Below, piece after piece: positions 1-64,000 of a stretch of 64,000 nucleotides of DNA. The DNA is taken from positions 1 through 64,000 of the forward strand of contig JAAYOH010000015.1 in assembly GCA_012520375.1 (NCBI GenBank). The letters are read 5' to 3'. The position numbers were made by a program, and so were the translations under genes. The notes beneath the pieces are model-generated. The model had not been told where the DNA came from and made no database searches. It was given only the letters and a program-made list of their open reading frames with translations. This stretch comes from Clostridiales bacterium (GTDB lineage: Bacteria; Bacillota; Clostridia; Christensenellales; Aristaeellaceae). Each line of letters begins with the position of its first letter. Position 1 is the first letter of the stretch.

Positions 1-899
1 ACATCTACCAACAGGTTGACAGCCAGAAACACCACCACCATCATCAGTGTGATGGACTGGGTCACAGGGTAATCCGAGGACTTGATGGAATCCACAAGGA
101 GAACACCCACACCGCCCAAGGCAAACACGTTCTCCACCAGCACAGCACCCACGATCATGGAGCCAAACTGGATAGAAGCTACCGTGATCACCGGGATGAC
201 CGCATTTTTGAAGCAATGGGCCAACACGATCCGATAAAAGGGTGTGCCCTTGGCGATGGCAGTCTGTGCGTAGGGCGCATGCAGTTGCTCAATCATATTG
301 GTGCGGGTAATGCGTGCGATCAGGGCCACCATATTCAGGGCAAGGGCTATGGAGGGCAGCGCCAGGTAGTACAGGTTCTCTCCGAAATTGCGCCCCACCC
401 CAAACACCGGGAACCACCCCAGCCGGTATGCGAAGACCAGCATCAGGATGATACTCATCAAAAAAACGGGCATGGCCACGCACAACAGGGTAAATAGCTG
501 CAAGATTCGGTCAAGTCCGCTGTTCATTTTGATGGCGGATAGGATCCCGACGGGCAGTGCGATGGCCAGGGACAGTACGCTGGCCATGAGCACCAACTGC
601 AAGGTTGTAGGCAGCCGCTCCCCCAGTAAGGTGGTGACGGGTTGTTTGTACTGGAAACTGGTGCCGAAATTCCCCCGGAAGATGTTTCCCATCCAAATCA
701 GATACTGCTCGGGCAGGGAGCGATCCAGATAGTATTGTGCCTCAATGCTGGCTCGGGTCTCTTGGGAGATCTTTTTCCCCTTCACCATGGAGGCCACCGG
801 ATCCGTGGGGGTTACCCGTACCATCAGGAAGATCATGATGGAAACCACCAGGAGCAGCGGAATCAGGTTCGCAACGCGCTTGAAAACATACCTTGCCAA
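1..899 (-). CDS. Opp/Dpp-type ABC transporter permease (partial, 3' end beyond window)
   Basis: Inner-membrane permease of a peptide/nickel-type ABC importer (OppB/DppB family), truncated by the window edge. The translated product starts MARYVFKRVANLIPLLL, followed by a hydrophobic first helix. It continues through the usual periplasmic loop and the EAA-type loop near the visible C-terminal part (motif around AIAKGTPFYRIVLAHCFKNA). I chose a TTG start at 899 because an AGGAGG box lies about 8 bases upstream; an ATG a few bases downstream is out of frame. The gene sits behind a lysine riboswitch, so lysine or lysine-containing peptides are a plausible substrate. Family assignment is firm; substrate is inferred from the riboswitch only. 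Confidence 0.9.
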   Translation of the reverse strand, partial: MARYVFKRVANLIPLLLVVSIMIFLMVRVTPTDPVASMVKGKKISQETRASIEAQYYLDRSLPEQYLIWMGNIFRGNFGTSFQYKQPVTTLLGERLPTTLQLVLMASVLSLAIALPVGILSAIKMNSGLDRILQLFTLLCVAMPVFLMSIILMLVFAYRLGWFPVFGVGRNFGENLYYLALPSIALALNMVALIARITRTNMIEQLHAPYAQTAIAKGTPFYRIVLAHCFKNAVIPVITVASIQFGSMIVGAVLVENVFALGGVGVLLVDSIKSSDYPVTQSITLMMVVVFLAVNLLVD

Positions 900-913
900 A
901 GAAACGCTCCTCC

Positions 914-955
914 TTAAACAAAAACCAGCGACAGATGATGCGCCTGTCCCTGGTT
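914..955 (-). terminator. Rho-independent terminator of the lysine riboswitch
   Basis: On the minus strand AACCAG-G-GACAG pairs with CTGTC-G-CTGGTT across a 9-base loop and is followed by TTTTTGTTT. It lies between the riboswitch aptamer and the ribosome binding site of the permease gene, so it is the expected expression platform for transcription attenuation. Confidence 0.85.
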
Positions 956-960
956 CGAGA

Positions 961-1116
961 GAATAGCGCATCCACCTCTGTGGGAGTGTGCTGCCTGTTC
1001 GACAACACCCCAGCCCCATCCCTTGGAAAGACAAGGCTTCGGCGGCGCCCCCTTTCAAACATCCTCATCGGCTTCCGGCCTGAAATGTCTTACTCTTGAT
1101 CACCGCGCCTCTATCT
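961..1116 (-). promoter_or_regulatory. Lysine riboswitch (L-box) aptamer
   Basis: The minus strand carries the conserved L-box landmarks in order: GATAGAGGCGCGG (from 1115), CAAGAGTA (1098-1091), GAAAGGGGGCGCCGCCGAAG (1055-1036), GCTGG, and a closing GCGCTATTC (969-961) able to pair with the 5' GATAG. The spacing and core bases match the lysine aptamer family known from lysC leaders. A terminator follows directly. Lysine binding should therefore reduce expression of the downstream peptide-type permease. Confidence 0.9.
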
Positions 1117-1155
1117 AGCAATATCATAGTCGCCGTATGAAATTATCCATGTTTC

Positions 1156-1184
1156 TTTATACCATATGCCGTGTCCCCTGTCAA
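1156..1184 (-). promoter_or_regulatory. SigA-type promoter of riboswitch/permease unit
   Basis: TTGACA (1184-1179), a 17-base spacer and TATAAA (1161-1156), with TGG directly before the -10 (extended -10). Transcription would start near 1149, giving a roughly 250-base leader that contains the whole lysine riboswitch and its terminator. Confidence 0.85.
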
Positions 1185-1259
1185 CCGCTTTTTTGTTCAA
1201 TCCTGTAACACATCACCTTATGCTTCGGGGCAAATGCCTCGCGCCCTGAAATCATTCTG

Positions 1260-1288
1260 TTGTCCTGCTCCAAATCCTGTGGTATAAT
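1260..1288 (+). promoter_or_regulatory. Promoter of thyX
   Basis: TTGTCC (1260-1265), 17-base spacer, TATAAT (1283-1288) with an upstream TGG (extended -10). The AAGGAG ribosome binding site and the ATG of thyX follow within 25 bases. The remainder of the 900-1311 interval holds only the divergent riboswitch leader described separately. Confidence 0.85.
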
Positions 1289-1311
1289 GCCCCTATAAGG
1301 AGCGTGATCAT

Positions 1312-1998
1312 ATGGCCATAGCAAAAGTAACAGCGACATACGAGATCCTTTGTCCCCATGACCTGGCAGGAGCCGGAAAGCATGAAATCTATCGGATCAT
1401 CGAAGTAGCCGGCCGTACCTGCTACAAGAGCGAGGCGCGCATCACCCGGGAGAGCGCCGCCAAATTCGTGGGATCCCTGGTCAAAAGCGGTCACGAGGCC
1501 ATGCTGGAGCATGCCTCCATGACGGTACGTTTTACTGTGGACCGGGGCATAACCCACGAACTGGTCCGCCACAGGATCTCCTCTTTCGCCCAGGAATCCA
1601 CCCGCTACTGCAATTACGCCAAGGACAAATTCGGCAGTCAGGTCACCCACGTCGACCTCACCGGTGGCATGGCCATCGATCCGGCGGTCTCAAAACTCCC
1701 TCCGGACGCCATCGCCCTGATCTACCAGGAATGGGAAGCCGCCTGCGAGGACGCTCAGCGCCATTATTTGCGCATGATCGAACTGGGCGCATCCCCCCAG
1801 ATCGCCCGCTCGGTGCTGAACCAAAGCACCAAATCCGAGCTCATCATGACCGCCAATATGCGGGAATGGCGTCATTTCCTGAACCTTCGCGCTGTAGGCA
1901 GCACCGGAAAACCCCACCCCCAGATGCTGGAGGTCACCGTCCCCCTGCTGAAAGAACTCGCCGCCGCCATGCCGGAGCTCTTCGGAGACTTGATCTGA
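1312..1998 (+). CDS. thyX: FAD-dependent thymidylate synthase ThyX
   Basis: Converts dUMP to dTMP with methylenetetrahydrofolate, using FAD and NADPH, so no separate ThyA/DHFR coupling is required. The 228-residue length is normal. The diagnostic ThyX signature RHR-x7-S is present (RHRISSFAQES, near residue 83), followed by TRYCNY. The C-terminal half contains the SELIMTANMREWRHF stretch typical of the family. The ATG at 1312 is preceded by AAGGAG. The gene is monocistronic, with its own promoter and a hairpin overlapping the stop codon, and is convergent with the nucleoside transporter operon. Confidence 0.97.
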   Translation: MAIAKVTATYEILCPHDLAGAGKHEIYRIIEVAGRTCYKSEARITRESAAKFVGSLVKSGHEAMLEHASMTVRFTVDRGITHELVRHRISSFAQESTRYCNYAKDKFGSQVTHVDLTGGMAIDPAVSKLPPDAIALIYQEWEAACEDAQRHYLRMIELGASPQIARSVLNQSTKSELIMTANMREWRHFLNLRAVGSTGKPHPQMLEVTVPLLKELAAAMPELFGDLI

Positions 1999-2046
1999 AG
2001 CAGCAAATCACCCGTTTTCGGGAAGCAGATCAAGTTTGCCTTTTTT
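1988..2046 (+). terminator. Terminator of thyX
   Basis: ACTTGATCTG (1988-1997, including the stop codon) pairs with CAGATCAAGT (2026-2035); a TTTTTTG run follows at 2041-2046. Confidence 0.65.
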
Positions 2047-2069
2047 GTCCCAGCGACCCTTGCCGCCTG

Positions 2070-2107
2070 TCAAAAGATCGCCCACGGCTTCCCTGCCGAG
2101 GGCGATC
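2070..2107 (-). terminator. Terminator of the nucleoside transporter operon
   Basis: GATCGCCC (2076-2083) pairs with GGGCGATC (2100-2107), with inner GGC/GCC pairs. Read on the minus strand it is followed by TTTT. It lies just past the stop of the last permease gene. Confidence 0.75.
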
Positions 2108-2128
2108 CATCTCTCTATCCTTGGTTTT

Positions 2129-3151
2129 TTACCTGCTGCCAATATCGTAGGGGATTCCCGCAGCCTTGGGGGCACGGGAACTCTTGGACGTGAAGGCCAG
2201 CACGATCAGCGTGATCAGATAGGGGAGCAGCCGGTAGAAGTTGGAACTGAGGCCGATCTCCTTCAGCAGATACACGCCGTCTCCATTGATATCCAGGCTG
2301 TAGTAGGACGCGGCTATACACTTGAACAAGCCAAAAAGCAGGGCAGCACCGGCGATGTTCAGGGGTTTCCAGTTGCCAAAGATCATGACCGCGAGAGCCA
2401 GAAAGCCGAAGCCCGCCACCTCGCCGTTGGCGGTACAGTTGGCGGTGGTCATGGCATACACGAAGCCGCCCATGCCCGACAGGGCGCCGGAGATCATGAC
2501 GCCATGGTATCTCATCTTCAGCACGTTGATGCCCAGGGAATCCGCCGCATGGGGATTTTCACCGCAGGAACGCAGGCGAAGACCGAAGCGGGTCTTATAG
2601 AGGATGACGGACAGCACAATGAATACCAATACACAAATGTAGGTCGTCAGATACACCTTATTCAGGAAGGTATCGATGAAAAAGTTGGAGCCGGTGATGC
2701 CCAGCATCTTTTTTTTCAGCATGAACCAACTGGCAGAGTCCCCTTTGAACATCTGCATGGTGTTCTGGTTGTTGATCACGCGGATCAGGAAGAGCACCAG
2801 GGCGGGGGCCATCAGATTCAGGGCGGTCCCGCCGATGGTCTGGTCCGCCCTGAGGTTTATGGCGGCAAAAGCCAATAACAGAGAAAAGACCATGCCCAGG
2901 GCGGCGGAGACCGCCATGGCCATCAAAAGGAAGAGCTGCATGGCACCCCAGTTTCCCACTTCCTTGGCAGCCTCGAACCAGCCCCACTTCTGCACCAGAT
3001 GTACGAAAAGGACGCCAATAAAAGCGCCAAAGATCATGATGCCCTCCAGGGCCAGGTTGATGATGCCGCTGCGTTCAGCGAAAACGCCGGCCAACGCCAC
3101 GACCATCAGGGGAACCGCATAGATGAGGGTTTGTCTGATTAAAAATGCCAT
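2129..3151 (-). CDS. nupQ: Nucleoside ABC transporter permease, NupQ/YufQ-type
   Basis: Second membrane subunit of a BMP-type nucleoside importer (BPD_transp_2 family, related to branched-chain amino acid permeases). It has 340 residues and many hydrophobic segments; the N-terminus AERSGIINLALEGIMIFGAF is characteristic of this permease subfamily. It is the last gene of a four-gene operon in the same order as Bacillus nupNOPQ and is separated from the first permease gene by one base. A strong terminator follows. The family is certain; nucleoside specificity follows from the operon type and is not visible in this subunit alone. Confidence 0.93.
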   Translation of the reverse strand: MAFLIRQTLIYAVPLMVVALAGVFAERSGIINLALEGIMIFGAFIGVLFVHLVQKWGWFEAAKEVGNWGAMQLFLLMAMAVSAALGMVFSLLLAFAAINLRADQTIGGTALNLMAPALVLFLIRVINNQNTMQMFKGDSASWFMLKKKMLGITGSNFFIDTFLNKVYLTTYICVLVFIVLSVILYKTRFGLRLRSCGENPHAADSLGINVLKMRYHGVMISGALSGMGGFVYAMTTANCTANGEVAGFGFLALAVMIFGNWKPLNIAGAALLFGLFKCIAASYYSLDINGDGVYLLKEIGLSSNFYRLLPYLITLIVLAFTSKSSRAPKAAGIPYDIGSR

Positions 3152-3152
3152 G

Positions 3153-4340
3153 CTATTCGTCCTCCTTCCCGATTTGCGCGGCCTTTTTCCTGCGTCCGCC
3201 CAGCCACATCCGAATGACCAGGGAGAAGGCGGACAGGTATACGATAACCGATATGATCACATCGGTGATGTACTCGTTGTAAGCTGTTAAATTGGTAAGC
3301 TGGAGCCCCGATATGGACAAAGTGGACATGAACATCCCGGTGAAGATGATCCCAATGGGATTGTTCGAAGCCAGCAATGCCACCGGGATGCCGTTGAAGC
3401 CCGCCGCCGGCAGGATCTGGTAGGTAGACCAGTAAAATTCTGTATTGCCGGACAGGTAGTACAGGCTTCCTGCCGCTCCTGCCATCGCCCCGGCGATGGC
3501 CATGGACAGGACCATGTTGCGCCTGTCCTTTATGCCCGCATATCGCGCGGCGTATCGGTTTGCGCCGCAGGCCTTTAATTCGTAGCCCAAGGTGGTACGG
3601 CTGATGAGAATATACATGAGCACAGCCAGCAGGATGGCGATGAGGATGCCCCCGTTCACTTGGGAGCCTGGGAACAGCTTGTCCAGCCCAAGTTTCGGCG
3701 TAGCGATTCCGTTGAAGGTGGTTTTGTAGATATAGCCCGACTTGGTGCTCTCAACGATGTTTTTCAGATTGCTGATGTCAAAAAGCCAGGTCACCACATT
3801 GGCGGCTATCCAGTTGCTCATGATGCAGGCCAGCACCTCATTGATATTCAAAAAGGCCTTCAACATGCCCGGAATGGCGCCCCACAGGGCGCCCGCAGCC
3901 ATACCGCCGAGAAAAGCAAGGAGCCATATCAACCAGGCGGGCACGATTTTGCTGGGAATGCTCAGGGCGATAAACAGGGTCGCGCAGGTCCCCGCCAAAT
4001 ATTGTCCAGCGGCGCCGATGTTGAACAAGCCGGACTTGAAGGCAATGCCCACGGACAGGCCCGTCAGGATGATAGGGGTAGCCCGGAACAGCATGTTGCC
4101 CATGCTGGCGGGATTAAATCCGAAGGTCAGTTCCCCTGCCGCGTTTCTGCCCGTGCTGAAGACGCCCAAGGCTATCAGACGTATTCCCTCCCAGGTGCTT
4201 TTGAGGGTCAGGTTCTTACTGCACAGACCTACGATCAGAATGACCAGGCTGCCCATCCCCATCCCAATCAGGATGGAGATCAGGGAGGCCAGGATCGAGC
4301 GCAGGACATTTCTTTCATTCTTTCCGCTCATACCCTCCAC
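3153..4340 (-). CDS. nupP: Nucleoside ABC transporter permease, NupP/YufP-type
   Basis: First membrane subunit of the BMP-type importer, 395 residues. It has a hydrophobic N-terminal helix (residues about 12-37), then repeated hydrophobic segments, including a conserved LFNIGAAGQYLAGT stretch and the LKACGANRYAARYAGI cytoplasmic loop that contacts the ATPase. The start overlaps the end of the ATPase gene by 13 bases, suggesting translational coupling, and the stop is one base from the next permease. The C-terminus is basic (GGRRKKAAQIGKEDE). Confidence 0.93.
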   Translation of the reverse strand: MEGMSGKNERNVLRSILASLISILIGMGMGSLVILIVGLCSKNLTLKSTWEGIRLIALGVFSTGRNAAGELTFGFNPASMGNMLFRATPIILTGLSVGIAFKSGLFNIGAAGQYLAGTCATLFIALSIPSKIVPAWLIWLLAFLGGMAAGALWGAIPGMLKAFLNINEVLACIMSNWIAANVVTWLFDISNLKNIVESTKSGYIYKTTFNGIATPKLGLDKLFPGSQVNGGILIAILLAVLMYILISRTTLGYELKACGANRYAARYAGIKDRRNMVLSMAIAGAMAGAAGSLYYLSGNTEFYWSTYQILPAAGFNGIPVALLASNNPIGIIFTGMFMSTLSISGLQLTNLTAYNEYITDVIISVIVYLSAFSLVIRMWLGGRRKKAAQIGKEDE

Positions 4341-5878
4341 GCCTCCTCTTTCTGGCGCTTGGCGCCTGCCATATATAGGCCCAATTCCTCGGTGCTCACC
4401 TGCGCAGGATCGAACTGGCCCACGATCTCCCCCCCGTACATCACCAGGATGCGGTCGGACAGGTTCATCACCTCGTCAAGTTCCAGGGAGACGAGCAGAA
4501 TGGCCTTGCCGGCATCCCGCTGGGCCACCAGCTGGCCATGGATGTACTCGATGGCGCCCACATCCAAGCCCCGGGTAGGCTGTACGGCCACGATCAGAGG
4601 CAGATCCCGGTCGATTTCCCGGGCGATAATGGTCTTCTGCTGATTGCCCCCGGACATGCTCCGAACCGGCGTGATGGGACCCTGGCCCGAACGCACGTCG
4701 TACTGCCGGATCAGAGCGTTTGCATAGCTGCGCACCTCGTCAAAGCGGATGAAGATACCGTTTCTGAACCTGGGCTCGTAATAGCGCTGCAGCACAAGGT
4801 TCTGTTCCAGGGTAAAGTCCAGCACCAGCCCGTGCTTGTGTCGGTCCTCGGGGATGTGGCTCATGCCCTTGAGGCTGCGCTGGCGAATGGATGCCGAAGT
4901 GATGTCGATGCCGCATAAGCTGATATGGCCGCAGGATGGTCGTTCCAATCCCGTCAGGGCGTGGATCAACTCGGTCTGGCCGTTGCCGTCGATGCCTGCG
5001 ATGCAGAGGATCTCCCCCGCTCGCACGGAAAAGTTTACCTTCGAGACCGCATCCCTCTTGTACAACCGGGAGGGAACGCTTACATCCTTGACCGTAAGTA
5101 CGTCATCCCCGGCATCTGCAGGCTCTTTGTCCACCACCATCTGAACAGGCCTGCCTACCATCATCCGACTCAGCTCGGTTTTGGTGGTTTCCTTGGTATG
5201 CACCGTCCCGATGTGCTTTCCCTTGCGCAGGACGGTGACCCGATCCGCCACTTCCATGATCTCGTTCAATTTATGAGATATGAACAGAATGCTCTTTCCC
5301 TCCCGGGTAAGGCCCCGCATGATGTGCATCAGTTCCCCGATCTCCTGCGGAGTCAGCACAGCGGTGGGCTCGTCAAAGATGAGCACCTCATTCTCCCGGT
5401 ACAGCATCTTCAGGATCTCCACCCGTTGCTGCATGCCCACGGTAATGTCTTCCACCTTAGCGTCCAGATCCACCTTCAGGCCATAGCGTTCAGACAGGGC
5501 TTGCACCTTCTTCCGGGCATCCTTTTTCTGGAGAAAACCCAGCTTGGTGTCCTCGGCGCCCAGGATGATGTTGTCCAGCACCGAAAATACTTCAATGAGT
5601 TTGAAATGCTGGTGCACCATGCCGATGTGCAGCGCCGTGGCATCGTTTGGGTCGTTGATGCGCACAGTCTTGCCATCCTTGCGGATCTCCCCGGCTTCGG
5701 GTTTGTACAGGCCAAAAAGCACACTCATCAGGGTGGATTTGCCCGCGCCGTTCTCGCCCAACAGGGCGTGGATCTCCCCATGTTTCAGTTGCAGAGTGAT
5801 ATCATCGTTTGCGCGGACCCCGGGGAATTCCTTGGTGATATGGAGCATTTCGATGACATAGGGGGGTGCCCCTTCCAT
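4328..5878 (-). CDS. nupO: Nucleoside ABC transporter ATPase with two ABC domains, NupO-type
   Basis: Energises the BMP-type nucleoside importer. At 516 residues it holds two fused ABC domains, as usual for sugar/nucleoside importers. The N-terminal domain has Walker A GENGAGKST and Walker B VLIFDEPTAVL; the C-terminal domain has the signature SGGNQQK and a degenerate Walker A (IDGNGQTEL), typical of this family. I set the start at the ATG at 5878 rather than an upstream in-frame codon at 5911 because AAGGAGGG lies 7 bases before 5878 and would otherwise be coding. It is preceded by the binding-protein gene and a strong intergenic hairpin. Confidence 0.95.
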   Translation of the reverse strand: MEGAPPYVIEMLHITKEFPGVRANDDITLQLKHGEIHALLGENGAGKSTLMSVLFGLYKPEAGEIRKDGKTVRINDPNDATALHIGMVHQHFKLIEVFSVLDNIILGAEDTKLGFLQKKDARKKVQALSERYGLKVDLDAKVEDITVGMQQRVEILKMLYRENEVLIFDEPTAVLTPQEIGELMHIMRGLTREGKSILFISHKLNEIMEVADRVTVLRKGKHIGTVHTKETTKTELSRMMVGRPVQMVVDKEPADAGDDVLTVKDVSVPSRLYKRDAVSKVNFSVRAGEILCIAGIDGNGQTELIHALTGLERPSCGHISLCGIDITSASIRQRSLKGMSHIPEDRHKHGLVLDFTLEQNLVLQRYYEPRFRNGIFIRFDEVRSYANALIRQYDVRSGQGPITPVRSMSGGNQQKTIIAREIDRDLPLIVAVQPTRGLDVGAIEYIHGQLVAQRDAGKAILLVSLELDEVMNLSDRILVMYGGEIVGQFDPAQVSTEELGLYMAGAKRQKEEAWRV

Positions 5879-5912
5879 GCTGCTACCCTCCTTTCCGGCG
5901 TATGGTAACAAC

Positions 5913-5943
5913 GCGAGGCGCCTGCATGGAGCCGGCGCCTCGC
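5913..5943 (-). repeat. Intergenic hairpin between binding-protein and ATPase genes
   Basis: GCGAGGCGCC (5913-5922) and GGCGCCTCGC (5934-5943) form a perfect 10-bp stem with an 11-base loop. No T-run follows, so it is more likely an mRNA-stabilising or partially terminating stem that favours high expression of the binding protein over the membrane subunits. Confidence 0.75.
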
Positions 5944-5958
5944 AAATGGTATGCCCGA

Positions 5959-7080
5959 TTATTCCACGATGGACAGATTGACGCTTTCCAGGGCCTCGTC
6001 GGACAGGTTCTCGTAATTGTCATCCACGGCGAGTTCGCCGGCGATGACAGCAGCCAGCATATCCTCATACTCTTCCACGGTGTAGGTCTGCATGCTCCAG
6101 GTTTCGGTAGGCAAGCCGGTGGCGCCTTCCGCAGCACCCAGGTTGATGCCGGTTCCTGCGATCTCGTCCCAATTACCGTCATAATACTTGGCAATAGCCA
6201 GGTAGGCAGCCTCGCCCACGCCCTTCAGGGCAGAGGTGACGACAGTATCGGAATCGTAGGACTGGTCGCTGTCAACGCCTACCACAAAGCAATCGTTCTC
6301 TGCCGCTGCCGCAGTGATGGAGTCAAACATGGGTCCGCCGCAGGCGAAGACCACTTCGATGCCGTTCTCATACCATCCGTTCACCATGGTCTGCAGTTCA
6401 GGAGAAGCACTGAAGGTGGCTCCGTACAGCCAGGAGTAGTTAAGGTCTACGGTCTTGCCCAGCTCGGCAGCTGCTGCATCGATACCCTGCGCAAATCCGT
6501 AGCCGTACCGGCAGCAAGCAGGATTGGTCCCGCCACCGCCGCCACAGAAGCCAATTTTTTCGAAGCCTTCCTTCACGAGGGCATAGCCGGCAAAGTAGCC
6601 GCATTGCTCCTCTTTGAAGACCACGGGAGCCACGTTGGACATGATGTTTCCGTCGGCGCCGGTGAGGGGCCAACCGTCGATAAACACGAACATGGTGTCC
6701 TTGAATTCATCAGCAGCCTTGGTCAGGGCGGCGCCTTGCATGTAACCGGCACACACTGCGACCTTTGCGCCTCCATCTACGGCAGCTTTGATGGCGTCGT
6801 AGCGGTCGTCATCGGTAGCCTGGTCGCCATTGGCGGGCTGATAGTATTTGTAGGACAGGCCGTGTTCTGCTGCATAGCTTTTGACACCGTTCCAGGTGCC
6901 CTGGTTGAAGGACTTGTCCTTCAGTTGTCCCACGTCAGTGATGAAAGCCAACTCGTAGGTACCGTCTGCTGAGGTCATGGTGTCCTCGATATCATCTGCA
7001 CCGGCGATATCGGCGACGCAGGTGACAGTCAGGCCAAGAACCAGCATCAGAACGATCAGGACAGAAAGCAGTTTCTTCAT
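5959..7080 (-). CDS. nupN: BMP-family nucleoside-binding protein, NupN/PnrA-type
   Basis: Extracytoplasmic substrate-binding protein (Bmp/PnrA family) of the nucleoside importer, 373 residues. It has a hydrophobic signal segment (residues 3-20), then the family hallmarks AFITDVGQLKDKSFNQGTW and a glycine-rich region GFCGGGGGTNPACCRYGYG. Most relatives are lipoproteins, but here the only early cysteine is in TVTC, which lacks the small residue normally required at -1, so lipidation is uncertain. First gene of the operon, with its own promoter at 7126-7154 and an AGGAGG site before the ATG. Confidence 0.93.
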   Translation of the reverse strand: MKKLLSVLIVLMLVLGLTVTCVADIAGADDIEDTMTSADGTYELAFITDVGQLKDKSFNQGTWNGVKSYAAEHGLSYKYYQPANGDQATDDDRYDAIKAAVDGGAKVAVCAGYMQGAALTKAADEFKDTMFVFIDGWPLTGADGNIMSNVAPVVFKEEQCGYFAGYALVKEGFEKIGFCGGGGGTNPACCRYGYGFAQGIDAAAAELGKTVDLNYSWLYGATFSASPELQTMVNGWYENGIEVVFACGGPMFDSITAAAAENDCFVVGVDSDQSYDSDTVVTSALKGVGEAAYLAIAKYYDGNWDEIAGTGINLGAAEGATGLPTETWSMQTYTVEEYEDMLAAVIAGELAVDDNYENLSDEALESVNLSIVE

Positions 7081-7125
7081 AAAACGTTCCTCCTATGCAT
7101 TGTTATGACAATTCGTCACAAGTAT

Positions 7126-7154
7126 AGTATACCAGATTTTCCAGCTGATTGGAA
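7126..7154 (-). promoter_or_regulatory. Promoter of the nucleoside transporter operon
   Basis: TATACT (7131-7126) preceded by TGG (extended -10); 17 bases upstream is a weak -35 TTCCAA (7154-7149). The start codon is about 45 bases downstream. No riboswitch-like fold is visible in the short leader. Confidence 0.65.
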
Positions 7155-7270
7155 GGGATAATGAAAGATTTCTTGAATCAATACCACGCATGAATGAATC
7201 GTCTGTTCGCGATAGGGCACCGTCATTTGCTGCCAATTGTTTGCCGACTCCTGCCTGTCATTCCTCCAAT

Positions 7271-7299
7271 TTGCGCTCACACGCCGTCTGTGGTATAAT
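7271..7299 (+). promoter_or_regulatory. Promoter of the zinc-ribbon protein gene
   Basis: TTGCGC (7271-7276), 17-base spacer, TATAAT (7294-7299) with an upstream TGG (extended -10). An AGGAGG box at 7324-7329 and a GTG start follow. Confidence 0.85.
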
Positions 7300-7337
7300 T
7301 TTTCTACCCCAATCGGTCGTATCAGGAGGTTTTTTCG

Positions 7338-8015
7338 GTGCACATCGATCTTCACTGCCCGGTAGAGCTCCTGTCCTGGGAATTGCTCCACGATGATCGG
7401 GGAAATACCCGGGCCTATCTGACCTTTGGCAACCTGTCCGCATATCGCGTCAGCAAGCTGGAAGTCACGCTGTGCTGCCGGACCGTGACGGGGGATACAG
7501 CAAAGCAAAAACTGCCCGTCCAAGCTCCGGACGCCGCGCCAAGACAGCCTTTTTCCCTGAGCGTCCCGGTAAAGCTGCCGGAAGGCGTCGTGCAGCTGTG
7601 GCCCTTTTTCCGGCGTATTTTCTTTGAAGGAATACGCCGAAGGTATTTGGGAGACGAGAGCCGCATCTGTGAGATACCGGATCCCCATCGGCCTGCGGGC
7701 AGGGCGCTGGATAAATTTCGGGCCGTTGCGGGGGAAGACGCTTGGTGCTACGCCGCTAAATATCCCGATTGCTGGCAATGTGTGTGCGGCAGAGCAAACC
7801 CCTCCCGGCGAAGCAGATGTGTTCGCTGCAAACGAGAGGCGGAGCAGGTGCTCAAGCGCTTCACCAAGGCCGCTTGTCAGGGCGGCGCCCGCACAAGGCG
7901 TCGGTTGGAGCGAGAAAGCTTACGCAAACAAAAAAGCACGCTTGTGCGGCGCAGCCTGTTCATGGCGCTCCTGGTGCTGGTCCTTCTGATCCTGTTTCTG
8001 ATCAGCCGTAAATGA
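7338..8015 (+). CDS. Unrecognised protein with zinc ribbon and C-terminal membrane anchor
   Basis: I do not recognise the family. The 225-residue product starts at a GTG 8 bases after AGGAGG. Residues about 1-100 look beta-rich (alternating hydrophobic strands, ending at LPEGVVQLWPFF). A four-cysteine cluster with CVCG and CVRC pairs, about 12 residues apart (near 148-165), resembles a small RanBP2/zinc-ribbon knuckle. A strongly basic stretch (RTRRRLERESLRKQK) leads into one C-terminal hydrophobic helix (about 205-222), so the protein is probably tail-anchored with its N-terminus in the cytoplasm. It is monocistronic and its 3' end overlaps the convergent LCP gene by 14 bases. Confidence 0.75.
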   Translation: MHIDLHCPVELLSWELLHDDRGNTRAYLTFGNLSAYRVSKLEVTLCCRTVTGDTAKQKLPVQAPDAAPRQPFSLSVPVKLPEGVVQLWPFFRRIFFEGIRRRYLGDESRICEIPDPHRPAGRALDKFRAVAGEDAWCYAAKYPDCWQCVCGRANPSRRSRCVRCKREAEQVLKRFTKAACQGGARTRRRLERESLRKQKSTLVRRSLFMALLVLVLLILFLISRK

Positions 8016-8901
8016 ATTCGCTCAGCAGTTTTTTGTTCTTTTGCAGGTCCGCCCGGATAGACCACACGCCTTCGAAGGTTCCGCTCTTGTAGGTTCCCTC
8101 GGCAGGCACCCTGTATTGGGCGATATCGCCGCCCTCCAGCATCACACGCAAAGCCATCAGCATAAGATCGGGAGCGGAGATATTGGTATCGATAGCATTC
8201 AAGGCGCTTTTCATAATCCCAAATAGCCGAAACGGGTCTCGAATCCCCTTGATCTTTTTGATGATAGCGCCCACCACGGCCCGCTGCCGTCCGGTGCGCT
8301 GGTAATCTGAATCGATCTTGCGCAGCCTGACGAAGCGCACCACCTGGACCCCGTTCAGAAGTGTGTCCTCCCCATAGCTCTTCAGCGGATGACCTTTCTT
8401 CCCGTTCATGGCCCGGGCCTCCGCCTTGGTCACTTTCAGTGTGATGCCCCCAAGTGCATCCACAATATCTGCCAGTCCATGAAAATCCACCACGGCATAT
8501 TGCCTGATATTCAAGCCCAGGGCATCGTTCACACAGTTCATGGCCAATTGCGCCCCGCCATAGGTATAGGCCGCATTGATCTTGTGGCTGTCCCTCTCTC
8601 CCATGTCCACCAGGGTGTCTCGCATGATGCTGGTGAGCTTCAATTTTCCCCCCGTGGACACCGATGCGATCATCATGGTGTCGGTGCGGGCATTCCGGGT
8701 CCCCGAATTGTCCACCCCCATAAGCAGCACATGGCGCCATCCCCCACGGCCCTGAACGAAATCCGATATGGTTCCATTTTTGACAGCGATCAGGACAAAC
8801 CAGCAACAAAGGCACAGAAGGATAAGGCGCAGAACACAGCCGCAACCCCTGTGCTTTCCGCCGAGCTGCTTCCCCCGATGCCGTTCATACAGCATGTTCA
8901 T
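8002..8901 (-). CDS. LytR-CpsA-Psr (LCP) family glycopolymer ligase
   Basis: LCP proteins transfer undecaprenyl-linked glycopolymers to peptidoglycan at the outer face of the membrane. After a short basic N-terminus there is one membrane helix (about 19-36), then the LCP core: LLMGVDNS, the arginine/aspartate motif ARTDTMMIAS, SIMRDTLVDM, and HKINAAYTYGGAQL, ending with VRFVRLRKIDSDYQRTGRQR. I prefer the ATG at 8901 (about 299 residues); 8895 is an equally possible start. The gene overlaps the end of the upstream glycosyltransferase gene, so the two are probably co-translated, which fits a shared surface-polymer job. Confidence 0.9.
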   Translation of the reverse strand: MNMLYERHRGKQLGGKHRGCGCVLRLILLCLCCWFVLIAVKNGTISDFVQGRGGWRHVLLMGVDNSGTRNARTDTMMIASVSTGGKLKLTSIMRDTLVDMGERDSHKINAAYTYGGAQLAMNCVNDALGLNIRQYAVVDFHGLADIVDALGGITLKVTKAEARAMNGKKGHPLKSYGEDTLLNGVQVVRFVRLRKIDSDYQRTGRQRAVVGAIIKKIKGIRDPFRLFGIMKSALNAIDTNISAPDLMLMALRVMLEGGDIAQYRVPAEGTYKSGTFEGVWSIRADLQKNKKLLSEFIYG

Positions 8902-10117
8902 CTCCCAGATCCTTGATCCCAATCGTGCTCACATGGGGGATGGCTTTCCAGCCTGGCGCCTTCAGACAAAAGCCCGCCAGGTTGGCGATGAGCCATGTGA
9001 TGATATACAGGCCCATGGCGCACATCTCCCGAAAGCGCGGCTTTAGGGGACGTCGCTCCAGCAGGCAAACTGCCAGCACCATCAAGGCGCCTGACAAAAA
9101 GCAGACGACGAGGGATATGGTTAGCAGGATCACAGCGTTTTTCACTCCGGAAGCAGGTTCCCGGACGATGCCTTTGATCAGGGTCACCACGGTGAGTATC
9201 CCCGGTACAAAGGAAAGCAGTTGCATGGGTACACCGGTGAAGTGCAGTGCAACATCCCTGCACGCAGAGTACGTGAAAAAGCCCCGGTACAGCCGCCCGG
9301 CATAACCAGCGAAACACTGTCTGGTCCCCGCTGCCCAGCGCCTGCGTTGGATCATGGAATCCCGAAGACGCGTGGGCTGTTCGTCGTACGTCACAGCCCT
9401 GGGCATCCAGGCGATCTTCTCTCCTGCCAAGGCGCAGATGGCGGTGTATTCCTGATCCTCGGTCAGGGAGTGTACGTTGTAGCCGTGTTCCCTGATCATG
9501 CGGGCGCCCAGGAGGATGCCCGTTCCGTTCAGGTGGGCGGACATTCCAAGGGCCGCCCTGGATCGGTTGAACAGCCGATTCATAAACCAAAAAAACACCG
9601 AGGTACAGCCGGCTACCCAATTGTCTCCCGGATTCTTACTGTCCCGGTATCCCTGGCCCACCTGATACCCTGCGCACATGGCGTCATTGGCCGCCTGGAG
9701 AAAACCCGGGTCTACCAGGTTGTCTGCGTCAAAGATCAGATAGCCGTCATAGCCCTTCGGTTCTAATTCTTGAAAGGCGATCCGAAGAACTTCCCCTTTG
9801 CTTTGTACCTTTTCCCGGATCGGGATCACGTTTGCCCCCGAACGCAAGGCAGCCCCCTCCGTGTCGTCGGTACAGTTGTTGGGCAACACAAACACATCGT
9901 AGAGTTCCCTGGGATAGTGCTGAGCCAGGAGGCTTGCGATGAGGTTGGGGAGTACATTTTCTTCGTTACGGGCGGGAATGAGCACGGAAAAACGCTTTGT
10001 AGGCATCACTACCGGCATTTCCGGCAGTTTTTTCAAGGCACCGATCAGGAGAATCAGCCCGTGATACACCATGTAAAGGACGCCCAGGATGCCGAACATG
10101 AGCATGGCCAGCTTCAT
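8885..10117 (-). CDS. Membrane GT2-family glycosyltransferase
   Basis: Processive-type or lipid-linked family 2 glycosyltransferase of 410 residues. An N-terminal membrane helix (about 3-26) is followed by the GT-A catalytic domain: FSVLIPARNEE (nucleotide binding), FDAD (the DxD-type metal site, near 129), LTEDQEYT (catalytic TED, near 215-220) and QRRRW (acceptor site). C-terminal hydrophobic segments follow. Its ATG overlaps the stop of the CrtO-like acyltransferase gene (ATGA). In staphylococci a GT2 (CrtQ) and CrtO act in sequence on a carotenoid acid; here no carotenoid genes are nearby, so the lipid acceptor is unknown. Confidence 0.9.
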   Translation of the reverse strand: MKLAMLMFGILGVLYMVYHGLILLIGALKKLPEMPVVMPTKRFSVLIPARNEENVLPNLIASLLAQHYPRELYDVFVLPNNCTDDTEGAALRSGANVIPIREKVQSKGEVLRIAFQELEPKGYDGYLIFDADNLVDPGFLQAANDAMCAGYQVGQGYRDSKNPGDNWVAGCTSVFFWFMNRLFNRSRAALGMSAHLNGTGILLGARMIREHGYNVHSLTEDQEYTAICALAGEKIAWMPRAVTYDEQPTRLRDSMIQRRRWAAGTRQCFAGYAGRLYRGFFTYSACRDVALHFTGVPMQLLSFVPGILTVVTLIKGIVREPASGVKNAVILLTISLVVCFLSGALMVLAVCLLERRPLKPRFREMCAMGLYIITWLIANLAGFCLKAPGWKAIPHVSTIGIKDLGDEHAV

Positions 10118-10641
10118 ATGCCACCCCTTACCGCGCGGTCCCGGTCCCGCTGCAGCTGGCGCCGCATCAATTGCACCAACCTCGGCCTGTTGTAGCGTTG
10201 AATCATGATGAAGGGCAGGTTTCCGATGGCATACACGATGGAAGACGCCAGCCCCACCACACCTTCCATCAAAATGAGAAACATGGGGCTGAGCAGGATA
10301 AGGATGGCATGGGTAAATTCGGCTACACAGGTTTCCTGGATCAGTATCTCCAGATAGTCGGCGCTGCGAAACACGGAGATCTTTTTGCGGATCGCGCTCT
10401 TTACGTGCTTGCTCATGTCAGGCACATGGTCCTTCCAGTACTGTATGCGCAGTTTGGTGTAGATCATACCTTCCCGTTCCCAGGCAAAAGGGGAATACGG
10501 AAATTCATTGTAAAAGAAGTTCTTTCGGGGCATAAGCTGCCCGAAAAAAAAGGCCAGGCTGCCGGAAACGGCAACGATAAAGATAAAGCGCATAATGTCG
10601 CCCACGATGGCGGGCAGCGACATCAACAAACGTTCGAACAT
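10114..10641 (-). CDS. CrtO-like glycosyl-diaponeurosporenoate acyltransferase family protein
   Basis: Small integral-membrane protein (175 residues) of the CrtO acyltransferase family, which acylates a sugar on a lipid. The match to remembered S. aureus CrtO is strong near the C-terminus (NLPFIMIQRYNRPRL versus NVPIIIVQRYNRPRL) and in WEREGMIYTKLRIQYWK and ETCVAEFTHAILIL. There are two hydrophobic segments near the N-terminus and in the middle. The ATG at 10641 has AGGAG 7 bases upstream; a longer reading frame would start inside the intergenic gap. It lies 16 bases after recR and overlaps the GT2 gene. The true substrate is unknown. Confidence 0.8.
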   Translation of the reverse strand: MFERLLMSLPAIVGDIMRFIFIVAVSGSLAFFFGQLMPRKNFFYNEFPYSPFAWEREGMIYTKLRIQYWKDHVPDMSKHVKSAIRKKISVFRSADYLEILIQETCVAEFTHAILILLSPMFLILMEGVVGLASSIVYAIGNLPFIMIQRYNRPRLVQLMRRQLQRDRDRAVRGGI

Positions 10642-10657
10642 TTTTGTCTCCTGATGG

Positions 10658-11257
10658 TCAGATCTCCCTGCGCCCCTCAAAGGCCTTGAGCAGGGTGACC
10701 TCGTCCGTATATTCCAAGCTTCCCCCCACCGGCACGCCGTGGGCGATGCGGGTAACCCGGACCGACAGGGGCTTTATGAGCCGGGCGATATAGGATGCAG
10801 TGGCTTCCCCCTCAATGTCGGGGTTGGTTGCCAGTACCACTTCCCGGACTGTTCCGTCCGCCAGGCGTTCCAGCAGTTCCCGGATGCGGATCTGATCGGG
10901 TCCGATGCCGTCCATGGGGGAAATGACGCCGTGGAGCACATGGTACACACCCGTGTAATCCCGCATGCGCTCCATAGCCGCCACGTCCCGGGGATCTCTG
11001 ACGACGCATATCATGGAAGGATCGCGCGTTGCATCACTGCACAGCGCGCACGGGTCCTTCACGGTGTAATTTCCACACACCGGGCAAAAATGCACATTCT
11101 TCTTTCCGTTATATACCGCAACGGCCAGTTCGCGCACCTGCTCCTCCGGAAGCGATACGATGTGGTACGCCAAGCGCTGAGCACTTTTCCGGCCGATGCC
11201 GGGCAGTTTGCTCAGCTGGTTGACCAGGATCTCAATGGGCTCCGGTCCTGCTTTCAT
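10658..11257 (-). CDS. recR: Recombination mediator RecR
   Basis: RecR helps RecFO load RecA at single-strand gaps. The 199-residue length is standard. The order of elements is N-terminal helix-hairpin-helix ([18 protein letters not shown]), a four-cysteine zinc finger ([16 protein letters not shown]), then the Toprim domain ([14 protein letters not shown] to [11 protein letters not shown]) and the C-terminal ARGVPVGG-like motif, here [14 protein letters not shown]. The ATG at 11257 is two bases after the stop of ybaB, matching the usual ybaB-recR pairing. Confidence 0.97.
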
Positions 11258-11258
11258 A

Positions 11259-11606
11259 TCAGAACAGGCCGGGTATGCCAATACCACCGGTCATCTTGCC
11301 CATTTCCCGTTCCATGGTGTCACCGGCGTTCTTCAGTGCTTCATTCACAGCTGCTATGACCAGGTCCTGCAGCATCTCCGGATCGTCCGGATCGATGGCT
11401 TCAGGGGCAATGATAAGGTCCAGCAGTTCCTTTTTGCCGTTCACCTTTGCAGACACCATGCCGCCTCCCGCAGACGCTTCAAATTCTCGGGCTTCCAGTT
11501 CTTCCTGAAGCCTGGCCATATTCTGTTGCAGCTTTTGCGCCTGACGGGCCAGCTGCTGCATATTGCCGCCGCCCATCATGCCGGGAAAACCGCCGCCTCT
11601 TGCCAT
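11259..11606 (-). CDS. YbaB/EbfC nucleoid-associated protein
   Basis: Small DNA-binding protein (115 residues) of the YbaB/EbfC family, a dimer that coats DNA; its gene nearly always sits upstream of recR, as here. The glycine/methionine-rich N-terminus ([14 protein letters not shown]) is followed by the helical [22 protein letters not shown] core and the [17 protein letters not shown]-terminal helix. Confidence 0.95.
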
Positions 11607-11621
11607 ATCTTTATGATCCCC

Positions 11622-12164
11622 CTATTTTTCTTCCTCGTCACTTGTTTCCGCTACGGGTACATTGTGGCAGTTCATGGGTACCGCGTGGACACGCTTGCCG
11701 CAATGCGGGCAAATGTAGCGCTGATCCTCGTCATCGCCTACAGCCACGCTGAACATGCCGGAGCACTCGGAGCACAGGCAGCCCACATACATGCCAAAGG
11801 AATCATCTTCCTCATCTTCTTCGATGCCGCCACAGTAGTCACAATGGAAGTCGCATTCCTCGTCCTCTTCGTCGAAGTCGTAGTCTTCTTCGTCGTCTTC
11901 GTCGTCCTCATCGTCGAAATCAAAGTCGAAGTCCTCGTCCTCTTCTTCGGCACGCTCCAAGAGGTCGGTGAGGTCGCTGTCCATGCTGTCGATCATATCG
12001 CTCATCTCGTCACAGCGCTCTTCCACTTCGTCAAAGCTCTCCGAAATCAGGTCCAGTGCGTCAATGATTTGAACCAGCAACTTTCCTTCTTTGCTGCCGG
12101 TGTCCAAATCCATGCCTTCCGCCAAGCCGCGCAGATAAGATACTTTATCGCTCAAAATGCTCAT
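11622..12164 (-). CDS. CD1247 N-terminal-domain protein, very acidic with zinc ribbon
   Basis: A clostridial protein of unknown function (180 residues). The N-terminus (KVSYLRGLAEGMDLDTGSKEGKLL) matches the conserved CD1247 N-terminal helical domain, sometimes mislabelled as an AraC regulator. Residues about 73-105 are almost entirely Asp/Glu with Phe/Tyr. The C-terminal part has several CxxC pairs (CDYC, CSEC, CPHC), likely one or two zinc knuckles. An AAAAGGAG site precedes the ATG. It lies between efp and ybaB in one operon, suggesting a link to translation or nucleoid function, but no function should be assigned. Confidence 0.85.
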   Translation of the reverse strand: MSILSDKVSYLRGLAEGMDLDTGSKEGKLLVQIIDALDLISESFDEVEERCDEMSDMIDSMDSDLTDLLERAEEEDEDFDFDFDDEDDEDDEEDYDFDEEDEECDFHCDYCGGIEEDEEDDSFGMYVGCLCSECSGMFSVAVGDDEDQRYICPHCGKRVHAVPMNCHNVPVAETSDEEEK

Positions 12165-12178
12165 GTCGATTCTCCTTT

Positions 12179-12736
12179 TTAGACCCGGGAGAGATACTCG
12201 CCGGTACGGGTATCGATTTGAAGGACATCTCCGATCTCTACAAACAGTGGTACGCCCAAGGTGAATCCGGTCTCCACGGTGGCGGGCTTGGTGGTGTTGG
12301 AAGCGGTGTCGCCCTTGAAGCCGGGCTCCGTATGGGTAACCTTCAACTCCACAAAGTTCGGGGCCTCCACAGAGAAGGGCTTATTTTTGAAGAAGCGCAC
12401 AGTTACGTTTGTGTTCTCCTTTACGAAGGGTTTTGCTTCCTCAAACTGCTCCTCGTTGAGCATCAGGTCCTCAAAGGTCTCCATGTCCATGAAATGGTAC
12501 ATACCGCCGTCTGCGTAGGTATACTGATATTCCTTGGTCTCAATGATGGCCTTGGGCATCTTGTCGGTGGGATTGAAGGTGCGCTCGAGCACGGCGCCCG
12601 TCATAATGTTCTTGATCCTTGTGCGTACAAAGGCAGCGCCTTTTCCGGGCTTGACGTGCTGGAAATCCACGATGGTCCAGACCCCGCCGTCCCACTCCAC
12701 TGTGATGCCCTTCTTGAAATCGCCTGCAGTGATCAT
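12179..12736 (-). CDS. efp: Translation elongation factor P
   Basis: EF-P rescues ribosomes stalled at consecutive prolines. The 185-residue length is normal. Domain I carries the tip loop [12 protein letters not shown] with the lysine that is modified in other species; domains II and III follow ([24 protein letters not shown] at the end). No EpmA/B or YmfI-type modification genes are seen in the window. AAGGAGG precedes the ATG. The pepP-efp pairing is common in Firmicutes. Confidence 0.98.
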
Positions 12737-12765
12737 ACAGAAAATACCTCCTTATTCTTAAAACC

Positions 12766-13830
12766 TTATAAAATGATCAGTTCCTTGGGCGCAGAAATGA
12801 GGTTATGGTACCCGCTGTCTGTAAGGATAACCATGTCTTCGATCCGGCAGCCTCCCAAGCCCGGGATGTAAATGCCGGGTTCTACCGTCATGACGTGCCC
12901 CGGTTGAAGCACAGTGTCGCATCGGGGGGTGAAGACGGGCTTCTCATGGATTTCAAGGCCCACGCTGTGGCCCAGGCCGTGGCCGAAGGCTCCGGGGTAC
13001 AGGGTGTCGATGAATGAGCGGGCTTCCTTGTCCACATCACTGCACACGGCTCCAGGCTTGATGATGTCCAAGGCGCGCAATTGGGCTTTCAGCACGGTTT
13101 CATAGATTCTTGTCAGCTCTTTGGACACCGGGCCGATGGCCACCGTCCTGGTCATATCGCTCTTGTAGCCTTCCACTTGGGCGCCAAAGTCCAAGGTGAG
13201 AAGCTCGCCTTTCTTCAACCTGTAATCCCCCGGAATGGCATGGGGCAGTGAACCGTTTATCCCAGAGCAGGCTATGGTATGGAAGGCCGGCTCTTCGCTT
13301 CCACACTCCAGCATAAGGTTATCCAGGGTGCGCTGTACTTCCCGCTCGGTCATGCCCGGCCCTATGCAGCCCAACAGCCTGTCAAAGGCCTCACAGGCAA
13401 TACGGCCAGCCGTGGCGATCAGCTCGGCCTCTCTCTCGTCCTTGATGGCCCGCATGCCTTCAGAGAGACCAGAAATATCTCCGAAATCCCTCCCAGGCAG
13501 CGCATGCTCCAGCAATCTGAAATCAGCCACCGTCATGCAATTCATTTCGATACCCAGCACTTGCCTCTCACCGAAGAGTTCCCGCACCAGGTTGGGAATG
13601 GATTCGTCCGTTTGTGTAACGCGCAGACATTTGAATTTTCCCGCCTGCCGCCCGGCTTGCTCGGTATACCGGAAGTCGGTGAGGATGATGTTCTCACCCT
13701 CGCTAAGATACACCGCGCCTTCTCCCGTAAAGCCTGTGAGGTAGCGCATGTTCTCGGGTTTGGTGACCAGAGCGGCGTCCATACCTCGCTCCACCAGTAA
13801 CTTGATGAATTGTTCCGTCTTCTTGCTCAT
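12766..13830 (-). CDS. pepP: Xaa-Pro aminopeptidase (M24 family)
   Basis: Cytosolic metallopeptidase removing N-terminal residues before proline; 354 residues. An N-terminal creatinase-like domain (about 1-125) precedes the pita-bread catalytic domain. Metal ligands are visible: LDFGAQVEGYKSDMTR (two Asp), GHGLGHSVGLEIHE (His), VEPGIYIPG (Glu) and the final CRIEDM (Glu). First gene of the pepP-efp-CD1247-ybaB-recR operon, with a promoter directly upstream. Confidence 0.95.
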   Translation of the reverse strand: MSKKTEQFIKLLVERGMDAALVTKPENMRYLTGFTGEGAVYLSEGENIILTDFRYTEQAGRQAGKFKCLRVTQTDESIPNLVRELFGERQVLGIEMNCMTVADFRLLEHALPGRDFGDISGLSEGMRAIKDEREAELIATAGRIACEAFDRLLGCIGPGMTEREVQRTLDNLMLECGSEEPAFHTIACSGINGSLPHAIPGDYRLKKGELLTLDFGAQVEGYKSDMTRTVAIGPVSKELTRIYETVLKAQLRALDIIKPGAVCSDVDKEARSFIDTLYPGAFGHGLGHSVGLEIHEKPVFTPRCDTVLQPGHVMTVEPGIYIPGLGGCRIEDMVILTDSGYHNLISAPKELIIL

Positions 13831-13859
13831 GTTTCGCCTCGCAAACAGGTATCTTAATC

Positions 13860-13865
13860 ATTATA
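13860..13865 (-). promoter_or_regulatory. Extended -10 promoter of pepP operon
   Basis: TATAAT on the minus strand, preceded by TGT (extended -10). No good -35 is seen at 17 bases. It lies about 30 bases upstream of the pepP start and past the convergent-free end of rpe. Confidence 0.6.
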
Positions 13866-13909
13866 ACACAATGGATAGGGAACTTCCAGAAAAGATTCTG
13901 AAAACTGTC

Positions 13910-14566
13910 TCATCCTCTGCCAAGGTCCTTCAAAGAAGCTGTAAAGGCCAGGGGATCTTCGGCTCCAAAGAAGGCACTGCCCGCCACCAGCACGTCCGCA
14001 CCCGCTTCCACCAGGGAGGGAGCCGTGGCGCTGCTCACGCCGCCATCCACCTCGATCATGGCCGAAAGGCCGTTTTCCTCGAGCATCTTTCGAAGGTCTC
14101 TCACCTTGTCCAGCACCTGGGGAATCAGTTTTTGCCCGCCGAAGCCCGGGTTGACGGTCATGGCCAGCACCAAGTCGAAGTCTCCCAACACATAGCGTAC
14201 CGCTTCAATGGGGGTCGCTGGATTCAGAGCAACTCCAGCCAGGCAGCCCAGGGAACGGATCAGGCTGAGCACCCGCTGCAAATGCCTTGTTGCCTCCGCG
14301 TGGACCGTAATGATCCGCGCTCCCGCAGCTGCGAACTCCTCTACAAAGCGCTCGGGTCGTTCGATCATCAGATGGGCATCCACGGGTATGGCGCTGTAGG
14401 CTGCCACGGTCTTCAGAATGCCCTGGCCAAAGGAGATATTGGGCACGAACATGCCGTCCATCACATCATAGTGCAGGTAATCGGCGCCCGCCTGGATCGC
14501 CTTGTCCACATCCCCCTTCAGGGCCAGGAAATCTGCTGACAGGATCGAAGGTGCAACTTTAATCAT
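13910..14566 (-). CDS. rpe: Ribulose-phosphate 3-epimerase
   Basis: Interconverts ribulose-5-P and xylulose-5-P in the pentose phosphate pathway. It is a 218-residue TIM barrel starting MIKVAPSILSADF; metal ligands lie in LHYDVMDGMFVPN and DAHLMIE, with phosphate binding at MTVNPGFGGQ and EVDGG. The ATG at 14566 is preceded by GGAGGG; an upstream in-frame start would add 18 residues unlike the family. The start overlaps the end of rsgA by 8 bases. Last gene of the long minus-strand run. Confidence 0.97.
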   Translation of the reverse strand: MIKVAPSILSADFLALKGDVDKAIQAGADYLHYDVMDGMFVPNISFGQGILKTVAAYSAIPVDAHLMIERPERFVEEFAAAGARIITVHAEATRHLQRVLSLIRSLGCLAGVALNPATPIEAVRYVLGDFDLVLAMTVNPGFGGQKLIPQVLDKVRDLRKMLEENGLSAMIEVDGGVSSATAPSLVEAGADVLVAGSAFFGAEDPLAFTASLKDLGRG

Positions 14567-15431
14567 ATCTTTCCCTCCATCGTTGTAACATTTCTTCATA
14601 CAGTATACAATAGCGTTCATAGCGTCCCCGGTCTATCTCCCCCGCAACCACCGCTCGCTTGACCATGCAGCCCGGCTCCTTGTTGTGAACACAGGTCTCG
14701 AAACGGCACCCGCCCTCCACGGGAAGGAACTCCGGGTAGAGGGTCCGTAACTGCAAGGGCTCGATCAGCCCGGATTCCAGCACGTTGAAACCTGGTGTGT
14801 CCAGTACCATTCCTCCATCAGGCAGGCAGATGAGTTCTATATGCCGGGTCGTGTTTTTTCCCCGCTCAATGCGGTCTGACAGGGCGCCGGTGGTGAGTGT
14901 AAGCCCATAAAGACGGTTGATCAGGGTGGACTTCCCTACCCCGGACTGGCCCCCAAAGGCGTGCACCGTGCCGGACAGGGCTTCTCTCAGCTCTTCCAAT
15001 CCCTGCTCTTCCAATGCCGAAACCACAAACAGGCCGTCCGATGCATCCCGGTAGCACTGTGCGATGCGCCGTGCTTCCTCTTCCCCCTCGTCCGCCTTAT
15101 TCACCACAAGGATCGGGGAAACAGCTGCGTGGCGACACCCAAACAGCAGTCTGTCGGTAAGCAACAAGTCCGCCTTTGGCGTACCTGCGGATACGGTAAT
15201 CACCAGCTTGTCCACATTGGCCACCGGGGGACGCACCAGGCAGTTCTTCCTGGGCAGGATCCCGGTTATCCAGTTGTTATCCTCCTCTATCGTGAAGCGC
15301 ACCCTGTCTCCCACCAGTGGGGTCATGCGCTGCCGCCGCAGTTTTGCCTGGGCGCGCAGTGTATGTTGGCAACCTGCTGCGTCCAGAACGGTGTAAAAAC
15401 CACCGATCCCTTTTATGATCCGTCCTTCCAA
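14559..15431 (-). CDS. rsgA: Small ribosomal subunit biogenesis GTPase RsgA
   Basis: Circularly permuted GTPase that helps mature the 30S subunit. With the TTG start at 15431 (AGGAGGG 5 bases upstream) the protein has 290 residues, standard for the family, and begins MEGRIIKGIGGFYTV. The N-terminal OB fold is followed by G4 VNKAD, G1 GQSGVGKSTLINRL, G3 DTPG and a C-terminal zinc knuckle CRFETCVHNKEPGCMV. It follows prkC and stp, the usual Firmicutes order. Confidence 0.97.
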   Translation of the reverse strand: MEGRIIKGIGGFYTVLDAAGCQHTLRAQAKLRRQRMTPLVGDRVRFTIEEDNNWITGILPRKNCLVRPPVANVDKLVITVSAGTPKADLLLTDRLLFGCRHAAVSPILVVNKADEGEEEARRIAQCYRDASDGLFVVSALEEQGLEELREALSGTVHAFGGQSGVGKSTLINRLYGLTLTTGALSDRIERGKNTTRHIELICLPDGGMVLDTPGFNVLESGLIEPLQLRTLYPEFLPVEGGCRFETCVHNKEPGCMVKRAVVAGEIDRGRYERYCILYEEMLQRWRERYD

Positions 15432-15444
15432 GAAATCCCTCCTT

Positions 15445-17292
15445 TTACATATCGTCTTCGATAAAATCAATTTCTTTTTCGTCCACTTGAACCCCGTCCA
15501 GGTACAAACGTACCGCATGGACGCCGCTCTCCAGAGAGTCCAACTCCAAGTATATCTCCTGACGGCCTTCTTCCAGGATCTGCCGGTATACCTCCCGCTC
15601 GCCGGTGGATTCCACCAGGGTGCACACTGCCTCTACGCCCTTTGCGGGCACCTGGACGACCACCGTGGTGCAAGCCCTGCACAGGGTAGGTGGCTGGACG
15701 CATACTGTAACGTCAATGGCTTCTCCCATCAGAGCCCGTGTCCCGGGCTGTCGGCTCTGGGATACGATCAACCCGGGCTCAGCTTCGGCGTCATAGGTCT
15801 CCCCCACCTGCCCCAGGGTAAAGCCTTCGGCGATCAATAACCCTTCGGCCTCTTCCGTTGTATAGTTGGCCAGGTCGGGTACGTAAGCGCTCTCACCGCT
15901 GATGACCAGATCCACCCGGTCCCCGGGCTGTACCCACTCGTTCACCGGGGGGATCTGGGCGATGACGGTCCCGGGTTTCGCATCTGCGATGTCCAGATTC
16001 ACGTCCCCCAGCACCAGATGGTTCTCCTCCAGCAGCTTGACGGCCTCTGTGCGGGGCAAATCCAACAACTTCGGCATGATCAGCTTTTCCACCCCCGCGG
16101 ACACCACCAAGCTCACACGATCCCCTTTCCATACCGGGCTGTCTGGGGCAGGGCGCTGTTCTAAAATGCTGCCGAAGCGCACCGTTTCGTCGTGTCGCTC
16201 GCTCAGGGTATAGGGGAGCTGCAGTTCGTCCAACCGAGAAACCGCTTCCTCTACGTCCAGCAGCACCAGGGTGGGCATCTTTTGCCGGAGGAAAAGATAG
16301 CGATACAGGCGGTTGGCCCCGTATAAACCTCCCGCCAACAGAAAAATACATAGAAGCACGATCAGTGCAATCCGTAGGTGCCTGAGGGATGTTCTATTTT
16401 GGTAGGAATCCCTCACCCGTTCCCGCAGCTTGCGGCGCGGCATTTCCTCCCGGTCCACAAAGCCGCCCTTGGGCATGCGGATGGAACGCTTCAGGTCCAG
16501 CGCCATCTGGGCTGCCGTCTGGTAGCGATATGCGGCATCCTTGTTCAACGCCTTCATGATCACCTGATCCAAGCCCCGGGACACTGCAGGCTCCTTCGAG
16601 CGAGCGCTCATTGGGAGTTCGTGTACATGTTTCAATGCCACGGCCACGGAGTTTTCCCCGTCAAAGGGCACCTCTCCTGTCACCATCTCGTATAGCACCA
16701 CGCCTACAGAATACAGGTCGCTCTTTTCGTCCGCCGTCTGTCCCGAAGCTTGTTCCGGGGAGAAATAGTGCACAGAACCGAGCACATTTCCGCTTTCGTT
16801 GTAGGTATGAGTGCTTGCATTGGTAGCCCGGGCAATGCCGAAATCCGCTACTTTGATGTTTCCCTTCACATCCACCAGGATGTTATGGGGTTTGATGTCC
16901 CGGTGTATCACATGGTTCTTGTGGGCACAATCCACCGCAGCCAGGATCTTTAGGGTAATCTGCACCGCCCGCTCGGGTTTGATGCGCCCGGCCTGGCGAA
17001 TAACCTCTTTCAGCGTCCTGCCGTTGACATATTCCATGACGATATAGCGGGTATCCCCATCCTGTCCTACCCCGTATATCCCCACGATGTTCTCGTGGCT
17101 CATCTTGGACGCCGCTTGGGCTTCCAGATTAAATCGTCGTACGAACTCGACGTCCTCGTTGAATTCGCTGCGAAGTATCTTGATGGCCACATCACGCTTT
17201 TCCTGCCGATCCCAGGCCAGATGCACCACGGCCATGCCGCCTGCACCGATCTGGTCCCCAAGCACATAGCGGTCGTTCAACATGTCGGTCAT
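15445..17292 (-). CDS. prkC: Ser/Thr protein kinase PrkC with PASTA repeats
   Basis: Membrane receptor kinase sensing muropeptides/lipid II and controlling cell-wall growth. The 615-residue product has a kinase domain (about 9-270; glycine loop GAGGMAVVH, catalytic HRDIKPHN, DFG), a basic juxtamembrane segment, one membrane helix (about 307-328), three PASTA repeats (about 337-540; for example MPKLLDLPRTEAVKLLEE and VPDLANYTTEEAEGLLI) and a C-terminal beta domain. Its ATG overlaps the stop of the PP2C gene, so kinase and phosphatase are made together. Confidence 0.97.
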   Translation of the reverse strand: MTDMLNDRYVLGDQIGAGGMAVVHLAWDRQEKRDVAIKILRSEFNEDVEFVRRFNLEAQAASKMSHENIVGIYGVGQDGDTRYIVMEYVNGRTLKEVIRQAGRIKPERAVQITLKILAAVDCAHKNHVIHRDIKPHNILVDVKGNIKVADFGIARATNASTHTYNESGNVLGSVHYFSPEQASGQTADEKSDLYSVGVVLYEMVTGEVPFDGENSVAVALKHVHELPMSARSKEPAVSRGLDQVIMKALNKDAAYRYQTAAQMALDLKRSIRMPKGGFVDREEMPRRKLRERVRDSYQNRTSLRHLRIALIVLLCIFLLAGGLYGANRLYRYLFLRQKMPTLVLLDVEEAVSRLDELQLPYTLSERHDETVRFGSILEQRPAPDSPVWKGDRVSLVVSAGVEKLIMPKLLDLPRTEAVKLLEENHLVLGDVNLDIADAKPGTVIAQIPPVNEWVQPGDRVDLVISGESAYVPDLANYTTEEAEGLLIAEGFTLGQVGETYDAEAEPGLIVSQSRQPGTRALMGEAIDVTVCVQPPTLCRACTTVVVQVPAKGVEAVCTLVESTGEREVYRQILEEGRQEIYLELDSLESGVHAVRLYLDGVQVDEKEIDFIEDDM

Positions 17293-18014
17293 GTGATCCC
17301 CCCTTCATAGGGAATGACCAGGGCCGTGATGTTGTCTGCCCCGCCCCGCTGCAAGGCGGCCTCCACCAGGGAACCAAGCTTGTCCTCCCAAGGAATGTCC
17401 ATACGCAAGATCCGGGCCAGTTCGGAACTGCTCAGGTAGTTGGACAGACCGTCGGTACATAGTAGCCAGCAGTCCCCCGGTCTGTAATCCATCCTGATGA
17501 TATCGCTGATCACGTGCTTTCCCGTGCCCAGGGCCCGGGTGATCATGTTGCGCTGGGGATGTACCCGCGCTTCTTTGTGGGTGATTTCTCCCCGCTCCAA
17601 CAGCTCGTTGACCAGGGAGTGGTCGTTGGTCATCTGCATCAGCGCCTCGTTCCGGAGCAGGTATGCCCGGCTGTCTCCCACGTGGCAAAGGTAAACATAG
17701 TCGCTGCCAAACCATAAGCCTGTCAGGGTGGTACCCATGCCGTGCTGGCCGGGGTCCTGCCTGCTCTGTCGATAGATGGCCGCATTGGCAAGATCCACCG
17801 CCCGGATCAGCACCTCTTCCGAAGCAGGGTCGTCAGCCTCCCGCAGGATCTGGGAAAAGACCTGAATGGCCATGGCGCTTGCCACTTCGCCGGCCCGGTG
17901 ACCGCCCATTCCGTCCGCGACCGCAGCAAAACGCTCCCCACTGACTGGCAGGTAACTGGCATCCTCGTTGGTGAGACGGACCCTTCCCACATCGGTCATC
18001 ACATAGGCTTTCAA
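17289..18014 (-). CDS. stp: PP2C-type Ser/Thr phosphatase, partner of PrkC
   Basis: Metal-dependent phosphatase that reverses PrkC phosphorylation; 241 residues. Motifs include TDVGRVRLTNEDA (N-terminal metal aspartate), ADGMGGHRAGEVAS, HVGDSRAYL, and LLCTDGLSNYL with a final GGADNITALV. The start overlaps the rlmN stop and the stop overlaps the prkC start (ATGA in each case), so the three are translationally coupled. Confidence 0.97.
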   Translation of the reverse strand: MKAYVMTDVGRVRLTNEDASYLPVSGERFAAVADGMGGHRAGEVASAMAIQVFSQILREADDPASEEVLIRAVDLANAAIYRQSRQDPGQHGMGTTLTGLWFGSDYVYLCHVGDSRAYLLRNEALMQMTNDHSLVNELLERGEITHKEARVHPQRNMITRALGTGKHVISDIIRMDYRPGDCWLLCTDGLSNYLSSSELARILRMDIPWEDKLGSLVEAALQRGGADNITALVIPYEGGIT

Positions 18015-19072
18015 CTTTGCTCACCCCTCAGTTGTTTTTCCATTCCATGGATCGCGCCACGGCGCAATTGGCCGCAGGCGCCCTGTATGTCGTTCCCCAT
18101 TTCCCGGCGCTTGGTCGCAGAGATATGAGAGCGGTCCAGTTCCTCCAGGAATGCGTCCACCTGACGATCGGTGGCCGGAAGCAGATCCCGTTCAGATACT
18201 TTGTTCAGGGGGATCAGGTTCACATGACACTGCATGCCCCGGATCAGCCCTGCCAAACGCCTGGCATGGACAGGCTCGCAGTTCAATCCTCCAATCAGGA
18301 TGTACTCGATGATTACCCTTCGCCCTGTCACCGCGATATAACGCTTCAGAGCGTCCAGGGTCTCCCGGATGCTGTAGCGTTTGGCGATGGGCATGATGCG
18401 CCGCCGGATGGCGTCATCCGGCGCGTGCAGGGACAGGGAAAGGGTCACGGGCAAACCTTCCCCGGAAAATCTGTCGATCATGGGTACCAAACCGCAGGTG
18501 GACAGAGAAATGCTCCGAGCAGAAAGGTTTAGCCCATCCGGTGCTGTCACCAATCGCAGGAATGTCACCGTGTTGTCGTAGTTGTCCAGGGGCTCGCCGC
18601 TGCCCATCAACACCAGATTTCCTACCCGCTCTCCGGATTCAGCCAGGATCTCATTGGCCAGCAGGACTTGCCCTACCATCTCCCCGGGGCTCAGGTCCCG
18701 TACACAACCATCCAGGGTGGAAGCGCAGAAAAGGCAGCCCATGCGGCAGCCCACCTGGGTGGACAGGCACAGGGTACATCCATGGCGATACCGCATCAAA
18801 ACCCCTTCAACCAGGTTGCCGTCGGGCAGTTCGAAGAGGAATTTCCGAGTCCCGTCAAGCTTGGATTCGAAGATCTCCCGTACCCGCACCGGATTGGTCA
18901 CCGCTTCCCCCCTCATCTCCTCTCGAAGCGCAGCGGGCAGGTTGCTCATTTTTTCGATGGGAGTACCCGATACCACCCATTTTGCCAACTGATCGCCCCG
19001 GAATGCGCTCTGTCCCTTTTGCTTCATGTAGTCCTTCAGCGCTGCCGAGGACATTCCGCACAATTGGATCAT
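18011..19072 (-). CDS. rlmN: 23S rRNA (adenine2503-C2)-methyltransferase RlmN
   Basis: Radical-SAM enzyme methylating A2503 of 23S rRNA and A37 of some tRNAs. 353 residues from the ATG at 19072, which overlaps the rsmB stop (ATGA). The radical-SAM cluster motif is CRMGCLFC (CxxxCxxC) after STQVG, followed by GSGEPLDNYDN and the S-adenosylmethionine-binding SLSLHAPDD stretch. The C-terminal methyl-carrying cysteine is in GACGQL. Confidence 0.97.
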   Translation of the reverse strand: MIQLCGMSSAALKDYMKQKGQSAFRGDQLAKWVVSGTPIEKMSNLPAALREEMRGEAVTNPVRVREIFESKLDGTRKFLFELPDGNLVEGVLMRYRHGCTLCLSTQVGCRMGCLFCASTLDGCVRDLSPGEMVGQVLLANEILAESGERVGNLVLMGSGEPLDNYDNTVTFLRLVTAPDGLNLSARSISLSTCGLVPMIDRFSGEGLPVTLSLSLHAPDDAIRRRIMPIAKRYSIRETLDALKRYIAVTGRRVIIEYILIGGLNCEPVHARRLAGLIRGMQCHVNLIPLNKVSERDLLPATDRQVDAFLEELDRSHISATKRREMGNDIQGACGQLRRGAIHGMEKQLRGEQS

Positions 19073-20463
19073 GACGCCGTCCGCCGGAACCGGGCGATGA
19101 AAAAACCTTCGATTCCGTCCCTGTGGGCTTGTACCTGGATCCATCCCCGCTGCCAGTGGGGCTTTAAGGGGCCTGGCAACCAGGAATCGTCCGGATCCAT
19201 CTCGAATTCGGGATGAGCAACCAGGAAATCCTTCACCCTATCCTGGTTCTCCTCTTTCAGGATGGTGCAGGTAGAGTAGACAAGCCTGCCGCCCACTTTC
19301 ACATAGGCACTGCAGGCGTCCAGGATCTTGCCCTGCAGCAGGGAGAGGCTTTGGATGTCCGCGTCGCTGATCCGGTATTTGATGTCCGGTTTGTCGATCA
19401 TGACGCCAAGCCCCGAGCAGGGCGCATCCACCAGTACGGCGTCAAAGCTTTCGGCAAGTTCTGGCTTTGGAATGGTGGCGTCCCGGGACACTACCCGCAG
19501 GTTATCCAGTTTCAGGCGTTTGGCTGCGGCCCGTAGCAGTTCACAGCGGTGATCGTGGAGTTCCCAGGCCTGTACGCGTCCGGTCAGGTGCATCATCTCA
19601 CAGACCAGAGAAGCCTTCCCACCGGGTGCAGCACAGGCGTCCAGGATATGCTGTCCATTCTTTGGCGCCAAGGCCAGGCACGGCAGGATGCTGCCTTCTC
19701 CCTGGATGCTGTAATGACCCCTCCGATAATCCGGATCTTTTAACAGGTCCCCACCGCCGCTGACAAGAAAACCGTAAGGAGTAACCCCTCTGGAAAAGGG
19801 TATTCCCCTGCGCTCAAGGTATGCGGCGAAGGACTCCGGGGTATAGCGCAGCAGATTGGGCCGTATGGTCAGTCTGTGCGCGTCGGGGCGGTATGCAATC
19901 ATCCGGGTGGCTTCCTCCATGCCGTATTGCCCGATCAGGCGCCGGGCCAAATCCTCCGGCAAAGAATGCATCACCGACAGGTATTTGATCGGATCCGAAT
20001 CCGGCGAGGGATACCTGATCTCTCCCCCGTCGCGGCCCCGGATCAGGCTGCGCAAGGTGCCGTTCACCAAAGCGACGAATGGCTCTTTCCCCAGGGTCCG
20101 CACCTGTTTAACCGCCTCATTCACCACCGCATGATCAGGAACCCTGTCCAGGAAGAGCAACTGGGCCGCTGCGATGTGCAGCACATCCTCCACAATGCGC
20201 TCCGGCATCTTTGCCACAAATTGCTTCAGCACCCATTCAATTTGCAGCTTGTTCTCCAGTGCGGCGTAGAAGATGGTGGTGGCAAGCCGTCTGTCCTCGG
20301 AAGACAAGATCCTCGCCCCCTTAAGCTGGTTATCCAGTGCTAAGTTGGCGTAAGCTCCGGAGCGGTTCACATCGATAAGGGCTTTCAGCGCCAATGTGCG
20401 CGGATCGCAGCGAGGCGCCCTCCTCTCCCCTCTCATGATCCTGTTTCCGCTCCGTCTATCCAT
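19069..20463 (-). CDS. rsmB: 16S rRNA (cytosine967-C5)-methyltransferase RsmB
   Basis: Fusion of an N-terminal NusB-like RNA-binding domain (about 15-150) and a C-terminal Rossmann methyltransferase; 464 residues. SAM site LDACAAPGGKAS; catalytic cysteines in DAPCSGLGVM and VYSTCTILKEENQ. It overlaps fmt by 8 bases at its start; an internal ATG at 20436 is an alternative start. This fmt-rsmB-rlmN-stp-prkC order is typical of Firmicutes. Confidence 0.95.
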   Translation of the reverse strand: MDRRSGNRIMRGERRAPRCDPRTLALKALIDVNRSGAYANLALDNQLKGARILSSEDRRLATTIFYAALENKLQIEWVLKQFVAKMPERIVEDVLHIAAAQLLFLDRVPDHAVVNEAVKQVRTLGKEPFVALVNGTLRSLIRGRDGGEIRYPSPDSDPIKYLSVMHSLPEDLARRLIGQYGMEEATRMIAYRPDAHRLTIRPNLLRYTPESFAAYLERRGIPFSRGVTPYGFLVSGGGDLLKDPDYRRGHYSIQGEGSILPCLALAPKNGQHILDACAAPGGKASLVCEMMHLTGRVQAWELHDHRCELLRAAAKRLKLDNLRVVSRDATIPKPELAESFDAVLVDAPCSGLGVMIDKPDIKYRISDADIQSLSLLQGKILDACSAYVKVGGRLVYSTCTILKEENQDRVKDFLVAHPEFEMDPDDSWLPGPLKPHWQRGWIQVQAHRDGIEGFFIARFRRTAS

Positions 20464-21391
20464 TCAGGACCGTCCCCGCTTTCAGGCTCTTCCCCAACAG
20501 ATATGCCCGCGCTTCCATTCGTTTGGCGTTGGGCGCCTGGATCTCCAAGAGTTCCAGTGCGCCGTTTCCACACCTGATTACCAATCCTTCCTTGGGACTT
20601 GACAAAATCACTTCTCCCGGGCAACCGGCCCACGCCCCGTGAAGCACCCTGGTCTTCCAGATCTTCAACACGCCGTCCCCCATCACCGCAAAGGCCCCAG
20701 GCCATGGGTTCAGACCTCGTACCCGGTTGTGCAGGTCCAGGGCATCCTGAGAGAAGTCAAGCCTTCCCATTTCCTTGTCCAGCATGGGCTCATAACTGGC
20801 CATTTCCTCGTCCTGGGGAATGCGGGGGAAGTCCCCTCCTTCGATGGCTGAAAGGGTCTCCATCAGAAGTTCCGCACCCATATGGGCCAACCGCTCTCCC
20901 AGATCCCCTGCGGTTTCGTCCGGCAGGATCCGGGTTTTCTGCTGCATGATCATGTCTCCGGTGTCCAATCCTGTATCGGTAAACATGGTGGTGATGCCGG
21001 TGTATTCCTCTCCCATCAGGATGGCCCAGTTGATGGGAGCCGCGCCCCGGTGTTTTGGAAGCAGGGAGGCGTGAACGTTCACCGTACCCAGCCTGGGCAC
21101 ATTCAGATTCTCCTGCGACAGGATCTGCCCAAAGGCAACCGTGACGCACAGGTCAGGCTTCAAGGCCATCAGCATCTCCAGTCCATCGGGTCGTCGGATG
21201 CGCTCCGGCTGGAATACCGGGATACCCTGATCCACCGCATACTGCTTTACCGGGCAAGTCTTCACCTTTTTGCCCCGTCCCGCGGGTCTGTCAGGCTGAC
21301 AGAACACGCCCACGACCTGCCATCCCCCCTCTACCAGAGCCTTCAGGGAAGGGAGAGCGAAGTCCGGCGTCCCCATGAAAACGATGCGCAT
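20456..21391 (-). CDS. fmt: Methionyl-tRNA formyltransferase
   Basis: Formylates initiator Met-tRNA; 311 residues. Formyl-THF-binding catalytic segment HASLLPKHRGAAPINWAI carries the catalytic His and Asn partners, with the N-terminal Rossmann start MRIVFMGTPDFALPSL. It partners def directly upstream, so formylation and deformylation are co-expressed. Confidence 0.97.
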   Translation of the reverse strand: MRIVFMGTPDFALPSLKALVEGGWQVVGVFCQPDRPAGRGKKVKTCPVKQYAVDQGIPVFQPERIRRPDGLEMLMALKPDLCVTVAFGQILSQENLNVPRLGTVNVHASLLPKHRGAAPINWAILMGEEYTGITTMFTDTGLDTGDMIMQQKTRILPDETAGDLGERLAHMGAELLMETLSAIEGGDFPRIPQDEEMASYEPMLDKEMGRLDFSQDALDLHNRVRGLNPWPGAFAVMGDGVLKIWKTRVLHGAWAGCPGEVILSSPKEGLVIRCGNGALELLEIQAPNAKRMEARAYLLGKSLKAGTVLNG

Positions 21392-21394
21392 ACC

Positions 21395-21874
21395 CTACTC
21401 CCCTTCTTTCTCTTGGGGCTGCTCGTCTGTGACGTCCTCGATCATCTTGTCTACATATAGGATGCCGTCCAGGTGATCGAGTTCATGGCACAGGGCAACC
21501 GCCATCAGTCCCTCCCCCTCCATCACAAAGGAACGTCCCTGGCGATCCAGAGCCCGCACTGTTACCTTCTGGGGCCTTTCCACAGTGCAACGCCGACCCG
21601 GGATGCTCAGGCATCCTTCCACCTCGATCTGGCTGCCGGACTGTTCCAGGATTTCGGGATTGATCAGCTCCACCAGCCCGTCGCCGATGTCGACCACCAC
21701 TACCCGCCGCAGGATACCCACCTGGGGCGCAGCAAGCCCCACGCCGTTTGCTTCATACATGGTATCCGCCATATCCTCCAGCAGCTGTTTTGTGCGCCGG
21801 TTGATGGCGGCCACCGGCCGGGCTGTTTTGCGCAACACGTCGTCCCCCATGGTAAATATGGTCCGAACTGCCAT
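21395..21874 (-). CDS. def: Peptide deformylase
   Basis: Removes N-formyl groups from nascent proteins. 159 residues from the ATG at 21874 (AGGGG box upstream; a GTG nine bases earlier is a weaker option). All three deformylase motifs are intact: [15 protein letters not shown] and HELDH (metal ligands Cys, His, His). Confidence 0.97.
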
Positions 21875-21885
21875 CCCACTCACCC

Positions 21886-24114
21886 CTACAACATGTTCGA
21901 CGGATCGATCTCCAGGTCGATCCTTACATCCTTTTGTTCCCTGGAAAACTCGTCCATTTTTGCCAGGATCTGCTGTGCCTCGGGTTTTCGGTATAATTTG
22001 ACGAACACCTGCCAGCGGTATTCCCCCCGGATCATACCCAGGGGCGCCTCCAGCGCCCGCATATGCACCACATAGGATTTCAGCTCGCTCTCCTCGTTGA
22101 GGTAATCACCCAGTTCTTTTTCAAGGCTCTGAGCCTTTTGGATCACTGCCTCTTCATCCTTTCCCGTGACCAATAGTCTGGCCAACCGGGTGTAGGGCGG
22201 GTACAGAGCGCGCCGGCGAAGCGTATTCTCCTTTCTGTAAAAGGCTCGGTAGTCCTGTTTGGCGGCCAGCTGAATGGCGTAGTGATCGGGCTCGCAGGTC
22301 TGGATGATTACCCTGCCCGGATCCTGGGCGCGACCCGCCCGGCCTGCAACCTGGGTGAGCAACTGGAAGGTGCGCTCCGCTGCCCGGTAGTCCGGGATGT
22401 TCAGAGACATATCAGCCGCCACCACCCCTACGAGGGTAACGTCAGGGAAATCCAACCCCTTCGCGATCATTTGTGTGCCAATCAGCACATCCGCCTCACG
22501 GCGTCCGAAGGCGGACAGGATTTTTTCGTGTCCGTCCTTTCCCCTCGTGGTGTCCAGATCCATGCGGGCAAGCCTGGCGCCTGGCAACAACGCCTGCACC
22601 GCTTCCTGTACCTTCTGGGTCCCGATGCCAAAATATCGAATATGCACGCTTCCGCATTCCGGACACCGTTTTGGGGGCCTGCGCATGGCGCCGCAGTAAT
22701 GGCAGCGCAGCATGTCATCGGAACGGTGGTAGATCATGGAGACGTCACAGGCTTGGCAGCGCTCCACATAGCCGCATTTCCGGCAAGACACAAAAGTGGA
22801 GTAGCCCCTGCGGTTGATGAACAGTATGGATTGCTTGCCCTCCGCAAGGCATTCCAAAAGGGCTTGCTGCAGCGCCCCACTGAGCATGGAATTGTTTCCC
22901 CTGCTGATCTCTTTCCCCATGTCAACGATCTCCACCGTCGGCAGGGGTCTCCCGTTGACCCGTTGGCTCAGTTCCAACAGCTGGTATCGGTTCTCGGGGC
23001 GCACCCTGGCATCCGTCCGCATAAAGCTCTCGATACAGGGGGTGGCGCTGCCCAGAACCAGAGCCGCGCCTGCTCTTTTGCAGCGTTCCCAGGCCACCTC
23101 CCGGGCATCGTAGCGGGGCCGCCTGTCGCTTTTGTAGCTGGTCTCGTGCTCCTCGTCCACCACGATGAGTCCAAGCTCCTCAAGGGGCGCGAATACGGCG
23201 GATCGCGCGCCCACCACCACCCGGGCATCGCCCCGGCGGATGCGGCGCCACTCGTCATAGCGCTCGCCGGGAGACAATCGGGAGTGGAGCACAGCGGCAC
23301 AGTCCCCAAACCGGGAGCGAAACCAGTCCACGATCTGAGGCGTCAGGGAAATCTCGGGTACCAGCACGATAGCGCCTTTACCGCTTTGAAGGACGCCCCG
23401 GATCAGGCGAATGTAGACTTCGGTCTTTCCGCTGCCCGTCACCCCCAAGAGCAGAAAGCGTCCGACACCTCTTTTTACCCCCTCTTCCACTTCTCGGACC
23501 GCATCGGCTTGGGCGCTTGTCAGTTCGGGATCCTGCCGGCCCCGGATTATGGGGGCCCGGAAGGGACTGCGCAGCTGCTCCACCTCGTAGATTTTCACCA
23601 AGCCCTGCTTTTTCAGGGCGGTCAAGGCGGACCCATTCAATCCCGCGCTGGGCCTGGCCCCTTCCAATAACTGCCGCAACACTTCCGCCTGTCTGGGCGC
23701 TCGGGATTTTTTGCCCTGAATGGCGATTTGCGCCTGGTCCTCGTCGCAATTAAGCTGTGCCATCCTCAGTTTTTTTGCACGCACCCGTTCCCTCCGCAAT
23801 TGGGCGGGAATCATCTGCCGCAGGGCAGAAGCCAGGGTGCAGAAGTAAGTTTCCCGCATCCATTGGGCCAATTCCAGCAGCTCCGGCAGCAGCAGAGGAT
23901 ACGCCTCCAAGGGCCGGATGACCGGTTTCACCCGTTGGGGCTCCAGTTCGCACTGCTCCTCCAGGCGCACCACATAGCCCTCCACCTGCCGGGGGCCGAA
24001 GGGGACGACCACCCGCTGTCCGGGCGCCAAAACCATCCCGTTTGGAACCGAGTAGGTATATACCTGGTCCAATTCTTCCGCATTCAAGTCTACGATGACG
24101 CCAGCGTACCTCAT
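21886..24114 (-). CDS. priA: Primosomal helicase PriA
   Basis: Restarts stalled replication forks. 742 residues: an N-terminal DNA-binding domain, Walker [16 protein letters not shown] box ([11 protein letters not shown]), the eight-cysteine zinc-binding insert between motifs IV and V ([14 protein letters not shown] ... CHYC ... CPECG), and the helicase C-terminal motifs ([10 protein letters not shown]). Its ATG overlaps the coaBC stop. Confidence 0.97.
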
Positions 24115-25313
24115 ACCTTCTCCCAGCAGCCAAGGACCCGATCCAGGATCACATTTGCTACGTCTCTTTTGCTCATCAGGGGAAGGGGTTCCGCGCCCGT
24201 TTCACTGACGATGATCACCTGGTTGGTGTCCACCCCAAAGCCCGCTCCCGGCTGGGTCAGGTCATTCGCCACGACAAAGTCGGCACGCTTGCTCAGCAGC
24301 TTTTTCCGGGCATTTTCCGCCAGGTCCTCGGTTTCTGCGGCAAACGCCACCAGCACCTGTCCGGGTCGCTTCACTTCGCCCAGGGCTTTCGCCACATCCG
24401 GGGTGGGTTTCAGCCTGAGGACCAGATCGCCGCCGGTCTTTTTTATCTTGCTGTCGCTGACCGTTTCCGGGGCAAAGTCAGCGGGCGCCGCCGCCTGGAC
24501 CACCGCATCTGCCCCGGGCGCCAGGTTCATCATGTGGATGTGCAGATCCGCAGTGCTTTCGATGGACACCAGTTCCACTCCGTGGGGCGGTTCCAGCTTT
24601 GTGGGCCCGCTGACCAGGGTCACCAAAGCGCCCCGCCGGGCTGCTGCCTCGGCAATGGCATACCCCATCTTTCCGCTTGAATGGTTGCTGATGAAGCGCA
24701 CCGGGTCCAGCCGCTCCCGGGTGGGACCGGCGGTCACCAGGATGCGCCGGCCAAAGAGGTCTTTCTTCCCGCAGAGGATCTCTTTCACAGCCTTGACGAT
24801 CTCTTCCGGCTCCTCCATCCTGCCTACATCGCTTTCCTGACAGGCCAGTCTGCCCGAACCCGGCCCCACGAAACGGATGCCCCGTTCCTTGAGACATCTG
24901 ACGTTCTCCTGAGTCGCCGGATGCCGCCACATCTTGCCGTTCATCGCGGGGGCAAGCAGTACCGGAGAGGTGACTGCCAGACAAGTAGTTGAAAGCAAAT
25001 CATCCGCTATACCCCCTGCCATTTTGGCCAGGATATTGGCTGTGGCAGGGGCGATCAACAGCAGATCGCAGGATCGTGCCAGAGAAATATGCCCGATTTC
25101 ATAGCTGTTGTGAAAGGTCTGTGTGTACACGGGCCCTCCGGAAAGGGCCTCAAAGCTGGCCGGTGCGACAAAGAGACATGCGTTCTGCGTCATCACCACG
25201 CGAACACACGCCCCTTCTTTTTTGAGGCGGCTCACCAGGTCACAGGCCTTGTATGCTGCAATGCCGCCTGTCACCCCCAGTACCACGGTATGCCCGTTCA
25301 GCGCACCCTCCAT
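24111..25313 (-). CDS. coaBC: Bifunctional phosphopantothenoylcysteine decarboxylase/synthetase
   Basis: Two consecutive steps of coenzyme A synthesis. 400 residues: CoaC domain (about 1-180) with the flavin-binding GGIAAYKA start and the substrate clamp APAMNGKMW; CoaB domain (about 185-400) with VTAGPTRERLDPVRFISNHSSGK and the lysine-containing KIKKTGGDL. It directly abuts rpoZ. Confidence 0.97.
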   Translation of the reverse strand: MEGALNGHTVVLGVTGGIAAYKACDLVSRLKKEGACVRVVMTQNACLFVAPASFEALSGGPVYTQTFHNSYEIGHISLARSCDLLLIAPATANILAKMAGGIADDLLSTTCLAVTSPVLLAPAMNGKMWRHPATQENVRCLKERGIRFVGPGSGRLACQESDVGRMEEPEEIVKAVKEILCGKKDLFGRRILVTAGPTRERLDPVRFISNHSSGKMGYAIAEAAARRGALVTLVSGPTKLEPPHGVELVSIESTADLHIHMMNLAPGADAVVQAAAPADFAPETVSDSKIKKTGGDLVLRLKPTPDVAKALGEVKRPGQVLVAFAAETEDLAENARKKLLSKRADFVVANDLTQPGAGFGVDTNQVIIVSETGAEPLPLMSKRDVANVILDRVLGCWEKV

Positions 25314-25520
25314 CTATCCCTCTTCTTCCTCGCGGGAATAGGTAATCAATCCGCGGTTGATCTCCTCGATGGCGATGGCCAGGGGCTTGGTCTCCTTGGT
25401 GTCGATCAATGGCTCGCTGCCGTTGATGATCTCGCGGGCGCGCTTGGCCGCTTTCACGGCCAGGGTGTAACGGCAGTCCACCTTGCCCAGCAACTCTTCA
25501 ATGGGGGGATTTGTCATCAT
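25314..25520 (-). CDS. rpoZ: RNA polymerase omega subunit
   Basis: Small RNA polymerase assembly subunit, 68 residues. The core KVDCRYTLAVKAAKRAREI is characteristic, followed by KPLAIAIEEINRG. The acidic tail EEEEG is encoded by GA-rich bases that double as the ribosome binding site of coaBC. It follows gmk, the standard order. Confidence 0.95.
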   Translation of the reverse strand: MMTNPPIEELLGKVDCRYTLAVKAAKRAREIINGSEPLIDTKETKPLAIAIEEINRGLITYSREEEEG

Positions 25521-25536
25521 GTTCGTACGCCTCCAG

Positions 25537-26202
25537 TCATTTGTTTCCTTCGTTATAATAGCGTTCCAGCAGTTCCAGGCAAACCTTGGGGTCGGCGAAA
25601 TCCCGTGTAAGGGCCGACAAGGTATCCCGTTCCCGCTTTCCGGTCACGTAGGTGCCTGCCATCACCTCACCCAGCTGGGCGACCGCCCGATCCACTTCAT
25701 CGTTGATGATGAGCGCGTCGTAGCCCTTGGCCGCCTCCAGCTCGCTGGGTACTTTGAGGATGCGACGAGTCAACCTTTCCATGTCCTCGGTACCCCGGCC
25801 CACCAGTCGCCTGATCAGGGTGTGCGTGTCCGGTGGCAGGATGAAAACCCCCACGGTATCTGGGTAGTACCGGATCACCTGCTGCGCCCCGTTGTTCTCG
25901 ATTTCAAGGAGCACGTTCTGTCCCTTGTCAAGCTTTTCCATCACGATGCTCCTGGGCGTGCCATACCAATTGTCGCCGTTGATCTCGGCGCACTCCAGGA
26001 AATCCCCTGCCGCCCTGCGAGCCAGGAAGGCCTCCCGGGTGATAAAGTAATAGTGAACGCCATCCACCTCGCCTGGCCTTGGCGCCCTGGTGGCGCAGGA
26101 TACGGAGAAATGGACCTCGGGATGAAGCAAAAGAAATTCTTTGCAGATGGTGCCTTTGCCCGCACCCGAGGGGCCTGAAACAACGTATAACCTGCCCTTC
26201 AT
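25537..26202 (-). CDS. gmk: Guanylate kinase
   Basis: Phosphorylates GMP to GDP; 221 residues. P-loop GPSGAGKGT, GMP-binding SVSCATRAPRPGEVDG and HYYFITREAF. AAAGGAG precedes the ATG. In most Firmicutes a remA (DUF370) gene lies between yicC and gmk; here only 12 bases separate them, so remA is missing from this position. Confidence 0.97.
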   Translation of the reverse strand: MKGRLYVVSGPSGAGKGTICKEFLLLHPEVHFSVSCATRAPRPGEVDGVHYYFITREAFLARRAAGDFLECAEINGDNWYGTPRSIVMEKLDKGQNVLLEIENNGAQQVIRYYPDTVGVFILPPDTHTLIRRLVGRGTEDMERLTRRILKVPSELEAAKGYDALIINDEVDRAVAQLGEVMAGTYVTGKRERDTLSALTRDFADPKVCLELLERYYNEGNK

Positions 26203-26214
26203 GCCGGTACTCCT

Positions 26215-27090
26215 TTATTCAACGTTCTGGGTCTGCTCCCGGATCTTTTCGATTTCGGCCTTTCCCGCTACCACCAGCCGGGTGATGTGGATATCCTGAG
26301 ATTTGGAAGATATGGTGTTCACCTCGCGATTGAGCTCCTGTACGAGAAAATCAAGCTTGCGCCCCACTGCCTGCCCGTTTTCCAGCATCTCCCGCATCTG
26401 GGCAAAATGGCTGTCCAACCGCACCAGTTCTTCGGAAATCGCGCTGCGATCCGCCATGATGGCCACTTCCTGCAGCAGCCGGGTCTGATCTACCGGGACA
26501 TCCAGGAGCTCCTCTATGCGCTGTCGCAGCCTTTCTTCGTATTCTTTCACCGTATCGGGATAACGGCTCCCGATCTCCTGCCGCATCTGCTCCAGCCTGG
26601 CGAGTCGTTCCGACAAGTCCTCTTTCAAAGACTCTCCTTCCCGCTCCCGCATCGCGACCAGGATGTCCAATGCCCCTGTTACCGCCTCAGCAATCAGAGC
26701 ATTCAAAGCTTCCAGGTCTTCTTCGGCCTCGGTAACCACCAGCACATCCGGCAGCATGGCCAGCTTCATCAGGCTCCGATCGTCCGGTATGGATCCACAC
26801 ATGCCGATCATGTCCTCCAGCGCCTTGGCGTAGGCCAAGTACAGGGCACGGTCCGCCCGAACGGCTCTGGCATCTTCGCGCAGGTTTCGATAGGTCATGA
26901 ACACGTCTACATGGCCCCGGCTCAGCCGTGAGGAAAGGAGCTTACGGATCGTATCCTCGGCAAAACCAAAAAAGCGGGGCATGCGAAAGTAAATATCCAG
27001 GAACCTGTGATTCACCGATTTCAGTTCTACCGTCAGCTCCCGGCCGTCTCGCCGGACCATAGAGCGCCCATATCCGGTCATGCTGCGCAT
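26215..27090 (-). CDS. YicC family endoribonuclease
   Basis: YicC/YloC-family RNase (291 residues); the E. coli member degrades certain small RNAs. The start MRSMTGYGRS and the C-terminal DUF1732 block (VRLDSHFAQMREML ... LDFLVQELNREVNTISSKSQD) are diagnostic. I chose the ATG at 27090, 6 bases after GGGAGG, rather than the one at 27096, which the ribosome binding site abuts. Confidence 0.93.
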   Translation of the reverse strand: MRSMTGYGRSMVRRDGRELTVELKSVNHRFLDIYFRMPRFFGFAEDTIRKLLSSRLSRGHVDVFMTYRNLREDARAVRADRALYLAYAKALEDMIGMCGSIPDDRSLMKLAMLPDVLVVTEAEEDLEALNALIAEAVTGALDILVAMREREGESLKEDLSERLARLEQMRQEIGSRYPDTVKEYEERLRQRIEELLDVPVDQTRLLQEVAIMADRSAISEELVRLDSHFAQMREMLENGQAVGRKLDFLVQELNREVNTISSKSQDIHITRLVVAGKAEIEKIREQTQNVE

Positions 27091-27130
27091 AGCCATCCTC
27101 CCAACAACGCCATCTTAAAAGTATAGCACT

Positions 27131-29128
27131 TTACGGACCTTCTGTGGGTTCCTTGGCGTTAACTGTTTTCAAAAATTCTTCCTCGCTCAGCACCGGGATG
27201 CCCAGCGACCGGGCTTTGTCCAGTTTGCTGCCCGCCTTCTCCCCAGCCACCACAAAATCCGTCTTTTTCGAGACCGATCCGGCAGCTTTGCCCCCCAAAT
27301 CGGCGATCAGGCTTTCCGCCTGGGCCCGGGACAGGGTGCGCAGGGTGCCTGTAACCACCACGGTCTTGCCCGTCAGGGTCTCTTCGGTTTGGTCGCCGAT
27401 CCAGCGTGGTTTGACCCCTGCTTTCGCAAGCTCTTCCAGCTGCGATGCATTGCCCGGATCCGCAAAGAATTCGCTGATGCTGGTTGCCAGGATTTCCCCG
27501 ATGTCTTCTACCTGCTGCAATTTCTCAGCGGAGGCTTCCCGCAGCCGATCCACGCTTTGGAAGGTCTGGGCCAACGTTCTTGCGCTCTTTCGCCCGATGC
27601 CCGGGATGCCCAGGGCGTGGATAAAGGCATCCAACCGGGGTGTTCGGGACGCATCGATCCCCTTTATGAGGTTCTCCGCCTTTTTCTTTTGGAATCCCTC
27701 CAGGCTCAGCAACTGTCCGGCGGTCAGTCCGTACAAATGGCTGGGTTCGCACACCCCCAAGGCCCGATACAATTGCAGGGCCGTCTTTTCGGACAAGTTT
27801 TCAATGTCCATGGCTTCTCTGCCCGCATAATGGGTGATGCGAGCCACGATCTGGGGTTCGCAGCCGTCCCTGTTGGGGCAAAAGAGATGTGCACCCCTTT
27901 CTTCCAGGTCGCTCCCGCAGGAAGGACACGTGACCGGCTTTTCTATATCCACTTCCCCGGGCTGAATCTCCTCTGTTCTGCCCAAGATCTCCGGGATAAC
28001 TTCGTTGGATCGCCGGATCCACACCCGGCAACCCAGGCGCACCCTCTTGCGCAGGATGTCCCCGTAGTTGTTCAGGGTGGCAAAACGCACGGTGGCCCCG
28101 GCCAGTTCCACCGGTTCCACCTCGGCTCGGGGGGTCAGCTTGCCGGAACGACCAGGCGTCCAGGTCACAGCCAGCAGTTTGGTGGTCAGTTCCCGAGCCT
28201 CAAATTTGTATGCAATCGCCCAGTGGGGAAATCGGTCTGTATAGCCCATGGCCTGCCGTGTAGCCATGTCGCAAATCTTGATCACCGCCCCATCGATGAG
28301 GTAGTCCAGCTCATCCCGCGTCCCGTCGATCTCCTTCACCTTCTCCAGTGCTTCTTCAATGGTGAAGGACTCCGCTTCGTACTCGGGTACGGGGAAACGG
28401 TTCTCTCGCAGGAAATCAAGCATTTCCCCATGGTCCGAAAAGCTCATGCCCTCAATGTAGCCTACGTTGTAGAAAAACGCGCTCAGGTTCCGCTCCGCCG
28501 TGATGGCGGGATCCAGGGCCCGAAGGGCTCCCGCCGCCCCATTCCGGGCATTTTTCAGGGGAATCTCATGGGTCTTGTTGTACGCATCAAGGTCGGAGAG
28601 CCGCATGATGGCTTCCCCGTTCACTTCCATCCGCCCTTTGAAGGGGATGCTGAGGGGGATGGACCGGATGGTCCGGGCTTGGGGCAGGATTCCCTCTCCG
28701 GTCTCGCCATTGCCCCGGGTGGCTGCCTGGATCAACAAACCCTCAAAATAACTCAGGTTGATGGTCAGTCCATCGAACTTTTGCTCCACTGCAAATGTGA
28801 TGGGGGGGAGCAGTGCCCCGTCCGCAATGGCCTGGGCGCGCCGCTTTTCAGCACGCACTGCCCAATCCAGCACCGCCTGCTCTGACTGGGCCTTGTCCAG
28901 GGACCAGAGCCTCGCCAGGTGGGTGTGGGGAGTAAACCCGGGCAAGGGCTCGGCGCCTACCCGCTGTGTGGGGGAATCCGGGAATACCGTGCCGGACTCC
29001 GCCTCCAGCCCTTTCAGTTCCTCAAACAAGGCATCCCACTCGGCATCAGAGATCAGGGGTTCCGACAAGGTATAGTAATGGTAAGCCGTGTCATTCAAAA
29101 GGTCCACCAGCTGGCGCATTCTGTCCAA
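27131..29128 (-). CDS. ligA: NAD-dependent DNA ligase LigA
   Basis: Seals nicks in replication and repair. 665 residues: NAD-binding Ia domain at the N-terminus, adenylated lysine in EQKFDG (about K117), OB fold, four-cysteine zinc finger (CPSCGSDLEERGAHLFCPN...C), HhH repeats and a C-terminal BRCT domain (GKTVVVTGTLRTLSR). It follows pcrA, as in many Firmicutes. Confidence 0.98.
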   Translation of the reverse strand: MDRMRQLVDLLNDTAYHYYTLSEPLISDAEWDALFEELKGLEAESGTVFPDSPTQRVGAEPLPGFTPHTHLARLWSLDKAQSEQAVLDWAVRAEKRRAQAIADGALLPPITFAVEQKFDGLTINLSYFEGLLIQAATRGNGETGEGILPQARTIRSIPLSIPFKGRMEVNGEAIMRLSDLDAYNKTHEIPLKNARNGAAGALRALDPAITAERNLSAFFYNVGYIEGMSFSDHGEMLDFLRENRFPVPEYEAESFTIEEALEKVKEIDGTRDELDYLIDGAVIKICDMATRQAMGYTDRFPHWAIAYKFEARELTTKLLAVTWTPGRSGKLTPRAEVEPVELAGATVRFATLNNYGDILRKRVRLGCRVWIRRSNEVIPEILGRTEEIQPGEVDIEKPVTCPSCGSDLEERGAHLFCPNRDGCEPQIVARITHYAGREAMDIENLSEKTALQLYRALGVCEPSHLYGLTAGQLLSLEGFQKKKAENLIKGIDASRTPRLDAFIHALGIPGIGRKSARTLAQTFQSVDRLREASAEKLQQVEDIGEILATSISEFFADPGNASQLEELAKAGVKPRWIGDQTEETLTGKTVVVTGTLRTLSRAQAESLIADLGGKAAGSVSKKTDFVVAGEKAGSKLDKARSLGIPVLSEEEFLKTVNAKEPTEGP

Positions 29129-29143
29129 ATGGTCCTCCTCCTT

Positions 29144-31381
29144 TTACGTCTTGACAATGGGCGCAGTGGCAGCGGGAAAGGTCTTGCTCATCCCCCGCTC
29201 GAAGCGCACCGTTACGCGGGCCTCGTTCCCCTGTCCCGTCACCCCGGTAACGACCCCTACGCCGAAAAAGCGATGGCTCACCCGATCCCCATCCGAAAAA
29301 AGCTGGGCGCCGGGTTGGATGCGCGTTGTGGGGAAACCCCTGCTGACCCCGGGTATGCCCAGGTCGGCAGGCCGACGACTCGGTTGGCTGAATCTGCCGC
29401 GTTGCTCCGGATCACGATCTGGCAGTTGTCCAACGTTTCCGGCATGGGGCCGCAGGCGCCCCAGCCGCTCCACCAGCCGAGCGGGAATCTCGTCGAGAAA
29501 GCGGGAGTGAGGGTTCATCTGGCGGTTTCCGTACAACATCCGGGTTCCCGCGCTGGACAGGAAAAGCCGTTCCCGCGCCCTGGTCACCGCCACATAGCAC
29601 AGTCTGCGCTCCTCTTCCAGCTGTTCTTCCTCGTAGATCGCCCTCGCGATGGGAAAGACGTTCTCCTCCATCCCGGTGACAAAGACCGTCCCAAACTCCA
29701 AGCCTTTGGACATGTGCATGGTCATCAGGGTTACAATGCTGCTCTGTTCTGGCATGCTGTCCAAGTCGGTAACCAGGGCCACATTTTCCAGAAACCCTTC
29801 GATACCACCCTCGGGGTTCTGTTTCTCGTACTGCTTTACCGCGCCCACCAGTTCCTGGATGTTCTCCAGTCGCTGTTGGTTTTCGTCTGTTTTCTCTTTC
29901 ATATACTGCTGACGGTACCCGGTCTTTTCCAGCACCGCCTCCACGAAATCCTCTGCGCTCTTTTCAAAGCGGGCAGCAAAGAGCTCCGCCATAAGATCCC
30001 GGAAGCCCATGACGCTCATCAATGCCCGGCTGTTAAGCCCCGCTTCCTCGCAGTCCATGGTTGCCACATACAGGGAACGGCCGGTCTCCGTGGCAAACGC
30101 ACGCAATTTTTCCACGGTGCTCTCCCCGATGGCGCGCCTTGGCTCATTGATGATGCGGGCGAGGGATACGTCGTCGTCCGGGTTTGCCAATACCCTCAGA
30201 TAGGCGACGACATCCTTCACTTCTTTGCGGTCATAGAATTTCTGACCGCCGTATACCCGATAGGGAATGCCGCTCCGGACCAGCGCCTCCTCCAGGATTC
30301 GGGACTGGGCGTTGGCCCGGTACAGTACAGCGCAGTCTCCGGGCTGCACCCCCTGCCTGCCCAGGAACTCCAGCTGTCGCACCAACCAGTTGGCCTCATC
30401 CTGTTCGTCCACGGCTTCGTACCAGCCGATCTTTTCCCCATCCTCTTCCTGGGTCCAGAGCACCTTTTCCTTGCGCCCGCAATTTCGCGCAATGATCTGG
30501 TTGGCTGCGTTCAGAATGTTGCCCGTGGAGCGGTAGTTCTGCTCCAGCTTGATCACCCGGGCATCCGGGTAATCCTTTTCGAAGTCCAGGATGTTGCGCA
30601 GGTCGGCGCCCCGCCAGCCATAGATAGACTGGTCGTCATCCCCCACCACGCATAGATTGCGTTTTTCTCCCGCCATCAATCGTACAAATTCGTATTGGGC
30701 CCGGTTGGTATCCTGATACTCATCCACCAGCACATAGTCAAAGCGGTCGCGATAGCTGTCCAGTACAGGGGGATGTTCGATGAAAAGCTCCAGCGTCTTG
30801 ATGAGCAGGTCGTCAAAATCCAGGGCGTTGTTTTCCTTCAAAGCTTTTTGATAGTGCTCGTACAAATCCCGAAGTTTGCGATTTGTTCCGTTTGATGGAT
30901 CCCGCTGGGCACACAGCCACTCATCCGGCGTTTGCATGGCGTTTTTGGCGTCGGAGATCACCGACTTGACCAGCCGCGGCGGATAAATTTTTTCGTCCAG
31001 ATCCGCTTCTTTCAGCATGCGTTTGATCAGGTTGGACTGGTCGCCGTCATCGTAGATGCTGAAGGACCGTTTGTAGCCCAGTTTCTCGATGTCCCTTCGA
31101 AGAATCCGTGAACAGCATGAATGGAAAGTAGATACCCAAGCCTCACTGCCCTCTTCCCCGCACAGATCCAGCACCCTCTTTTGCATTTCCCGGGCCGCCT
31201 TGTTGGTGAAGGTGATGGCCAGGATGCGGTAAGCCGGCACCCCGCTCTCGATCAGATGCGCGATGCGGTAGGTGAGTACGCGGGTCTTCCCTGACCCCGC
31301 CCCCGCCAACACCAGCAGAGGCCCCTGGGTCTGCAATACGGCCTCCCGTTGGGGCGGGTTCAGGTTATTCAGGTCGATCAT
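29144..31381 (-). CDS. pcrA: ATP-dependent DNA helicase PcrA (UvrD/Rep family)
   Basis: 3'-5' helicase for repair and rolling-circle replication. 745 residues from the ATG at 31381, which overlaps the end of the yerC gene. Motifs: Q/GxGSGKT as AGAGSGKT, VDEYQDTN, GDDDQSIYGWRG, TMHMSKGLEF and VAVTRARERL. The C-terminus ends with the usual DRVSHRFFGVGVVTGV tudor-like region. Confidence 0.97.
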   Translation of the reverse strand: MIDLNNLNPPQREAVLQTQGPLLVLAGAGSGKTRVLTYRIAHLIESGVPAYRILAITFTNKAAREMQKRVLDLCGEEGSEAWVSTFHSCCSRILRRDIEKLGYKRSFSIYDDGDQSNLIKRMLKEADLDEKIYPPRLVKSVISDAKNAMQTPDEWLCAQRDPSNGTNRKLRDLYEHYQKALKENNALDFDDLLIKTLELFIEHPPVLDSYRDRFDYVLVDEYQDTNRAQYEFVRLMAGEKRNLCVVGDDDQSIYGWRGADLRNILDFEKDYPDARVIKLEQNYRSTGNILNAANQIIARNCGRKEKVLWTQEEDGEKIGWYEAVDEQDEANWLVRQLEFLGRQGVQPGDCAVLYRANAQSRILEEALVRSGIPYRVYGGQKFYDRKEVKDVVAYLRVLANPDDDVSLARIINEPRRAIGESTVEKLRAFATETGRSLYVATMDCEEAGLNSRALMSVMGFRDLMAELFAARFEKSAEDFVEAVLEKTGYRQQYMKEKTDENQQRLENIQELVGAVKQYEKQNPEGGIEGFLENVALVTDLDSMPEQSSIVTLMTMHMSKGLEFGTVFVTGMEENVFPIARAIYEEEQLEEERRLCYVAVTRARERLFLSSAGTRMLYGNRQMNPHSRFLDEIPARLVERLGRLRPHAGNVGQLPDRDPEQRGRFSQPSRRPADLGIPGVSRGFPTTRIQPGAQLFSDGDRVSHRFFGVGVVTGVTGQGNEARVTVRFERGMSKTFPAATAPIVKT

Positions 31382-31673
31382 CCTCGCAGCCCAGCCTTTC
31401 AAATACCATTTCATAGCCGCCCTCGCCGTAGTTCAGGGAGCGGTTTACCCGGCTGATGGTGGCGGTGGATACGCCGGTGCGCTGGGCTATCTCGTTGTAG
31501 GTCACTTTTTGCCAAAGCAGTTTGGCCACCTCCAACCGCTGGGCCAGATCCTGTATTTCCCGGATCGTCATCAGATCCTCCAGCAGCTGATAACACTCTT
31601 CCTCATCCCGCATGCACAAAAAGGCCCTGACCAATAGATCTGTTTGCGTGGTACGGGTAATGTTCATGGACAC
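31365..31673 (-). CDS. YerC/YecD family TrpR-like regulator
   Basis: Helix-turn-helix protein of 102 residues related to TrpR. The core YQLLEDLMTIREIQDLAQRLEVAKLL and the recognition region EIAQRTGVSTATISRVNRSL are typical. Its regulated genes are generally unknown. It heads the pcrA-ligA-yicC... run and overlaps pcrA. Its promoter shares the symmetric element at 31755-31804 with the divergent XpaC-like gene. Confidence 0.9.
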   Translation of the reverse strand: MSMNITRTTQTDLLVRAFLCMRDEEECYQLLEDLMTIREIQDLAQRLEVAKLLWQKVTYNEIAQRTGVSTATISRVNRSLNYGEGGYEMVFERLGCEDDRPE

Positions 31674-31754
31674 AGCCCCTTTACTCCCTTTGCCTATCTT
31701 TTTCCTTTTGTTAGAATCTATGTATTCTTCCGATTGTTCCTTGGCTCACCCCTT

Positions 31755-31804
31755 ATGTTATCATATCAGGCGCAGTTGCGCAAGCACGCAAAATATGATA
31801 AACT
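31755..31804. promoter_or_regulatory. Symmetric bidirectional promoter sharing one palindromic -35
   Basis: A perfect interrupted dyad: TTATCATAT (31758-31766), N9, TTGCGCAA (31776-31783), N9, ATATGATAA (31793-31801). On the plus strand TTGCGC-N17-TAAACT (31799-31804) with TGA before the -10 drives the XpaC-like gene; on the minus strand TTGCGC-N17-TAACAT (31760-31755), also with TGA, drives yerC-pcrA-ligA. The two promoters use the same eight bases as -35 and so must compete for polymerase. Confidence 0.75.
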
Positions 31805-31845
31805 ACGTTTGTTCATTCACTTCATTTGCGATGGGAGTGTTTTGT

Positions 31846-32871
31846 TTGGCGAAGAAAAAGGAAGGCGGCTTCGACCCGCCGTGGCTTTTGGTAGCAGCTG
31901 CTTTTGCATTGCCCCTCCCCATCATCGGCTTTTGGCTCCTGTGGCTGAAGGCCAGGCATCCAAACCGGAACAGCGACAAGGACCAAAAAAAGAGCAGCCC
32001 CAGGAAAATGAACACCGGCGCTTTTACCATGATCGGCTTCGGCTTGTTTATCGCCCTGGTCATGAGCGAGGGCAACATCTATGAATTCTCTTCCTTCGGC
32101 TGGTCCCTGGCCCTGGGCGGCGTCTGCATGGCCATCTACAACGTGTTGACCATGCGCCGTAAAAAGCGCCTGGAGCGTCTGGCTGCCATCATCGGCTCCC
32201 GACCCTGCATGCCGATCCAGGATATCGCCGACGCCGCCGGCATCCCCTACAAATCCGTCGTCCGCGACCTCCAGGACATGCTGGATGCAGACGAACTGGT
32301 CCCCAATACCGCTTACCTGGACTTGGGCCAGGGCCTGTATGTCCGTTCCAGCTCCGACGCACCCCCAAGGCCTGCGCCTGCGCCTACCCCCAAACCCCGC
32401 GAAGAACCCTCGCCTGCCGAGGCCTCCTCCGAAGAGTCGGAGTACCAGGACATCATCCGCCGCATCCGCAGTCTCAACGCATCCATCAAAAACCACCAGG
32501 TAGCAAGTCACGTTGCCCAGATCCAGCAAACCGCCTCCAACATCTTCCATATCATCTCCCGGTACCCCGAAAAAAAGGCCAGCGTACACACCTTCATGAA
32601 TTACTATCTCCCTACCACCCTGAAGCTCCTGGACACCTATTCCACCATGGAAAAGCAGGGCTTCGCGGGCCCCAATATCGAAAGCTCCAAGAAGAACATC
32701 GAGCAACTGCTGGGGCAACTGGTCTGGGCCTTTCAAAGCCAAAACGACCGCCTGTTCCAGGACGATGCCCTGGATATCTCCTCGGACATCAAAGTGATGG
32801 AAGCCATGTTGGCGCGGGACGGCCTGGCGAAGAGCGCTTCCGGGAGTCCTTTCCGACAAACAGAAACATAA
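31846..32871 (+). CDS. XpaC-like (5-bromo-4-chloroindolyl phosphate hydrolysis family) membrane protein
   Basis: 341 residues from a TTG at 31846, 8 bases after GGGAG; longer frames would run into the divergent yerC gene. Two N-terminal hydrophobic regions (about 13-33 and 58-95), then a winged-helix-like segment (IQDIADAAGIPYKSVVRDLQDML, about 125-150), a Pro-rich linker and a C-terminal XpaC domain (HTFMNYYLPTTLKLLDTYSTM, ending in ALDISSDIKVMEAML). XpaC proteins often neighbour TelA-like stress proteins, but no telA is seen here. The name comes from a Bacillus plasmid phenotype; true function is unknown. Confidence 0.8.
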   Translation: MAKKKEGGFDPPWLLVAAAFALPLPIIGFWLLWLKARHPNRNSDKDQKKSSPRKMNTGAFTMIGFGLFIALVMSEGNIYEFSSFGWSLALGGVCMAIYNVLTMRRKKRLERLAAIIGSRPCMPIQDIADAAGIPYKSVVRDLQDMLDADELVPNTAYLDLGQGLYVRSSSDAPPRPAPAPTPKPREEPSPAEASSEESEYQDIIRRIRSLNASIKNHQVASHVAQIQQTASNIFHIISRYPEKKASVHTFMNYYLPTTLKLLDTYSTMEKQGFAGPNIESSKKNIEQLLGQLVWAFQSQNDRLFQDDALDISSDIKVMEAMLARDGLAKSASGSPFRQTET

Positions 32872-32911
32872 GCGAAGTACCCACGCATATAGCAAATGCG
32901 CGTTAATCTGC

Positions 32912-32944
32912 AAGACCGCCTGGGGAAAGTACCTGGGCGGTCTT
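32912..32944. terminator. Bidirectional terminator between XpaC-like gene and mtaD
   Basis: AAGACCGCC (32912-32920) pairs with GGCGGTCTT (32936-32944) across a 15-base loop. The T-run is short on both sides, so strength is uncertain. Confidence 0.6.
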
Positions 32945-32967
32945 AGATTGAATTCGTTTCGTTATAC

Positions 32968-34227
32968 TCAGATCACGCCCAGTTCCCGGGCGGCCTCCAG
33001 CGCCTTTCCCTTGACCTCCTCCGGATCCAGTGTCAAGAACTGTCCGTCTCTATACAGCACCTTTCCCTGCACCATGCTCATGGTCACGTTCAGCCCCTGG
33101 GCTGCGTACACGATTGCCGCGGGGATGTCCGGCATGGGGATCAGGTTTTCAGCGCTTCCGTCCAGCAGGATCATGTCCGCCTGCCTGCCCTCTTCGATGA
33201 GCCCGGCATCCCAGCCAAGGGCTTCGGCTCCGCTGCGGGTGGCCATGGAGATGGAATCAGCCGCGTTCAAAGCCGTTGGGTCCCCTGTCAAGCCCTTTTG
33301 CAGGATGCTTGCAAGTCGCATATCCCCCATCATGTCCAGGGTGTTATTGCTGGAGGCGCCGTCGGTGCCCAGGGCTACCTTCACCCCGGCCTTTCGCATG
33401 CGTTCCACGGGGGCGAAACCGCTGGCAAGTTTCAGGTTGCTGGCGGGGTTGTGGACCATATACGCTCCGCTGTCCGCCATCAGCCGGATGTCTTCGTCGT
33501 TCATATGGACGCAATGGGCGCACAGGGTGCGGCTCGCGAGCATTCCCATGTCGTAGAAATAACGAGTTGGGGTGACGCCCCGGCGTTCCAGACAGCCATC
33601 CGTCTCAAAGCGGGTCTCGGACATGTGCACATGGAAGCCGGCGCCCAATTCATTCCCCACTTCCACCGCATGGCGCACCATCTCAGAGGTAGAAGTATAC
33701 TCCCCGTGCACGCCCATGCTCACCCGGATTTTCCCCTCGCCTTTCTCGTGCCAGTTTCGATACAAAGTCCGGACACTGTCCACCTCTTTGATGTTCATGC
33801 AGCCCCGGGACAGGTTGACCCGTATGCCGCTGTCCAGGGCGGCCCGGCCCACCTCTTCCTCAAAGAAATACATGTCTGCATAGCCCAGGCATCCCCGCAT
33901 CAACATTTCCATGTTTGCGTGCATGGTTCCCCAGTACACGATCTCCGGGGTCAGGTTCGCCTCGATGGGCCAGATCATATGCAGCCAGTCATGAAGGTTC
34001 AGGTCGCTGCCCACGCCTCGTTCCAGGGTCATGGCTGCGTGGCAATGCCCGTTATAGAAACCGGGCATCAGGATCCCGCCCCCTCCGTGGATATGTTGCG
34101 CCCCATCCGCCGGGGGACAGGCAGCACGGTCTCCGGCGTACAGGATCCGGTCGCCTTCCACCAGCACGGCGCCATCCTGAAAACTCTCCTTCCCCGTGTA
34201 CAGCGCCACGTGGTCGATCCGGATCAT
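32968..34227 (-). CDS. mtaD: 5-methylthioadenosine/S-adenosylhomocysteine deaminase
   Basis: Amidohydrolase that deaminates SAH and/or methylthioadenosine at the adenine amino group. 419 residues; metal ligands HCH in GFYNGHCHAAMT, His in HVHMSET, His in CAHCVHM and Asp in GTDGASSNN, with VHGEYTS near the substrate. It follows ahcY by one base. Together with the riboswitch-led metK gene it suggests SAM by-product recycling. Exact preference (SAH, MTA or adenosine) cannot be read from sequence. Confidence 0.88.
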   Translation of the reverse strand: MIRIDHVALYTGKESFQDGAVLVEGDRILYAGDRAACPPADGAQHIHGGGGILMPGFYNGHCHAAMTLERGVGSDLNLHDWLHMIWPIEANLTPEIVYWGTMHANMEMLMRGCLGYADMYFFEEEVGRAALDSGIRVNLSRGCMNIKEVDSVRTLYRNWHEKGEGKIRVSMGVHGEYTSTSEMVRHAVEVGNELGAGFHVHMSETRFETDGCLERRGVTPTRYFYDMGMLASRTLCAHCVHMNDEDIRLMADSGAYMVHNPASNLKLASGFAPVERMRKAGVKVALGTDGASSNNTLDMMGDMRLASILQKGLTGDPTALNAADSISMATRSGAEALGWDAGLIEEGRQADMILLDGSAENLIPMPDIPAAIVYAAQGLNVTMSMVQGKVLYRDGQFLTLDPEEVKGKALEAARELGVI

Positions 34228-34228
34228 A

Positions 34229-35470
34229 TCAGTTGCCCTCTCCGATATAGGCCTGTTGCTCGGGGGTCAGCGTGTCGATGTGTATCCCCAGGGTTTTGAG
34301 CTTCATGGTGGCCACCAACCGGTCGATCTCTTCGGGGACCGGGATGGCGCCCTTCAGGTCTTTGTAGTGTTGGGACATATACCGGGCACACAACACCTGC
34401 AGAGCAAAACTCGTATCCATGATTTCGGCAGGATGTCCGTCCCCGGCAGCTAAGTTCACCAGTCTGCCTTGGGCCAGAAGGTATATCTTTTGGCCGCCGG
34501 GCAGCTCATACCCTTCGATGTTGTTGCGGGCGGTCCAGGTTTTTACCGCCATCTCCCGCAACCCCTTCACATCCACTTCCACGTCAAAGTGGCCCGCATT
34601 GCACAGCACGGCCCCATCCTTCATGGTGGCCATGTGCTCCCTGGTGATGACATCTTTGCAGCCCGTCACCGTGAGGAACAGATCCCCCACTTTGGCGGCC
34701 TCTGCCATGGGCATCACATCGAAGCCGTCCATGACAGCCTCCACTGCCTTGAAGGGGTCGGTCTCGCAAACGATGATCCGGGCACCCATGCCCTTCAGCC
34801 GCATGGCAGCGCCCTTTCCGCACCAACCGTAGCCTGCCACAACTGCCTTCTTTCCGGCGACCACCAGGTTGGTGGTGGTGTTGATGCCGTCCATCACCGA
34901 CTGGCCGGTGCCGTAGCGGTTGTCAAAAAGATACTTCATCTGGGCGTCGTTCACGCAGATCATGGGGAAGGTCAATTCCCCTTTGGCTGCACGCTGCTTC
35001 AACCGCATGACGCCGGTTGTCGTCTCTTCCCCGCCGCCCATCAGGTTTTCTGCCAGATCGGGGCGCTCGTCCAGCAAGATCTGGGTCAGGTCGCCTCCAT
35101 CGTCTACGATCAGGTGGGGCTTGCAGGACAATGTGCGGATCAGATGCTCGTGGTACTCCTCTTCCGTGGCATCATACCAGGCATTCACGGCGACACCTTC
35201 CAGCGCCAGGGCCGCAGCCACGTCGTCTTGGGTGGACAAGGGATTGCAGCCCGTGGCAAATACCTTTGCCCCTCCTGCCTTGAACAGGAGAGCCGTGCGG
35301 GCCGTCTTGGCTTCCATATGAATGGACATGGCGATGGTCAATCCCTTGAAAGGCTGTTCCTTGATGAATTGCTCTTCCAGTACCGCCAGGATGGGCATGT
35401 TGGAGCGCACCCAGGCAATCTTTTTTGCGCCCTGAGGGGCAAGATCGTAGTTTCGAACCATGGATTCCAT
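34229..35470 (-). CDS. ahcY: Adenosylhomocysteinase-family protein (short, archaeal-like form)
   Basis: NAD-dependent hydrolase splitting S-adenosyl- (or S-inosyl-) homocysteine. 413 residues. Catalytic and binding positions are present: SIHMEAKTA, DDGGDLT, EETTTG, the lysine/asparagine block VNDAQMKYLFDNRYGTGQS, and the NAD fold GYGWCGKG. The long C-terminal tail ending in the usual KxxHYRY is absent, as in archaeal and Thermotoga forms. Because an SAH deaminase gene follows by one base, the natural substrate may be S-inosylhomocysteine; this is inference. Confidence 0.9.
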   Translation of the reverse strand: MESMVRNYDLAPQGAKKIAWVRSNMPILAVLEEQFIKEQPFKGLTIAMSIHMEAKTARTALLFKAGGAKVFATGCNPLSTQDDVAAALALEGVAVNAWYDATEEEYHEHLIRTLSCKPHLIVDDGGDLTQILLDERPDLAENLMGGGEETTTGVMRLKQRAAKGELTFPMICVNDAQMKYLFDNRYGTGQSVMDGINTTTNLVVAGKKAVVAGYGWCGKGAAMRLKGMGARIIVCETDPFKAVEAVMDGFDVMPMAEAAKVGDLFLTVTGCKDVITREHMATMKDGAVLCNAGHFDVEVDVKGLREMAVKTWTARNNIEGYELPGGQKIYLLAQGRLVNLAAGDGHPAEIMDTSFALQVLCARYMSQHYKDLKGAIPVPEEIDRLVATMKLKTLGIHIDTLTPEQQAYIGEGN

Positions 35471-35474
35471 ATGT

Positions 35475-36635
35475 TTATCCTCCTATCATTGCGACGGCGT
35501 ATGCCGATATTCCCTCACCACGGCCAACATAGCCCATGTGTTCCGTGGTGGTCGCCTTTATATTGACCCGGCTCGTGTCCAAGTGCAGCAGGCCCGCGAT
35601 GGCGTCGCGCATCCCGTCCATGTGAGGGGACAGTTTGGGAGCCTGGGCCACCAGGGTAAGGTCGACGTTTACGGTGTGCATCCCCGCCTCATACAGGCGC
35701 TCCCGTACCTGTTCCAGGAGCAAGGTAGAACGGATCCCCAAGGTGTCGGGATCATCATCGGGGAATATCCGTCCGATATCTCCCAAGCCGGCTGCCCCAA
35801 GGAGCGCATCCATCAGGGCATGCAATGCCACATCCCCGTCGGAATGTCCCAGCAGCCCCTTGTTGTGGGGGATCAAAATCCCTCCGAGGTACAGCCCCCG
35901 CTCCGGCACCAGCCGGTGTGCATCAAAGCCATGGCCGATTCGAAGGCTCCCCGCCAGCTGCTTTTCCATCGCTTGAAAGTCCTCCAGGGTCGTGAGCTTC
36001 TTGTTGGCCATCCCTTCCCTCGTCACCGAGAGGTGTACGGGTTCGCCATAGTGTTCCAATAGTGCAGCATCGTCCGTGGCAGAAAACCCGTCAAGAACAG
36101 CCTGCCGATGGGCATTCAGGATGGAGGAAAATCGGAACACCTGAGGGGTCTGCACTGCTCGCATTTGGGCTCGCCTTGGGGTGGACAGCGCCCTATTCTC
36201 TTCATCCACGAACTTTACGGTGTCCACCAACCAGGTGGACGCTACGCCGCTGCCAAACCGCTCCGCATCAGCCACCGCTTTTTGAATGACTTCAAGGGGA
36301 ACGAAAGCCCGTGCCGCATCGTGTATGGCCACCAGATCAATCCCCTCGGGCAGCGCCAGGAGGCCATTCAGCACGGACTGCTGGCGGGTCTCCCCCCCGA
36401 ACGCCAGTTTGGCCACCAAGGGCAAGGGCCCCGTCCTCCTGATGAGCCGGGCGTATTCCGCTTCGTCCTCCCGGGAGATTACCAGCGTGATCCCTTCAAA
36501 GCAGCCGCTTTGCCAAAGCCGCTGAACGCTTCGCTCCAGGGCTGACCTTCCGTTGATGGGGTAAAAAACTTTGTTGATGGGCAAATTCGCCCGCTCGCCC
36601 CGCCCCGCGGCCACCAGGATCGCCCAGCACCTCAT
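35475..36635 (-). CDS. ispDF: Bifunctional IspD/IspF (methylerythritol phosphate pathway)
   Basis: Fusion of CDP-ME synthase (IspD, about 1-225) and MECDP cyclase (IspF, about 228-386). IspD: LVAAGRGERANLPINKVF, VAIHDAARAF. IspF: RIGHGFDAHRL with the metal DxH, GLLGHSDGDVALHALMDALLGA and a C-terminal VNIKATTTE. The ATG overlaps the rqcP stop (ATGA). Fused IspDF is less common in Firmicutes than separate genes. Makes isoprenoid precursors, including undecaprenyl carriers. Confidence 0.95.
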   Translation of the reverse strand: MRCWAILVAAGRGERANLPINKVFYPINGRSALERSVQRLWQSGCFEGITLVISREDEAEYARLIRRTGPLPLVAKLAFGGETRQQSVLNGLLALPEGIDLVAIHDAARAFVPLEVIQKAVADAERFGSGVASTWLVDTVKFVDEENRALSTPRRAQMRAVQTPQVFRFSSILNAHRQAVLDGFSATDDAALLEHYGEPVHLSVTREGMANKKLTTLEDFQAMEKQLAGSLRIGHGFDAHRLVPERGLYLGGILIPHNKGLLGHSDGDVALHALMDALLGAAGLGDIGRIFPDDDPDTLGIRSTLLLEQVRERLYEAGMHTVNVDLTLVAQAPKLSPHMDGMRDAIAGLLHLDTSRVNIKATTTEHMGYVGRGEGISAYAVAMIGG

Positions 36636-36934
36636 CCGGTGATCACCCGATACATCCCGGCGGCGTCGGACTTGAGTACGTGCTCGGAAAGGGTGACCAC
36701 TTCATACTGATTCAACCGCTCCCCGAAACGCACTGACACAATGTCCCCCACGCGAACCTCGGCGCCTGCCTTGGCTACCTTGCCGTTGAGCATGACATGC
36801 CCGGTAGCACAGGCTTCATTTGCCATCGATCTGCGCTTGATGATGCGGGAAACCTTCAGATATTTGTCCAGCCGCATGGACTTGGTCATTGCGGGACCTG
36901 GTTTCGCCTGCTGGCGCTTGTCCTGCCTTCCCAT
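36632..36934 (-). CDS. rqcP: RqcP/YabO-type S4 RNA-binding protein
   Basis: Ribosome-quality-control factor that helps RqcH add alanine tails to stalled chains. 100 residues; S4 core MRLDKYLKVSRIIKRRSMANEA, AKAGAEVRVGDIVSVRFG, and ending AAGMYRVITG, very close to Bacillus RqcP. I kept the ATG at 36934 because GGAGGTGCAAGC lies right before it, giving a short basic N-terminal extension. Same mazG-hup-rqcP neighbourhood as in other Firmicutes. Confidence 0.9.
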   Translation of the reverse strand: MGRQDKRQQAKPGPAMTKSMRLDKYLKVSRIIKRRSMANEACATGHVMLNGKVAKAGAEVRVGDIVSVRFGERLNQYEVVTLSEHVLKSDAAGMYRVITG

Positions 36935-36964
36935 GCTTGCACCTCCGGATACTTTAAATCAATA

Positions 36965-36991
36965 GACGGAGCACGACTCAGGTGCTCCGTC
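36965..36991 (-). terminator. Hairpin after hup (probable terminator)
   Basis: GACGGAGCAC (36965-36974) and GTGCTCCGTC (36982-36991) form a perfect 10-bp stem with a 7-base loop. On the minus strand it is followed by TATTGATTT, a weak T-tract. It may end or reduce transcripts from hup before rqcP. Confidence 0.6.
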
Positions 36992-37023
36992 CGCTCCACT
37001 GGTCGATTCCCGGTCGTTCGTCC

Positions 37024-37293
37024 TTACAGGGCGGCTTTCAGGGTCTTGCCTGCCCTGAAGACGGGCGCCTTGCTCTCCGCAACTTCCACGGGTTCTCCGG
37101 TCTGGGGATTGCGGCCGGTATAGGCGGGACGTACGCGGACTTCAAAGGTGCCAAAACCGGTAAACTGGACCTTACCGCCGTTTTGCAGTTCCTCGGTGAT
37201 GGTGCCCAGAACGGCATCCATGGCGGCGGATGCCTGGGCAGTGGTCAAACCGGCTTTCTTCGCGACGATCCCGATGAATTCTGACTTTTTCAT
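37024..37293 (-). CDS. hup: HU family DNA-binding protein
   Basis: Histone-like nucleoid protein of 89 residues from the ATG at 37293 (GGGAGGAG upstream); the longer frame adds an unlikely basic leader. Hallmarks: MKKSEFIGIVAKKAGLT, GFGTFEVRVRPAYTGRNPQTGE and the tail FRAGKTLKAAL. Confidence 0.97.
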   Translation of the reverse strand: MKKSEFIGIVAKKAGLTTAQASAAMDAVLGTITEELQNGGKVQFTGFGTFEVRVRPAYTGRNPQTGEPVEVAESKAPVFRAGKTLKAAL

Positions 37294-37383
37294 GGTTGTT
37301 CTCCTCCCAAATTCGTGCTTCCTTACGCATAAGCCTTTATCATTTCTCTGCGGGCAAGCCATATTCCTGCCATATAAAAAATT

Positions 37384-38595
37384 TTACACAAGTTCCTCCA
37401 GAACTTTCTTCAGGGCGTGTTCTCCGTCAATCCCCTTCAAGGAGGCTTCCCGGCACAGTTCCAACAGTTTCTCGCCAAGGACCCGTTCCTCCTCTGGGGA
37501 TGGCGAAACTCCTCCCCGATATACGCCCAATTTCTTGAACATTTTCTGAGCCCGCATCAGGGCGGGAAGGCCCGAAGCGATAGCCCTGACGGCCTCCGCG
37601 CCATCTTTTTGCCCCTTCTCCCTGCGCTTTTGTTCCTCCCAGATCTCCTCTGGCGCCCTTCCCTTCTGCCCGCCAAAAACGTGGGGATGACGGCGCAGCA
37701 TCTTTCGGCAGATACCCGTGGTGATGTCGTCCAGATCGAATTCCCCGTACTGTTCCGCCACATTTGCATGGATGAACACCTGCCACAGAAGATCTCCAAG
37801 TTCTTCACAAAGGGCATCCGGGTCTGCCTTTTCAATGGCGTCCGATACCTCCCATGCCTCCTCCACCACATAGGGCCGCAGTCCCTCATGGGTTTGCTCC
37901 CGGTCCCAAGGGCAGCCATCGGGGCCCCGCAGGATCGCGGCAATGCGTTTCAACTCGTGCATGCCCAGGCGATCCAACCCCTTCAGGTCCGGGCAGGGAG
38001 GGGCATAGGCGCAACTGGTGTGGTTGTAGGTCTCTTGCCGATCCAGATCTTCCAAGGAGATGGGCAGGATAACGCTATCCTGCATCAGCATCACCTCTGT
38101 CTCCGGGGGATAACGCCGCATCAGCGCCAACTTTACCTCCGAAGCCAGGGGAGCGGATGTGATCTCCCGCACCAGGGCACCTTCCCCCGCCTCCACGATG
38201 GCATCATCCAGGTCACAGGCGGCAAACAGGCGGGTGGGCCCCAGGGTCCTGGCAAAAAGGCTTCCCTCCAGGGGCACTCCTGGGATCATCCGGGCATCCG
38301 GATGAAGGGCCAACAGCCCGGCGACGCTCTCGTCACGAATATCCAGTACGCCATATACCACATTGCCCTTCAGCCCCGCTACGTAGCGGATAATGGCCTC
38401 GTTCAGCTGGTCGAAGTCCTCCGCTCCTTGGTACAGGGCGTCCAGGGTCTCAAAGGGGATGCCCTTTTTCCTCAGGTACTCCGTGGCGCCGCACTGCCCG
38501 GTACGAAGGACGATGCGGGCGTCCTCAGAAAGGGCTTCCATAGCCTCCAAGGTCAAATGCTCCTTTTGGAGGCCCAGTCCCAGGATCGTCAGCAT
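37384..38595 (-). CDS. mazG: MazG-type NTP pyrophosphohydrolase with degenerate methylase domain
   Basis: YabN-like fusion: an N-terminal tetrapyrrole-methylase-like domain (about 1-220) and one C-terminal MazG domain (about 235-345; [37 protein letters not shown], with acidic metal ligands). 403 residues, shorter than Bacillus YabN (about 490), which has a second MazG domain. The methylase's usual PGHP-type glycine loop is replaced ([12 protein letters not shown]), so it is probably non-catalytic. Start overlaps metK by 7 bases. Confidence 0.9.
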
Positions 38596-39788
38596 CGTAT
38601 CTGTCCTTTCCGTTCCAACTCTTTCAGATTTTCCTGCAGGATCTTCACATGATCCGCCTTTTCCCAGGGCAAATCCAGATCAAGCCGGCCAAAGTGCCCG
38701 TAGCTGGCGGTTTGGGCGTAAATGGGCCGCCGCAGGTCCATACGGTCTATGATGGCCGCCGGACGGAAATCAAAGGACATCTTCACCAGACGCGCCATCT
38801 CGTCATTGGGGAGGACGCCGGTTCCGAAGGTGTCCACGGTAACGGACACGGGTTTCGCCACGCCAATGGCGTAGGCCAGGCCGATCTCGCAGCATCGGGC
38901 CAAGCCGGCTGCCACCAGATTCAGGGCAGCATGGCGGGCCGCATAGGAAGCGGAACGATCGACCTTGGTGGGATCCTTCCCGGAGAAGGCGCCGCCCCCG
39001 TGGCGGCCATAGCCGCCGTAGGTGTCAACGATGATCTTCCGGCCCGTCAATCCCGAATCTCCCTGAGGCCCGCCGATGACAAAGCGGCCCGTGGGGTTGA
39101 TGAGATAGCGGGTCTCATCATCCAGCCACTTTGCCGGGATGGCGCGACGGATCACCTTTTCCAGCACGTCTTCCGTGATTTGCGATAAGGTAACGTCCGG
39201 CGCGTGTTGGGTAGAGACCACAACGGTGTGGACCCGCAGCGGTATGCCATCCCGGTACTCCACCGTCACCTGGGCTTTGCCGTCGGGCCGTAGGTAGGGG
39301 ATTTCCCCGTCCTTCCGCGCCTGGGCCAATTGTCTTGTGAGTCGATGGGCCAGGGCGATGGCAAGGGGCATATATTCCGGGGTCTCATCCGAGGCGTAGC
39401 CGAACATCATGCCTTGGTCCCCGGCGCCGATGTCAAATACATGCTCCGCCCTGCCCTCCAGGGCATTGTCTACCCCCATGGCGATGTCCGATGACTGTTC
39501 GTCCACGGAGACCAGCACTGCACAGGAATTGCCATCAAAACCATACTTGGCCCGGTCATAGCCGATCTCCAGCACCTTTTGTCGGGCGATCTTGTCGATG
39601 GACACATAACTTTTCGTGGTAATCTCCCCCATGACCAGGATCATGCCCGTGGTGGTGGCGCATTCGCAGGCTACCCGGGCCATGGGGTCCACTTTCAAAA
39701 TTGCATCCAGGACCGCATCGGAGATCTGGTCGCAGATCTTGTCGGGATGCCCTTCGGTCACCGATTCCGAAGTAAACAGAGTACGCAT
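38589..39788 (-). CDS. metK: S-adenosylmethionine synthetase
   Basis: Makes SAM from methionine and ATP. 399 residues; [18 protein letters not shown] at the N-terminus, [12 protein letters not shown] and the P-loop-like [16 protein letters not shown]. Under a SAM-I riboswitch and terminator directly upstream, so expression should fall when SAM is high. It overlaps mazG. Confidence 0.98.
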
Positions 39789-39810
39789 ACAATAACCTCC
39801 TTGTCAAAAG

Positions 39811-39833
39811 AAAAACGGGCTCGATGAGCCCGG
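39811..39833 (-). terminator. Terminator of the SAM-I riboswitch
   Basis: CGGGCTC (39832-39826) pairs with GAGCCCG (39822-39816), loop ATC, followed by a T-run (39815-39811). Its 5' arm contains CTCATC, which can instead pair with the GATGAG P1 strand of the aptamer (antiterminator). Confidence 0.9.
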
Positions 39834-39847
39834 GTGTCAACGCCGCG

Positions 39848-39950
39848 CCTCATCTTTCAGCCATAAATCAGGCTGCGGGAATTGGCACCGGTCACGCTGC
39901 GCCGGTTGCCGGGTTTCATCGGGCCCGTCCCTCGACCACTCTGGATAAGG
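39848..39950 (-). promoter_or_regulatory. SAM-I riboswitch (S-box) of metK
   Basis: Read on the minus strand the conserved elements appear in order: CTTATCCAGAG, GGAGGGAC-type core, GGCCCGATGAAACCCGGCAA, GGTGCCAATTCC, and GAAAGATGAG closing P1 with the 5' CTTATC. The following terminator and metK gene complete a classical OFF switch: SAM binding frees the terminator. Confidence 0.95.
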
Positions 39951-39994
39951 CATTATCCATTTTTCTATGAAACTATAGGCTAAAGCCCATTTGT

Positions 39995-40000
39995 ATTATA
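39995..40000 (-). promoter_or_regulatory. Extended -10 promoter of the SAM-I/metK unit
   Basis: TATAAT with TGG upstream on the minus strand, about 45 bases before the riboswitch. No clear -35 is seen at the expected distance. Confidence 0.7.
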
Positions 40001-40026
40001 CCACCTTATGCCCTTTTTCACACGCT

Positions 40027-40572
40027 TTATTTGACATTTAACATATTTTTGAAAATTTCTTGGGATAGCTCTGCCTGCCTTGTGTTTTTGAGGAGCATTT
40101 GGGCAATGCGGATAGGTGCTTCTTCCCGGTTTCCCGGCACAAGTTCCAGTATCTGCACGTCCCGCCTGTCCAGCACTTCTTCCATCCACAACCGGCCCCT
40201 TCGCCCAAGTACCGCCAACAGAGGCTTAGGCCCTTCCAGGCAGTTGAGCAATTCCTTTCGATAACCTTGGCAATGCTCTTCGAGAAAACCGATTTCGTCC
40301 ACCACGATGATCTCACCCCGGCGTCTTGCCTTCCGGAGCAAGCCAGCCCCCATCACATCAAATCCATAGCGGAGATCCTCCCCCGTGCCCTCCGGCATTC
40401 GGGCCAGAAAAAAGCCTGGGGCCTTGCTGCCATAGGCCCTGATGTGAAGATCCCGCGTCCCTTCCCGGAAATACGTCTCTACCCCAAAAGCCTCAAGGCC
40501 CACCATCTCCAGGGCTCGTTGTAAAGCGGTGGATTTGCCGACCCGGCTCTCCCCCGTTAAAAACAACTTCAT
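40027..40572 (-). CDS. NTPase, THEP1-like
   Basis: P-loop nucleoside triphosphatase of the THEP1 family, 181 residues. N-terminus MKLFLTGESRVGKSTALQRAL is the Walker A; EIIVVDEIGFLEEHCQGY is the Walker B with a downstream glutamate; TYFREGTRDLHIRAY follows the P-loop. The ATG at 40572 is preceded by GAGGAG. Physiological role of these NTPases is unclear. A small ORF lies 24 bases upstream, and the SAM riboswitch unit lies downstream with its own promoter. Confidence 0.85.
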   Translation of the reverse strand: MKLFLTGESRVGKSTALQRALEMVGLEAFGVETYFREGTRDLHIRAYGSKAPGFFLARMPEGTGEDLRYGFDVMGAGLLRKARRRGEIIVVDEIGFLEEHCQGYRKELLNCLEGPKPLLAVLGRRGRLWMEEVLDRRDVQILELVPGNREEAPIRIAQMLLKNTRQAELSQEIFKNMLNVK

Positions 40573-40596
40573 GCTCGGGCTCCTCTCCTGCAAGTA

Positions 40597-40725
40597 TCAA
40601 GTCATATATGTCGTGGCAACTGTCTCATAGGCTGATTTCAAACGCATTGCGGCCGAATAGATCATGCTGTCGGCAAAGCGGTCAACAGCCATTCCCTGTT
40701 GATTAGAAATGTCCATCTGCTTCAT
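40597..40725 (-). CDS. Small 42-residue ORF upstream of NTPase
   Basis: Reads MKQMDISNQQGMAVDRFADS and then a helical stretch ending TYMT. CGGAG stands 8 bases before the ATG and the stop is 24 bases before the NTPase start, so it could be its operon partner. I do not recognise it; it is reminiscent in size of small YjfB-like proteins but no clear match can be made. Confidence 0.4.
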   Translation of the reverse strand: MKQMDISNQQGMAVDRFADSMIYSAAMRLKSAYETVATTYMT

Positions 40726-40935
40726 GGTTTTCTCCGATCAATACCCATTGCATATCATCAAGGCTTCTTGCGCACCATGGATCCTGGATCTGGCAAAATC
40801 CTTTTCCTCCTGCGCAAAGTATAAGCCCTTGCATCCGGAAAATCAAGCGCTGCTTGCCGGCAAGGCCAGCAATCTCAACAGCATTTCTTTTCATGGTTTG
40901 TTTTCGGATTCATCCTATATTTTAAGAAAAATATG
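40726..40935. other. Intergenic stretch with no supported gene
   Basis: Between the small ORF and the promoter of the flavodiiron gene. Open frames here are short and carry no ribosome binding site or recognisable motif. The upstream promoter of the NTPase unit must lie in this interval, but no convincing -35/-10 pair stands out. Confidence 0.5.
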
Positions 40936-40964
40936 TTGCGCCTATAGAAAACAGGGTATATGAT
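40936..40964 (+). promoter_or_regulatory. Promoter of the flavodiiron gene
   Basis: TTGCGC (40936-40941), 17-base spacer, TATGAT (40959-40964). The gene starts about 70 bases downstream with GGGGAG before the ATG. Confidence 0.75.
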
Positions 40965-41035
40965 AATAACAGGACGCGCTGCAGGGCATTTTCGCGCAGG
41001 CTCTGCTGCAGATTTGGAAAGTGGGGAGTAACAGC

Positions 41036-42826
41036 ATGAAGATCACCAACGACATCAGATACATCGGTGTAAACGACCATCGGATCGACCTGTTTGAAGG
41101 TCAGTATATCGTACCCAACGGCATGGCTTATAATTCCTACGCCATCCTTGACGAGAAGACCGCTATCGTAGACACCGTGGATAAAAAGTTTACCCACGAG
41201 TGGCTGGACAACATCGAAAAAACCCTGGGCACACGAAAGCCCGATTATCTGATCGTGCAGCATATGGAGCCTGACCATGCCGCCAACATCGCTAGGTTCC
41301 TGGAAGTCTATCCGGAAGCCACCGTTGTTTCCTCCAACAAGGCATTTGCCATGATGAAGAACTTCTTTGGCGAGGACTACGCCCATCGCCGTATCGTCGT
41401 GGGGGAGTCGGACACACTTTCTCTGGGCAACCATACCCTTACCTTCTTCACCGCGCCCATGGTACACTGGCCGGAAGTCATGGTCACCTATGATCCCTTC
41501 GATAAGGCGCTCTTCTCCGCCGATGCCTTCGGCAAGTTCGGCGCTTTGGATGTGGAAGAAGACTGGGCATGTGAGGCGCGCCGCTATTACTTCGGCATCG
41601 TCGGCAAGTACGGCCAGCAGGTGCAAGCGCTTTTGAAGAAGGCCGCCGATCTTGATATCCAGACGATCTGCCCCGCTCACGGCCCTGTGTTGAGCGAAAA
41701 CCTGGGTTATTACATCAATCTCTACGATATTTGGTCCTCTTACCGCGTGGAATCAGAAGGCATCATGGTCGCTTATACCTCCGTATATGGTCATACCAAG
41801 ACCGCCGTGGAACTTCTGACACAGAAGCTGAAAGAAAAGGGCTGCCCCAAAGTCGTGGTCCAGGACCTTGCCCGCTGTGACATGGCAGAAGCCGTTGAAG
41901 ACGCCTTCCGCTATGGAAAGCTGGTACTGGCAACCACCACCTACAACGCCGATGTCTTCCCCTTCATGAGGGAGTTCATCACCCACCTGACCGAGCGCAA
42001 TTTCCGCAACCGCACCATCGGGTTGATGGAAAACGGTTCCTGGGCTCCCCTTGCCGCCAAAGTCATGCGCGGCATGCTGGCTGAAAGCAAAAACCTGACC
42101 TTCACAGAAACCACCGTTCGCATTTTGTCCGCCTTGAACGACGACAGCCGCGCCCAGATCGAAAATATGGCCAACGAGCTCTGCCGGGATTATCTGGCCC
42201 AGCAGGACGCCACCGCCAACAAAAATGACATGAAAGCCCTGTTCAATATCGGCTACGGCCTGTACGTAGTCACCTCCAACGACGGCAAGAAGGACAACGG
42301 CCTGATTGTCAACGCTGTAACCCAATTGACAGACGCGCCCAACCGCGTGGCCGTGACCATCAACAAACAGAACTATTCCCATCACGTGATCAAGCAGACC
42401 GGCATCATGAACGTGAACTGCCTGGATACCACGGCTCCCTTCTCCCTTTTCCAAACCTATGGTTTCCAGAGCGGCCGCTCCGTAGACAAGTTTGCGGGCG
42501 CCGAGGTGCTCAGAAGCGACAACGGCCTGGTGTTCCTGCCCCGCCACATCAACTCCTTCTTGTCCCTGAAGGTGGAAGAGTATATAGATCTGGACACCCA
42601 CGGCATATTCATCTGCACCGTGACCGAGTCCCGGGTAATCTCCGGAAACGAGACCATGACGTACACCTACTATCAACACAATGTGAAGCCCAAGCCCAAG
42701 ACCGAAGGCAAGAAGGGCTACGTATGCCGGGTGTGCGGTTGGATCTATGAGGGTGAACCCCTGCCGGACGACATCATCTGTCCCCTGTGCAAGCACGGCG
42801 CGGCAGATTTTGAGCCCATCCAATAG
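41036..42826 (+). CDS. Flavodiiron protein fused to flavin reductase and rubredoxin
   Basis: O2/NO-scavenging enzyme with its own electron chain. 596 residues: metallo-beta-lactamase diiron domain (about 1-250; ligands HMEPDH, VHWPEVMV, SADAFG, CPAHGP), flavodoxin domain (about 253-395; VAYTSVYGHTKTAVELL binds FMN), flavin-reductase-like domain (about 405-545; NIGYGLYVVTS to QTGIMNVNCLD) and C-terminal rubredoxin (about 552-592; CRVCGWIYEGEPLP ... CPLC). ATG at 41036 after GGGGAG. Oxygen would be reduced to water using NAD(P)H through the fused modules. First gene of the oxygen-defence island. Confidence 0.93.
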   Translation: MKITNDIRYIGVNDHRIDLFEGQYIVPNGMAYNSYAILDEKTAIVDTVDKKFTHEWLDNIEKTLGTRKPDYLIVQHMEPDHAANIARFLEVYPEATVVSSNKAFAMMKNFFGEDYAHRRIVVGESDTLSLGNHTLTFFTAPMVHWPEVMVTYDPFDKALFSADAFGKFGALDVEEDWACEARRYYFGIVGKYGQQVQALLKKAADLDIQTICPAHGPVLSENLGYYINLYDIWSSYRVESEGIMVAYTSVYGHTKTAVELLTQKLKEKGCPKVVVQDLARCDMAEAVEDAFRYGKLVLATTTYNADVFPFMREFITHLTERNFRNRTIGLMENGSWAPLAAKVMRGMLAESKNLTFTETTVRILSALNDDSRAQIENMANELCRDYLAQQDATANKNDMKALFNIGYGLYVVTSNDGKKDNGLIVNAVTQLTDAPNRVAVTINKQNYSHHVIKQTGIMNVNCLDTTAPFSLFQTYGFQSGRSVDKFAGAEVLRSDNGLVFLPRHINSFLSLKVEEYIDLDTHGIFICTVTESRVISGNETMTYTYYQHNVKPKPKTEGKKGYVCRVCGWIYEGEPLPDDIICPLCKHGAADFEPIQ

Positions 42827-42855
42827 TTTCGGCAGAAAACTTGCACGATGTAAGC

Positions 42856-42890
42856 ATCAAGGCGCGGTGAAGATTGCGCCTTGATTTTTT
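42856..42890 (+). terminator. Terminator of the flavodiiron gene
   Basis: ATCAAGGCGC (42856-42865) pairs with GCGCCTTGAT (42876-42885) across a 10-base loop, followed by TTTTTT. Confidence 0.9.
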
Positions 42891-43067
42891 ATTCCTTACC
42901 TGCCCTATTGTGCCCAGAAATCTGATCATGGTGTGCTGCAGCGGCAAATCCACGGGGATTCTGGCAGCAGGACCTTTCGGTTCCTGGTTGCACGAGTCTT
43001 GCGGAAATGGCAATGTCAATCACTGGATGGGTCAAATAATATCCGGCAACAAAAAGACGCAGCTTAG

Positions 43068-43108
43068 GTGATGTCATCACAGAAGGGCAGTTGGTATTCA
43101 GGTATAAT
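43068..43108 (+). promoter_or_regulatory. Thioredoxin promoter with palindrome at -41
   Basis: TATAAT (43103-43108) without a recognisable -35. A 13-base palindrome GTGATG-T-CATCAC (43068-43080) is centred about 41 bases before the expected start point, the position used by class II activators of the Crp/Fnr family; such a regulator is encoded close by (43611-44285). Confidence 0.6.
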
Positions 43109-43139
43109 GAGGCCATAAAAACATGAGGAGGATGTAAAA

Positions 43140-43445
43140 ATGTCTGCCATCAATATCGATAAAAACAATTTCCAGAATGAAGTTATGAATTCCGACAAGC
43201 CCGTCCTTCTGGACTTCTGGGCGCCTTGGTGCGGTCCTTGCCGTATGGTGATCCCCATCATAGAAGAAATCGCCAGGGAGCGTTCGGATATCAAGGTTGG
43301 CAAAGTCAATGTAGATGAACAGCCCGAGCTGGCAAGCCAGTTTGGCGTCATGAGCATCCCTACCCTGGTTGTCATGAAAGACGGCAAGATCACCAATCAG
43401 TCCATGGGCGCCAAACCCAAGAATGCGATCCTTGCAATGCTGTAA
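43140..43445 (+). CDS. trxA: Thioredoxin
   Basis: 101-residue thiol-disulfide protein with the active site WCGPC in DFWAPWCGPCRMV and the cis-proline SIPTLVV. AGGAGG precedes the ATG. It sits in the oxygen-defence island; it may reduce oxidised thiols or donate to peroxidases encoded elsewhere. Confidence 0.96.
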   Translation: MSAINIDKNNFQNEVMNSDKPVLLDFWAPWCGPCRMVIPIIEEIARERSDIKVGKVNVDEQPELASQFGVMSIPTLVVMKDGKITNQSMGAKPKNAILAML

Positions 43446-43454
43446 AACGTAATA

Positions 43455-43498
43455 AAAGAAGCCCACCTCGTACGAGAGGATGAGGCGGGCTTCTTCTT
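43455..43498. terminator. Bidirectional terminator between trxA and the Crp/Fnr-type gene
   Basis: GAAGCCC (43458-43464) pairs with GGGCTTC (43487-43493), with further inner pairs (CCTC/GAGG); flanking A- and T-runs support both directions. Confidence 0.85.
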
Positions 43499-43610
43499 TA
43501 ACATTGTCCAATGAAACAAGAGGGCTCCGGATAAAAAGGCGGAAATCAGCAAAGCGGAAACATCCAATTTGGGCAAAACGCACGGATCGGTCAAGAAGCA
43601 TGGTATGGCC

Positions 43611-44285
43611 TCATCCATCCCCAAGCGCCTCCAGTTTCTCTGCATCAAGGATTGTTACCATGCCGCGAGAAAGCTTTACCATGCCTTCGTTCTGGAAGTA
43701 GCGAAGCATCCGGGTTATGACCTCCCGGTGAGTACCCAGATGATTGGCGATGATCTCATGGGTGATCTTGATTTCATTTGTTCCTTCAATGGACGCCTCT
43801 TCCAACAGGAAAGCAGCGACGCGCTTGTCAAGGCTCTTCCACATGATCTGCTCCACCAGCCACATGACATCGGAAAAGCGGGTAGCCATCAATTCATTGG
43901 TGTAATTAGCCACCGGCGCGGACTCTTCCATGATGCTCTTATACGTTTCCGCAGGAATAACCCAAAGCTCCGTATCCTTTTCCGCCTCGATCGTCACGTC
44001 GAACTGTATGGAACGAATCATACAGGATGCGGTCATCAGACACATGTCCACATCAAACAGCCTGTAAATGGTGATCTCGCGCCCCTCTTCGGAAAGAATA
44101 TAAGCCCGAAGCTGACCGGTTTTAACCAGGACCAGACCGATGCAGTCCATGCTGCCGCTGTGAATGACCGATCCTTTCTCAATCGTTCGGGTGAGCAGTG
44201 AAGCAAGAATACGGTCTTTCTGCCCGTCAGTCAATTTGCTCCAAACAGGAAAATAGCTTACAAAATCCATGTTTGCGCCTCTCAT
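43611..44285 (-). CDS. Crp/Fnr-family transcriptional regulator
   Basis: 224 residues: cyclic-nucleotide-binding-like beta barrel (about 15-120), a dimerisation helix, and a winged helix (about 165-215; HEIIANHLGTHREVITRMLRYFQNEG). There is no N-terminal cysteine cluster of the FNR type, but three cysteines lie in the sensor domain (MDCIGL, DMCLMTASCM) and could be redox-sensitive. The ATG at 44285 follows GGGGGGAG; an in-frame TTG further upstream lies within the -35 box and is rejected. Divergent from the rubredoxin/rubrerythrin operon, so a likely local regulator. Confidence 0.9.
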   Translation of the reverse strand: MRGANMDFVSYFPVWSKLTDGQKDRILASLLTRTIEKGSVIHSGSMDCIGLVLVKTGQLRAYILSEEGREITIYRLFDVDMCLMTASCMIRSIQFDVTIEAEKDTELWVIPAETYKSIMEESAPVANYTNELMATRFSDVMWLVEQIMWKSLDKRVAAFLLEEASIEGTNEIKITHEIIANHLGTHREVITRMLRYFQNEGMVKLSRGMVTILDAEKLEALGDG

Positions 44286-44310
44286 TTTGCTACTCCCCCC
44301 TTTGAATGCA

Positions 44311-44377
44311 ATTGTAGCTTTGTTCAGGACATCTGTCAACAATTTTCATTGACTTACGGCACGAAGCGGTTTATAAT
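44311..44377. promoter_or_regulatory. Back-to-back divergent promoters of regulator and rubrerythrin operon
   Basis: Minus strand: TTGACA (44339-44334), N17, TACAAT (44316-44311) for the regulator. Plus strand: TTGACT (44349-44354), N17, TATAAT (44372-44377) for the rubredoxin operon. The two -35 boxes are 9 bases apart and form the inverted repeat GTCAA-N9-TTGAC (44335-44353), a possible operator. Both match the SigA consensus closely. Confidence 0.85.
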
Positions 44378-44420
44378 GAACAAAGGTAGCATCATTGTAG
44401 CGGTCGTTTCCGACTGGGTG

Positions 44421-44458
44421 ATGATATCACGGAAGGCTGATCTATGCTGTGATATCAT
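44421..44458 (+). repeat. Inverted repeat in the rubrerythrin operon leader
   Basis: ATGATATCAC (44421-44430) and GTGATATCAT (44449-44458) are exact inverted copies 18 bases apart, about 25 bases before the first gene. Each arm contains the palindrome TGATATCA. It could form an mRNA hairpin or be two protein-binding sites; half-sites GTGAT/ATCAC also occur in the trxA promoter palindrome. Confidence 0.7.
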
Positions 44459-44482
44459 AAAGAAAAGGAGGCGAGAAATCCA

Positions 44483-45148
44483 ATGAAACAAATGGTATGC
44501 TCCATATGTTCCTATGTCTATGACGAAGCAAAGGGCATCCCGGAAGCTGGTATCGCTCCCGGTACCCGGTGGGAGGAACTTCCGGCGGATTGGATCTGCC
44601 CGTTGTGCGGTGCAGGCAAGGATGCTTTCCATGAAAAGCAGGCAGCGCCTTCAGCAGCTGAGAAACAGCTGCCGGAAAAGCCCCATGTAGATATGGAATT
44701 GTCCGCCATGGAAATGAGCATCATCTGTTCCAATCTGGCCCGCGGATGTGAAAAGCAGTATTTGCCCCAGCAGGAAAAAGCTTTCCGTCAGCTTGCGGAT
44801 TTCTTCCGCTCAAAAGCGGAGCCGGTAGAGGAGCCCAGCGGTCAAAAACTGCTCGAGTTGGTAGAAAAGGATCTGACCCTTGGGTATCCATACGCCAATG
44901 CCATCGCTTCCCGGAAGCCGGATCGCGGTGCATTGCGCAGCCTGGTTTGGAGCGAGCGGGCAACCCGGATGCTCCAGTCGCTTTTGACCCGATACAAAGC
45001 AGAGGGCGAAAAGATGCTAGAAAACACCGGCGTTTATCTTTGCACCATCTGCGGCTTTCTTTATTTGGGAGATGCCGCGCCCGAAATCTGTCCTGTGTGC
45101 AAGGTCCCCAGCTGGAAATTTGAAAGAGTAGAAGGGAGGGTGTCGTGA
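44483..45148 (+). CDS. Two-rubredoxin protein with central helical domain
   Basis: 221 residues: an N-terminal rubredoxin (about 3-52; [19 protein letters not shown] ... CPLCG), a central helical region with no recognised family (about 68-180) and a C-terminal short rubredoxin-like ribbon (about 188-215; [20 protein letters not shown]). Likely an electron carrier feeding the rubrerythrin made by the next gene, which overlaps its stop by 4 bases. AAAGGAGG is about 10 bases before the ATG. Confidence 0.85.
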
Positions 45149-46302
45149 TCATGGCGGATCGATATGCAGTCAGAAATCTACGCCTGTGCACCAAAGATTG
45201 CTTGTGTCTGTATGTGTGTCCAACCGGGGCCACAGACACAGAGAACAGCATCATTGACGAAAGCAAGTGTATCGGATGCGGCGTATGTGCCGATTCCTGT
45301 CCTTCCGGCGCCATCTCCATGATGCCGAAGAAGCTTCCCCCCCAGCAACCAAAAGATGAGGCCGCTGTGGAAGCTCTGCGTGGGCTCATCCAAAGCAAAG
45401 CTGCTGCGGAATCCGTTGCGGCTCAGATGCCGGGCATCCTGAATGTGGCAGCAGAAAAATCTTCCCGGCTGATGGCGGAAGATCTGTGCCGCGAAGCCGG
45501 CTTCATGCTTCCCCAAAGCGGCAACACCAGAGCCTTTCTTGAAAAGATCAAGTCCTATCCCGGCATCCCGGTGGATGTCGTTGAAACCCTGCTCGCTACC
45601 ATACAATTCAACGAGGAAACGGAGGAAATGATGATGGAAAAGTGGAAGTGTACGGTTTGCGGTTATGTTCATGAAGGCCCCATGACCCCTGATTTCAAGT
45701 GTCCCATTTGCAAGCAGGGCCCTGACAAGTTCGTGAAGATCGAGGAGGCTGCAGCAACGCCTGTGAAGAATCCTTTTGCAGGCACCAAGACCGAGAAGAA
45801 CCTGTGGGAAGCCTTCGCCGGTGAATCCCAGGCCCGCAACAAGTACGCCTATTTCGCTTCCGTCGCCAAGGAGGCAGGCTTTGAGCAGATCGCCGCATTG
45901 TTCCTGCAGACTGCCGCCAATGAAATGGAGCACGCCAAGCTTTGGTTCAAGGCGTTGGGCGAACTGGGCGACACCGCTGAAAACCTGCTGAGCGCCGCCG
46001 AAGGCGAAAACTACGAGTGGACCGAAATGTATGCCACCTTCGCCAAAGAAGCCGACGAAGAAGGTTTCCATGAGCTGGCAGAACAGTTCCGCGGCGTTGC
46101 CGCCGTCGAAAAGGCCCATGAGGAGCGTTACCGCAAGCTGCTCCACAATGTGGAGACAAAGCAGGTCTTCGAAAAGAGCGGCGTAACCCTATGGGAGTGT
46201 CGGAATTGTGGCCATTTGGCAATGGGCGTCAAGGCTCCCGAAGTGTGCCCCGTCTGCTTCTATCCCCAAGCCCATTTTGAAGTTCGTGCTGAAAATTATT
46301 AA
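45145..46302 (+). CDS. Ferredoxin-rubredoxin-rubrerythrin-rubredoxin fusion protein
   Basis: Peroxide-reducing fusion of 385 residues. Segment 1 (about 1-60): ferredoxin with [12 protein letters not shown] and an unusual first cluster [12 protein letters not shown]. Segment 2 (about 61-160): unassigned helical linker. Segment 3 (about 166-200): rubredoxin [10 protein letters not shown] ... CPIC. Segment 4 (about 215-345): rubrerythrin diiron domain, with E in AGESQA, NEMEH and VEKAHEE. Segment 5 (about 350-380): second rubredoxin [10 protein letters not shown] ... CPVC. An internal GGAGG and ATG (45621-45636) could give a separate rubrerythrin. The design suggests direct ferredoxin-to-diiron electron flow. 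Confidence 0.88.
45621..45636 (+). promoter_or_regulatory. Internal ribosome binding site and start inside the rubrerythrin fusion
   Basis: GGAGG (45621-45625) lies 8 bases before an in-frame ATG (45634), the third of three consecutive ATG codons. Translation from here would give a normal-sized rubredoxin-rubrerythrin protein ([15 protein letters not shown]) without the ferredoxin part. Confidence 0.55.
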
Positions 46303-46316
46303 GGAGGATGATACAC

Positions 46317-46694
46317 ATGAAATCCAAGTTCTACATCTGCCGTATATGCGGCAACCTGATCGGCATGGTCCATGACACCGGGGTCCCTGTTGTCTGCTGT
46401 GGCAAAAAAATGGAAGCCCTCGTTCCCAACACCGTGGAAGCCAGCGGCGAGAAGCATCTGCCTGTGGTCACCGTGGAAGACGGCGCGATCGCTGTTAAAG
46501 TGGGCAGCGAAAACCATCCCATGGTCCCGGAGCACTTCATCGAGTGGGTCTATCTTGAGACTGAAAACGGCGGCCAGCGCAAGGCGCTCAAGCCCGGTGA
46601 CGAGCCTGCTGTCTCCTTCTGCCTGGGCGATGACAAGGCTGTTGCCGTGTACGCATACTGCAACCTCCACGGTTTGTGGATGACAAAGATCTGA
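46317..46694 (+). CDS. Desulfoferrodoxin (2Fe superoxide reductase)
   Basis: Reduces superoxide to hydrogen peroxide without releasing O2. 125 residues from the ATG at 46317 (AAGGAGG upstream). N-terminal desulforedoxin site CRICGN ... VVCCGK; C-terminal catalytic site with His in EKHLPVV, ENHPMVPEHFIEWV, and CNLHGLW (Cys and His). The product peroxide can be handled by the adjoining rubrerythrin. Confidence 0.95.
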   Translation: MKSKFYICRICGNLIGMVHDTGVPVVCCGKKMEALVPNTVEASGEKHLPVVTVEDGAIAVKVGSENHPMVPEHFIEWVYLETENGGQRKALKPGDEPAVSFCLGDDKAVAVYAYCNLHGLWMTKI

Positions 46695-46751
46695 TCCTAT
46701 GGTTTGTGTCGCCTGCCGGTTCATTCCGGCAGGCGTTACCCTATGAAAAAG

Positions 46752-46774
46752 CCTTCCGACGGGGAGGTTTTTTT
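46752..46774 (+). terminator. Terminator of the rubrerythrin/SOR operon
   Basis: CCTTCC pairs with GGGGAGG across GAC (with one G-T pair) and is followed by TTTTTTT. A separate perfect 10-bp stem at 46710-46735 precedes it. Confidence 0.7.
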
Positions 46775-46813
46775 GATGAGAAGGAATGATATATAACAAA
46801 ATAACGTCAGGTG

Positions 46814-46935
46814 ATGAGGATACAGACGAAGGGACAAGAACGGCGTCAAGCAAGAGAAATGCTGTGCACGGATATGCCGATACCCAGGGATCATTTGCTC
46901 CGGAGATCGAAGCAGCGGTAGATTTCAACCAAAAA
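46814..46935 (+). pseudogene. Transposase remnant (IS1182-like N-terminus), frameshifted
   Basis: One frame reads MRIQTKGQERRQAREMLCTD, then MPIPRDHLLRR before a stop at 46919; the next frame continues IEAAVDFNQ. Joined across a +1 shift this resembles the N-terminus of IS1182-family transposases (a ...VPKDHLLRKIEKAIDFNF-type signature). Only about 40 codons remain and no terminal repeats are seen. Confidence 0.5.
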
Positions 46936-46969
46936 GAACCCGCTCACCATCACTGAGTTTGCGGGTTCT
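46931..46969 (-). terminator. Terminator of groESL
   Basis: AGAACCCGC (46935-46943) pairs with GCGGGTTCT (46961-46969); on the minus strand it is followed by TTTTT. Confidence 0.85.
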
Positions 46970-47027
46970 TTGACGGTACGAGCCGCCGCAGCCTGATGGC
47001 CGCGGCAGCTTTGTTCATGTTTTCGGA

Positions 47028-48677
<1,650 letters not shown>

Positions 48678-48962
48678 TTATTCGACAACGGCCAGGATGT
48701 CGTTCTGCCGCACGATGATGTACTCCTCACCGTCTAACTTGACCTCGGTGCCGGCGTACTTGGAATAGATGACCTTCTGGCCAACTTCCACCTGCATGGT
48801 GATCTCTTTTCCATCCACATTACCGCCGGGGCCCACGGCCAGAACTTCGGCCATCTGGGGTTTTTCCTTGGCGGAAGTGGTGAGGATGAGCCCACTCTTG
48901 GTGGTCTCTTCTGCTTCCAGGTTTTTGATGACGACGCGATCGCCCAATGGATTGATCTTCAT
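48678..48962 (-). CDS. groES: Co-chaperonin GroES
   Basis: 94-residue lid of the GroEL chamber. INPLGDRVVIKNLEAEETTKSG and the mobile-loop region are typical, as is the C-terminal EYIIVRQNDILAVVE. First gene of the heat-shock operon. Confidence 0.98.
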   Translation of the reverse strand: MKINPLGDRVVIKNLEAEETTKSGLILTTSAKEKPQMAEVLAVGPGGNVDGKEITMQVEVGQKVIYSKYAGTEVKLDGEEYIIVRQNDILAVVE

Positions 48963-48987
48963 GTATGTGCCTCCCTCGTTGATTTTG

Positions 48988-49014
48988 TTAGCACTCGACC
49001 TTGATGAGTGCTAA
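48988..49014 (-). promoter_or_regulatory. CIRCE operator (HrcA site)
   Basis: TTAGCACTC-N9-GAGTGCTAA, a perfect CIRCE inverted repeat, lies between the promoter and groES. HrcA should repress groESL here until heat shock. Confidence 0.97.
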
Positions 49015-49025
49015 CTACTAAGTAT

Positions 49026-49054
49026 AGTGTAACCAAAATACTCCCGAAGTACAA
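49026..49054 (-). promoter_or_regulatory. Promoter of groESL
   Basis: TTGTAC (49054-49049), 17-base spacer, TACACT (49031-49026) on the minus strand; transcription starts next to or within CIRCE. Confidence 0.7.
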
Positions 49055-49087
49055 CGAATGAATTGGCAATTTATTGTTAATCTTTAG

Positions 49088-49783
49088 TTAATGCGTCTGG
49101 GCAATGCCCAGGATGATGGGAAGTTCCCGGACACTGCGGACTTCGTAGCGGATGGGCAGGTCTTGGGGCCTGGCGAGGCCCGTTGGGTTCACCCAGCAGG
49201 CATCTGCCCCGGCGTTCCGGGCACAGGCGATGTCGCTTGTAAGGCTGTCCCCCACCAAAAGCGCCCGGTCCGGGGCAATGCCTCCCAGTTGCTTCAGGGC
49301 CTCGTGAACGATCCCGGGATCAGGCTTTGCCACCCCCAGCTCCTCCGAGATGACAAGGGCCGAGAGGAAGGGAGCGATGGGGGAACCATCGATGCGGCCG
49401 TGCTGGATGAAGGCGATGCCGTTGGTCACCGCAGCGACGGGAGCGCGGGGCGCCAGGATTTTAAGCGTCTCCAAAGCCCCGGGCAAAAGGATGCTCTCCC
49501 GGGACAGGGCGTTCATATAATAGTCCCCCACTGTCACCGGATCCAAAGGGCTGTCCATGGCCCGGAGGAAGTCCCTGAAGCGCCGGTAGCGCAGTTCCTC
49601 CTGGCCCATCTCCCCCCGCTCCAGCGCCCGCCAGCAGGCGTCGTTGCAAGCCCGGTAACAAGCTGCGGCGCCGGGCAAGTCCAGCCCGAACGCCGGAAGC
49701 ATGCGGGAGAGGGCCCGTTCCTCGGCAGCGGCAAAGTCCAGCAGGGTATCGTCGACGTCAAAGAGCAGCGCCTCATACCTCAT
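49088..49783 (-). CDS. YjjG-like HAD phosphatase
   Basis: HAD-superfamily hydrolase, 231 residues from the ATG at 49783, which overlaps the murJ stop (ATGA). Catalytic nucleophile in FDVDDTLLDF, helical cap, motif II VTNGI and motif III/IV VAKPDPGI ... LLVGDSLTSDIACARNAG. The pattern matches YjjG-type pyrimidine 5'-nucleotidases that clear non-canonical nucleotides; precise substrate not determined. Confidence 0.85.
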   Translation of the reverse strand: MRYEALLFDVDDTLLDFAAAEERALSRMLPAFGLDLPGAAACYRACNDACWRALERGEMGQEELRYRRFRDFLRAMDSPLDPVTVGDYYMNALSRESILLPGALETLKILAPRAPVAAVTNGIAFIQHGRIDGSPIAPFLSALVISEELGVAKPDPGIVHEALKQLGGIAPDRALLVGDSLTSDIACARNAGADACWVNPTGLARPQDLPIRYEVRSVRELPIILGIAQTH

Positions 49784-51345
49784 GCCCGCCTCCCCCGAAA
49801 CCTTTCCACCAGCATATCCTTCAGGGGCGCCAGTTGTTTCACCCGCTGGGCGGCGAGGGCGGCGAAGTAGATCGCAAGGCTTACGCCCGTGATGAGCGCC
49901 AGCCGCAGGAAGGTCTGCACCTTGTCCGTAGCCCCGGGCACGATGCGGTTCAGGATGAGGGCCGCCCCAAGGCACAGCGCCCCCGCTGCCAGCACCTTGG
50001 CAAGCTCCCTCCACAGCTCCCCGCCTGTGAAAGCGCCGAGACGAAGTCGCAGCAGGGCGGCCAGCACCACGGCGCCCAGGCCGCAGCTGATGGTGGTGGC
50101 CAGGGCCAGGCCGTTGACCCCCATGACCCGGGAGAGGATCAGGTTCAGGACGATGTTCAGAACCACCGTGAGAAAGGCCACCCGCATGGGAGTTTTGGTG
50201 TCCTGTCTGGCGTGGAACGCCCTGTTGAAGACGTCCCGCAGGCCAAAGCCCAGGATGCCCGCCAGGTAATAGGCGAAGGCGCCGCTGGTGACCACAAGGG
50301 AATGCTGATCGAAGCTGCCATGCATATAGGCCAGCCGGATGACGTCTACGGACAGCACGCAGCCCACCAAGGTCACGGGCAGCAGGATCATGGACAGCAC
50401 CTGGGAGGCCTGGTGCAGGACCCGGACGATGCCCTCATGGTTTTGTCCCGCCGCTTGTCTTGAAATCTTGGAGAACATAACGGTGGTGAGGGGGAGCGCC
50501 AGCACGCCGGTGGCAAAGGTGATCAGGCGGTAGGCATAGTCCATGGCCGCAGGATCCCCGGGTTCCAGGTACGAACAGATGGATTTGTCGATGACGTGGT
50601 TGAGTTCGTTCACCGCCATGCTGAGCAGGGCGGGAAGGGCCAGCAGCAGCAGTTGCCGCAGCCGCTCGTCCTTGAAGTTGAGGCGAAAATTGCAAAGGAT
50701 GCCCTTGCCGAGCAAAGGCAGCAGGATGAGCATCTGGATGATGCCTGCGGCAAAAACGCCCCAAGCCACCGCCCGGATCCCGTAGCGCCGGGCAAAGAGT
50801 ACCGTAGCACAGATGACGCACAGCGTCAGGGGAAAACCGAACAACTGCCCCGCCTTGTATCGCTCATTTGCGTTCAGCACCGAGGAGAAGAGGATGGACA
50901 GGATTACGAAGGGCAGGGAGGGCAACATGATCCGGGTGAGCTGGGCGGTGAGGCGCTGCTTCTCCGGATCAAAGCCCCCGACCACCAGCTTCACCAGGGG
51001 TTCCGCCAGCAGCAGCATGATCAAGGCCAAAACCAGGGAAGCCAAGGCGAAGAACGCGGCGCAGTTGGCGGCAAAACGGTCCGCCGCGAGCCGGCTCTCC
51101 CGGTCCCTTGCGGATACGTACAGGGGAACCACGGTGGAGGTTATGCAGGAGGACAGGAGCAGAACGGGCACATAAAACAGGGTGTAGGCCGACGCATAGG
51201 CGTCCCGTTCCATGCCGGTGCCGAAATACCCGGCGCTGATGATATCCCGGGCGAATCCGCACAGCTTGCTGAACAGGATGATCAAGGTGACGCCCAGGGT
51301 GGTGCGCACCGTCTTTTTCTCGCTTTCAAAAGCTTTCTTTGGCAT
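49780..51345 (-). CDS. murJ: Lipid II flippase MurJ
   Basis: MOP-superfamily membrane protein exporting lipid II for cell-wall synthesis. 521 residues with about 14 hydrophobic helices; the start ...TLIILFSKLCGFARDIISAGYFG is characteristic of MviN/MurJ. The ATG at 51345 follows GGGAGG by 6-7 bases; upstream ATGs are too close to that site. Promoter TTGCTA-N17-TATACT lies just upstream. Confidence 0.93.
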   Translation of the reverse strand: MPKKAFESEKKTVRTTLGVTLIILFSKLCGFARDIISAGYFGTGMERDAYASAYTLFYVPVLLLSSCITSTVVPLYVSARDRESRLAADRFAANCAAFFALASLVLALIMLLLAEPLVKLVVGGFDPEKQRLTAQLTRIMLPSLPFVILSILFSSVLNANERYKAGQLFGFPLTLCVICATVLFARRYGIRAVAWGVFAAGIIQMLILLPLLGKGILCNFRLNFKDERLRQLLLLALPALLSMAVNELNHVIDKSICSYLEPGDPAAMDYAYRLITFATGVLALPLTTVMFSKISRQAAGQNHEGIVRVLHQASQVLSMILLPVTLVGCVLSVDVIRLAYMHGSFDQHSLVVTSGAFAYYLAGILGFGLRDVFNRAFHARQDTKTPMRVAFLTVVLNIVLNLILSRVMGVNGLALATTISCGLGAVVLAALLRLRLGAFTGGELWRELAKVLAAGALCLGAALILNRIVPGATDKVQTFLRLALITGVSLAIYFAALAAQRVKQLAPLKDMLVERFRGRRA

Positions 51346-51374
51346 TCCCATTCCTCCCTTTTCCGCGGCCATTT

Positions 51375-51403
51375 AGTATACCATATTTTGTCAGCCGTAG
51401 CAA
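51375..51403 (-). promoter_or_regulatory. Promoter of murJ
   Basis: TTGCTA (51403-51398), 17-base spacer, TATACT (51380-51375) with TGG upstream of the -10. Confidence 0.8.
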
Positions 51404-51520
51404 ATGAAACTCGCTCATGATTCTTTTCTCCCTTTGTTTGGCTGACTTCGCCGTGCCGCTTTCACATTGATTTAGCCTCTGTTTCCAAACCTTAGCAGTA
51501 CATTCCTGGATGTTTCGTGC

Positions 51521-51526
51521 TATAAT
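51521..51526 (+). promoter_or_regulatory. Extended -10 promoter of ktrB
   Basis: TATAAT preceded by TGC (extended -10) and only weak -35 candidates. The leader downstream has an AGGAGGG box at 51542-51548 followed by a short frame that ends exactly at the ktrB start. Confidence 0.7.
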
Positions 51527-51642
51527 ACGCGGGCAGTGGATAGGAGGGTGCTGCTTTCATTGCCGCGTCGGGCCCCTGTCCGAAGCGTTGGGAGAAAGCC
51601 GTTGATCTATTGGAAAACATCGGAAAGAAAAGGTTATGGGAA

Positions 51643-52965
51643 ATGATGAAGGTTCGTCGATTCACGCTGACGCCCTTGCAGATCCTGTCTATTGGATTTG
51701 CATTGGTTATTCTTATTGGCGGGATTCTGCTGACGCTGCCGGTGTGCAGCCGCGATGGAAACGGGCTGCCGTTTGTAGACGCCCTGTTCACCTCCACCTC
51801 GGCCACCTGCGTCACGGGGCTGGTCCTGTGCGACACCTACACCCAGTTCAGCGGAGTAGGCCAGGCGGCGATCCTGTGCCTGATCCAGGTGGGCGGCTTG
51901 GGATTCGTGACCGTGGGGATCTTGCTGCCCATGGCGTTGGGGAAGCGCATTGGCCTGCGGGAGCGCTCTTTGATGAAGGAGTCCATCGGAGCGCTGAAAA
52001 TCGGCGGCATCGTACGGTTGGTGCGCAAAGCGGTATTCGGTACGCTGCTGCTGGAACTCATCGGCGCAGTGGTGCTTTGGATCCGGTTTGCCCGGGACAT
52101 GGGACCGGTCTCCGCGCTGTGGGCCGGCGTATTCCATTCGGTATCCGCGTTCTGCAACGCAGGGTTTGATATCCTGGGACGCAACGTTCCCTTCGGCTCG
52201 CTGACAAACTATGTGGGCGACGTCACGGTGAATGTGACCATCATGGCCTTGATCGTGGTGGGCGGCTTGGGGTTTATCGTGTGGGACGATGTGCTGATCC
52301 ACCGCCACCACGTGCGCCGCTACGCGCTGCACACCAAGATCGTGCTGTCGGTCACGGCGGCGCTGATTGCGCTGGGCGCTTTGCTGTTCTACTTCATGGA
52401 GGCAGATGCCGCGTTTGCGGGACTATCCGCTGAGGATCGGGTGCTCGCCGCGCTGTTTCAATCCGTGTCGCCCAGGACCGCCGGCTTCAATACCGTGGAT
52501 TTGGGGAAACTCAGCGAAAGCGGCTCCATCCTGACCATGTTTCTGATGATGGTGGGCGCGTCCCCCGGCTCCACCGGCGGCGGCTTGAAGACCACGGTAT
52601 TCTTTGTGATGGTGTGTTCGATGCTGGCATACCTGCGCAGCCGGGATTCCATCAACGTATTCAACCGCAAGATCGAGCCGCAGGCAGTGCAGCGCGCGTT
52701 CAACAGCGCCATGCTGTACCTCCTGTTGGCGGTATCCGGCGCCCTGGTGATTGCCCTGCAGGGCGTCCCCGCCTCGGATGCGATGTTCGAAGCGCTGTCT
52801 GCCATTGGCACCGTAGGCCTGAGCAAGGGCGTTACGCCGGGGCTGACCCTGCTGTCGAAGGTTGTCGTGATTCTCTTGATGTATTCCGGACGCGTGGGCA
52901 GCATATCCGTATTGATGGCGGTGACGGACCGCCGCATCAAGACCCAGATCAACCATGTCGAATAA
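51643..52965 (+). CDS. ktrB: Potassium uptake membrane subunit KtrB/TrkH-type
   Basis: Channel-like K+ transporter of about 440 residues. The repeated selectivity-filter regions are visible: TSTSATCVTGLV, VFHSVSAFCNAGFDI, FQSVSPRTAGFNTV and FEALSAIGTVGLS. Two starts are possible: 51643/51646 (weak AAAGG site; chosen) or a TTG at 51610. It pairs with the KtrA-type regulator gene 40 bases downstream. Confidence 0.93.
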   Translation: MMKVRRFTLTPLQILSIGFALVILIGGILLTLPVCSRDGNGLPFVDALFTSTSATCVTGLVLCDTYTQFSGVGQAAILCLIQVGGLGFVTVGILLPMALGKRIGLRERSLMKESIGALKIGGIVRLVRKAVFGTLLLELIGAVVLWIRFARDMGPVSALWAGVFHSVSAFCNAGFDILGRNVPFGSLTNYVGDVTVNVTIMALIVVGGLGFIVWDDVLIHRHHVRRYALHTKIVLSVTAALIALGALLFYFMEADAAFAGLSAEDRVLAALFQSVSPRTAGFNTVDLGKLSESGSILTMFLMMVGASPGSTGGGLKTTVFFVMVCSMLAYLRSRDSINVFNRKIEPQAVQRAFNSAMLYLLLAVSGALVIALQGVPASDAMFEALSAIGTVGLSKGVTPGLTLLSKVVVILLMYSGRVGSISVLMAVTDRRIKTQINHVE

Positions 52966-53004
52966 AAGATCATCGTCTGATTCGTGATAGGAGGGAACAT
53001 TGGT

Positions 53005-53658
53005 ATGAAATCCATGCTGGTGATAGGCGTCGGCCGGTTTGGCAGGCATTTGAGCATTCGCCTGGCGGAGCTGGGGAACGAAGTGATGGTGGTGGACAAG
53101 GACGAGGACAAGGTCGCGCACATCGCGCCCTTCGTGACCACTGCGGAGGTAGCCGATTGCCAGGACGAAGAGGTGCTGAAGGCGCTGGGCGTGACCAACT
53201 TCGACGTGTGCTTCGTGTGCGTGAGCGCTGATTTCCAGTCGTCCCTGGAGATCACGATGATGCTGAAGGAACTGGGGGCAAAGTACATTGTCGCCAAAAC
53301 CGACCGCGAAAAGCAGGGCAAGTTTTTGGAGAAAATCGGCGCGGACGAGGTGGTCCACGCAGAAAAACAGATTGCCCAGCGGCTCGCGATGCGGTACAGC
53401 GTGAAGAACCTGTTCGACTACATCGAGTTGTCACAGGACTACGCGATCCTGGAGATCAAGGTCCCCAGGGACTGGGTGGGGCACTCGATCCGCGATCTGG
53501 AAGTGCGCACGCGGTTTCACGTGAACGTTTTGGGGTATAAAAATGAGGACAAGCGGTTGATCCCGGTGCTCAAGGCGGATCACGTGTTTCAAGCCGACGA
53601 GCATCTTTTGATCGCCGGCCTCACCAGCGACATGGCGCGCCTCACAGCACGCGGGTAG
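53005..53658 (+). CDS. ktrA: Potassium uptake regulatory subunit KtrA/TrkA-type
   Basis: Cytoplasmic gating ring of the K+ transporter. 217 residues: RCK_N Rossmann fold (about 1-130; MLVIGVGRFGRHLSIRL binds ATP/ADP/NAD) and RCK_C domain (about 135-215; ILEIKVPRDWVGHSI), which in relatives can bind c-di-AMP. AGGAGGG precedes the ATG at 53005. Confidence 0.95.
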   Translation: MKSMLVIGVGRFGRHLSIRLAELGNEVMVVDKDEDKVAHIAPFVTTAEVADCQDEEVLKALGVTNFDVCFVCVSADFQSSLEITMMLKELGAKYIVAKTDREKQGKFLEKIGADEVVHAEKQIAQRLAMRYSVKNLFDYIELSQDYAILEIKVPRDWVGHSIRDLEVRTRFHVNVLGYKNEDKRLIPVLKADHVFQADEHLLIAGLTSDMARLTARG

Positions 53659-53905
53659 CGGGGCAAAGCAAATCTGCGGATCTCAGAGCCGATGGAAGGC
53701 CTCTTTCCGCACAGGTTGCTCGTTCCGTTTCTTTCATCAGTTCATTGGGCTGCCCCGGCCGTCAGGCTGGGACAGCCCGCCTTTTCCCCGGCCGGGAAAG
53801 CGCCCCCAAGGAAAATCATCTCGCCGCACTTCGGGGCCCCAGAAACATTTCCCCGCCTCCCGTTGCCTCTTCCTGCGCCGTCCGGACAGGGGGACAAGTC
53901 CTCCC
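53659..53905. other. Intergenic stretch after ktrA
   Basis: No supported gene. Holds a probable terminator at 53747-53785 (GGGCTG-C-CCC pairing GGG-A-CAGCCC, then CCTTTT) and other GC-rich stems. The promoter of the sigma operon begins at 53906. Confidence 0.55.
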
Positions 53906-53935
53906 TTGCAAAACCGCCCTTTTTAATGGTACAAT
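53906..53935 (+). promoter_or_regulatory. Promoter of the ECF sigma operon
   Basis: TTGCAA (53906-53911), 18-base spacer, TACAAT (53930-53935) with TGG upstream (extended -10). This is SigA-like; no clearly distinct ECF-type autoregulatory promoter was recognised. Confidence 0.65.
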
Positions 53936-54045
53936 AGAAGCCGGAAAAAGATGCAACCAAGCGGCTCCGGCCGCGTCTAACTACACGAGCCTGGATCGAC
54001 CCCTCTTTCGGGGATCGACCCGGTCCCATTTGCGAGGTGAAAGCA

Positions 54046-54627
54046 TTGCAGGCCACCAACGAGCAGACCCTGATCCAGCAGGCCACCCGCGGAGACCATG
54101 CCGCTTTCGAGTCCCTGATGCGTCAACATGAAAGCCGCATGTATGCCGTGGCCCTCCGCATGTGCGCCAATCGGGAGGATGCCCAGGACTGCCTCCAGGA
54201 AGCCATGCTCCGGGTATATCGGGCCATCGGGGGCTTCAAAGGACAGTCATCCTTCGGAACCTGGGTGTATCGGGTCACCATGAACACCTGCCTGGACGAA
54301 CTGCGGCGGCGCAAGGTGCGGGCCGCCTCCTCCCTGGACCAGCTGGTGGACAGCGGATGGATGCCCGCAGACGAAGGACAAACCCCGGAACAGTACTCCA
54401 TCGCATCGGAGCAGCGTCGCTTCCTGGAGAAAGCCATCGCTTCCCTGCCCGAGGACATGCGGGCGGCCATCGTGCTGCGGGACGTGCAGGGTTTCAGCTA
54501 CGAGGAGATCGCCCGGATCCTGGAAGCCAATGTGGGGACCATCAAATCCCGGATCAGCAGGGGCAGGGGAAAACTCCGGGAAATCCTGTACAAACATCCG
54601 GAACTTTTCGGTAGGTACCCAGTCTAA
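54046..54627 (+). CDS. ECF-type RNA polymerase sigma factor
   Basis: Group 4 sigma factor of 193 residues. Region 2 (about 20-90: SRMYAVALRMCANREDAQDC and TWVYRVTMNTCLDELRRRK) and region 4 (about 125-175: LPEDMRAAIVLRDVQGFSY and IARILEANVGTIKSRISRGR). I chose the TTG at 54046 (GAGGTG 6 bases upstream) over the GTG at 54037. The next gene encodes a zinc-finger anti-sigma protein, so activity is likely released by envelope stress. Confidence 0.93.
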   Translation: MQATNEQTLIQQATRGDHAAFESLMRQHESRMYAVALRMCANREDAQDCLQEAMLRVYRAIGGFKGQSSFGTWVYRVTMNTCLDELRRRKVRAASSLDQLVDSGWMPADEGQTPEQYSIASEQRRFLEKAIASLPEDMRAAIVLRDVQGFSYEEIARILEANVGTIKSRISRGRGKLREILYKHPELFGRYPV

Positions 54628-54650
54628 TGGAGGAGGAAGGAGGGGAGCGT

Positions 54651-55805
54651 ATGGAGAAGCCCATCACTTGCAAGTATTTCGGAAACCATCTCGATGCTTA
54701 TCTGGACAGCGAGCTGGACCGGGCAACCCGGCTCAAGATGGAGCTGCATGCCGACCGGTGCCCGGAATGCGGTGAAAAGCTGGAATACATGACGCGCCTC
54801 TTGATCATGTGTGCCGAGATGGACGAGGGCTTGTCCGTCCCCCTGGAAGCCCAGGCGGCCTGGCGTGCCGCCATACGGGAGAGTAAACCCACAGCGCCCC
54901 GAAAATACCCCGTTGCCCGCTGGGTCGGGGGGATCGCTGCGGCCCTGGTTTTGCTGATCGGCGGCACCTTCACCTACCGCATGGGCGGACAATCCCCGGC
55001 GGATTTCATCGCCCCCAATGCCCCGGTGATGAAGGCGGCGCCCGCCTACTACGCCCTGGTCCAGGAGAACGAAGCGACCCTGCGCCTGGCGTCAGACGGC
55101 GAGGCAGAAGAAGTCCGAACCGTCATCCACGAGGATATTGCCCGGCCGGTGATGCTGCGCAGCGCAGAGCGCAGATTGGAAACAGAGGATCTGGAAGCCG
55201 GGCTGCAGGGCATTGCCGACCTGGTGGACGAATATGAAGGCTATTTTGAGCAATCCACCGTGGACGAAGACAGCGCCCAACTGACGGTCCGGGTTCCCAC
55301 CCAGGATCTGGATGCCTTCCTCAGCGCCTTGGATGCAGTGGGTACCGTCACCTTCAAGAACGACGGCATCGAAGACATCTCCGACCGCTTCTACGACGCC
55401 CGGGCCCGTCTGGACAGCTACCGGGTCCAGCTGAAACGGCTGGATCAGCTCATGGGCAGCGCGGGCAGCCTCGAAGATATGGCATTTCTGGAAGACAAGC
55501 GCACCGAAGTGCTGCAGGTCATCGACTCCCTGGAAGGGCAATTGGCGGGCTGGGAGGGCCGGGTAGAACAGTCTACCGTGTACGTCACCCTCGCGAAGTC
55601 CGGCGCCGCCTCCCCGGGGGATCTCGGGCAGCGGGTCAAGGCAGCCTTCGCGGATGCCCTGGAATGGTTCAAGGCCTTCTGCCAGGACGCCCTCGTGGTG
55701 CTGGTCCGGGCATCCCCCGCACTGGTGCTGCTGGTTCCCCTGGTCATCCTGATCTGCCTCATCGTATGGGCCGTCAACAAGAGAAAACGCCAGAAGAAAC
55801 AGTGA
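54651..55805 (+). CDS. Zinc-finger anti-sigma factor fused to DUF4349 domain
   Basis: 384 residues. The N-terminus (about 1-55) is an anti-sigma domain with the HxxxCxxC zinc motif HADRCPEC. A membrane helix follows (about 95-113), then an extracytoplasmic DUF4349 domain (about 160-370) with a helical coiled part (DARARLDSYRVQLKRLDQLM) and a final membrane helix (about 348-375) with basic tail. The ATG at 54651 follows AGGAGGGGAG; one at 54627 overlaps the sigma stop. This arrangement couples a sensor-like DUF4349 directly to sigma-factor control. Confidence 0.88.
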   Translation: MEKPITCKYFGNHLDAYLDSELDRATRLKMELHADRCPECGEKLEYMTRLLIMCAEMDEGLSVPLEAQAAWRAAIRESKPTAPRKYPVARWVGGIAAALVLLIGGTFTYRMGGQSPADFIAPNAPVMKAAPAYYALVQENEATLRLASDGEAEEVRTVIHEDIARPVMLRSAERRLETEDLEAGLQGIADLVDEYEGYFEQSTVDEDSAQLTVRVPTQDLDAFLSALDAVGTVTFKNDGIEDISDRFYDARARLDSYRVQLKRLDQLMGSAGSLEDMAFLEDKRTEVLQVIDSLEGQLAGWEGRVEQSTVYVTLAKSGAASPGDLGQRVKAAFADALEWFKAFCQDALVVLVRASPALVLLVPLVILICLIVWAVNKRKRQKKQ

Positions 55806-55818
55806 CCCGATCACAAGG

Positions 55819-55852
55819 AAAAAAGGGGCTGTTTGGCATCAGTCCCTTTTTT
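55819..55852 (+). terminator. Terminator after the anti-sigma gene
   Basis: AAAAAAGGGGCTG pairs with CAGTCCCTTTTTT (55819-55852; one G-T pair) across an 8-base loop, with the T-run part of the stem. Confidence 0.85.
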
Positions 55853-55884
55853 ATACAAACGTAAGATAACGGAGGTGATCTACC

Positions 55885-56565
55885 ATGAAAAAATGCATGA
55901 CCCTGGTCCTGATCCTTTGCCTCACCCTCTTCAGCGTCGCCCTGGCCGGAACGTCCGTCACCGGCGTCGGAAGCGGCGAAGTAAGACTGAATCCCGACAT
56001 GGCCGTCCTGAACCTGGGCGTTTCCGCCACGGAAAAGGAAATGGCCGACGCCCTGGCCAAAGTGAACAGCAGCCTGGCCAGTCTCCGGGAAGCGCTGAAC
56101 AGCAAGGGCATCGGGGAAGGAGATATCGCGGTGAGCGACATCTATATGTATCCCCAGTACGACTACGATTACTCCTCCGAAGGCCGCATCATAGGCTACA
56201 ACGTTTCCCACCAGATCAGCGTCACGGTTCGGGACGTCTCTGCCCTGGGCGCCCTGATCGACTGCTCGGTTTCGTCCGGCGCCACCCAGTTGAACGGGGT
56301 GAGCTTCAATTCCTCCCAATATCAGGAGGCCTACCTGAAGGCCCTGGCCCTGGCGGTACAGGATGCCAGGGAGCGGGCAGAGGTCATGGCCGAGGCCGCC
56401 GGGCTCGCCATCACGGGCCTTACAGCCCTCACCGAGGGCGGATCGTCATCCTACTACGACCGGCAAGTTGTGTACGCGGAAAAAGGCGCTGGTGATGAAA
56501 CCCAGGTGGACGTCGGCGCCATGAGCATCCAGGCCAGCGTGACCGCCGTGTTTGATGCGGAATAG
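55885..56565 (+). CDS. Secreted SIMPL-domain (DUF541) protein
   Basis: 226 residues with a signal peptide (about 1-22, ending LFSVALAG) and a SIMPL/DUF541 domain: SVTGVGSGEVRLNPDMAVLNLGV, SDIYMYPQY and ARERAEVMAEAAGLAITGLTAL. SIMPL proteins are periplasmic or surface proteins of unclear function, some tied to envelope stress and oxidative damage. GGAGG precedes the ATG. It follows the anti-sigma gene but behind a terminator, so it may have separate control. Confidence 0.9.
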   Translation: MKKCMTLVLILCLTLFSVALAGTSVTGVGSGEVRLNPDMAVLNLGVSATEKEMADALAKVNSSLASLREALNSKGIGEGDIAVSDIYMYPQYDYDYSSEGRIIGYNVSHQISVTVRDVSALGALIDCSVSSGATQLNGVSFNSSQYQEAYLKALALAVQDARERAEVMAEAAGLAITGLTALTEGGSSSYYDRQVVYAEKGAGDETQVDVGAMSIQASVTAVFDAE

Positions 56566-56645
56566 AGCGCGGGACTTTTGACGGGATGATCGCAGAGTGT
56601 CAACTTTGTCCTGCCTTGTAAGGGAATCCGCGTGGGAGGCCATGG

Positions 56646-57074
56646 ATGCGCTTGTTTGACCGGAGTTTTTGGTGGTTCATGCTGATCGGCACGGGCAACA
56701 CCCTGCTCTCCTTTTTCATCATGCAGGGGATGTACGCCCTCGGCTGGGGGGGATACTGGCAGTCCAGCGCCTTCGCCTTTGCCCTGACCAGCGCACTCAG
56801 TTTTTTCCTGAACAAGCGTTTCGCCTTCCAAAACCATGATGGCCTGCTGGGAACCGGACTGCGCTTTGCCCTGGTCATCGCCCTGTGTTACCTGTTCGCC
56901 TATTCCGTGGCGCGCCCCCTCACCGCCCGGCTGTTGAGGGGGTTGCTGCCCGGCCCGGTGGATCAGGCAGCCATGCTGGTGGGGCAGATCCTCTTCACAG
57001 GGGCCAATTACCTGGGCCAGCGCTTCTTTGTCTTCGCCAAGAGAGCCAAGAAACCAACCGACAAAAAGGGGTGA
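56646..57074 (+). CDS. GtrA-like membrane protein
   Basis: 142 residues with four hydrophobic helices; GtrA family start FWWFMLIGTGNTLLSFFIMQ and conserved SFFLNKRFAF and NYLGQRFFVF segments. Relatives flip or transfer lipid-linked sugars for teichoic-acid or O-antigen modification. GGGAGG is close to the ATG (5 bases). Basic C-terminal tail. Ends 6 bases before the next start, so co-expressed with the peptidoglycan-binding protein. Confidence 0.88.
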   Translation: MRLFDRSFWWFMLIGTGNTLLSFFIMQGMYALGWGGYWQSSAFAFALTSALSFFLNKRFAFQNHDGLLGTGLRFALVIALCYLFAYSVARPLTARLLRGLLPGPVDQAAMLVGQILFTGANYLGQRFFVFAKRAKKPTDKKG

Positions 57075-57080
57075 ATAACC

Positions 57081-59069
57081 ATGAACGGAATAAAACGTTT
57101 TGCAGCAGCCATCCTGTGCCTTCTGCTGTGCGCGCCGGCATTTGGCGCGCTTGCCGAGGGGCTGACGGCCGGGCCCGTGCCCGTCTATCTGGATCAGGAC
57201 GGCGCCATTCTTGATAGAGAGGGCAGCCCGGTGAGCCGGGAACCAGCGGACAAAATCATCTACCACGACGAAACGCTCCTGGTCTTCCTGCTGGACAACC
57301 GGATGCTGGCCAAAACCTCCGACGATATGCTGAAACACTTTGGCGTCCAGGTGTGCGACCCGGTCTGGGCCGGCCAGGACGGCTGCATCTACTATGTGCG
57401 GGAGAACGCGCCCACGACCCTGATGTGCATGAAGCCCGAGGCCGCCACCGGCTCCACCGCCTGTACCACCGAAAAACCCATTCAGGCCCTACGGTGCAGT
57501 GTGAACGGGGTCCTGGTCCAGGTGGATGGCATGGAGTACCTGTACGTCCCCGCGCTCCGGCGCTTGATCAAACAGGACATCCCGGCGAACACCCGGTTGA
57601 TCCCAGGCGAAAAGTTCGAGGCCCGGCTGAGCGATGCGGGCGCCCTGAGCGTCGTGTCCCGGGGCGAGGCCGAGGCAAAGCCGCTGGCGCAAAACGTGCT
57701 GGCCGCCGCAGTATACGGGGATTCCGTGTATTACCTGCAAGCCCTGGACGCTGCCACCCGGCTGATGGCTTACCGGACCACCGCCGACGCGGTGATCCGC
57801 ATGTATCGGTTCCAGGAGCCCCTGCTGGAGAGCATCACCGCCCACGAAAGCGGCGTTTGCGTCATGGGCAAAAACGGAGCTCTGTACTTCTTCCCCTTCG
57901 GGCAGTACGCCCCCCAGTTGTTGTGCTCCTGGCAGGATGAGCGCGGCTTTGTGCCCAGGCTGGAAGCCCAGGGGGATCTGGTGGTCCTTTACGACGTCTC
58001 CTTCGGGCAGACCCTCCCCTACTTTGTCATCGACCTGTCTGAAGGCCCCAGTCCCACACCTGTCCCCGCGCCCGATCCCACGCCTGCGCCCACACCCGTT
58101 TTGAGCACCCTGTCCCGGGGTTCCACCGGGGAAGCGGTGCGGCTCTTCCAGGAGCGGCTCAAGGCTTTGGGCTATCCCGTGGGTTCGGCGGACGGCATTT
58201 TCGGCGCTGCCACCGAGCGGGCCGTCCGGTTTGTGCAGTCCGACCTGGGCCGCAGCCAAACCGGCGTAGCCGATGCCGCCCTGCAGCGCCAGGTCCAGGC
58301 CTCCGACGCCCCCGTCTATGCAGAATACGTCACCCTGCGCAAAGGGGATTCCGGCATCCGGGTGGAAGCTGCCCAGCAGCGGCTTCGGGAACTGTACTAC
58401 ACCAAAGAGGATGTGGACGGCTACTACGGCAGCGCTACTTCCCAGGCGGTAGAGCGCTTCCAGGCCCAGATGAAGTATACCAAGAAGGGGGACGTTTTCA
58501 AAGCCAGCCAAATCAAAGCCCTCTTCAAGAAAAGCGCGCCGGACTGCACCCGGTATTTCACCCTGCGCCAGGACGACAAGGCCCCGGTGGTGAAGCGGCT
58601 GAATGCCAGGCTGAAAAAGCTGGGCTACCTGAAGAAGTCCCCGGGCGAGGCCTACTCCAAAAAGACCGTGGCCGCTGTCAAGGCCTTCCAGGCCATGGCC
58701 GCCCTTCCTGAAACCGGCATCGCGGATGCAGACACCCAGCGCGAGCTCTTCAAGAAGGCGGCGCCCACCCCCACCCCCACCCCCGACCCCACCCCCATGC
58801 CCCCCGACGTGCAGGCGGTGAGCAACGCGGTGGTAAAGACCATGCGGGTCTGGATGACCAACAACCTGGGCGGTGCCTTCGACAAAGTGAGCGCTGTGCA
58901 GGAATTGCAGAACCGCCTGTGCAACCTGAACTACATGGAAATCGCGGACATCAACGGCGTGTACAACGAGATCACCCTGAACGCCGTGAAAGCCTTTCAG
59001 CTGGACGAGGGCCTGAAGGTGAACGGAGAGGCCAACAAGAAAACCCTGAGGAAACTGTACGGCATGTAG
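57081..59069 (+). CDS. Secreted protein with peptidoglycan-binding repeats
   Basis: 662 residues. Signal peptide (about 1-25, ending AFGALAEG), an N-terminal domain of about 300 residues without clear family (beta-rich, DUF5050-like in style), a Thr/Pro linker (PSPTPVPAPDPTPAPTP), then three PG_binding_1 repeats (about 355-548; for example GEAVRLFQERLKALGYPVG and VKRLNARLKKLGYLKKSPG), a second Pro-rich linker (PTPTPTPDPTPMPPD) and a fourth repeat at the end (VQELQNRLCNLNYMEIADI). No catalytic domain is evident, so it probably anchors to the wall. AGGGGTG before the ATG. Confidence 0.88.
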   Translation: MNGIKRFAAAILCLLLCAPAFGALAEGLTAGPVPVYLDQDGAILDREGSPVSREPADKIIYHDETLLVFLLDNRMLAKTSDDMLKHFGVQVCDPVWAGQDGCIYYVRENAPTTLMCMKPEAATGSTACTTEKPIQALRCSVNGVLVQVDGMEYLYVPALRRLIKQDIPANTRLIPGEKFEARLSDAGALSVVSRGEAEAKPLAQNVLAAAVYGDSVYYLQALDAATRLMAYRTTADAVIRMYRFQEPLLESITAHESGVCVMGKNGALYFFPFGQYAPQLLCSWQDERGFVPRLEAQGDLVVLYDVSFGQTLPYFVIDLSEGPSPTPVPAPDPTPAPTPVLSTLSRGSTGEAVRLFQERLKALGYPVGSADGIFGAATERAVRFVQSDLGRSQTGVADAALQRQVQASDAPVYAEYVTLRKGDSGIRVEAAQQRLRELYYTKEDVDGYYGSATSQAVERFQAQMKYTKKGDVFKASQIKALFKKSAPDCTRYFTLRQDDKAPVVKRLNARLKKLGYLKKSPGEAYSKKTVAAVKAFQAMAALPETGIADADTQRELFKKAAPTPTPTPDPTPMPPDVQAVSNAVVKTMRVWMTNNLGGAFDKVSAVQELQNRLCNLNYMEIADINGVYNEITLNAVKAFQLDEGLKVNGEANKKTLRKLYGM

Positions 59070-59147
59070 CGTATTCGTTCCTGGCGGGCAGGAATCGCGG
59101 AAGGGTCGTTCCTGAAGCTTTTGGGGGGATTGAAAGGAGCAAGAGAC

Positions 59148-59342
59148 ATGACCGATCGGGAAATCCGGAAGCGGCTGCACGAATACAACGACCGGATCTC
59201 GTCTTGCTGCGGAAAAGAGGATGCCCTTGCCCTCAGAGCGGAACTCCACAAGTTTTATGAAGAAAACCATGTAACAAAGGAGCAGAGGGAGATTATCGTA
59301 TTCGGCTTTGGTGAGCGACTTTCGATGCTCTGTTCCATGTGA
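59148..59342 (+). CDS. Small 64-residue hypothetical protein
   Basis: Starts MTDREIRKRLHEYNDRISSC with AAGGAGC in front of the ATG at 59148; mostly helical, with cysteine pair SSCC and ends SMLCSM. Not recognised. A strong terminator follows, so it is the last gene of the unit starting at GtrA. Confidence 0.7.
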   Translation: MTDREIRKRLHEYNDRISSCCGKEDALALRAELHKFYEENHVTKEQREIIVFGFGERLSMLCSM

Positions 59343-59359
59343 TCCCACGGCAAAGGTTT

Positions 59360-59398
59360 GGGTGCTGCTGCACAAGATCGCAGCAGCACCCATTTTTG
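59360..59398 (+). terminator. Terminator of the envelope locus
   Basis: GGGTGCTGCTGC (59360-59371) pairs with GCAGCAGCACCC (59380-59391), 8-base loop, followed by ATTTTT. Facing the convergent PHP gene. Confidence 0.95.
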
Positions 59399-59413
59399 TC
59401 TCTTATACCCGAT

Positions 59414-60700
59414 TCAGGGTTTCAGCTTTTTGCCGATCTCGGCGAAGGCCAGGATGCGCTCCCCCAGGTCGGGATACGCCTTCACAGCCGCCTCCGCGAA
59501 GAAGCCCTTCTCGGGATGCCCGATGGACAGGTTCTCGTGGGCGATCAGGGCAAAGGTGGAATCGTACAGGTTGCGGAACTCGGGATCCCGCTGGGCCATG
59601 CATACAAAGGGCTGCCGGGGCTGGTTGATGTCCTCCCCGGAGATCTGGAACATCTCGTAACGGTCGCACAGGGCCCGCAGCCGCTTGAGCTGGGCGGGGG
59701 TGTTCCGGGAGGGCATGTAACTCACGGCCCGGAATCCGATCTTGCGCAGGTAGGGGAAGAGGTCGTCCAGGAACTCGTCCTCCAGCTTCTGCGCCCGCTT
59801 GTCCCCGGTGATGGAATCTCCGATGTCCCCCAGGTAGGGATAGGCGATGATGGCACCCATTTCCTCGGCCAGGTCGATCATTTCCTGCAGGCCCCACAGT
59901 TCCTCATCCGCATCCACATAGAAGCGGCTGATCAATTCGGCCTTGATCCACCCCACCAGGTCGTACATGCTGTGGGGGTTGTTTTCGTCCAGCAGGTAGC
60001 CCTCGATGCGGGCCGCGATGGGCAGCCGCATCTCCTTTTTGATAAAGTCCACCAGGCCCTGCCCCGAGCCGAACTTGTCGAGCATCCGGTTGGCCAGGGC
60101 ACAGGACAAATGCCGCTCGGTGATGGTGCCCCCTATTTCATAGTTGGAGATGGGTACCACGTCCCGGTCAAAATCCAGGTGGATGCCGTACCCATCCATG
60201 AAGGAGTTGATGCCGTCCACCATCTTGCGGTTGCGCACGTTGCGCAGCGCCCGATGGGGGGCAAAGCGCTCGTTCAATTCGTGGGTTTTGTCATGGGGCA
60301 CCCCGTGGATGGTCAGGTAGGTCATGCCCCCCTGGTCCGGATTGTTGAACTTTTTGTCGGCAAAAGGGGTGTCTTTCATGGTCACCCGGCACTCGATGCC
60401 CACGGTGCCCGGGATGCCCACGATGTGGCAGGCCTCCAAAAACTCGTCGGCGCCGCCGATGGAATCGTGGTCGATGAGGCCGCAGGTGCACAGGCCCGCC
60501 TGCCAGGAAAACCATACCGCCGCGGTGGGGGAGTACGGAGAGAAGGAATAGGTGGTGTGGATGTGGTTGTTCACATCCTCATTGGTTTTCGGCATGGGCA
60601 GCCTGCCCGCCCGGGCATCCTCTACCAGTTTTTTGAGATTCTCCAGCCGGTCCGGTGCGTTCAGCAGCTTCAGGGCCTCTTCGCGGGTGATGTTTTCCAT
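59414..60700 (-). CDS. PHP-domain metal-dependent phosphoesterase family protein
   Basis: 428 residues. N-terminal PHP metal-binding residues: NHIHTTYSFSPYSP (H-x-H), LIDHDSIGGADE and GIECRVT. The C-terminal part contains further conserved histidine/aspartate (AYPYLGDI, FQISGEDINQ). PHP proteins hydrolyse phosphoesters with a trinuclear metal site; this long form is not histidinol phosphatase by length or motif, so substrate is open. An extended -10 (TGC-TACAAT, 60738-60733) lies in the end of the preceding gene. Confidence 0.8.
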   Translation of the reverse strand: MENITREEALKLLNAPDRLENLKKLVEDARAGRLPMPKTNEDVNNHIHTTYSFSPYSPTAAVWFSWQAGLCTCGLIDHDSIGGADEFLEACHIVGIPGTVGIECRVTMKDTPFADKKFNNPDQGGMTYLTIHGVPHDKTHELNERFAPHRALRNVRNRKMVDGINSFMDGYGIHLDFDRDVVPISNYEIGGTITERHLSCALANRMLDKFGSGQGLVDFIKKEMRLPIAARIEGYLLDENNPHSMYDLVGWIKAELISRFYVDADEELWGLQEMIDLAEEMGAIIAYPYLGDIGDSITGDKRAQKLEDEFLDDLFPYLRKIGFRAVSYMPSRNTPAQLKRLRALCDRYEMFQISGEDINQPRQPFVCMAQRDPEFRNLYDSTFALIAHENLSIGHPEKGFFAEAAVKAYPDLGERILAFAEIGKKLKP

Positions 60701-60730
60701 GACGCATGCCTCCGTATTTGTGATATGGCC

Positions 60731-61639
60731 TTATTGTAGCACGGTTTGAATGAACTTGTCGAGGGCTTTTGTACACTTTTCCCGGTCCACCAGAAAGCTC
60801 AAACCATGGCCTGCCCCCGCCACAGTGACCAGTTTTGCCCGGGGCGAAGCCGTAGCCAACCGGCGCCCCATTTCCCAGGGCACGACCTCGTCCCCCTCCC
60901 CGTGGAGGAGCAGCACGGGCATCTGAGCTTTGGCGATCCCCCGCAATGCGTCCGCCTCCGCCAGGCTGTGGCCGGTAGCCAGGCGGAACAATAGCTTCAG
61001 GCACGGGACCACCAGGCCTCCCGGCACGCCATAGCGGCTTTTTGCCGCATGGGACAGGATCTCCCCTGCCGTGGTATAGCCGCTGTCCGCGATCACGCCC
61101 CGGACGCAGGGGGGAAGCCGGTGTGCCAGGGCCATGAGCACGGTGGCGGCCCCCATGCTCATGCCGTCCAGGAGGAGGACTTGGGGGTGATGGGCCTCCT
61201 CCAGCCACAAGGCCCAGTCCACCACGTCCAATTGCTCCAGAACGCCGAAGGTCAGATACTTCCCCTCGCTGCCGTGCTGGGCCCGCTGGTCGATCAACAG
61301 CAGGTTCATGCCCATCTGCTCATGGTACAGGCGCAGGGCGCAGCAGAAGTCGTTTTCCGGGCTCACGGATCGGTGCCCGTGGACCAGCAGGATGGTCTTG
61401 TCCGAGCCCGGGCAGGGCAGATAGCGGCCCTTCAGCCTCAGTCCCTCCCGGCTCCTGATGGAGACCTCCTGCACCGGCTGGGCGCGGTACCAGGCCAGGC
61501 CCGCCCGGATCTCCTCGTCAAAGGGGGTCGGCTGCCTCTCCTTCGGCCTCCGGTCGGCGCAGAAAGCGATGCGGAAACCGTACAGAGAGAGCCCCCCGTA
61601 CACGAGGATCAGGGCAGCGCAAATCCAAAGAATGATCAT
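60731..61639 (-). CDS. Membrane-anchored alpha/beta hydrolase
   Basis: 302 residues with an N-terminal hydrophobic anchor (about 2-22). Serine hydrolase fold: oxyanion HGHRSVSPEN, nucleophile GMSMGA, acid in LHGEGDEVVPWE and base in GAGHGLSF. The anchor puts the catalytic domain outside or at the membrane face. Function not predictable beyond esterase/thioesterase-like. GGAGGGGGAG precedes the ATG. Same strand as tatD and 18 bases from it. Confidence 0.88.
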   Translation of the reverse strand: MIILWICAALILVYGGLSLYGFRIAFCADRRPKERQPTPFDEEIRAGLAWYRAQPVQEVSIRSREGLRLKGRYLPCPGSDKTILLVHGHRSVSPENDFCCALRLYHEQMGMNLLLIDQRAQHGSEGKYLTFGVLEQLDVVDWALWLEEAHHPQVLLLDGMSMGAATVLMALAHRLPPCVRGVIADSGYTTAGEILSHAAKSRYGVPGGLVVPCLKLLFRLATGHSLAEADALRGIAKAQMPVLLLHGEGDEVVPWEMGRRLATASPRAKLVTVAGAGHGLSFLVDREKCTKALDKFIQTVLQ

Positions 61640-61657
61640 GTCCCCTCCCCCTCCGGT

Positions 61658-62434
61658 TCACCGAATCCCAAAAAAGCGTTTGCCGTTCTCCAGCGTGATC
61701 TCCGCCAGCTCCTCCGGGTCCATATCCCGGAGCCCGGCGATGTGGCGCAGGGTGTGCGCCACGTAGGCGGGCTCGTTTCGCCTGCCCCGCATGGGGACCG
61801 GGGCCATGTAGGGGCAATCGGTTTCCACCATCATCCGTTCCACCGGCATGTTCCGGGCTACCTCCGCCAGTTTCCGCCCGTTCTTGAAGGTGACCGAGCC
61901 CGCGAAGGACAGGTACATCCCCATGTCCAGGTACACCTTGGCGCTCTCCCAGCTCCCGGAATAGCAGTGCATCACGCAGGGGGGCAGTTCCCCCGCCCTG
62001 TCCCGGGCCCGAAGGATCTCGGTGGCCTCCCCGTGGGCTTCCCGGATGTGAAGCACCGCGGGCTTGCCCAGACGGCGCGCCAGCTCCAGCTGGGCCTCAA
62101 AGGCCGTGCGCTGGATGGGCCGGGGGGACAGGTCGTAGTGGTAGTCCAGCCCGATCTCCCCTAGGGCCATCATTTCCGGCTCCTGCATCCAGGCCTCCAG
62201 CAGGGCAGCCCGCTCCCCGTTCCAGCAGGAAGCATCGTGGGGATGCACCCCCACCGCGGCATACAAAAAGGGGTATGTGTGGCAAAGGGCCAGGACATCC
62301 CCCGGATCCCGGCTTCCGTCCGCTATCACCAGGGACAACTCTATCCCCGCCTGTTCCATGTTGCGGATGACCTGGGGCAGGTCCTCCCGGAACCGATCGT
62401 CCGTCAAATGGCTGTGGGTATCAAAGAGGCGCAT
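61658..62434 (-). CDS. tatD: TatD family metal-dependent hydrolase
   Basis: 258-residue TIM-barrel nuclease-like enzyme. Metal ligands: FDTHSHLTD (H-x-H), ALGEIGLDYHYD (Glu), LHIREAH (His), MHCYSGS (His) and VETDCPYMAP (Asp). It follows metG, a very common pairing. GGGAGGG precedes the ATG at 62434. Confidence 0.96.
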   Translation of the reverse strand: MRLFDTHSHLTDDRFREDLPQVIRNMEQAGIELSLVIADGSRDPGDVLALCHTYPFLYAAVGVHPHDASCWNGERAALLEAWMQEPEMMALGEIGLDYHYDLSPRPIQRTAFEAQLELARRLGKPAVLHIREAHGEATEILRARDRAGELPPCVMHCYSGSWESAKVYLDMGMYLSFAGSVTFKNGRKLAEVARNMPVERMMVETDCPYMAPVPMRGRRNEPAYVAHTLRHIAGLRDMDPEELAEITLENGKRFFGIR

Positions 62435-62457
62435 GACGTTTCCCTCCCATATGGTGA

Positions 62458-62484
62458 CGGGAGACCCCGCGCAAGGGTCTCCCG
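62458..62484 (-). repeat. Hairpin between metG and tatD
   Basis: CGGGAGACCC (62458-62467) and GGGTCTCCCG (62475-62484), a perfect 10-bp stem with a 7-base loop, but no T-run, so a processing or stabilising stem is more likely than a terminator. Confidence 0.7.
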
Positions 62485-62505
62485 ATGATCCTTCCCGCCC
62501 GGGCT

Positions 62506-64000
62506 TTAGCTGATGGGCCAGCCGCCCTCCGCGCAGTCCTCCACGGTGACCAGCTTGAGGGTCCCGTCCTCCCCTTCGGCGCACAGCAGCATGCCCTCGG
62601 ACAGGATGCCCCGCATTTTCCGGGGCGCCAGGTTGGCCACAAGCACCACGGTCTTGCCCACCATTTCTTCCGGGGTATAGTAGGCGGCGATGCCGGACAC
62701 CACGGTACGGCGTTCCCCGTTTTTCAGCTCTAGGGTTTCCTTCAGCAGCTTGTCCGACTTCTCCACCTTTTCGCAGGCCACCACCTTGGCGGTCACCAGC
62801 TGCACTTTGGCGAAGTCGTCGAAGGCGATGCAGCCCTCGGGAACCCCATCCTTCGGGGCTTTCTCCTTTTTTTCTTGTTTTTCCGGCTTTTCTTGTTTTT
62901 CCGGCCCGGCAGTCTTCCCGGGTTCCTCCTCCCCCGCCAGGGCAGCCAGTTCCTTTGCCACGTCCAGCCGGGGGAACAGGGCCGCGCCCTTCTTCACTCG
63001 GGTGCCGGGCACCAGCCCCCCGAACTTTTGGATGGAAGCCCAGGTCATGAGGTTTTTGTCGGTCAGGCCCAGCTGGGCATAGATGCGGCCGGGCGTGCCC
63101 GGCATGGTGGGCTCCACCAGCACCGCGATGGCGCGCACGCACTCCGCCAGGTGGTACAGCACGGTACCCAGCTTGCTCCTGTCCTCTTCGCTGCGCCCCA
63201 GGATCCAGGGCTGGGTGAGGTCGATGTAGCGGTTGGCATCCCCCACCAGTTTCCAGATCTCCGCCAGGGCCACGGAGAACTGCAGTTCGTTCATGCTCTT
63301 CTCCACCAACCCGGGCAAGGCCTCAAAGCGCTGTACCAGGGCCTCTTCAAAGCCGGTGGGCTCCCCGGGGCCGGGCAGGGCGCCGCCGCAGTACTTTTCG
63401 ATCATGGCCACGGTACGGCTCACCAGGTTGCCCAGGTCGTTGGCCAGGTCCGCGTTGATGCGGAGGAGCAGCGCCTCGTTGGTGTAGTTGCCGTCGGCGC
63501 CGAAGGGCATCTCCCGCATCAGGTAGTAGCGCAGGGCGTCGCAGCCATATCGCTCCACGATGGGGCCGGGGTACACCACATTGCCCTTGGATTTGCTCAT
63601 CTTGTCGTTGCCGAACAACAGCCAGCCGTGGCCGAACACTTGTTTGGGCAGGGGCAGCCCCAGGGCGTGGAGCATGATGGGCCAGTAAATGGTGTGGAAG
63701 CGCACGATCTCCTTGCCCACCAGCTGGACGTCCGCAGGCCAGTATTTCCGGAAAAGGCCGTCCTCATCGGTGGTATAGCCCAGGGCGGTGATGTAGTTGG
63801 ACAGGGCGTCCACCCACACGTACACCACGTGCTTGTCGTCAAAGTCCACGGGCACCCCCCATTTGAAGGAGGTGCGGCTGACGCACAGGTCCTGCAGGCC
63901 GGGCCGCAGGAAGTTGTTCAGCATCTCGTTGGCGCGGGAAGGGGGCTGGATGAAGTCGGGATGTCTCTCGATGTAGTCGATGAGCCAGTCCTGGTACTTG
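62506..64000 (-). CDS. metG: Methionyl-tRNA synthetase (partial, 5' end beyond window)
   Basis: Charges tRNA-Met; the window holds about 498 codons. Visible: WVDALSNYITALGY, KMSKSKGNVV (KMSKS loop), the anticodon-binding helical domain, a charged lysine/proline/glutamate linker of about 40 residues (repeat-like PEKQEKPEKQEKKEK), and a C-terminal Trbp111/EMAP-like tRNA-binding domain (CIAFDDFAKVQLVTAKV ... LAPRKMRGILSEGM). The HIGH motif is off the window. Cluster with tatD is typical. Confidence 0.97.
   Translation of the reverse strand, partial: KYQDWLIDYIERHPDFIQPPSRANEMLNNFLRPGLQDLCVSRTSFKWGVPVDFDDKHVVYVWVDALSNYITALGYTTDEDGLFRKYWPADVQLVGKEIVRFHTIYWPIMLHALGLPLPKQVFGHGWLLFGNDKMSKSKGNVVYPGPIVERYGCDALRYYLMREMPFGADGNYTNEALLLRINADLANDLGNLVSRTVAMIEKYCGGALPGPGEPTGFEEALVQRFEALPGLVEKSMNELQFSVALAEIWKLVGDANRYIDLTQPWILGRSEEDRSKLGTVLYHLAECVRAIAVLVEPTMPGTPGRIYAQLGLTDKNLMTWASIQKFGGLVPGTRVKKGAALFPRLDVAKELAALAGEEEPGKTAGPEKQEKPEKQEKKEKAPKDGVPEGCIAFDDFAKVQLVTAKVVACEKVEKSDKLLKETLELKNGERRTVVSGIAAYYTPEEMVGKTVVLVANLAPRKMRGILSEGMLLCAEGEDGTLKLVTVEDCAEGGWPIS

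Follow-up and report, generated by a model that had tools for sequence, protein, structure and literature searches.

Does a lysine riboswitch govern a peptide importer in this clostridial genome and, if so, what would the importer bring into the cell? The question arises at the very start of the stretch of DNA analyzed here (64,000 nucleotides; "the window"), where the first-pass annotation had described an L-box aptamer, a terminator, a ribosome-binding site (RBS), and a permease gene under a consensus promoter, in a span (899-1184) bounded by the start codon and the −35 box. We ran the Rfam lysine model (RF00168) on this leader and obtained a match over the full length of the model (positions 1 to 182 of 182) at 88.8 bits (gathering score, 30); the E value of 5.5e-22 rules out a chance match. 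The other elements are present as well (Table 1), with the aptamer, terminator, RBS, and permease gene all on one contig. By eye, the aptamer is preceded by a near-consensus promoter; a promoter scan passed over it because that scan requires the final T of the TATAAT hexamer. The permease frame stays open to window base 3 and matches the Pfam domains BPD_transp_1 (E = 3.9e-29) and BPD_transp_1_N (E = 1e-14). The Pfam matches of the operon rule out an NhaC- or SBP_bac_3-type target mistaken for an Opp-type one.

Table 1. Positions of leader elements, operon genes, and related loci (window numbering unless a contig or locus is named)
Feature	Position	Strand	Basis
Putative promoter (TTGACA 1184-1179, 17-nt spacer, TATAAA 1161-1156)	1156..1184	−	By eye
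Lysine riboswitch aptamer (L-box, RF00168)	956..1121	−	cmscan, 88.8 bits, E 5.5e-22
Predicted antiterminator (972-965 with 944-937; 962-958 with 951-947)	937..972	−	Folding
Intrinsic terminator (hairpin 955-923 and U-tract)	920..955	−	Folding; terminator scan
Ribosome-binding site AAGGAGG	909..915	−	By eye
dppB-like permease gene (TTG start 899-897; truncated at window/contig end)	3..899	−	Pfam
Contig-end overlap	Window 1-343; contig C6 34894-35236 (L002, L006)		Sequence comparison
dppC (second permease)	Contig C6, L006 12843-11911	−	NCBIfam match below cut-off
dppD (ATPase)	Contig C6, L006 11930-10959	−	NCBIfam match below cut-off
dppF (ATPase)	Contig C6, L006 10945-10001	−	NCBIfam match below cut-off
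dppA (SBP_bac_5 binding protein)	Contig C6, L006 9974-8397	−	
Aptamer before dppB, horse-faeces Clostridia MAG (G108)	L155		
Aptamer before dppB, Candidatus Paralachnospira sangeri	L157		
Aptamer before dppB, Lachnospiraceae MAGs	L159, L164		
Aptamer before dppB, Eubacterium sp. RUI485	L166		
Aptamer, Na/Ala-symporter-family gene, and Amidohydro_3 gene	L114 (G115:C1) about 82-3300	+	

To see how the leader might switch, we folded its 3′ part. The terminator hairpin (−16.8 kcal/mol; z = −4.73) and the antiterminator (−17.5 kcal/mol; z = −4.30) were each more stable than all 200 shuffled sequences. A terminator scan also listed the 955-923 hairpin, but it reported three terminator-like sites in 2,200 bases where 2.1 are expected by chance. 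When positions 973 to 920 were folded as a whole, the minimum-energy structure was the antiterminator (−18.9 kcal/mol) and the centroid was the terminator (−18.6 kcal/mol), with 7 of 200 shuffles equally stable. The leader is thus predicted to form mutually exclusive hairpins of nearly equal energy, as an expression platform able to switch. Folding the whole leader without constraints gave a minimum structure that lacks the aptamer's own fold; native riboswitch folds are often missed in single-sequence folding. As the antiterminator takes up both the aptamer's 3′ end (972-965) and a strand of the terminator (944-937), bound lysine should release the terminator. Without lysine, these two strands would pair, blocking the terminator and letting the operon be transcribed; with lysine bound, the 972-965 strand would be kept within the aptamer, the terminator would form, and transcription would halt before the RBS. 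The predicted behavior follows the customary OFF logic.

The window begins at base 1 of its contig (C71), inside the permease gene, and the rest of the operon had been presumed to lie beyond it. We found it on contig C6 of the same assembly, which ends in a 343-base overlap with C71 (339 of 343 positions identical); the four mismatches probably reflect strain variation in the assembly. Beyond the overlap, C6 completes an importer of the Opp/Dpp/Nik class in the order B-C-D-F-A: two BPD_transp_1 permeases, two OppD/OppF-type ATPases, and, last, an SBP_bac_5 substrate-binding protein (SBP). We infer the join between the contigs from sequence, and it is supported by synteny because homologs of the five genes stand in the same order in 15 of 16 orthologous loci (described below; in the 16th, L164, the contig ends in dppB). 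At an E value of ≤1e-60, the window genome (95% complete, 2.5% contaminated) has no dppB besides the window gene and its overlap copy. None of the five proteins reaches a curated NCBIfam equivalog cut-off (for example, 270 versus 350 bits for the dppB-like protein with Opp2B and 183 versus 594 bits for the SBP with GsiB). A nickel or metallophore importer was considered, as the permease's top NCBIfam match is a nickel model, and was not adopted: that match is below its cut-off, and the SBP has the aspartate of DppA and OppA.

This aspartate, which belongs to a W..D motif common to E. coli DppA and OppA and presumably binds the amino group of peptides, is kept in the window SBP and in five aligned orthologs, whereas GsiB has a serine. 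SBP_bac_5 proteins with the DppA/OppA aspartate are mostly peptide binders, and the residue favors a peptide, an amino acid, or another ligand whose amino group is free. The top PDB matches of the SBP were 5u4o (an SBP with no named ligand), YliB (which we take to be GsiB), 8upi (a peptide SBP), and heme-binding proteins; its best NCBIfam score was to the glutathione SBP GsiB. A lipoprotein signal is customary for SBPs of monoderm bacteria. By eye, a GC lipobox is seen in the SBPs of L157, L158, and L163, and none is obvious in those of the window genome (L006 8397-9974), L161, and L166; judged from these sequences, the membrane anchoring of the orthologous SBP seems to differ between lineages.

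We then asked how widely the arrangement is kept. A scan of named genome contigs returned 46 relatives, of which 16 (L155 to L170) were 54 to 70% identical over nearly the full compared stretch. L171 to L188 and L190 to L200 (29 to 40% identity) were treated as distant, and the two of these that were scanned for aptamers (L173 and L199) had no lysine aptamer. L189 was left out, its dppB being cut at the contig start, and L155 and L161, which are contigs of the family genomes G108 and G159, were each counted once. A lysine aptamer stands directly ahead of dppB in 5 of the 16 orthologous loci (6 of 17 with the window), and in all five, a hairpin with a T-run lies between the aptamer and the start codon (in L159, the shorter of two folded stretches favored a different structure). 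The remaining 11 of 17 operons, including that of Catenibacillus scindens, have no aptamer at the Rfam threshold in the DNA scanned (up to 17 kb). For one of them, L161, a permissive scan likewise found none, and its entire genome has no lysine aptamer. Across the 16 ortholog genomes, 11 carry lysine aptamers, 21 in total (5 before dppB, 10 before dapA, 3 before amino-acid SBP genes, 2 before NhaC-type genes, and 1 at a contig end). Searches with the Paralachnospira DppB (E ≤ 1e-100) matched the window's genome alone among 391 genomes of the class and three loci, all already known, among 397 genomes of the family of L157.

In a DppB tree, the six aptamer-led operons occupy three places: L157 with L159 (support, 99/98), L164 with L166 (98/94), and the window with L155 (85/97). 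Aptamer presence requires three changes on this tree, and 7 of 500 label shuffles were as low. In a tree of the aptamers themselves, the four Lachnospiraceae-type aptamers group together (96/89), as do those of the window and G108 (98/89); long branches meet in this tree, and a single origin of the dpp aptamers is neither demonstrated nor excluded by it. Two other RNA elements were seen near orthologous operons: a Clostridiales-1 RNA (RF01699) directly behind the Catenibacillus scindens operon (L158 13789-13951, plus strand) and a cobalamin riboswitch on the opposite strand directly before dppB in L168 (7436-7665, minus strand).

To place the window aptamer among others of its kind, we examined the targets of lysine aptamers in its genome and family. 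The window genome has three, ahead of the dpp operon, a Na+/H+-antiporter-family (NhaC-like) gene, and a dapA-dapB-ddh cluster (dapA and ddh assigned by NCBIfam, dapB by eye). In the family, under stricter filters that drop weak matches, 121 of 200 genomes have at least one aptamer, with 137 aptamers in total. The target was taken as the longest open reading frame (ORF) starting within 700 nt 3′ of each aptamer, with labels assigned by clustering and by eye and one representative per main type tested in Pfam. Amino-acid SBP genes were the commonest targets (69), followed by dapA (24; in two cases the longest ORF was in the wrong frame and dapA was seen by tblastn), aspartate-semialdehyde-dehydrogenase-type genes (23), and NhaC-type genes (8). 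Rarer targets were MaoC-like genes (3), dppB (2; the window and G108), and Opp-type SBP genes (2; G010 and G100), so that Opp/Dpp-type genes follow 4 of the 137 aptamers; the remainder comprised four single cases (G115, G132, G070, and G094) and two aptamers without an ORF near contig or stretch ends. The Opp-type SBPs of G010 and G100 are only 21 to 26% identical to the window operon's SBP and to one another and therefore represent separate systems. A hairpin lies 3′ of both aptamers, with a short T-run in G010 and without one in G100.

Some of the other targets deserve mention. In G094, the longest ORF after the aptamer runs into an M20-type protein that seemingly starts ∼900 nt downstream, and dapA lies at ∼2 kb. 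In G070 (L154, G070:C174, 82-3300, plus strand), the aptamer is followed by an alanine-dehydrogenase-like gene and then, by eye, an NhaC-type-looking ORF. Four loci (L150, L151, L152, and L153) have lysine aptamers ahead of apparent lysine-fermentation genes (MaoC-like and kal-/kce-like ORFs); the ORFs after the three MaoC-like genes resemble what we take to be kal and kce. A kal-kce pair is a published lysine riboswitch target in the excerpted text of PMC5584792.

Together, these results suggest that the importer is switched on when lysine is short, in this uncultured bacterium and in several relatives. We consider it likely (probability, roughly 0.7) that a lysine OFF riboswitch acting by transcription attenuation governs a five-gene Opp/Dpp-class importer, most likely for lysine-yielding di- or oligopeptides. 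This reading rests on the full-length aptamer match, the competing hairpins, and the importer operon behind them; on the recurrence of aptamer and T-run hairpin before orthologous dppB genes in three places of the DppB tree; and on the two unrelated Opp-type SBP genes that also follow lysine aptamers. The peptide cargo is proposed because the DppA/OppA aspartate is kept in the SBP and its orthologs. Imported lysine-containing peptides would release lysine after cleavage, and the importer would stand beside two other lysine-controlled responses of the cell, synthesis (dapA-dapB-ddh) and the NhaC-type transporter. The reading is weakened by the aptamer-free majority of orthologous operons, by the spread of the operon over two contigs whose overlap contains mismatches, and by the SBP, which scores best with GsiB. 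Of the original proposal, the lysine riboswitch before a full importer has been borne out by the covariance model, the operon genes on contig C6, and the aptamer-dppB arrangement in five other genomes; the uptake of lysine or lysine peptides is the part that we still only infer, with no equivalog cut-off reached and 11 of 17 orthologous operons lacking the aptamer.

A further point against the peptide reading is that most orthologs have a neighboring amidohydrolase gene, a hint that something other than plain peptides may be imported. The importer may bring in modified or amide-linked lysine (acyl-lysine or isopeptides), from which a YtcJ-like amidohydrolase (Amidohydro_3), found in many relatives, would free lysine inside the cell. 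At 13 of the 16 orthologous loci, a homolog of the L157 gene is found close to the operon (in L158 only at the locus edge, ∼3 kb behind dppA); among the remaining loci, L155 and L168 stop directly after dppA, and L165 has no such gene. The aptamer-led operons of L157 and L159 end with this gene, after dppA, and in G115, a lysine aptamer precedes a gene of the Na/Ala-symporter family, followed by an Amidohydro_3 gene whose product is 38% identical to that of L157. A comparable pairing of transporter and amidohydrolase, yfcC with an M20D gene, stands behind a lysine riboswitch in Clostridioides difficile according to the excerpted text of the review PMC11477304, where, however, the transporter is unrelated and the hydrolase family different. 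On the other hand, the window genome has no match to the L157-type amidohydrolase; in L164 and L166, the gene lies upstream of the aptamer, beyond the reach of the switch; and among 59 homologs in 57 of the 200 family genomes, only that of G115 has a lysine aptamer within 3 kb. We give this alternative modest weight and think it unlikely. The same holds for its widest form, a doubtful one, in which the riboswitch would mark an unrecognized lysine-salvage pathway of gut clostridia, with an Opp-class importer for modified or amide-linked lysine, a YtcJ-like amidohydrolase in many relatives, and three or more unrelated Opp-class systems having acquired lysine aptamers. The pairing nevertheless hints at a role for some YtcJ-like amidohydrolases.

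Somewhat less probable still, the importer could carry free lysine, or diaminopimelate-containing cell wall peptides convertible to lysine. Such cargoes would fit the prevalence of amino-acid SBP genes behind the family's lysine aptamers and the window genome's synthesis of lysine via diaminopimelate (dapA and ddh), but the DppA/OppA-type aspartate points to peptides in general, and the murein-peptide SBPs in the PDB score only ∼75 to 76 bits, versus 198 bits for the best match of the window SBP. It is very improbable that the aptamer has no control over the operon, being a remnant or standing there by chance. This might be argued from its absence from most orthologous operons and, for the G100 system, from the lack of a nearby aptamer in all five other family genomes that have an ortholog of the G100 Opp-type SBP. 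Against this, the aptamer, the hairpin, and a short gap to dppB are retained by six operons in three lineages, and in the window the aptamer, terminator, and RBS share a contig with the gene.

The preferred reading, a lysine OFF switch before a peptide importer, joins two known classes. The leader has the same aptamer, promoter, and terminator/antiterminator layout as terminator-type lysine riboswitches (lysC and lysP), and the importer belongs with E. coli DppABCDF, OppABCDF, and GsiABCD in having two permeases, ATPase(s), and an SBP_bac_5 protein, with the aspartate of DppA and OppA kept; it differs from them in its gene order with the SBP last, in its lysine control, and in scoring below every equivalog cut-off. 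To our knowledge, the ligand of most Opp-class importers has yet to be named, and a riboswitch of known ligand before one points to a specific, testable substrate class. Opp/Dpp-type import would at the same time join the outputs of the lysine riboswitch. In the excerpted text of PMC5584792, a study of 2,785 genomes, the transport-related targets are lysP, gabP, lysW, yvsH, and lysX-lysY, together with oligoendopeptidase F in Mycoplasma, unlike the SBP_bac_5 (Opp/Dpp-class) importer found here. One of these, lysX-lysY, likewise places ABC import under lysine control, but targets of that type have an SBP_bac_3 protein (one representative checked) rather than SBP_bac_5 and presumably a different substrate. 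The main text of PMC5584792 contains no word beginning with "peptide," "opp," or "dpp," and the excerpted texts of PMC3766115, PMC11477304, PMC2211319, PMC9495366, and PMC12452182 contain no Opp/Dpp case. Among the literature matches listed, none reports an Opp/Dpp operon led by a lysine riboswitch; the founding survey of 2003, outside the search, may name one. What appears new is the pairing of switch and transporter class, kept in three lineages and met in two further systems, and its absence from the literature searched is no proof of its being unpublished.

The remainder of the window carries further genes and switches. The gene divergent from the leader (1312-1998) belongs to the Thy1 (thyX) family by Pfam. 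On its far side lies a PnrA/BMP-type ABC importer (2129-7080, minus strand) with a Bmp SBP, a double ATPase, and two BPD_transp_2 permeases. A SAM riboswitch (RF00162, 86.5 bits) is found at 39847-39951 on the minus strand, and the gene after it (38589-39788, minus strand) was identified by eye as metK.
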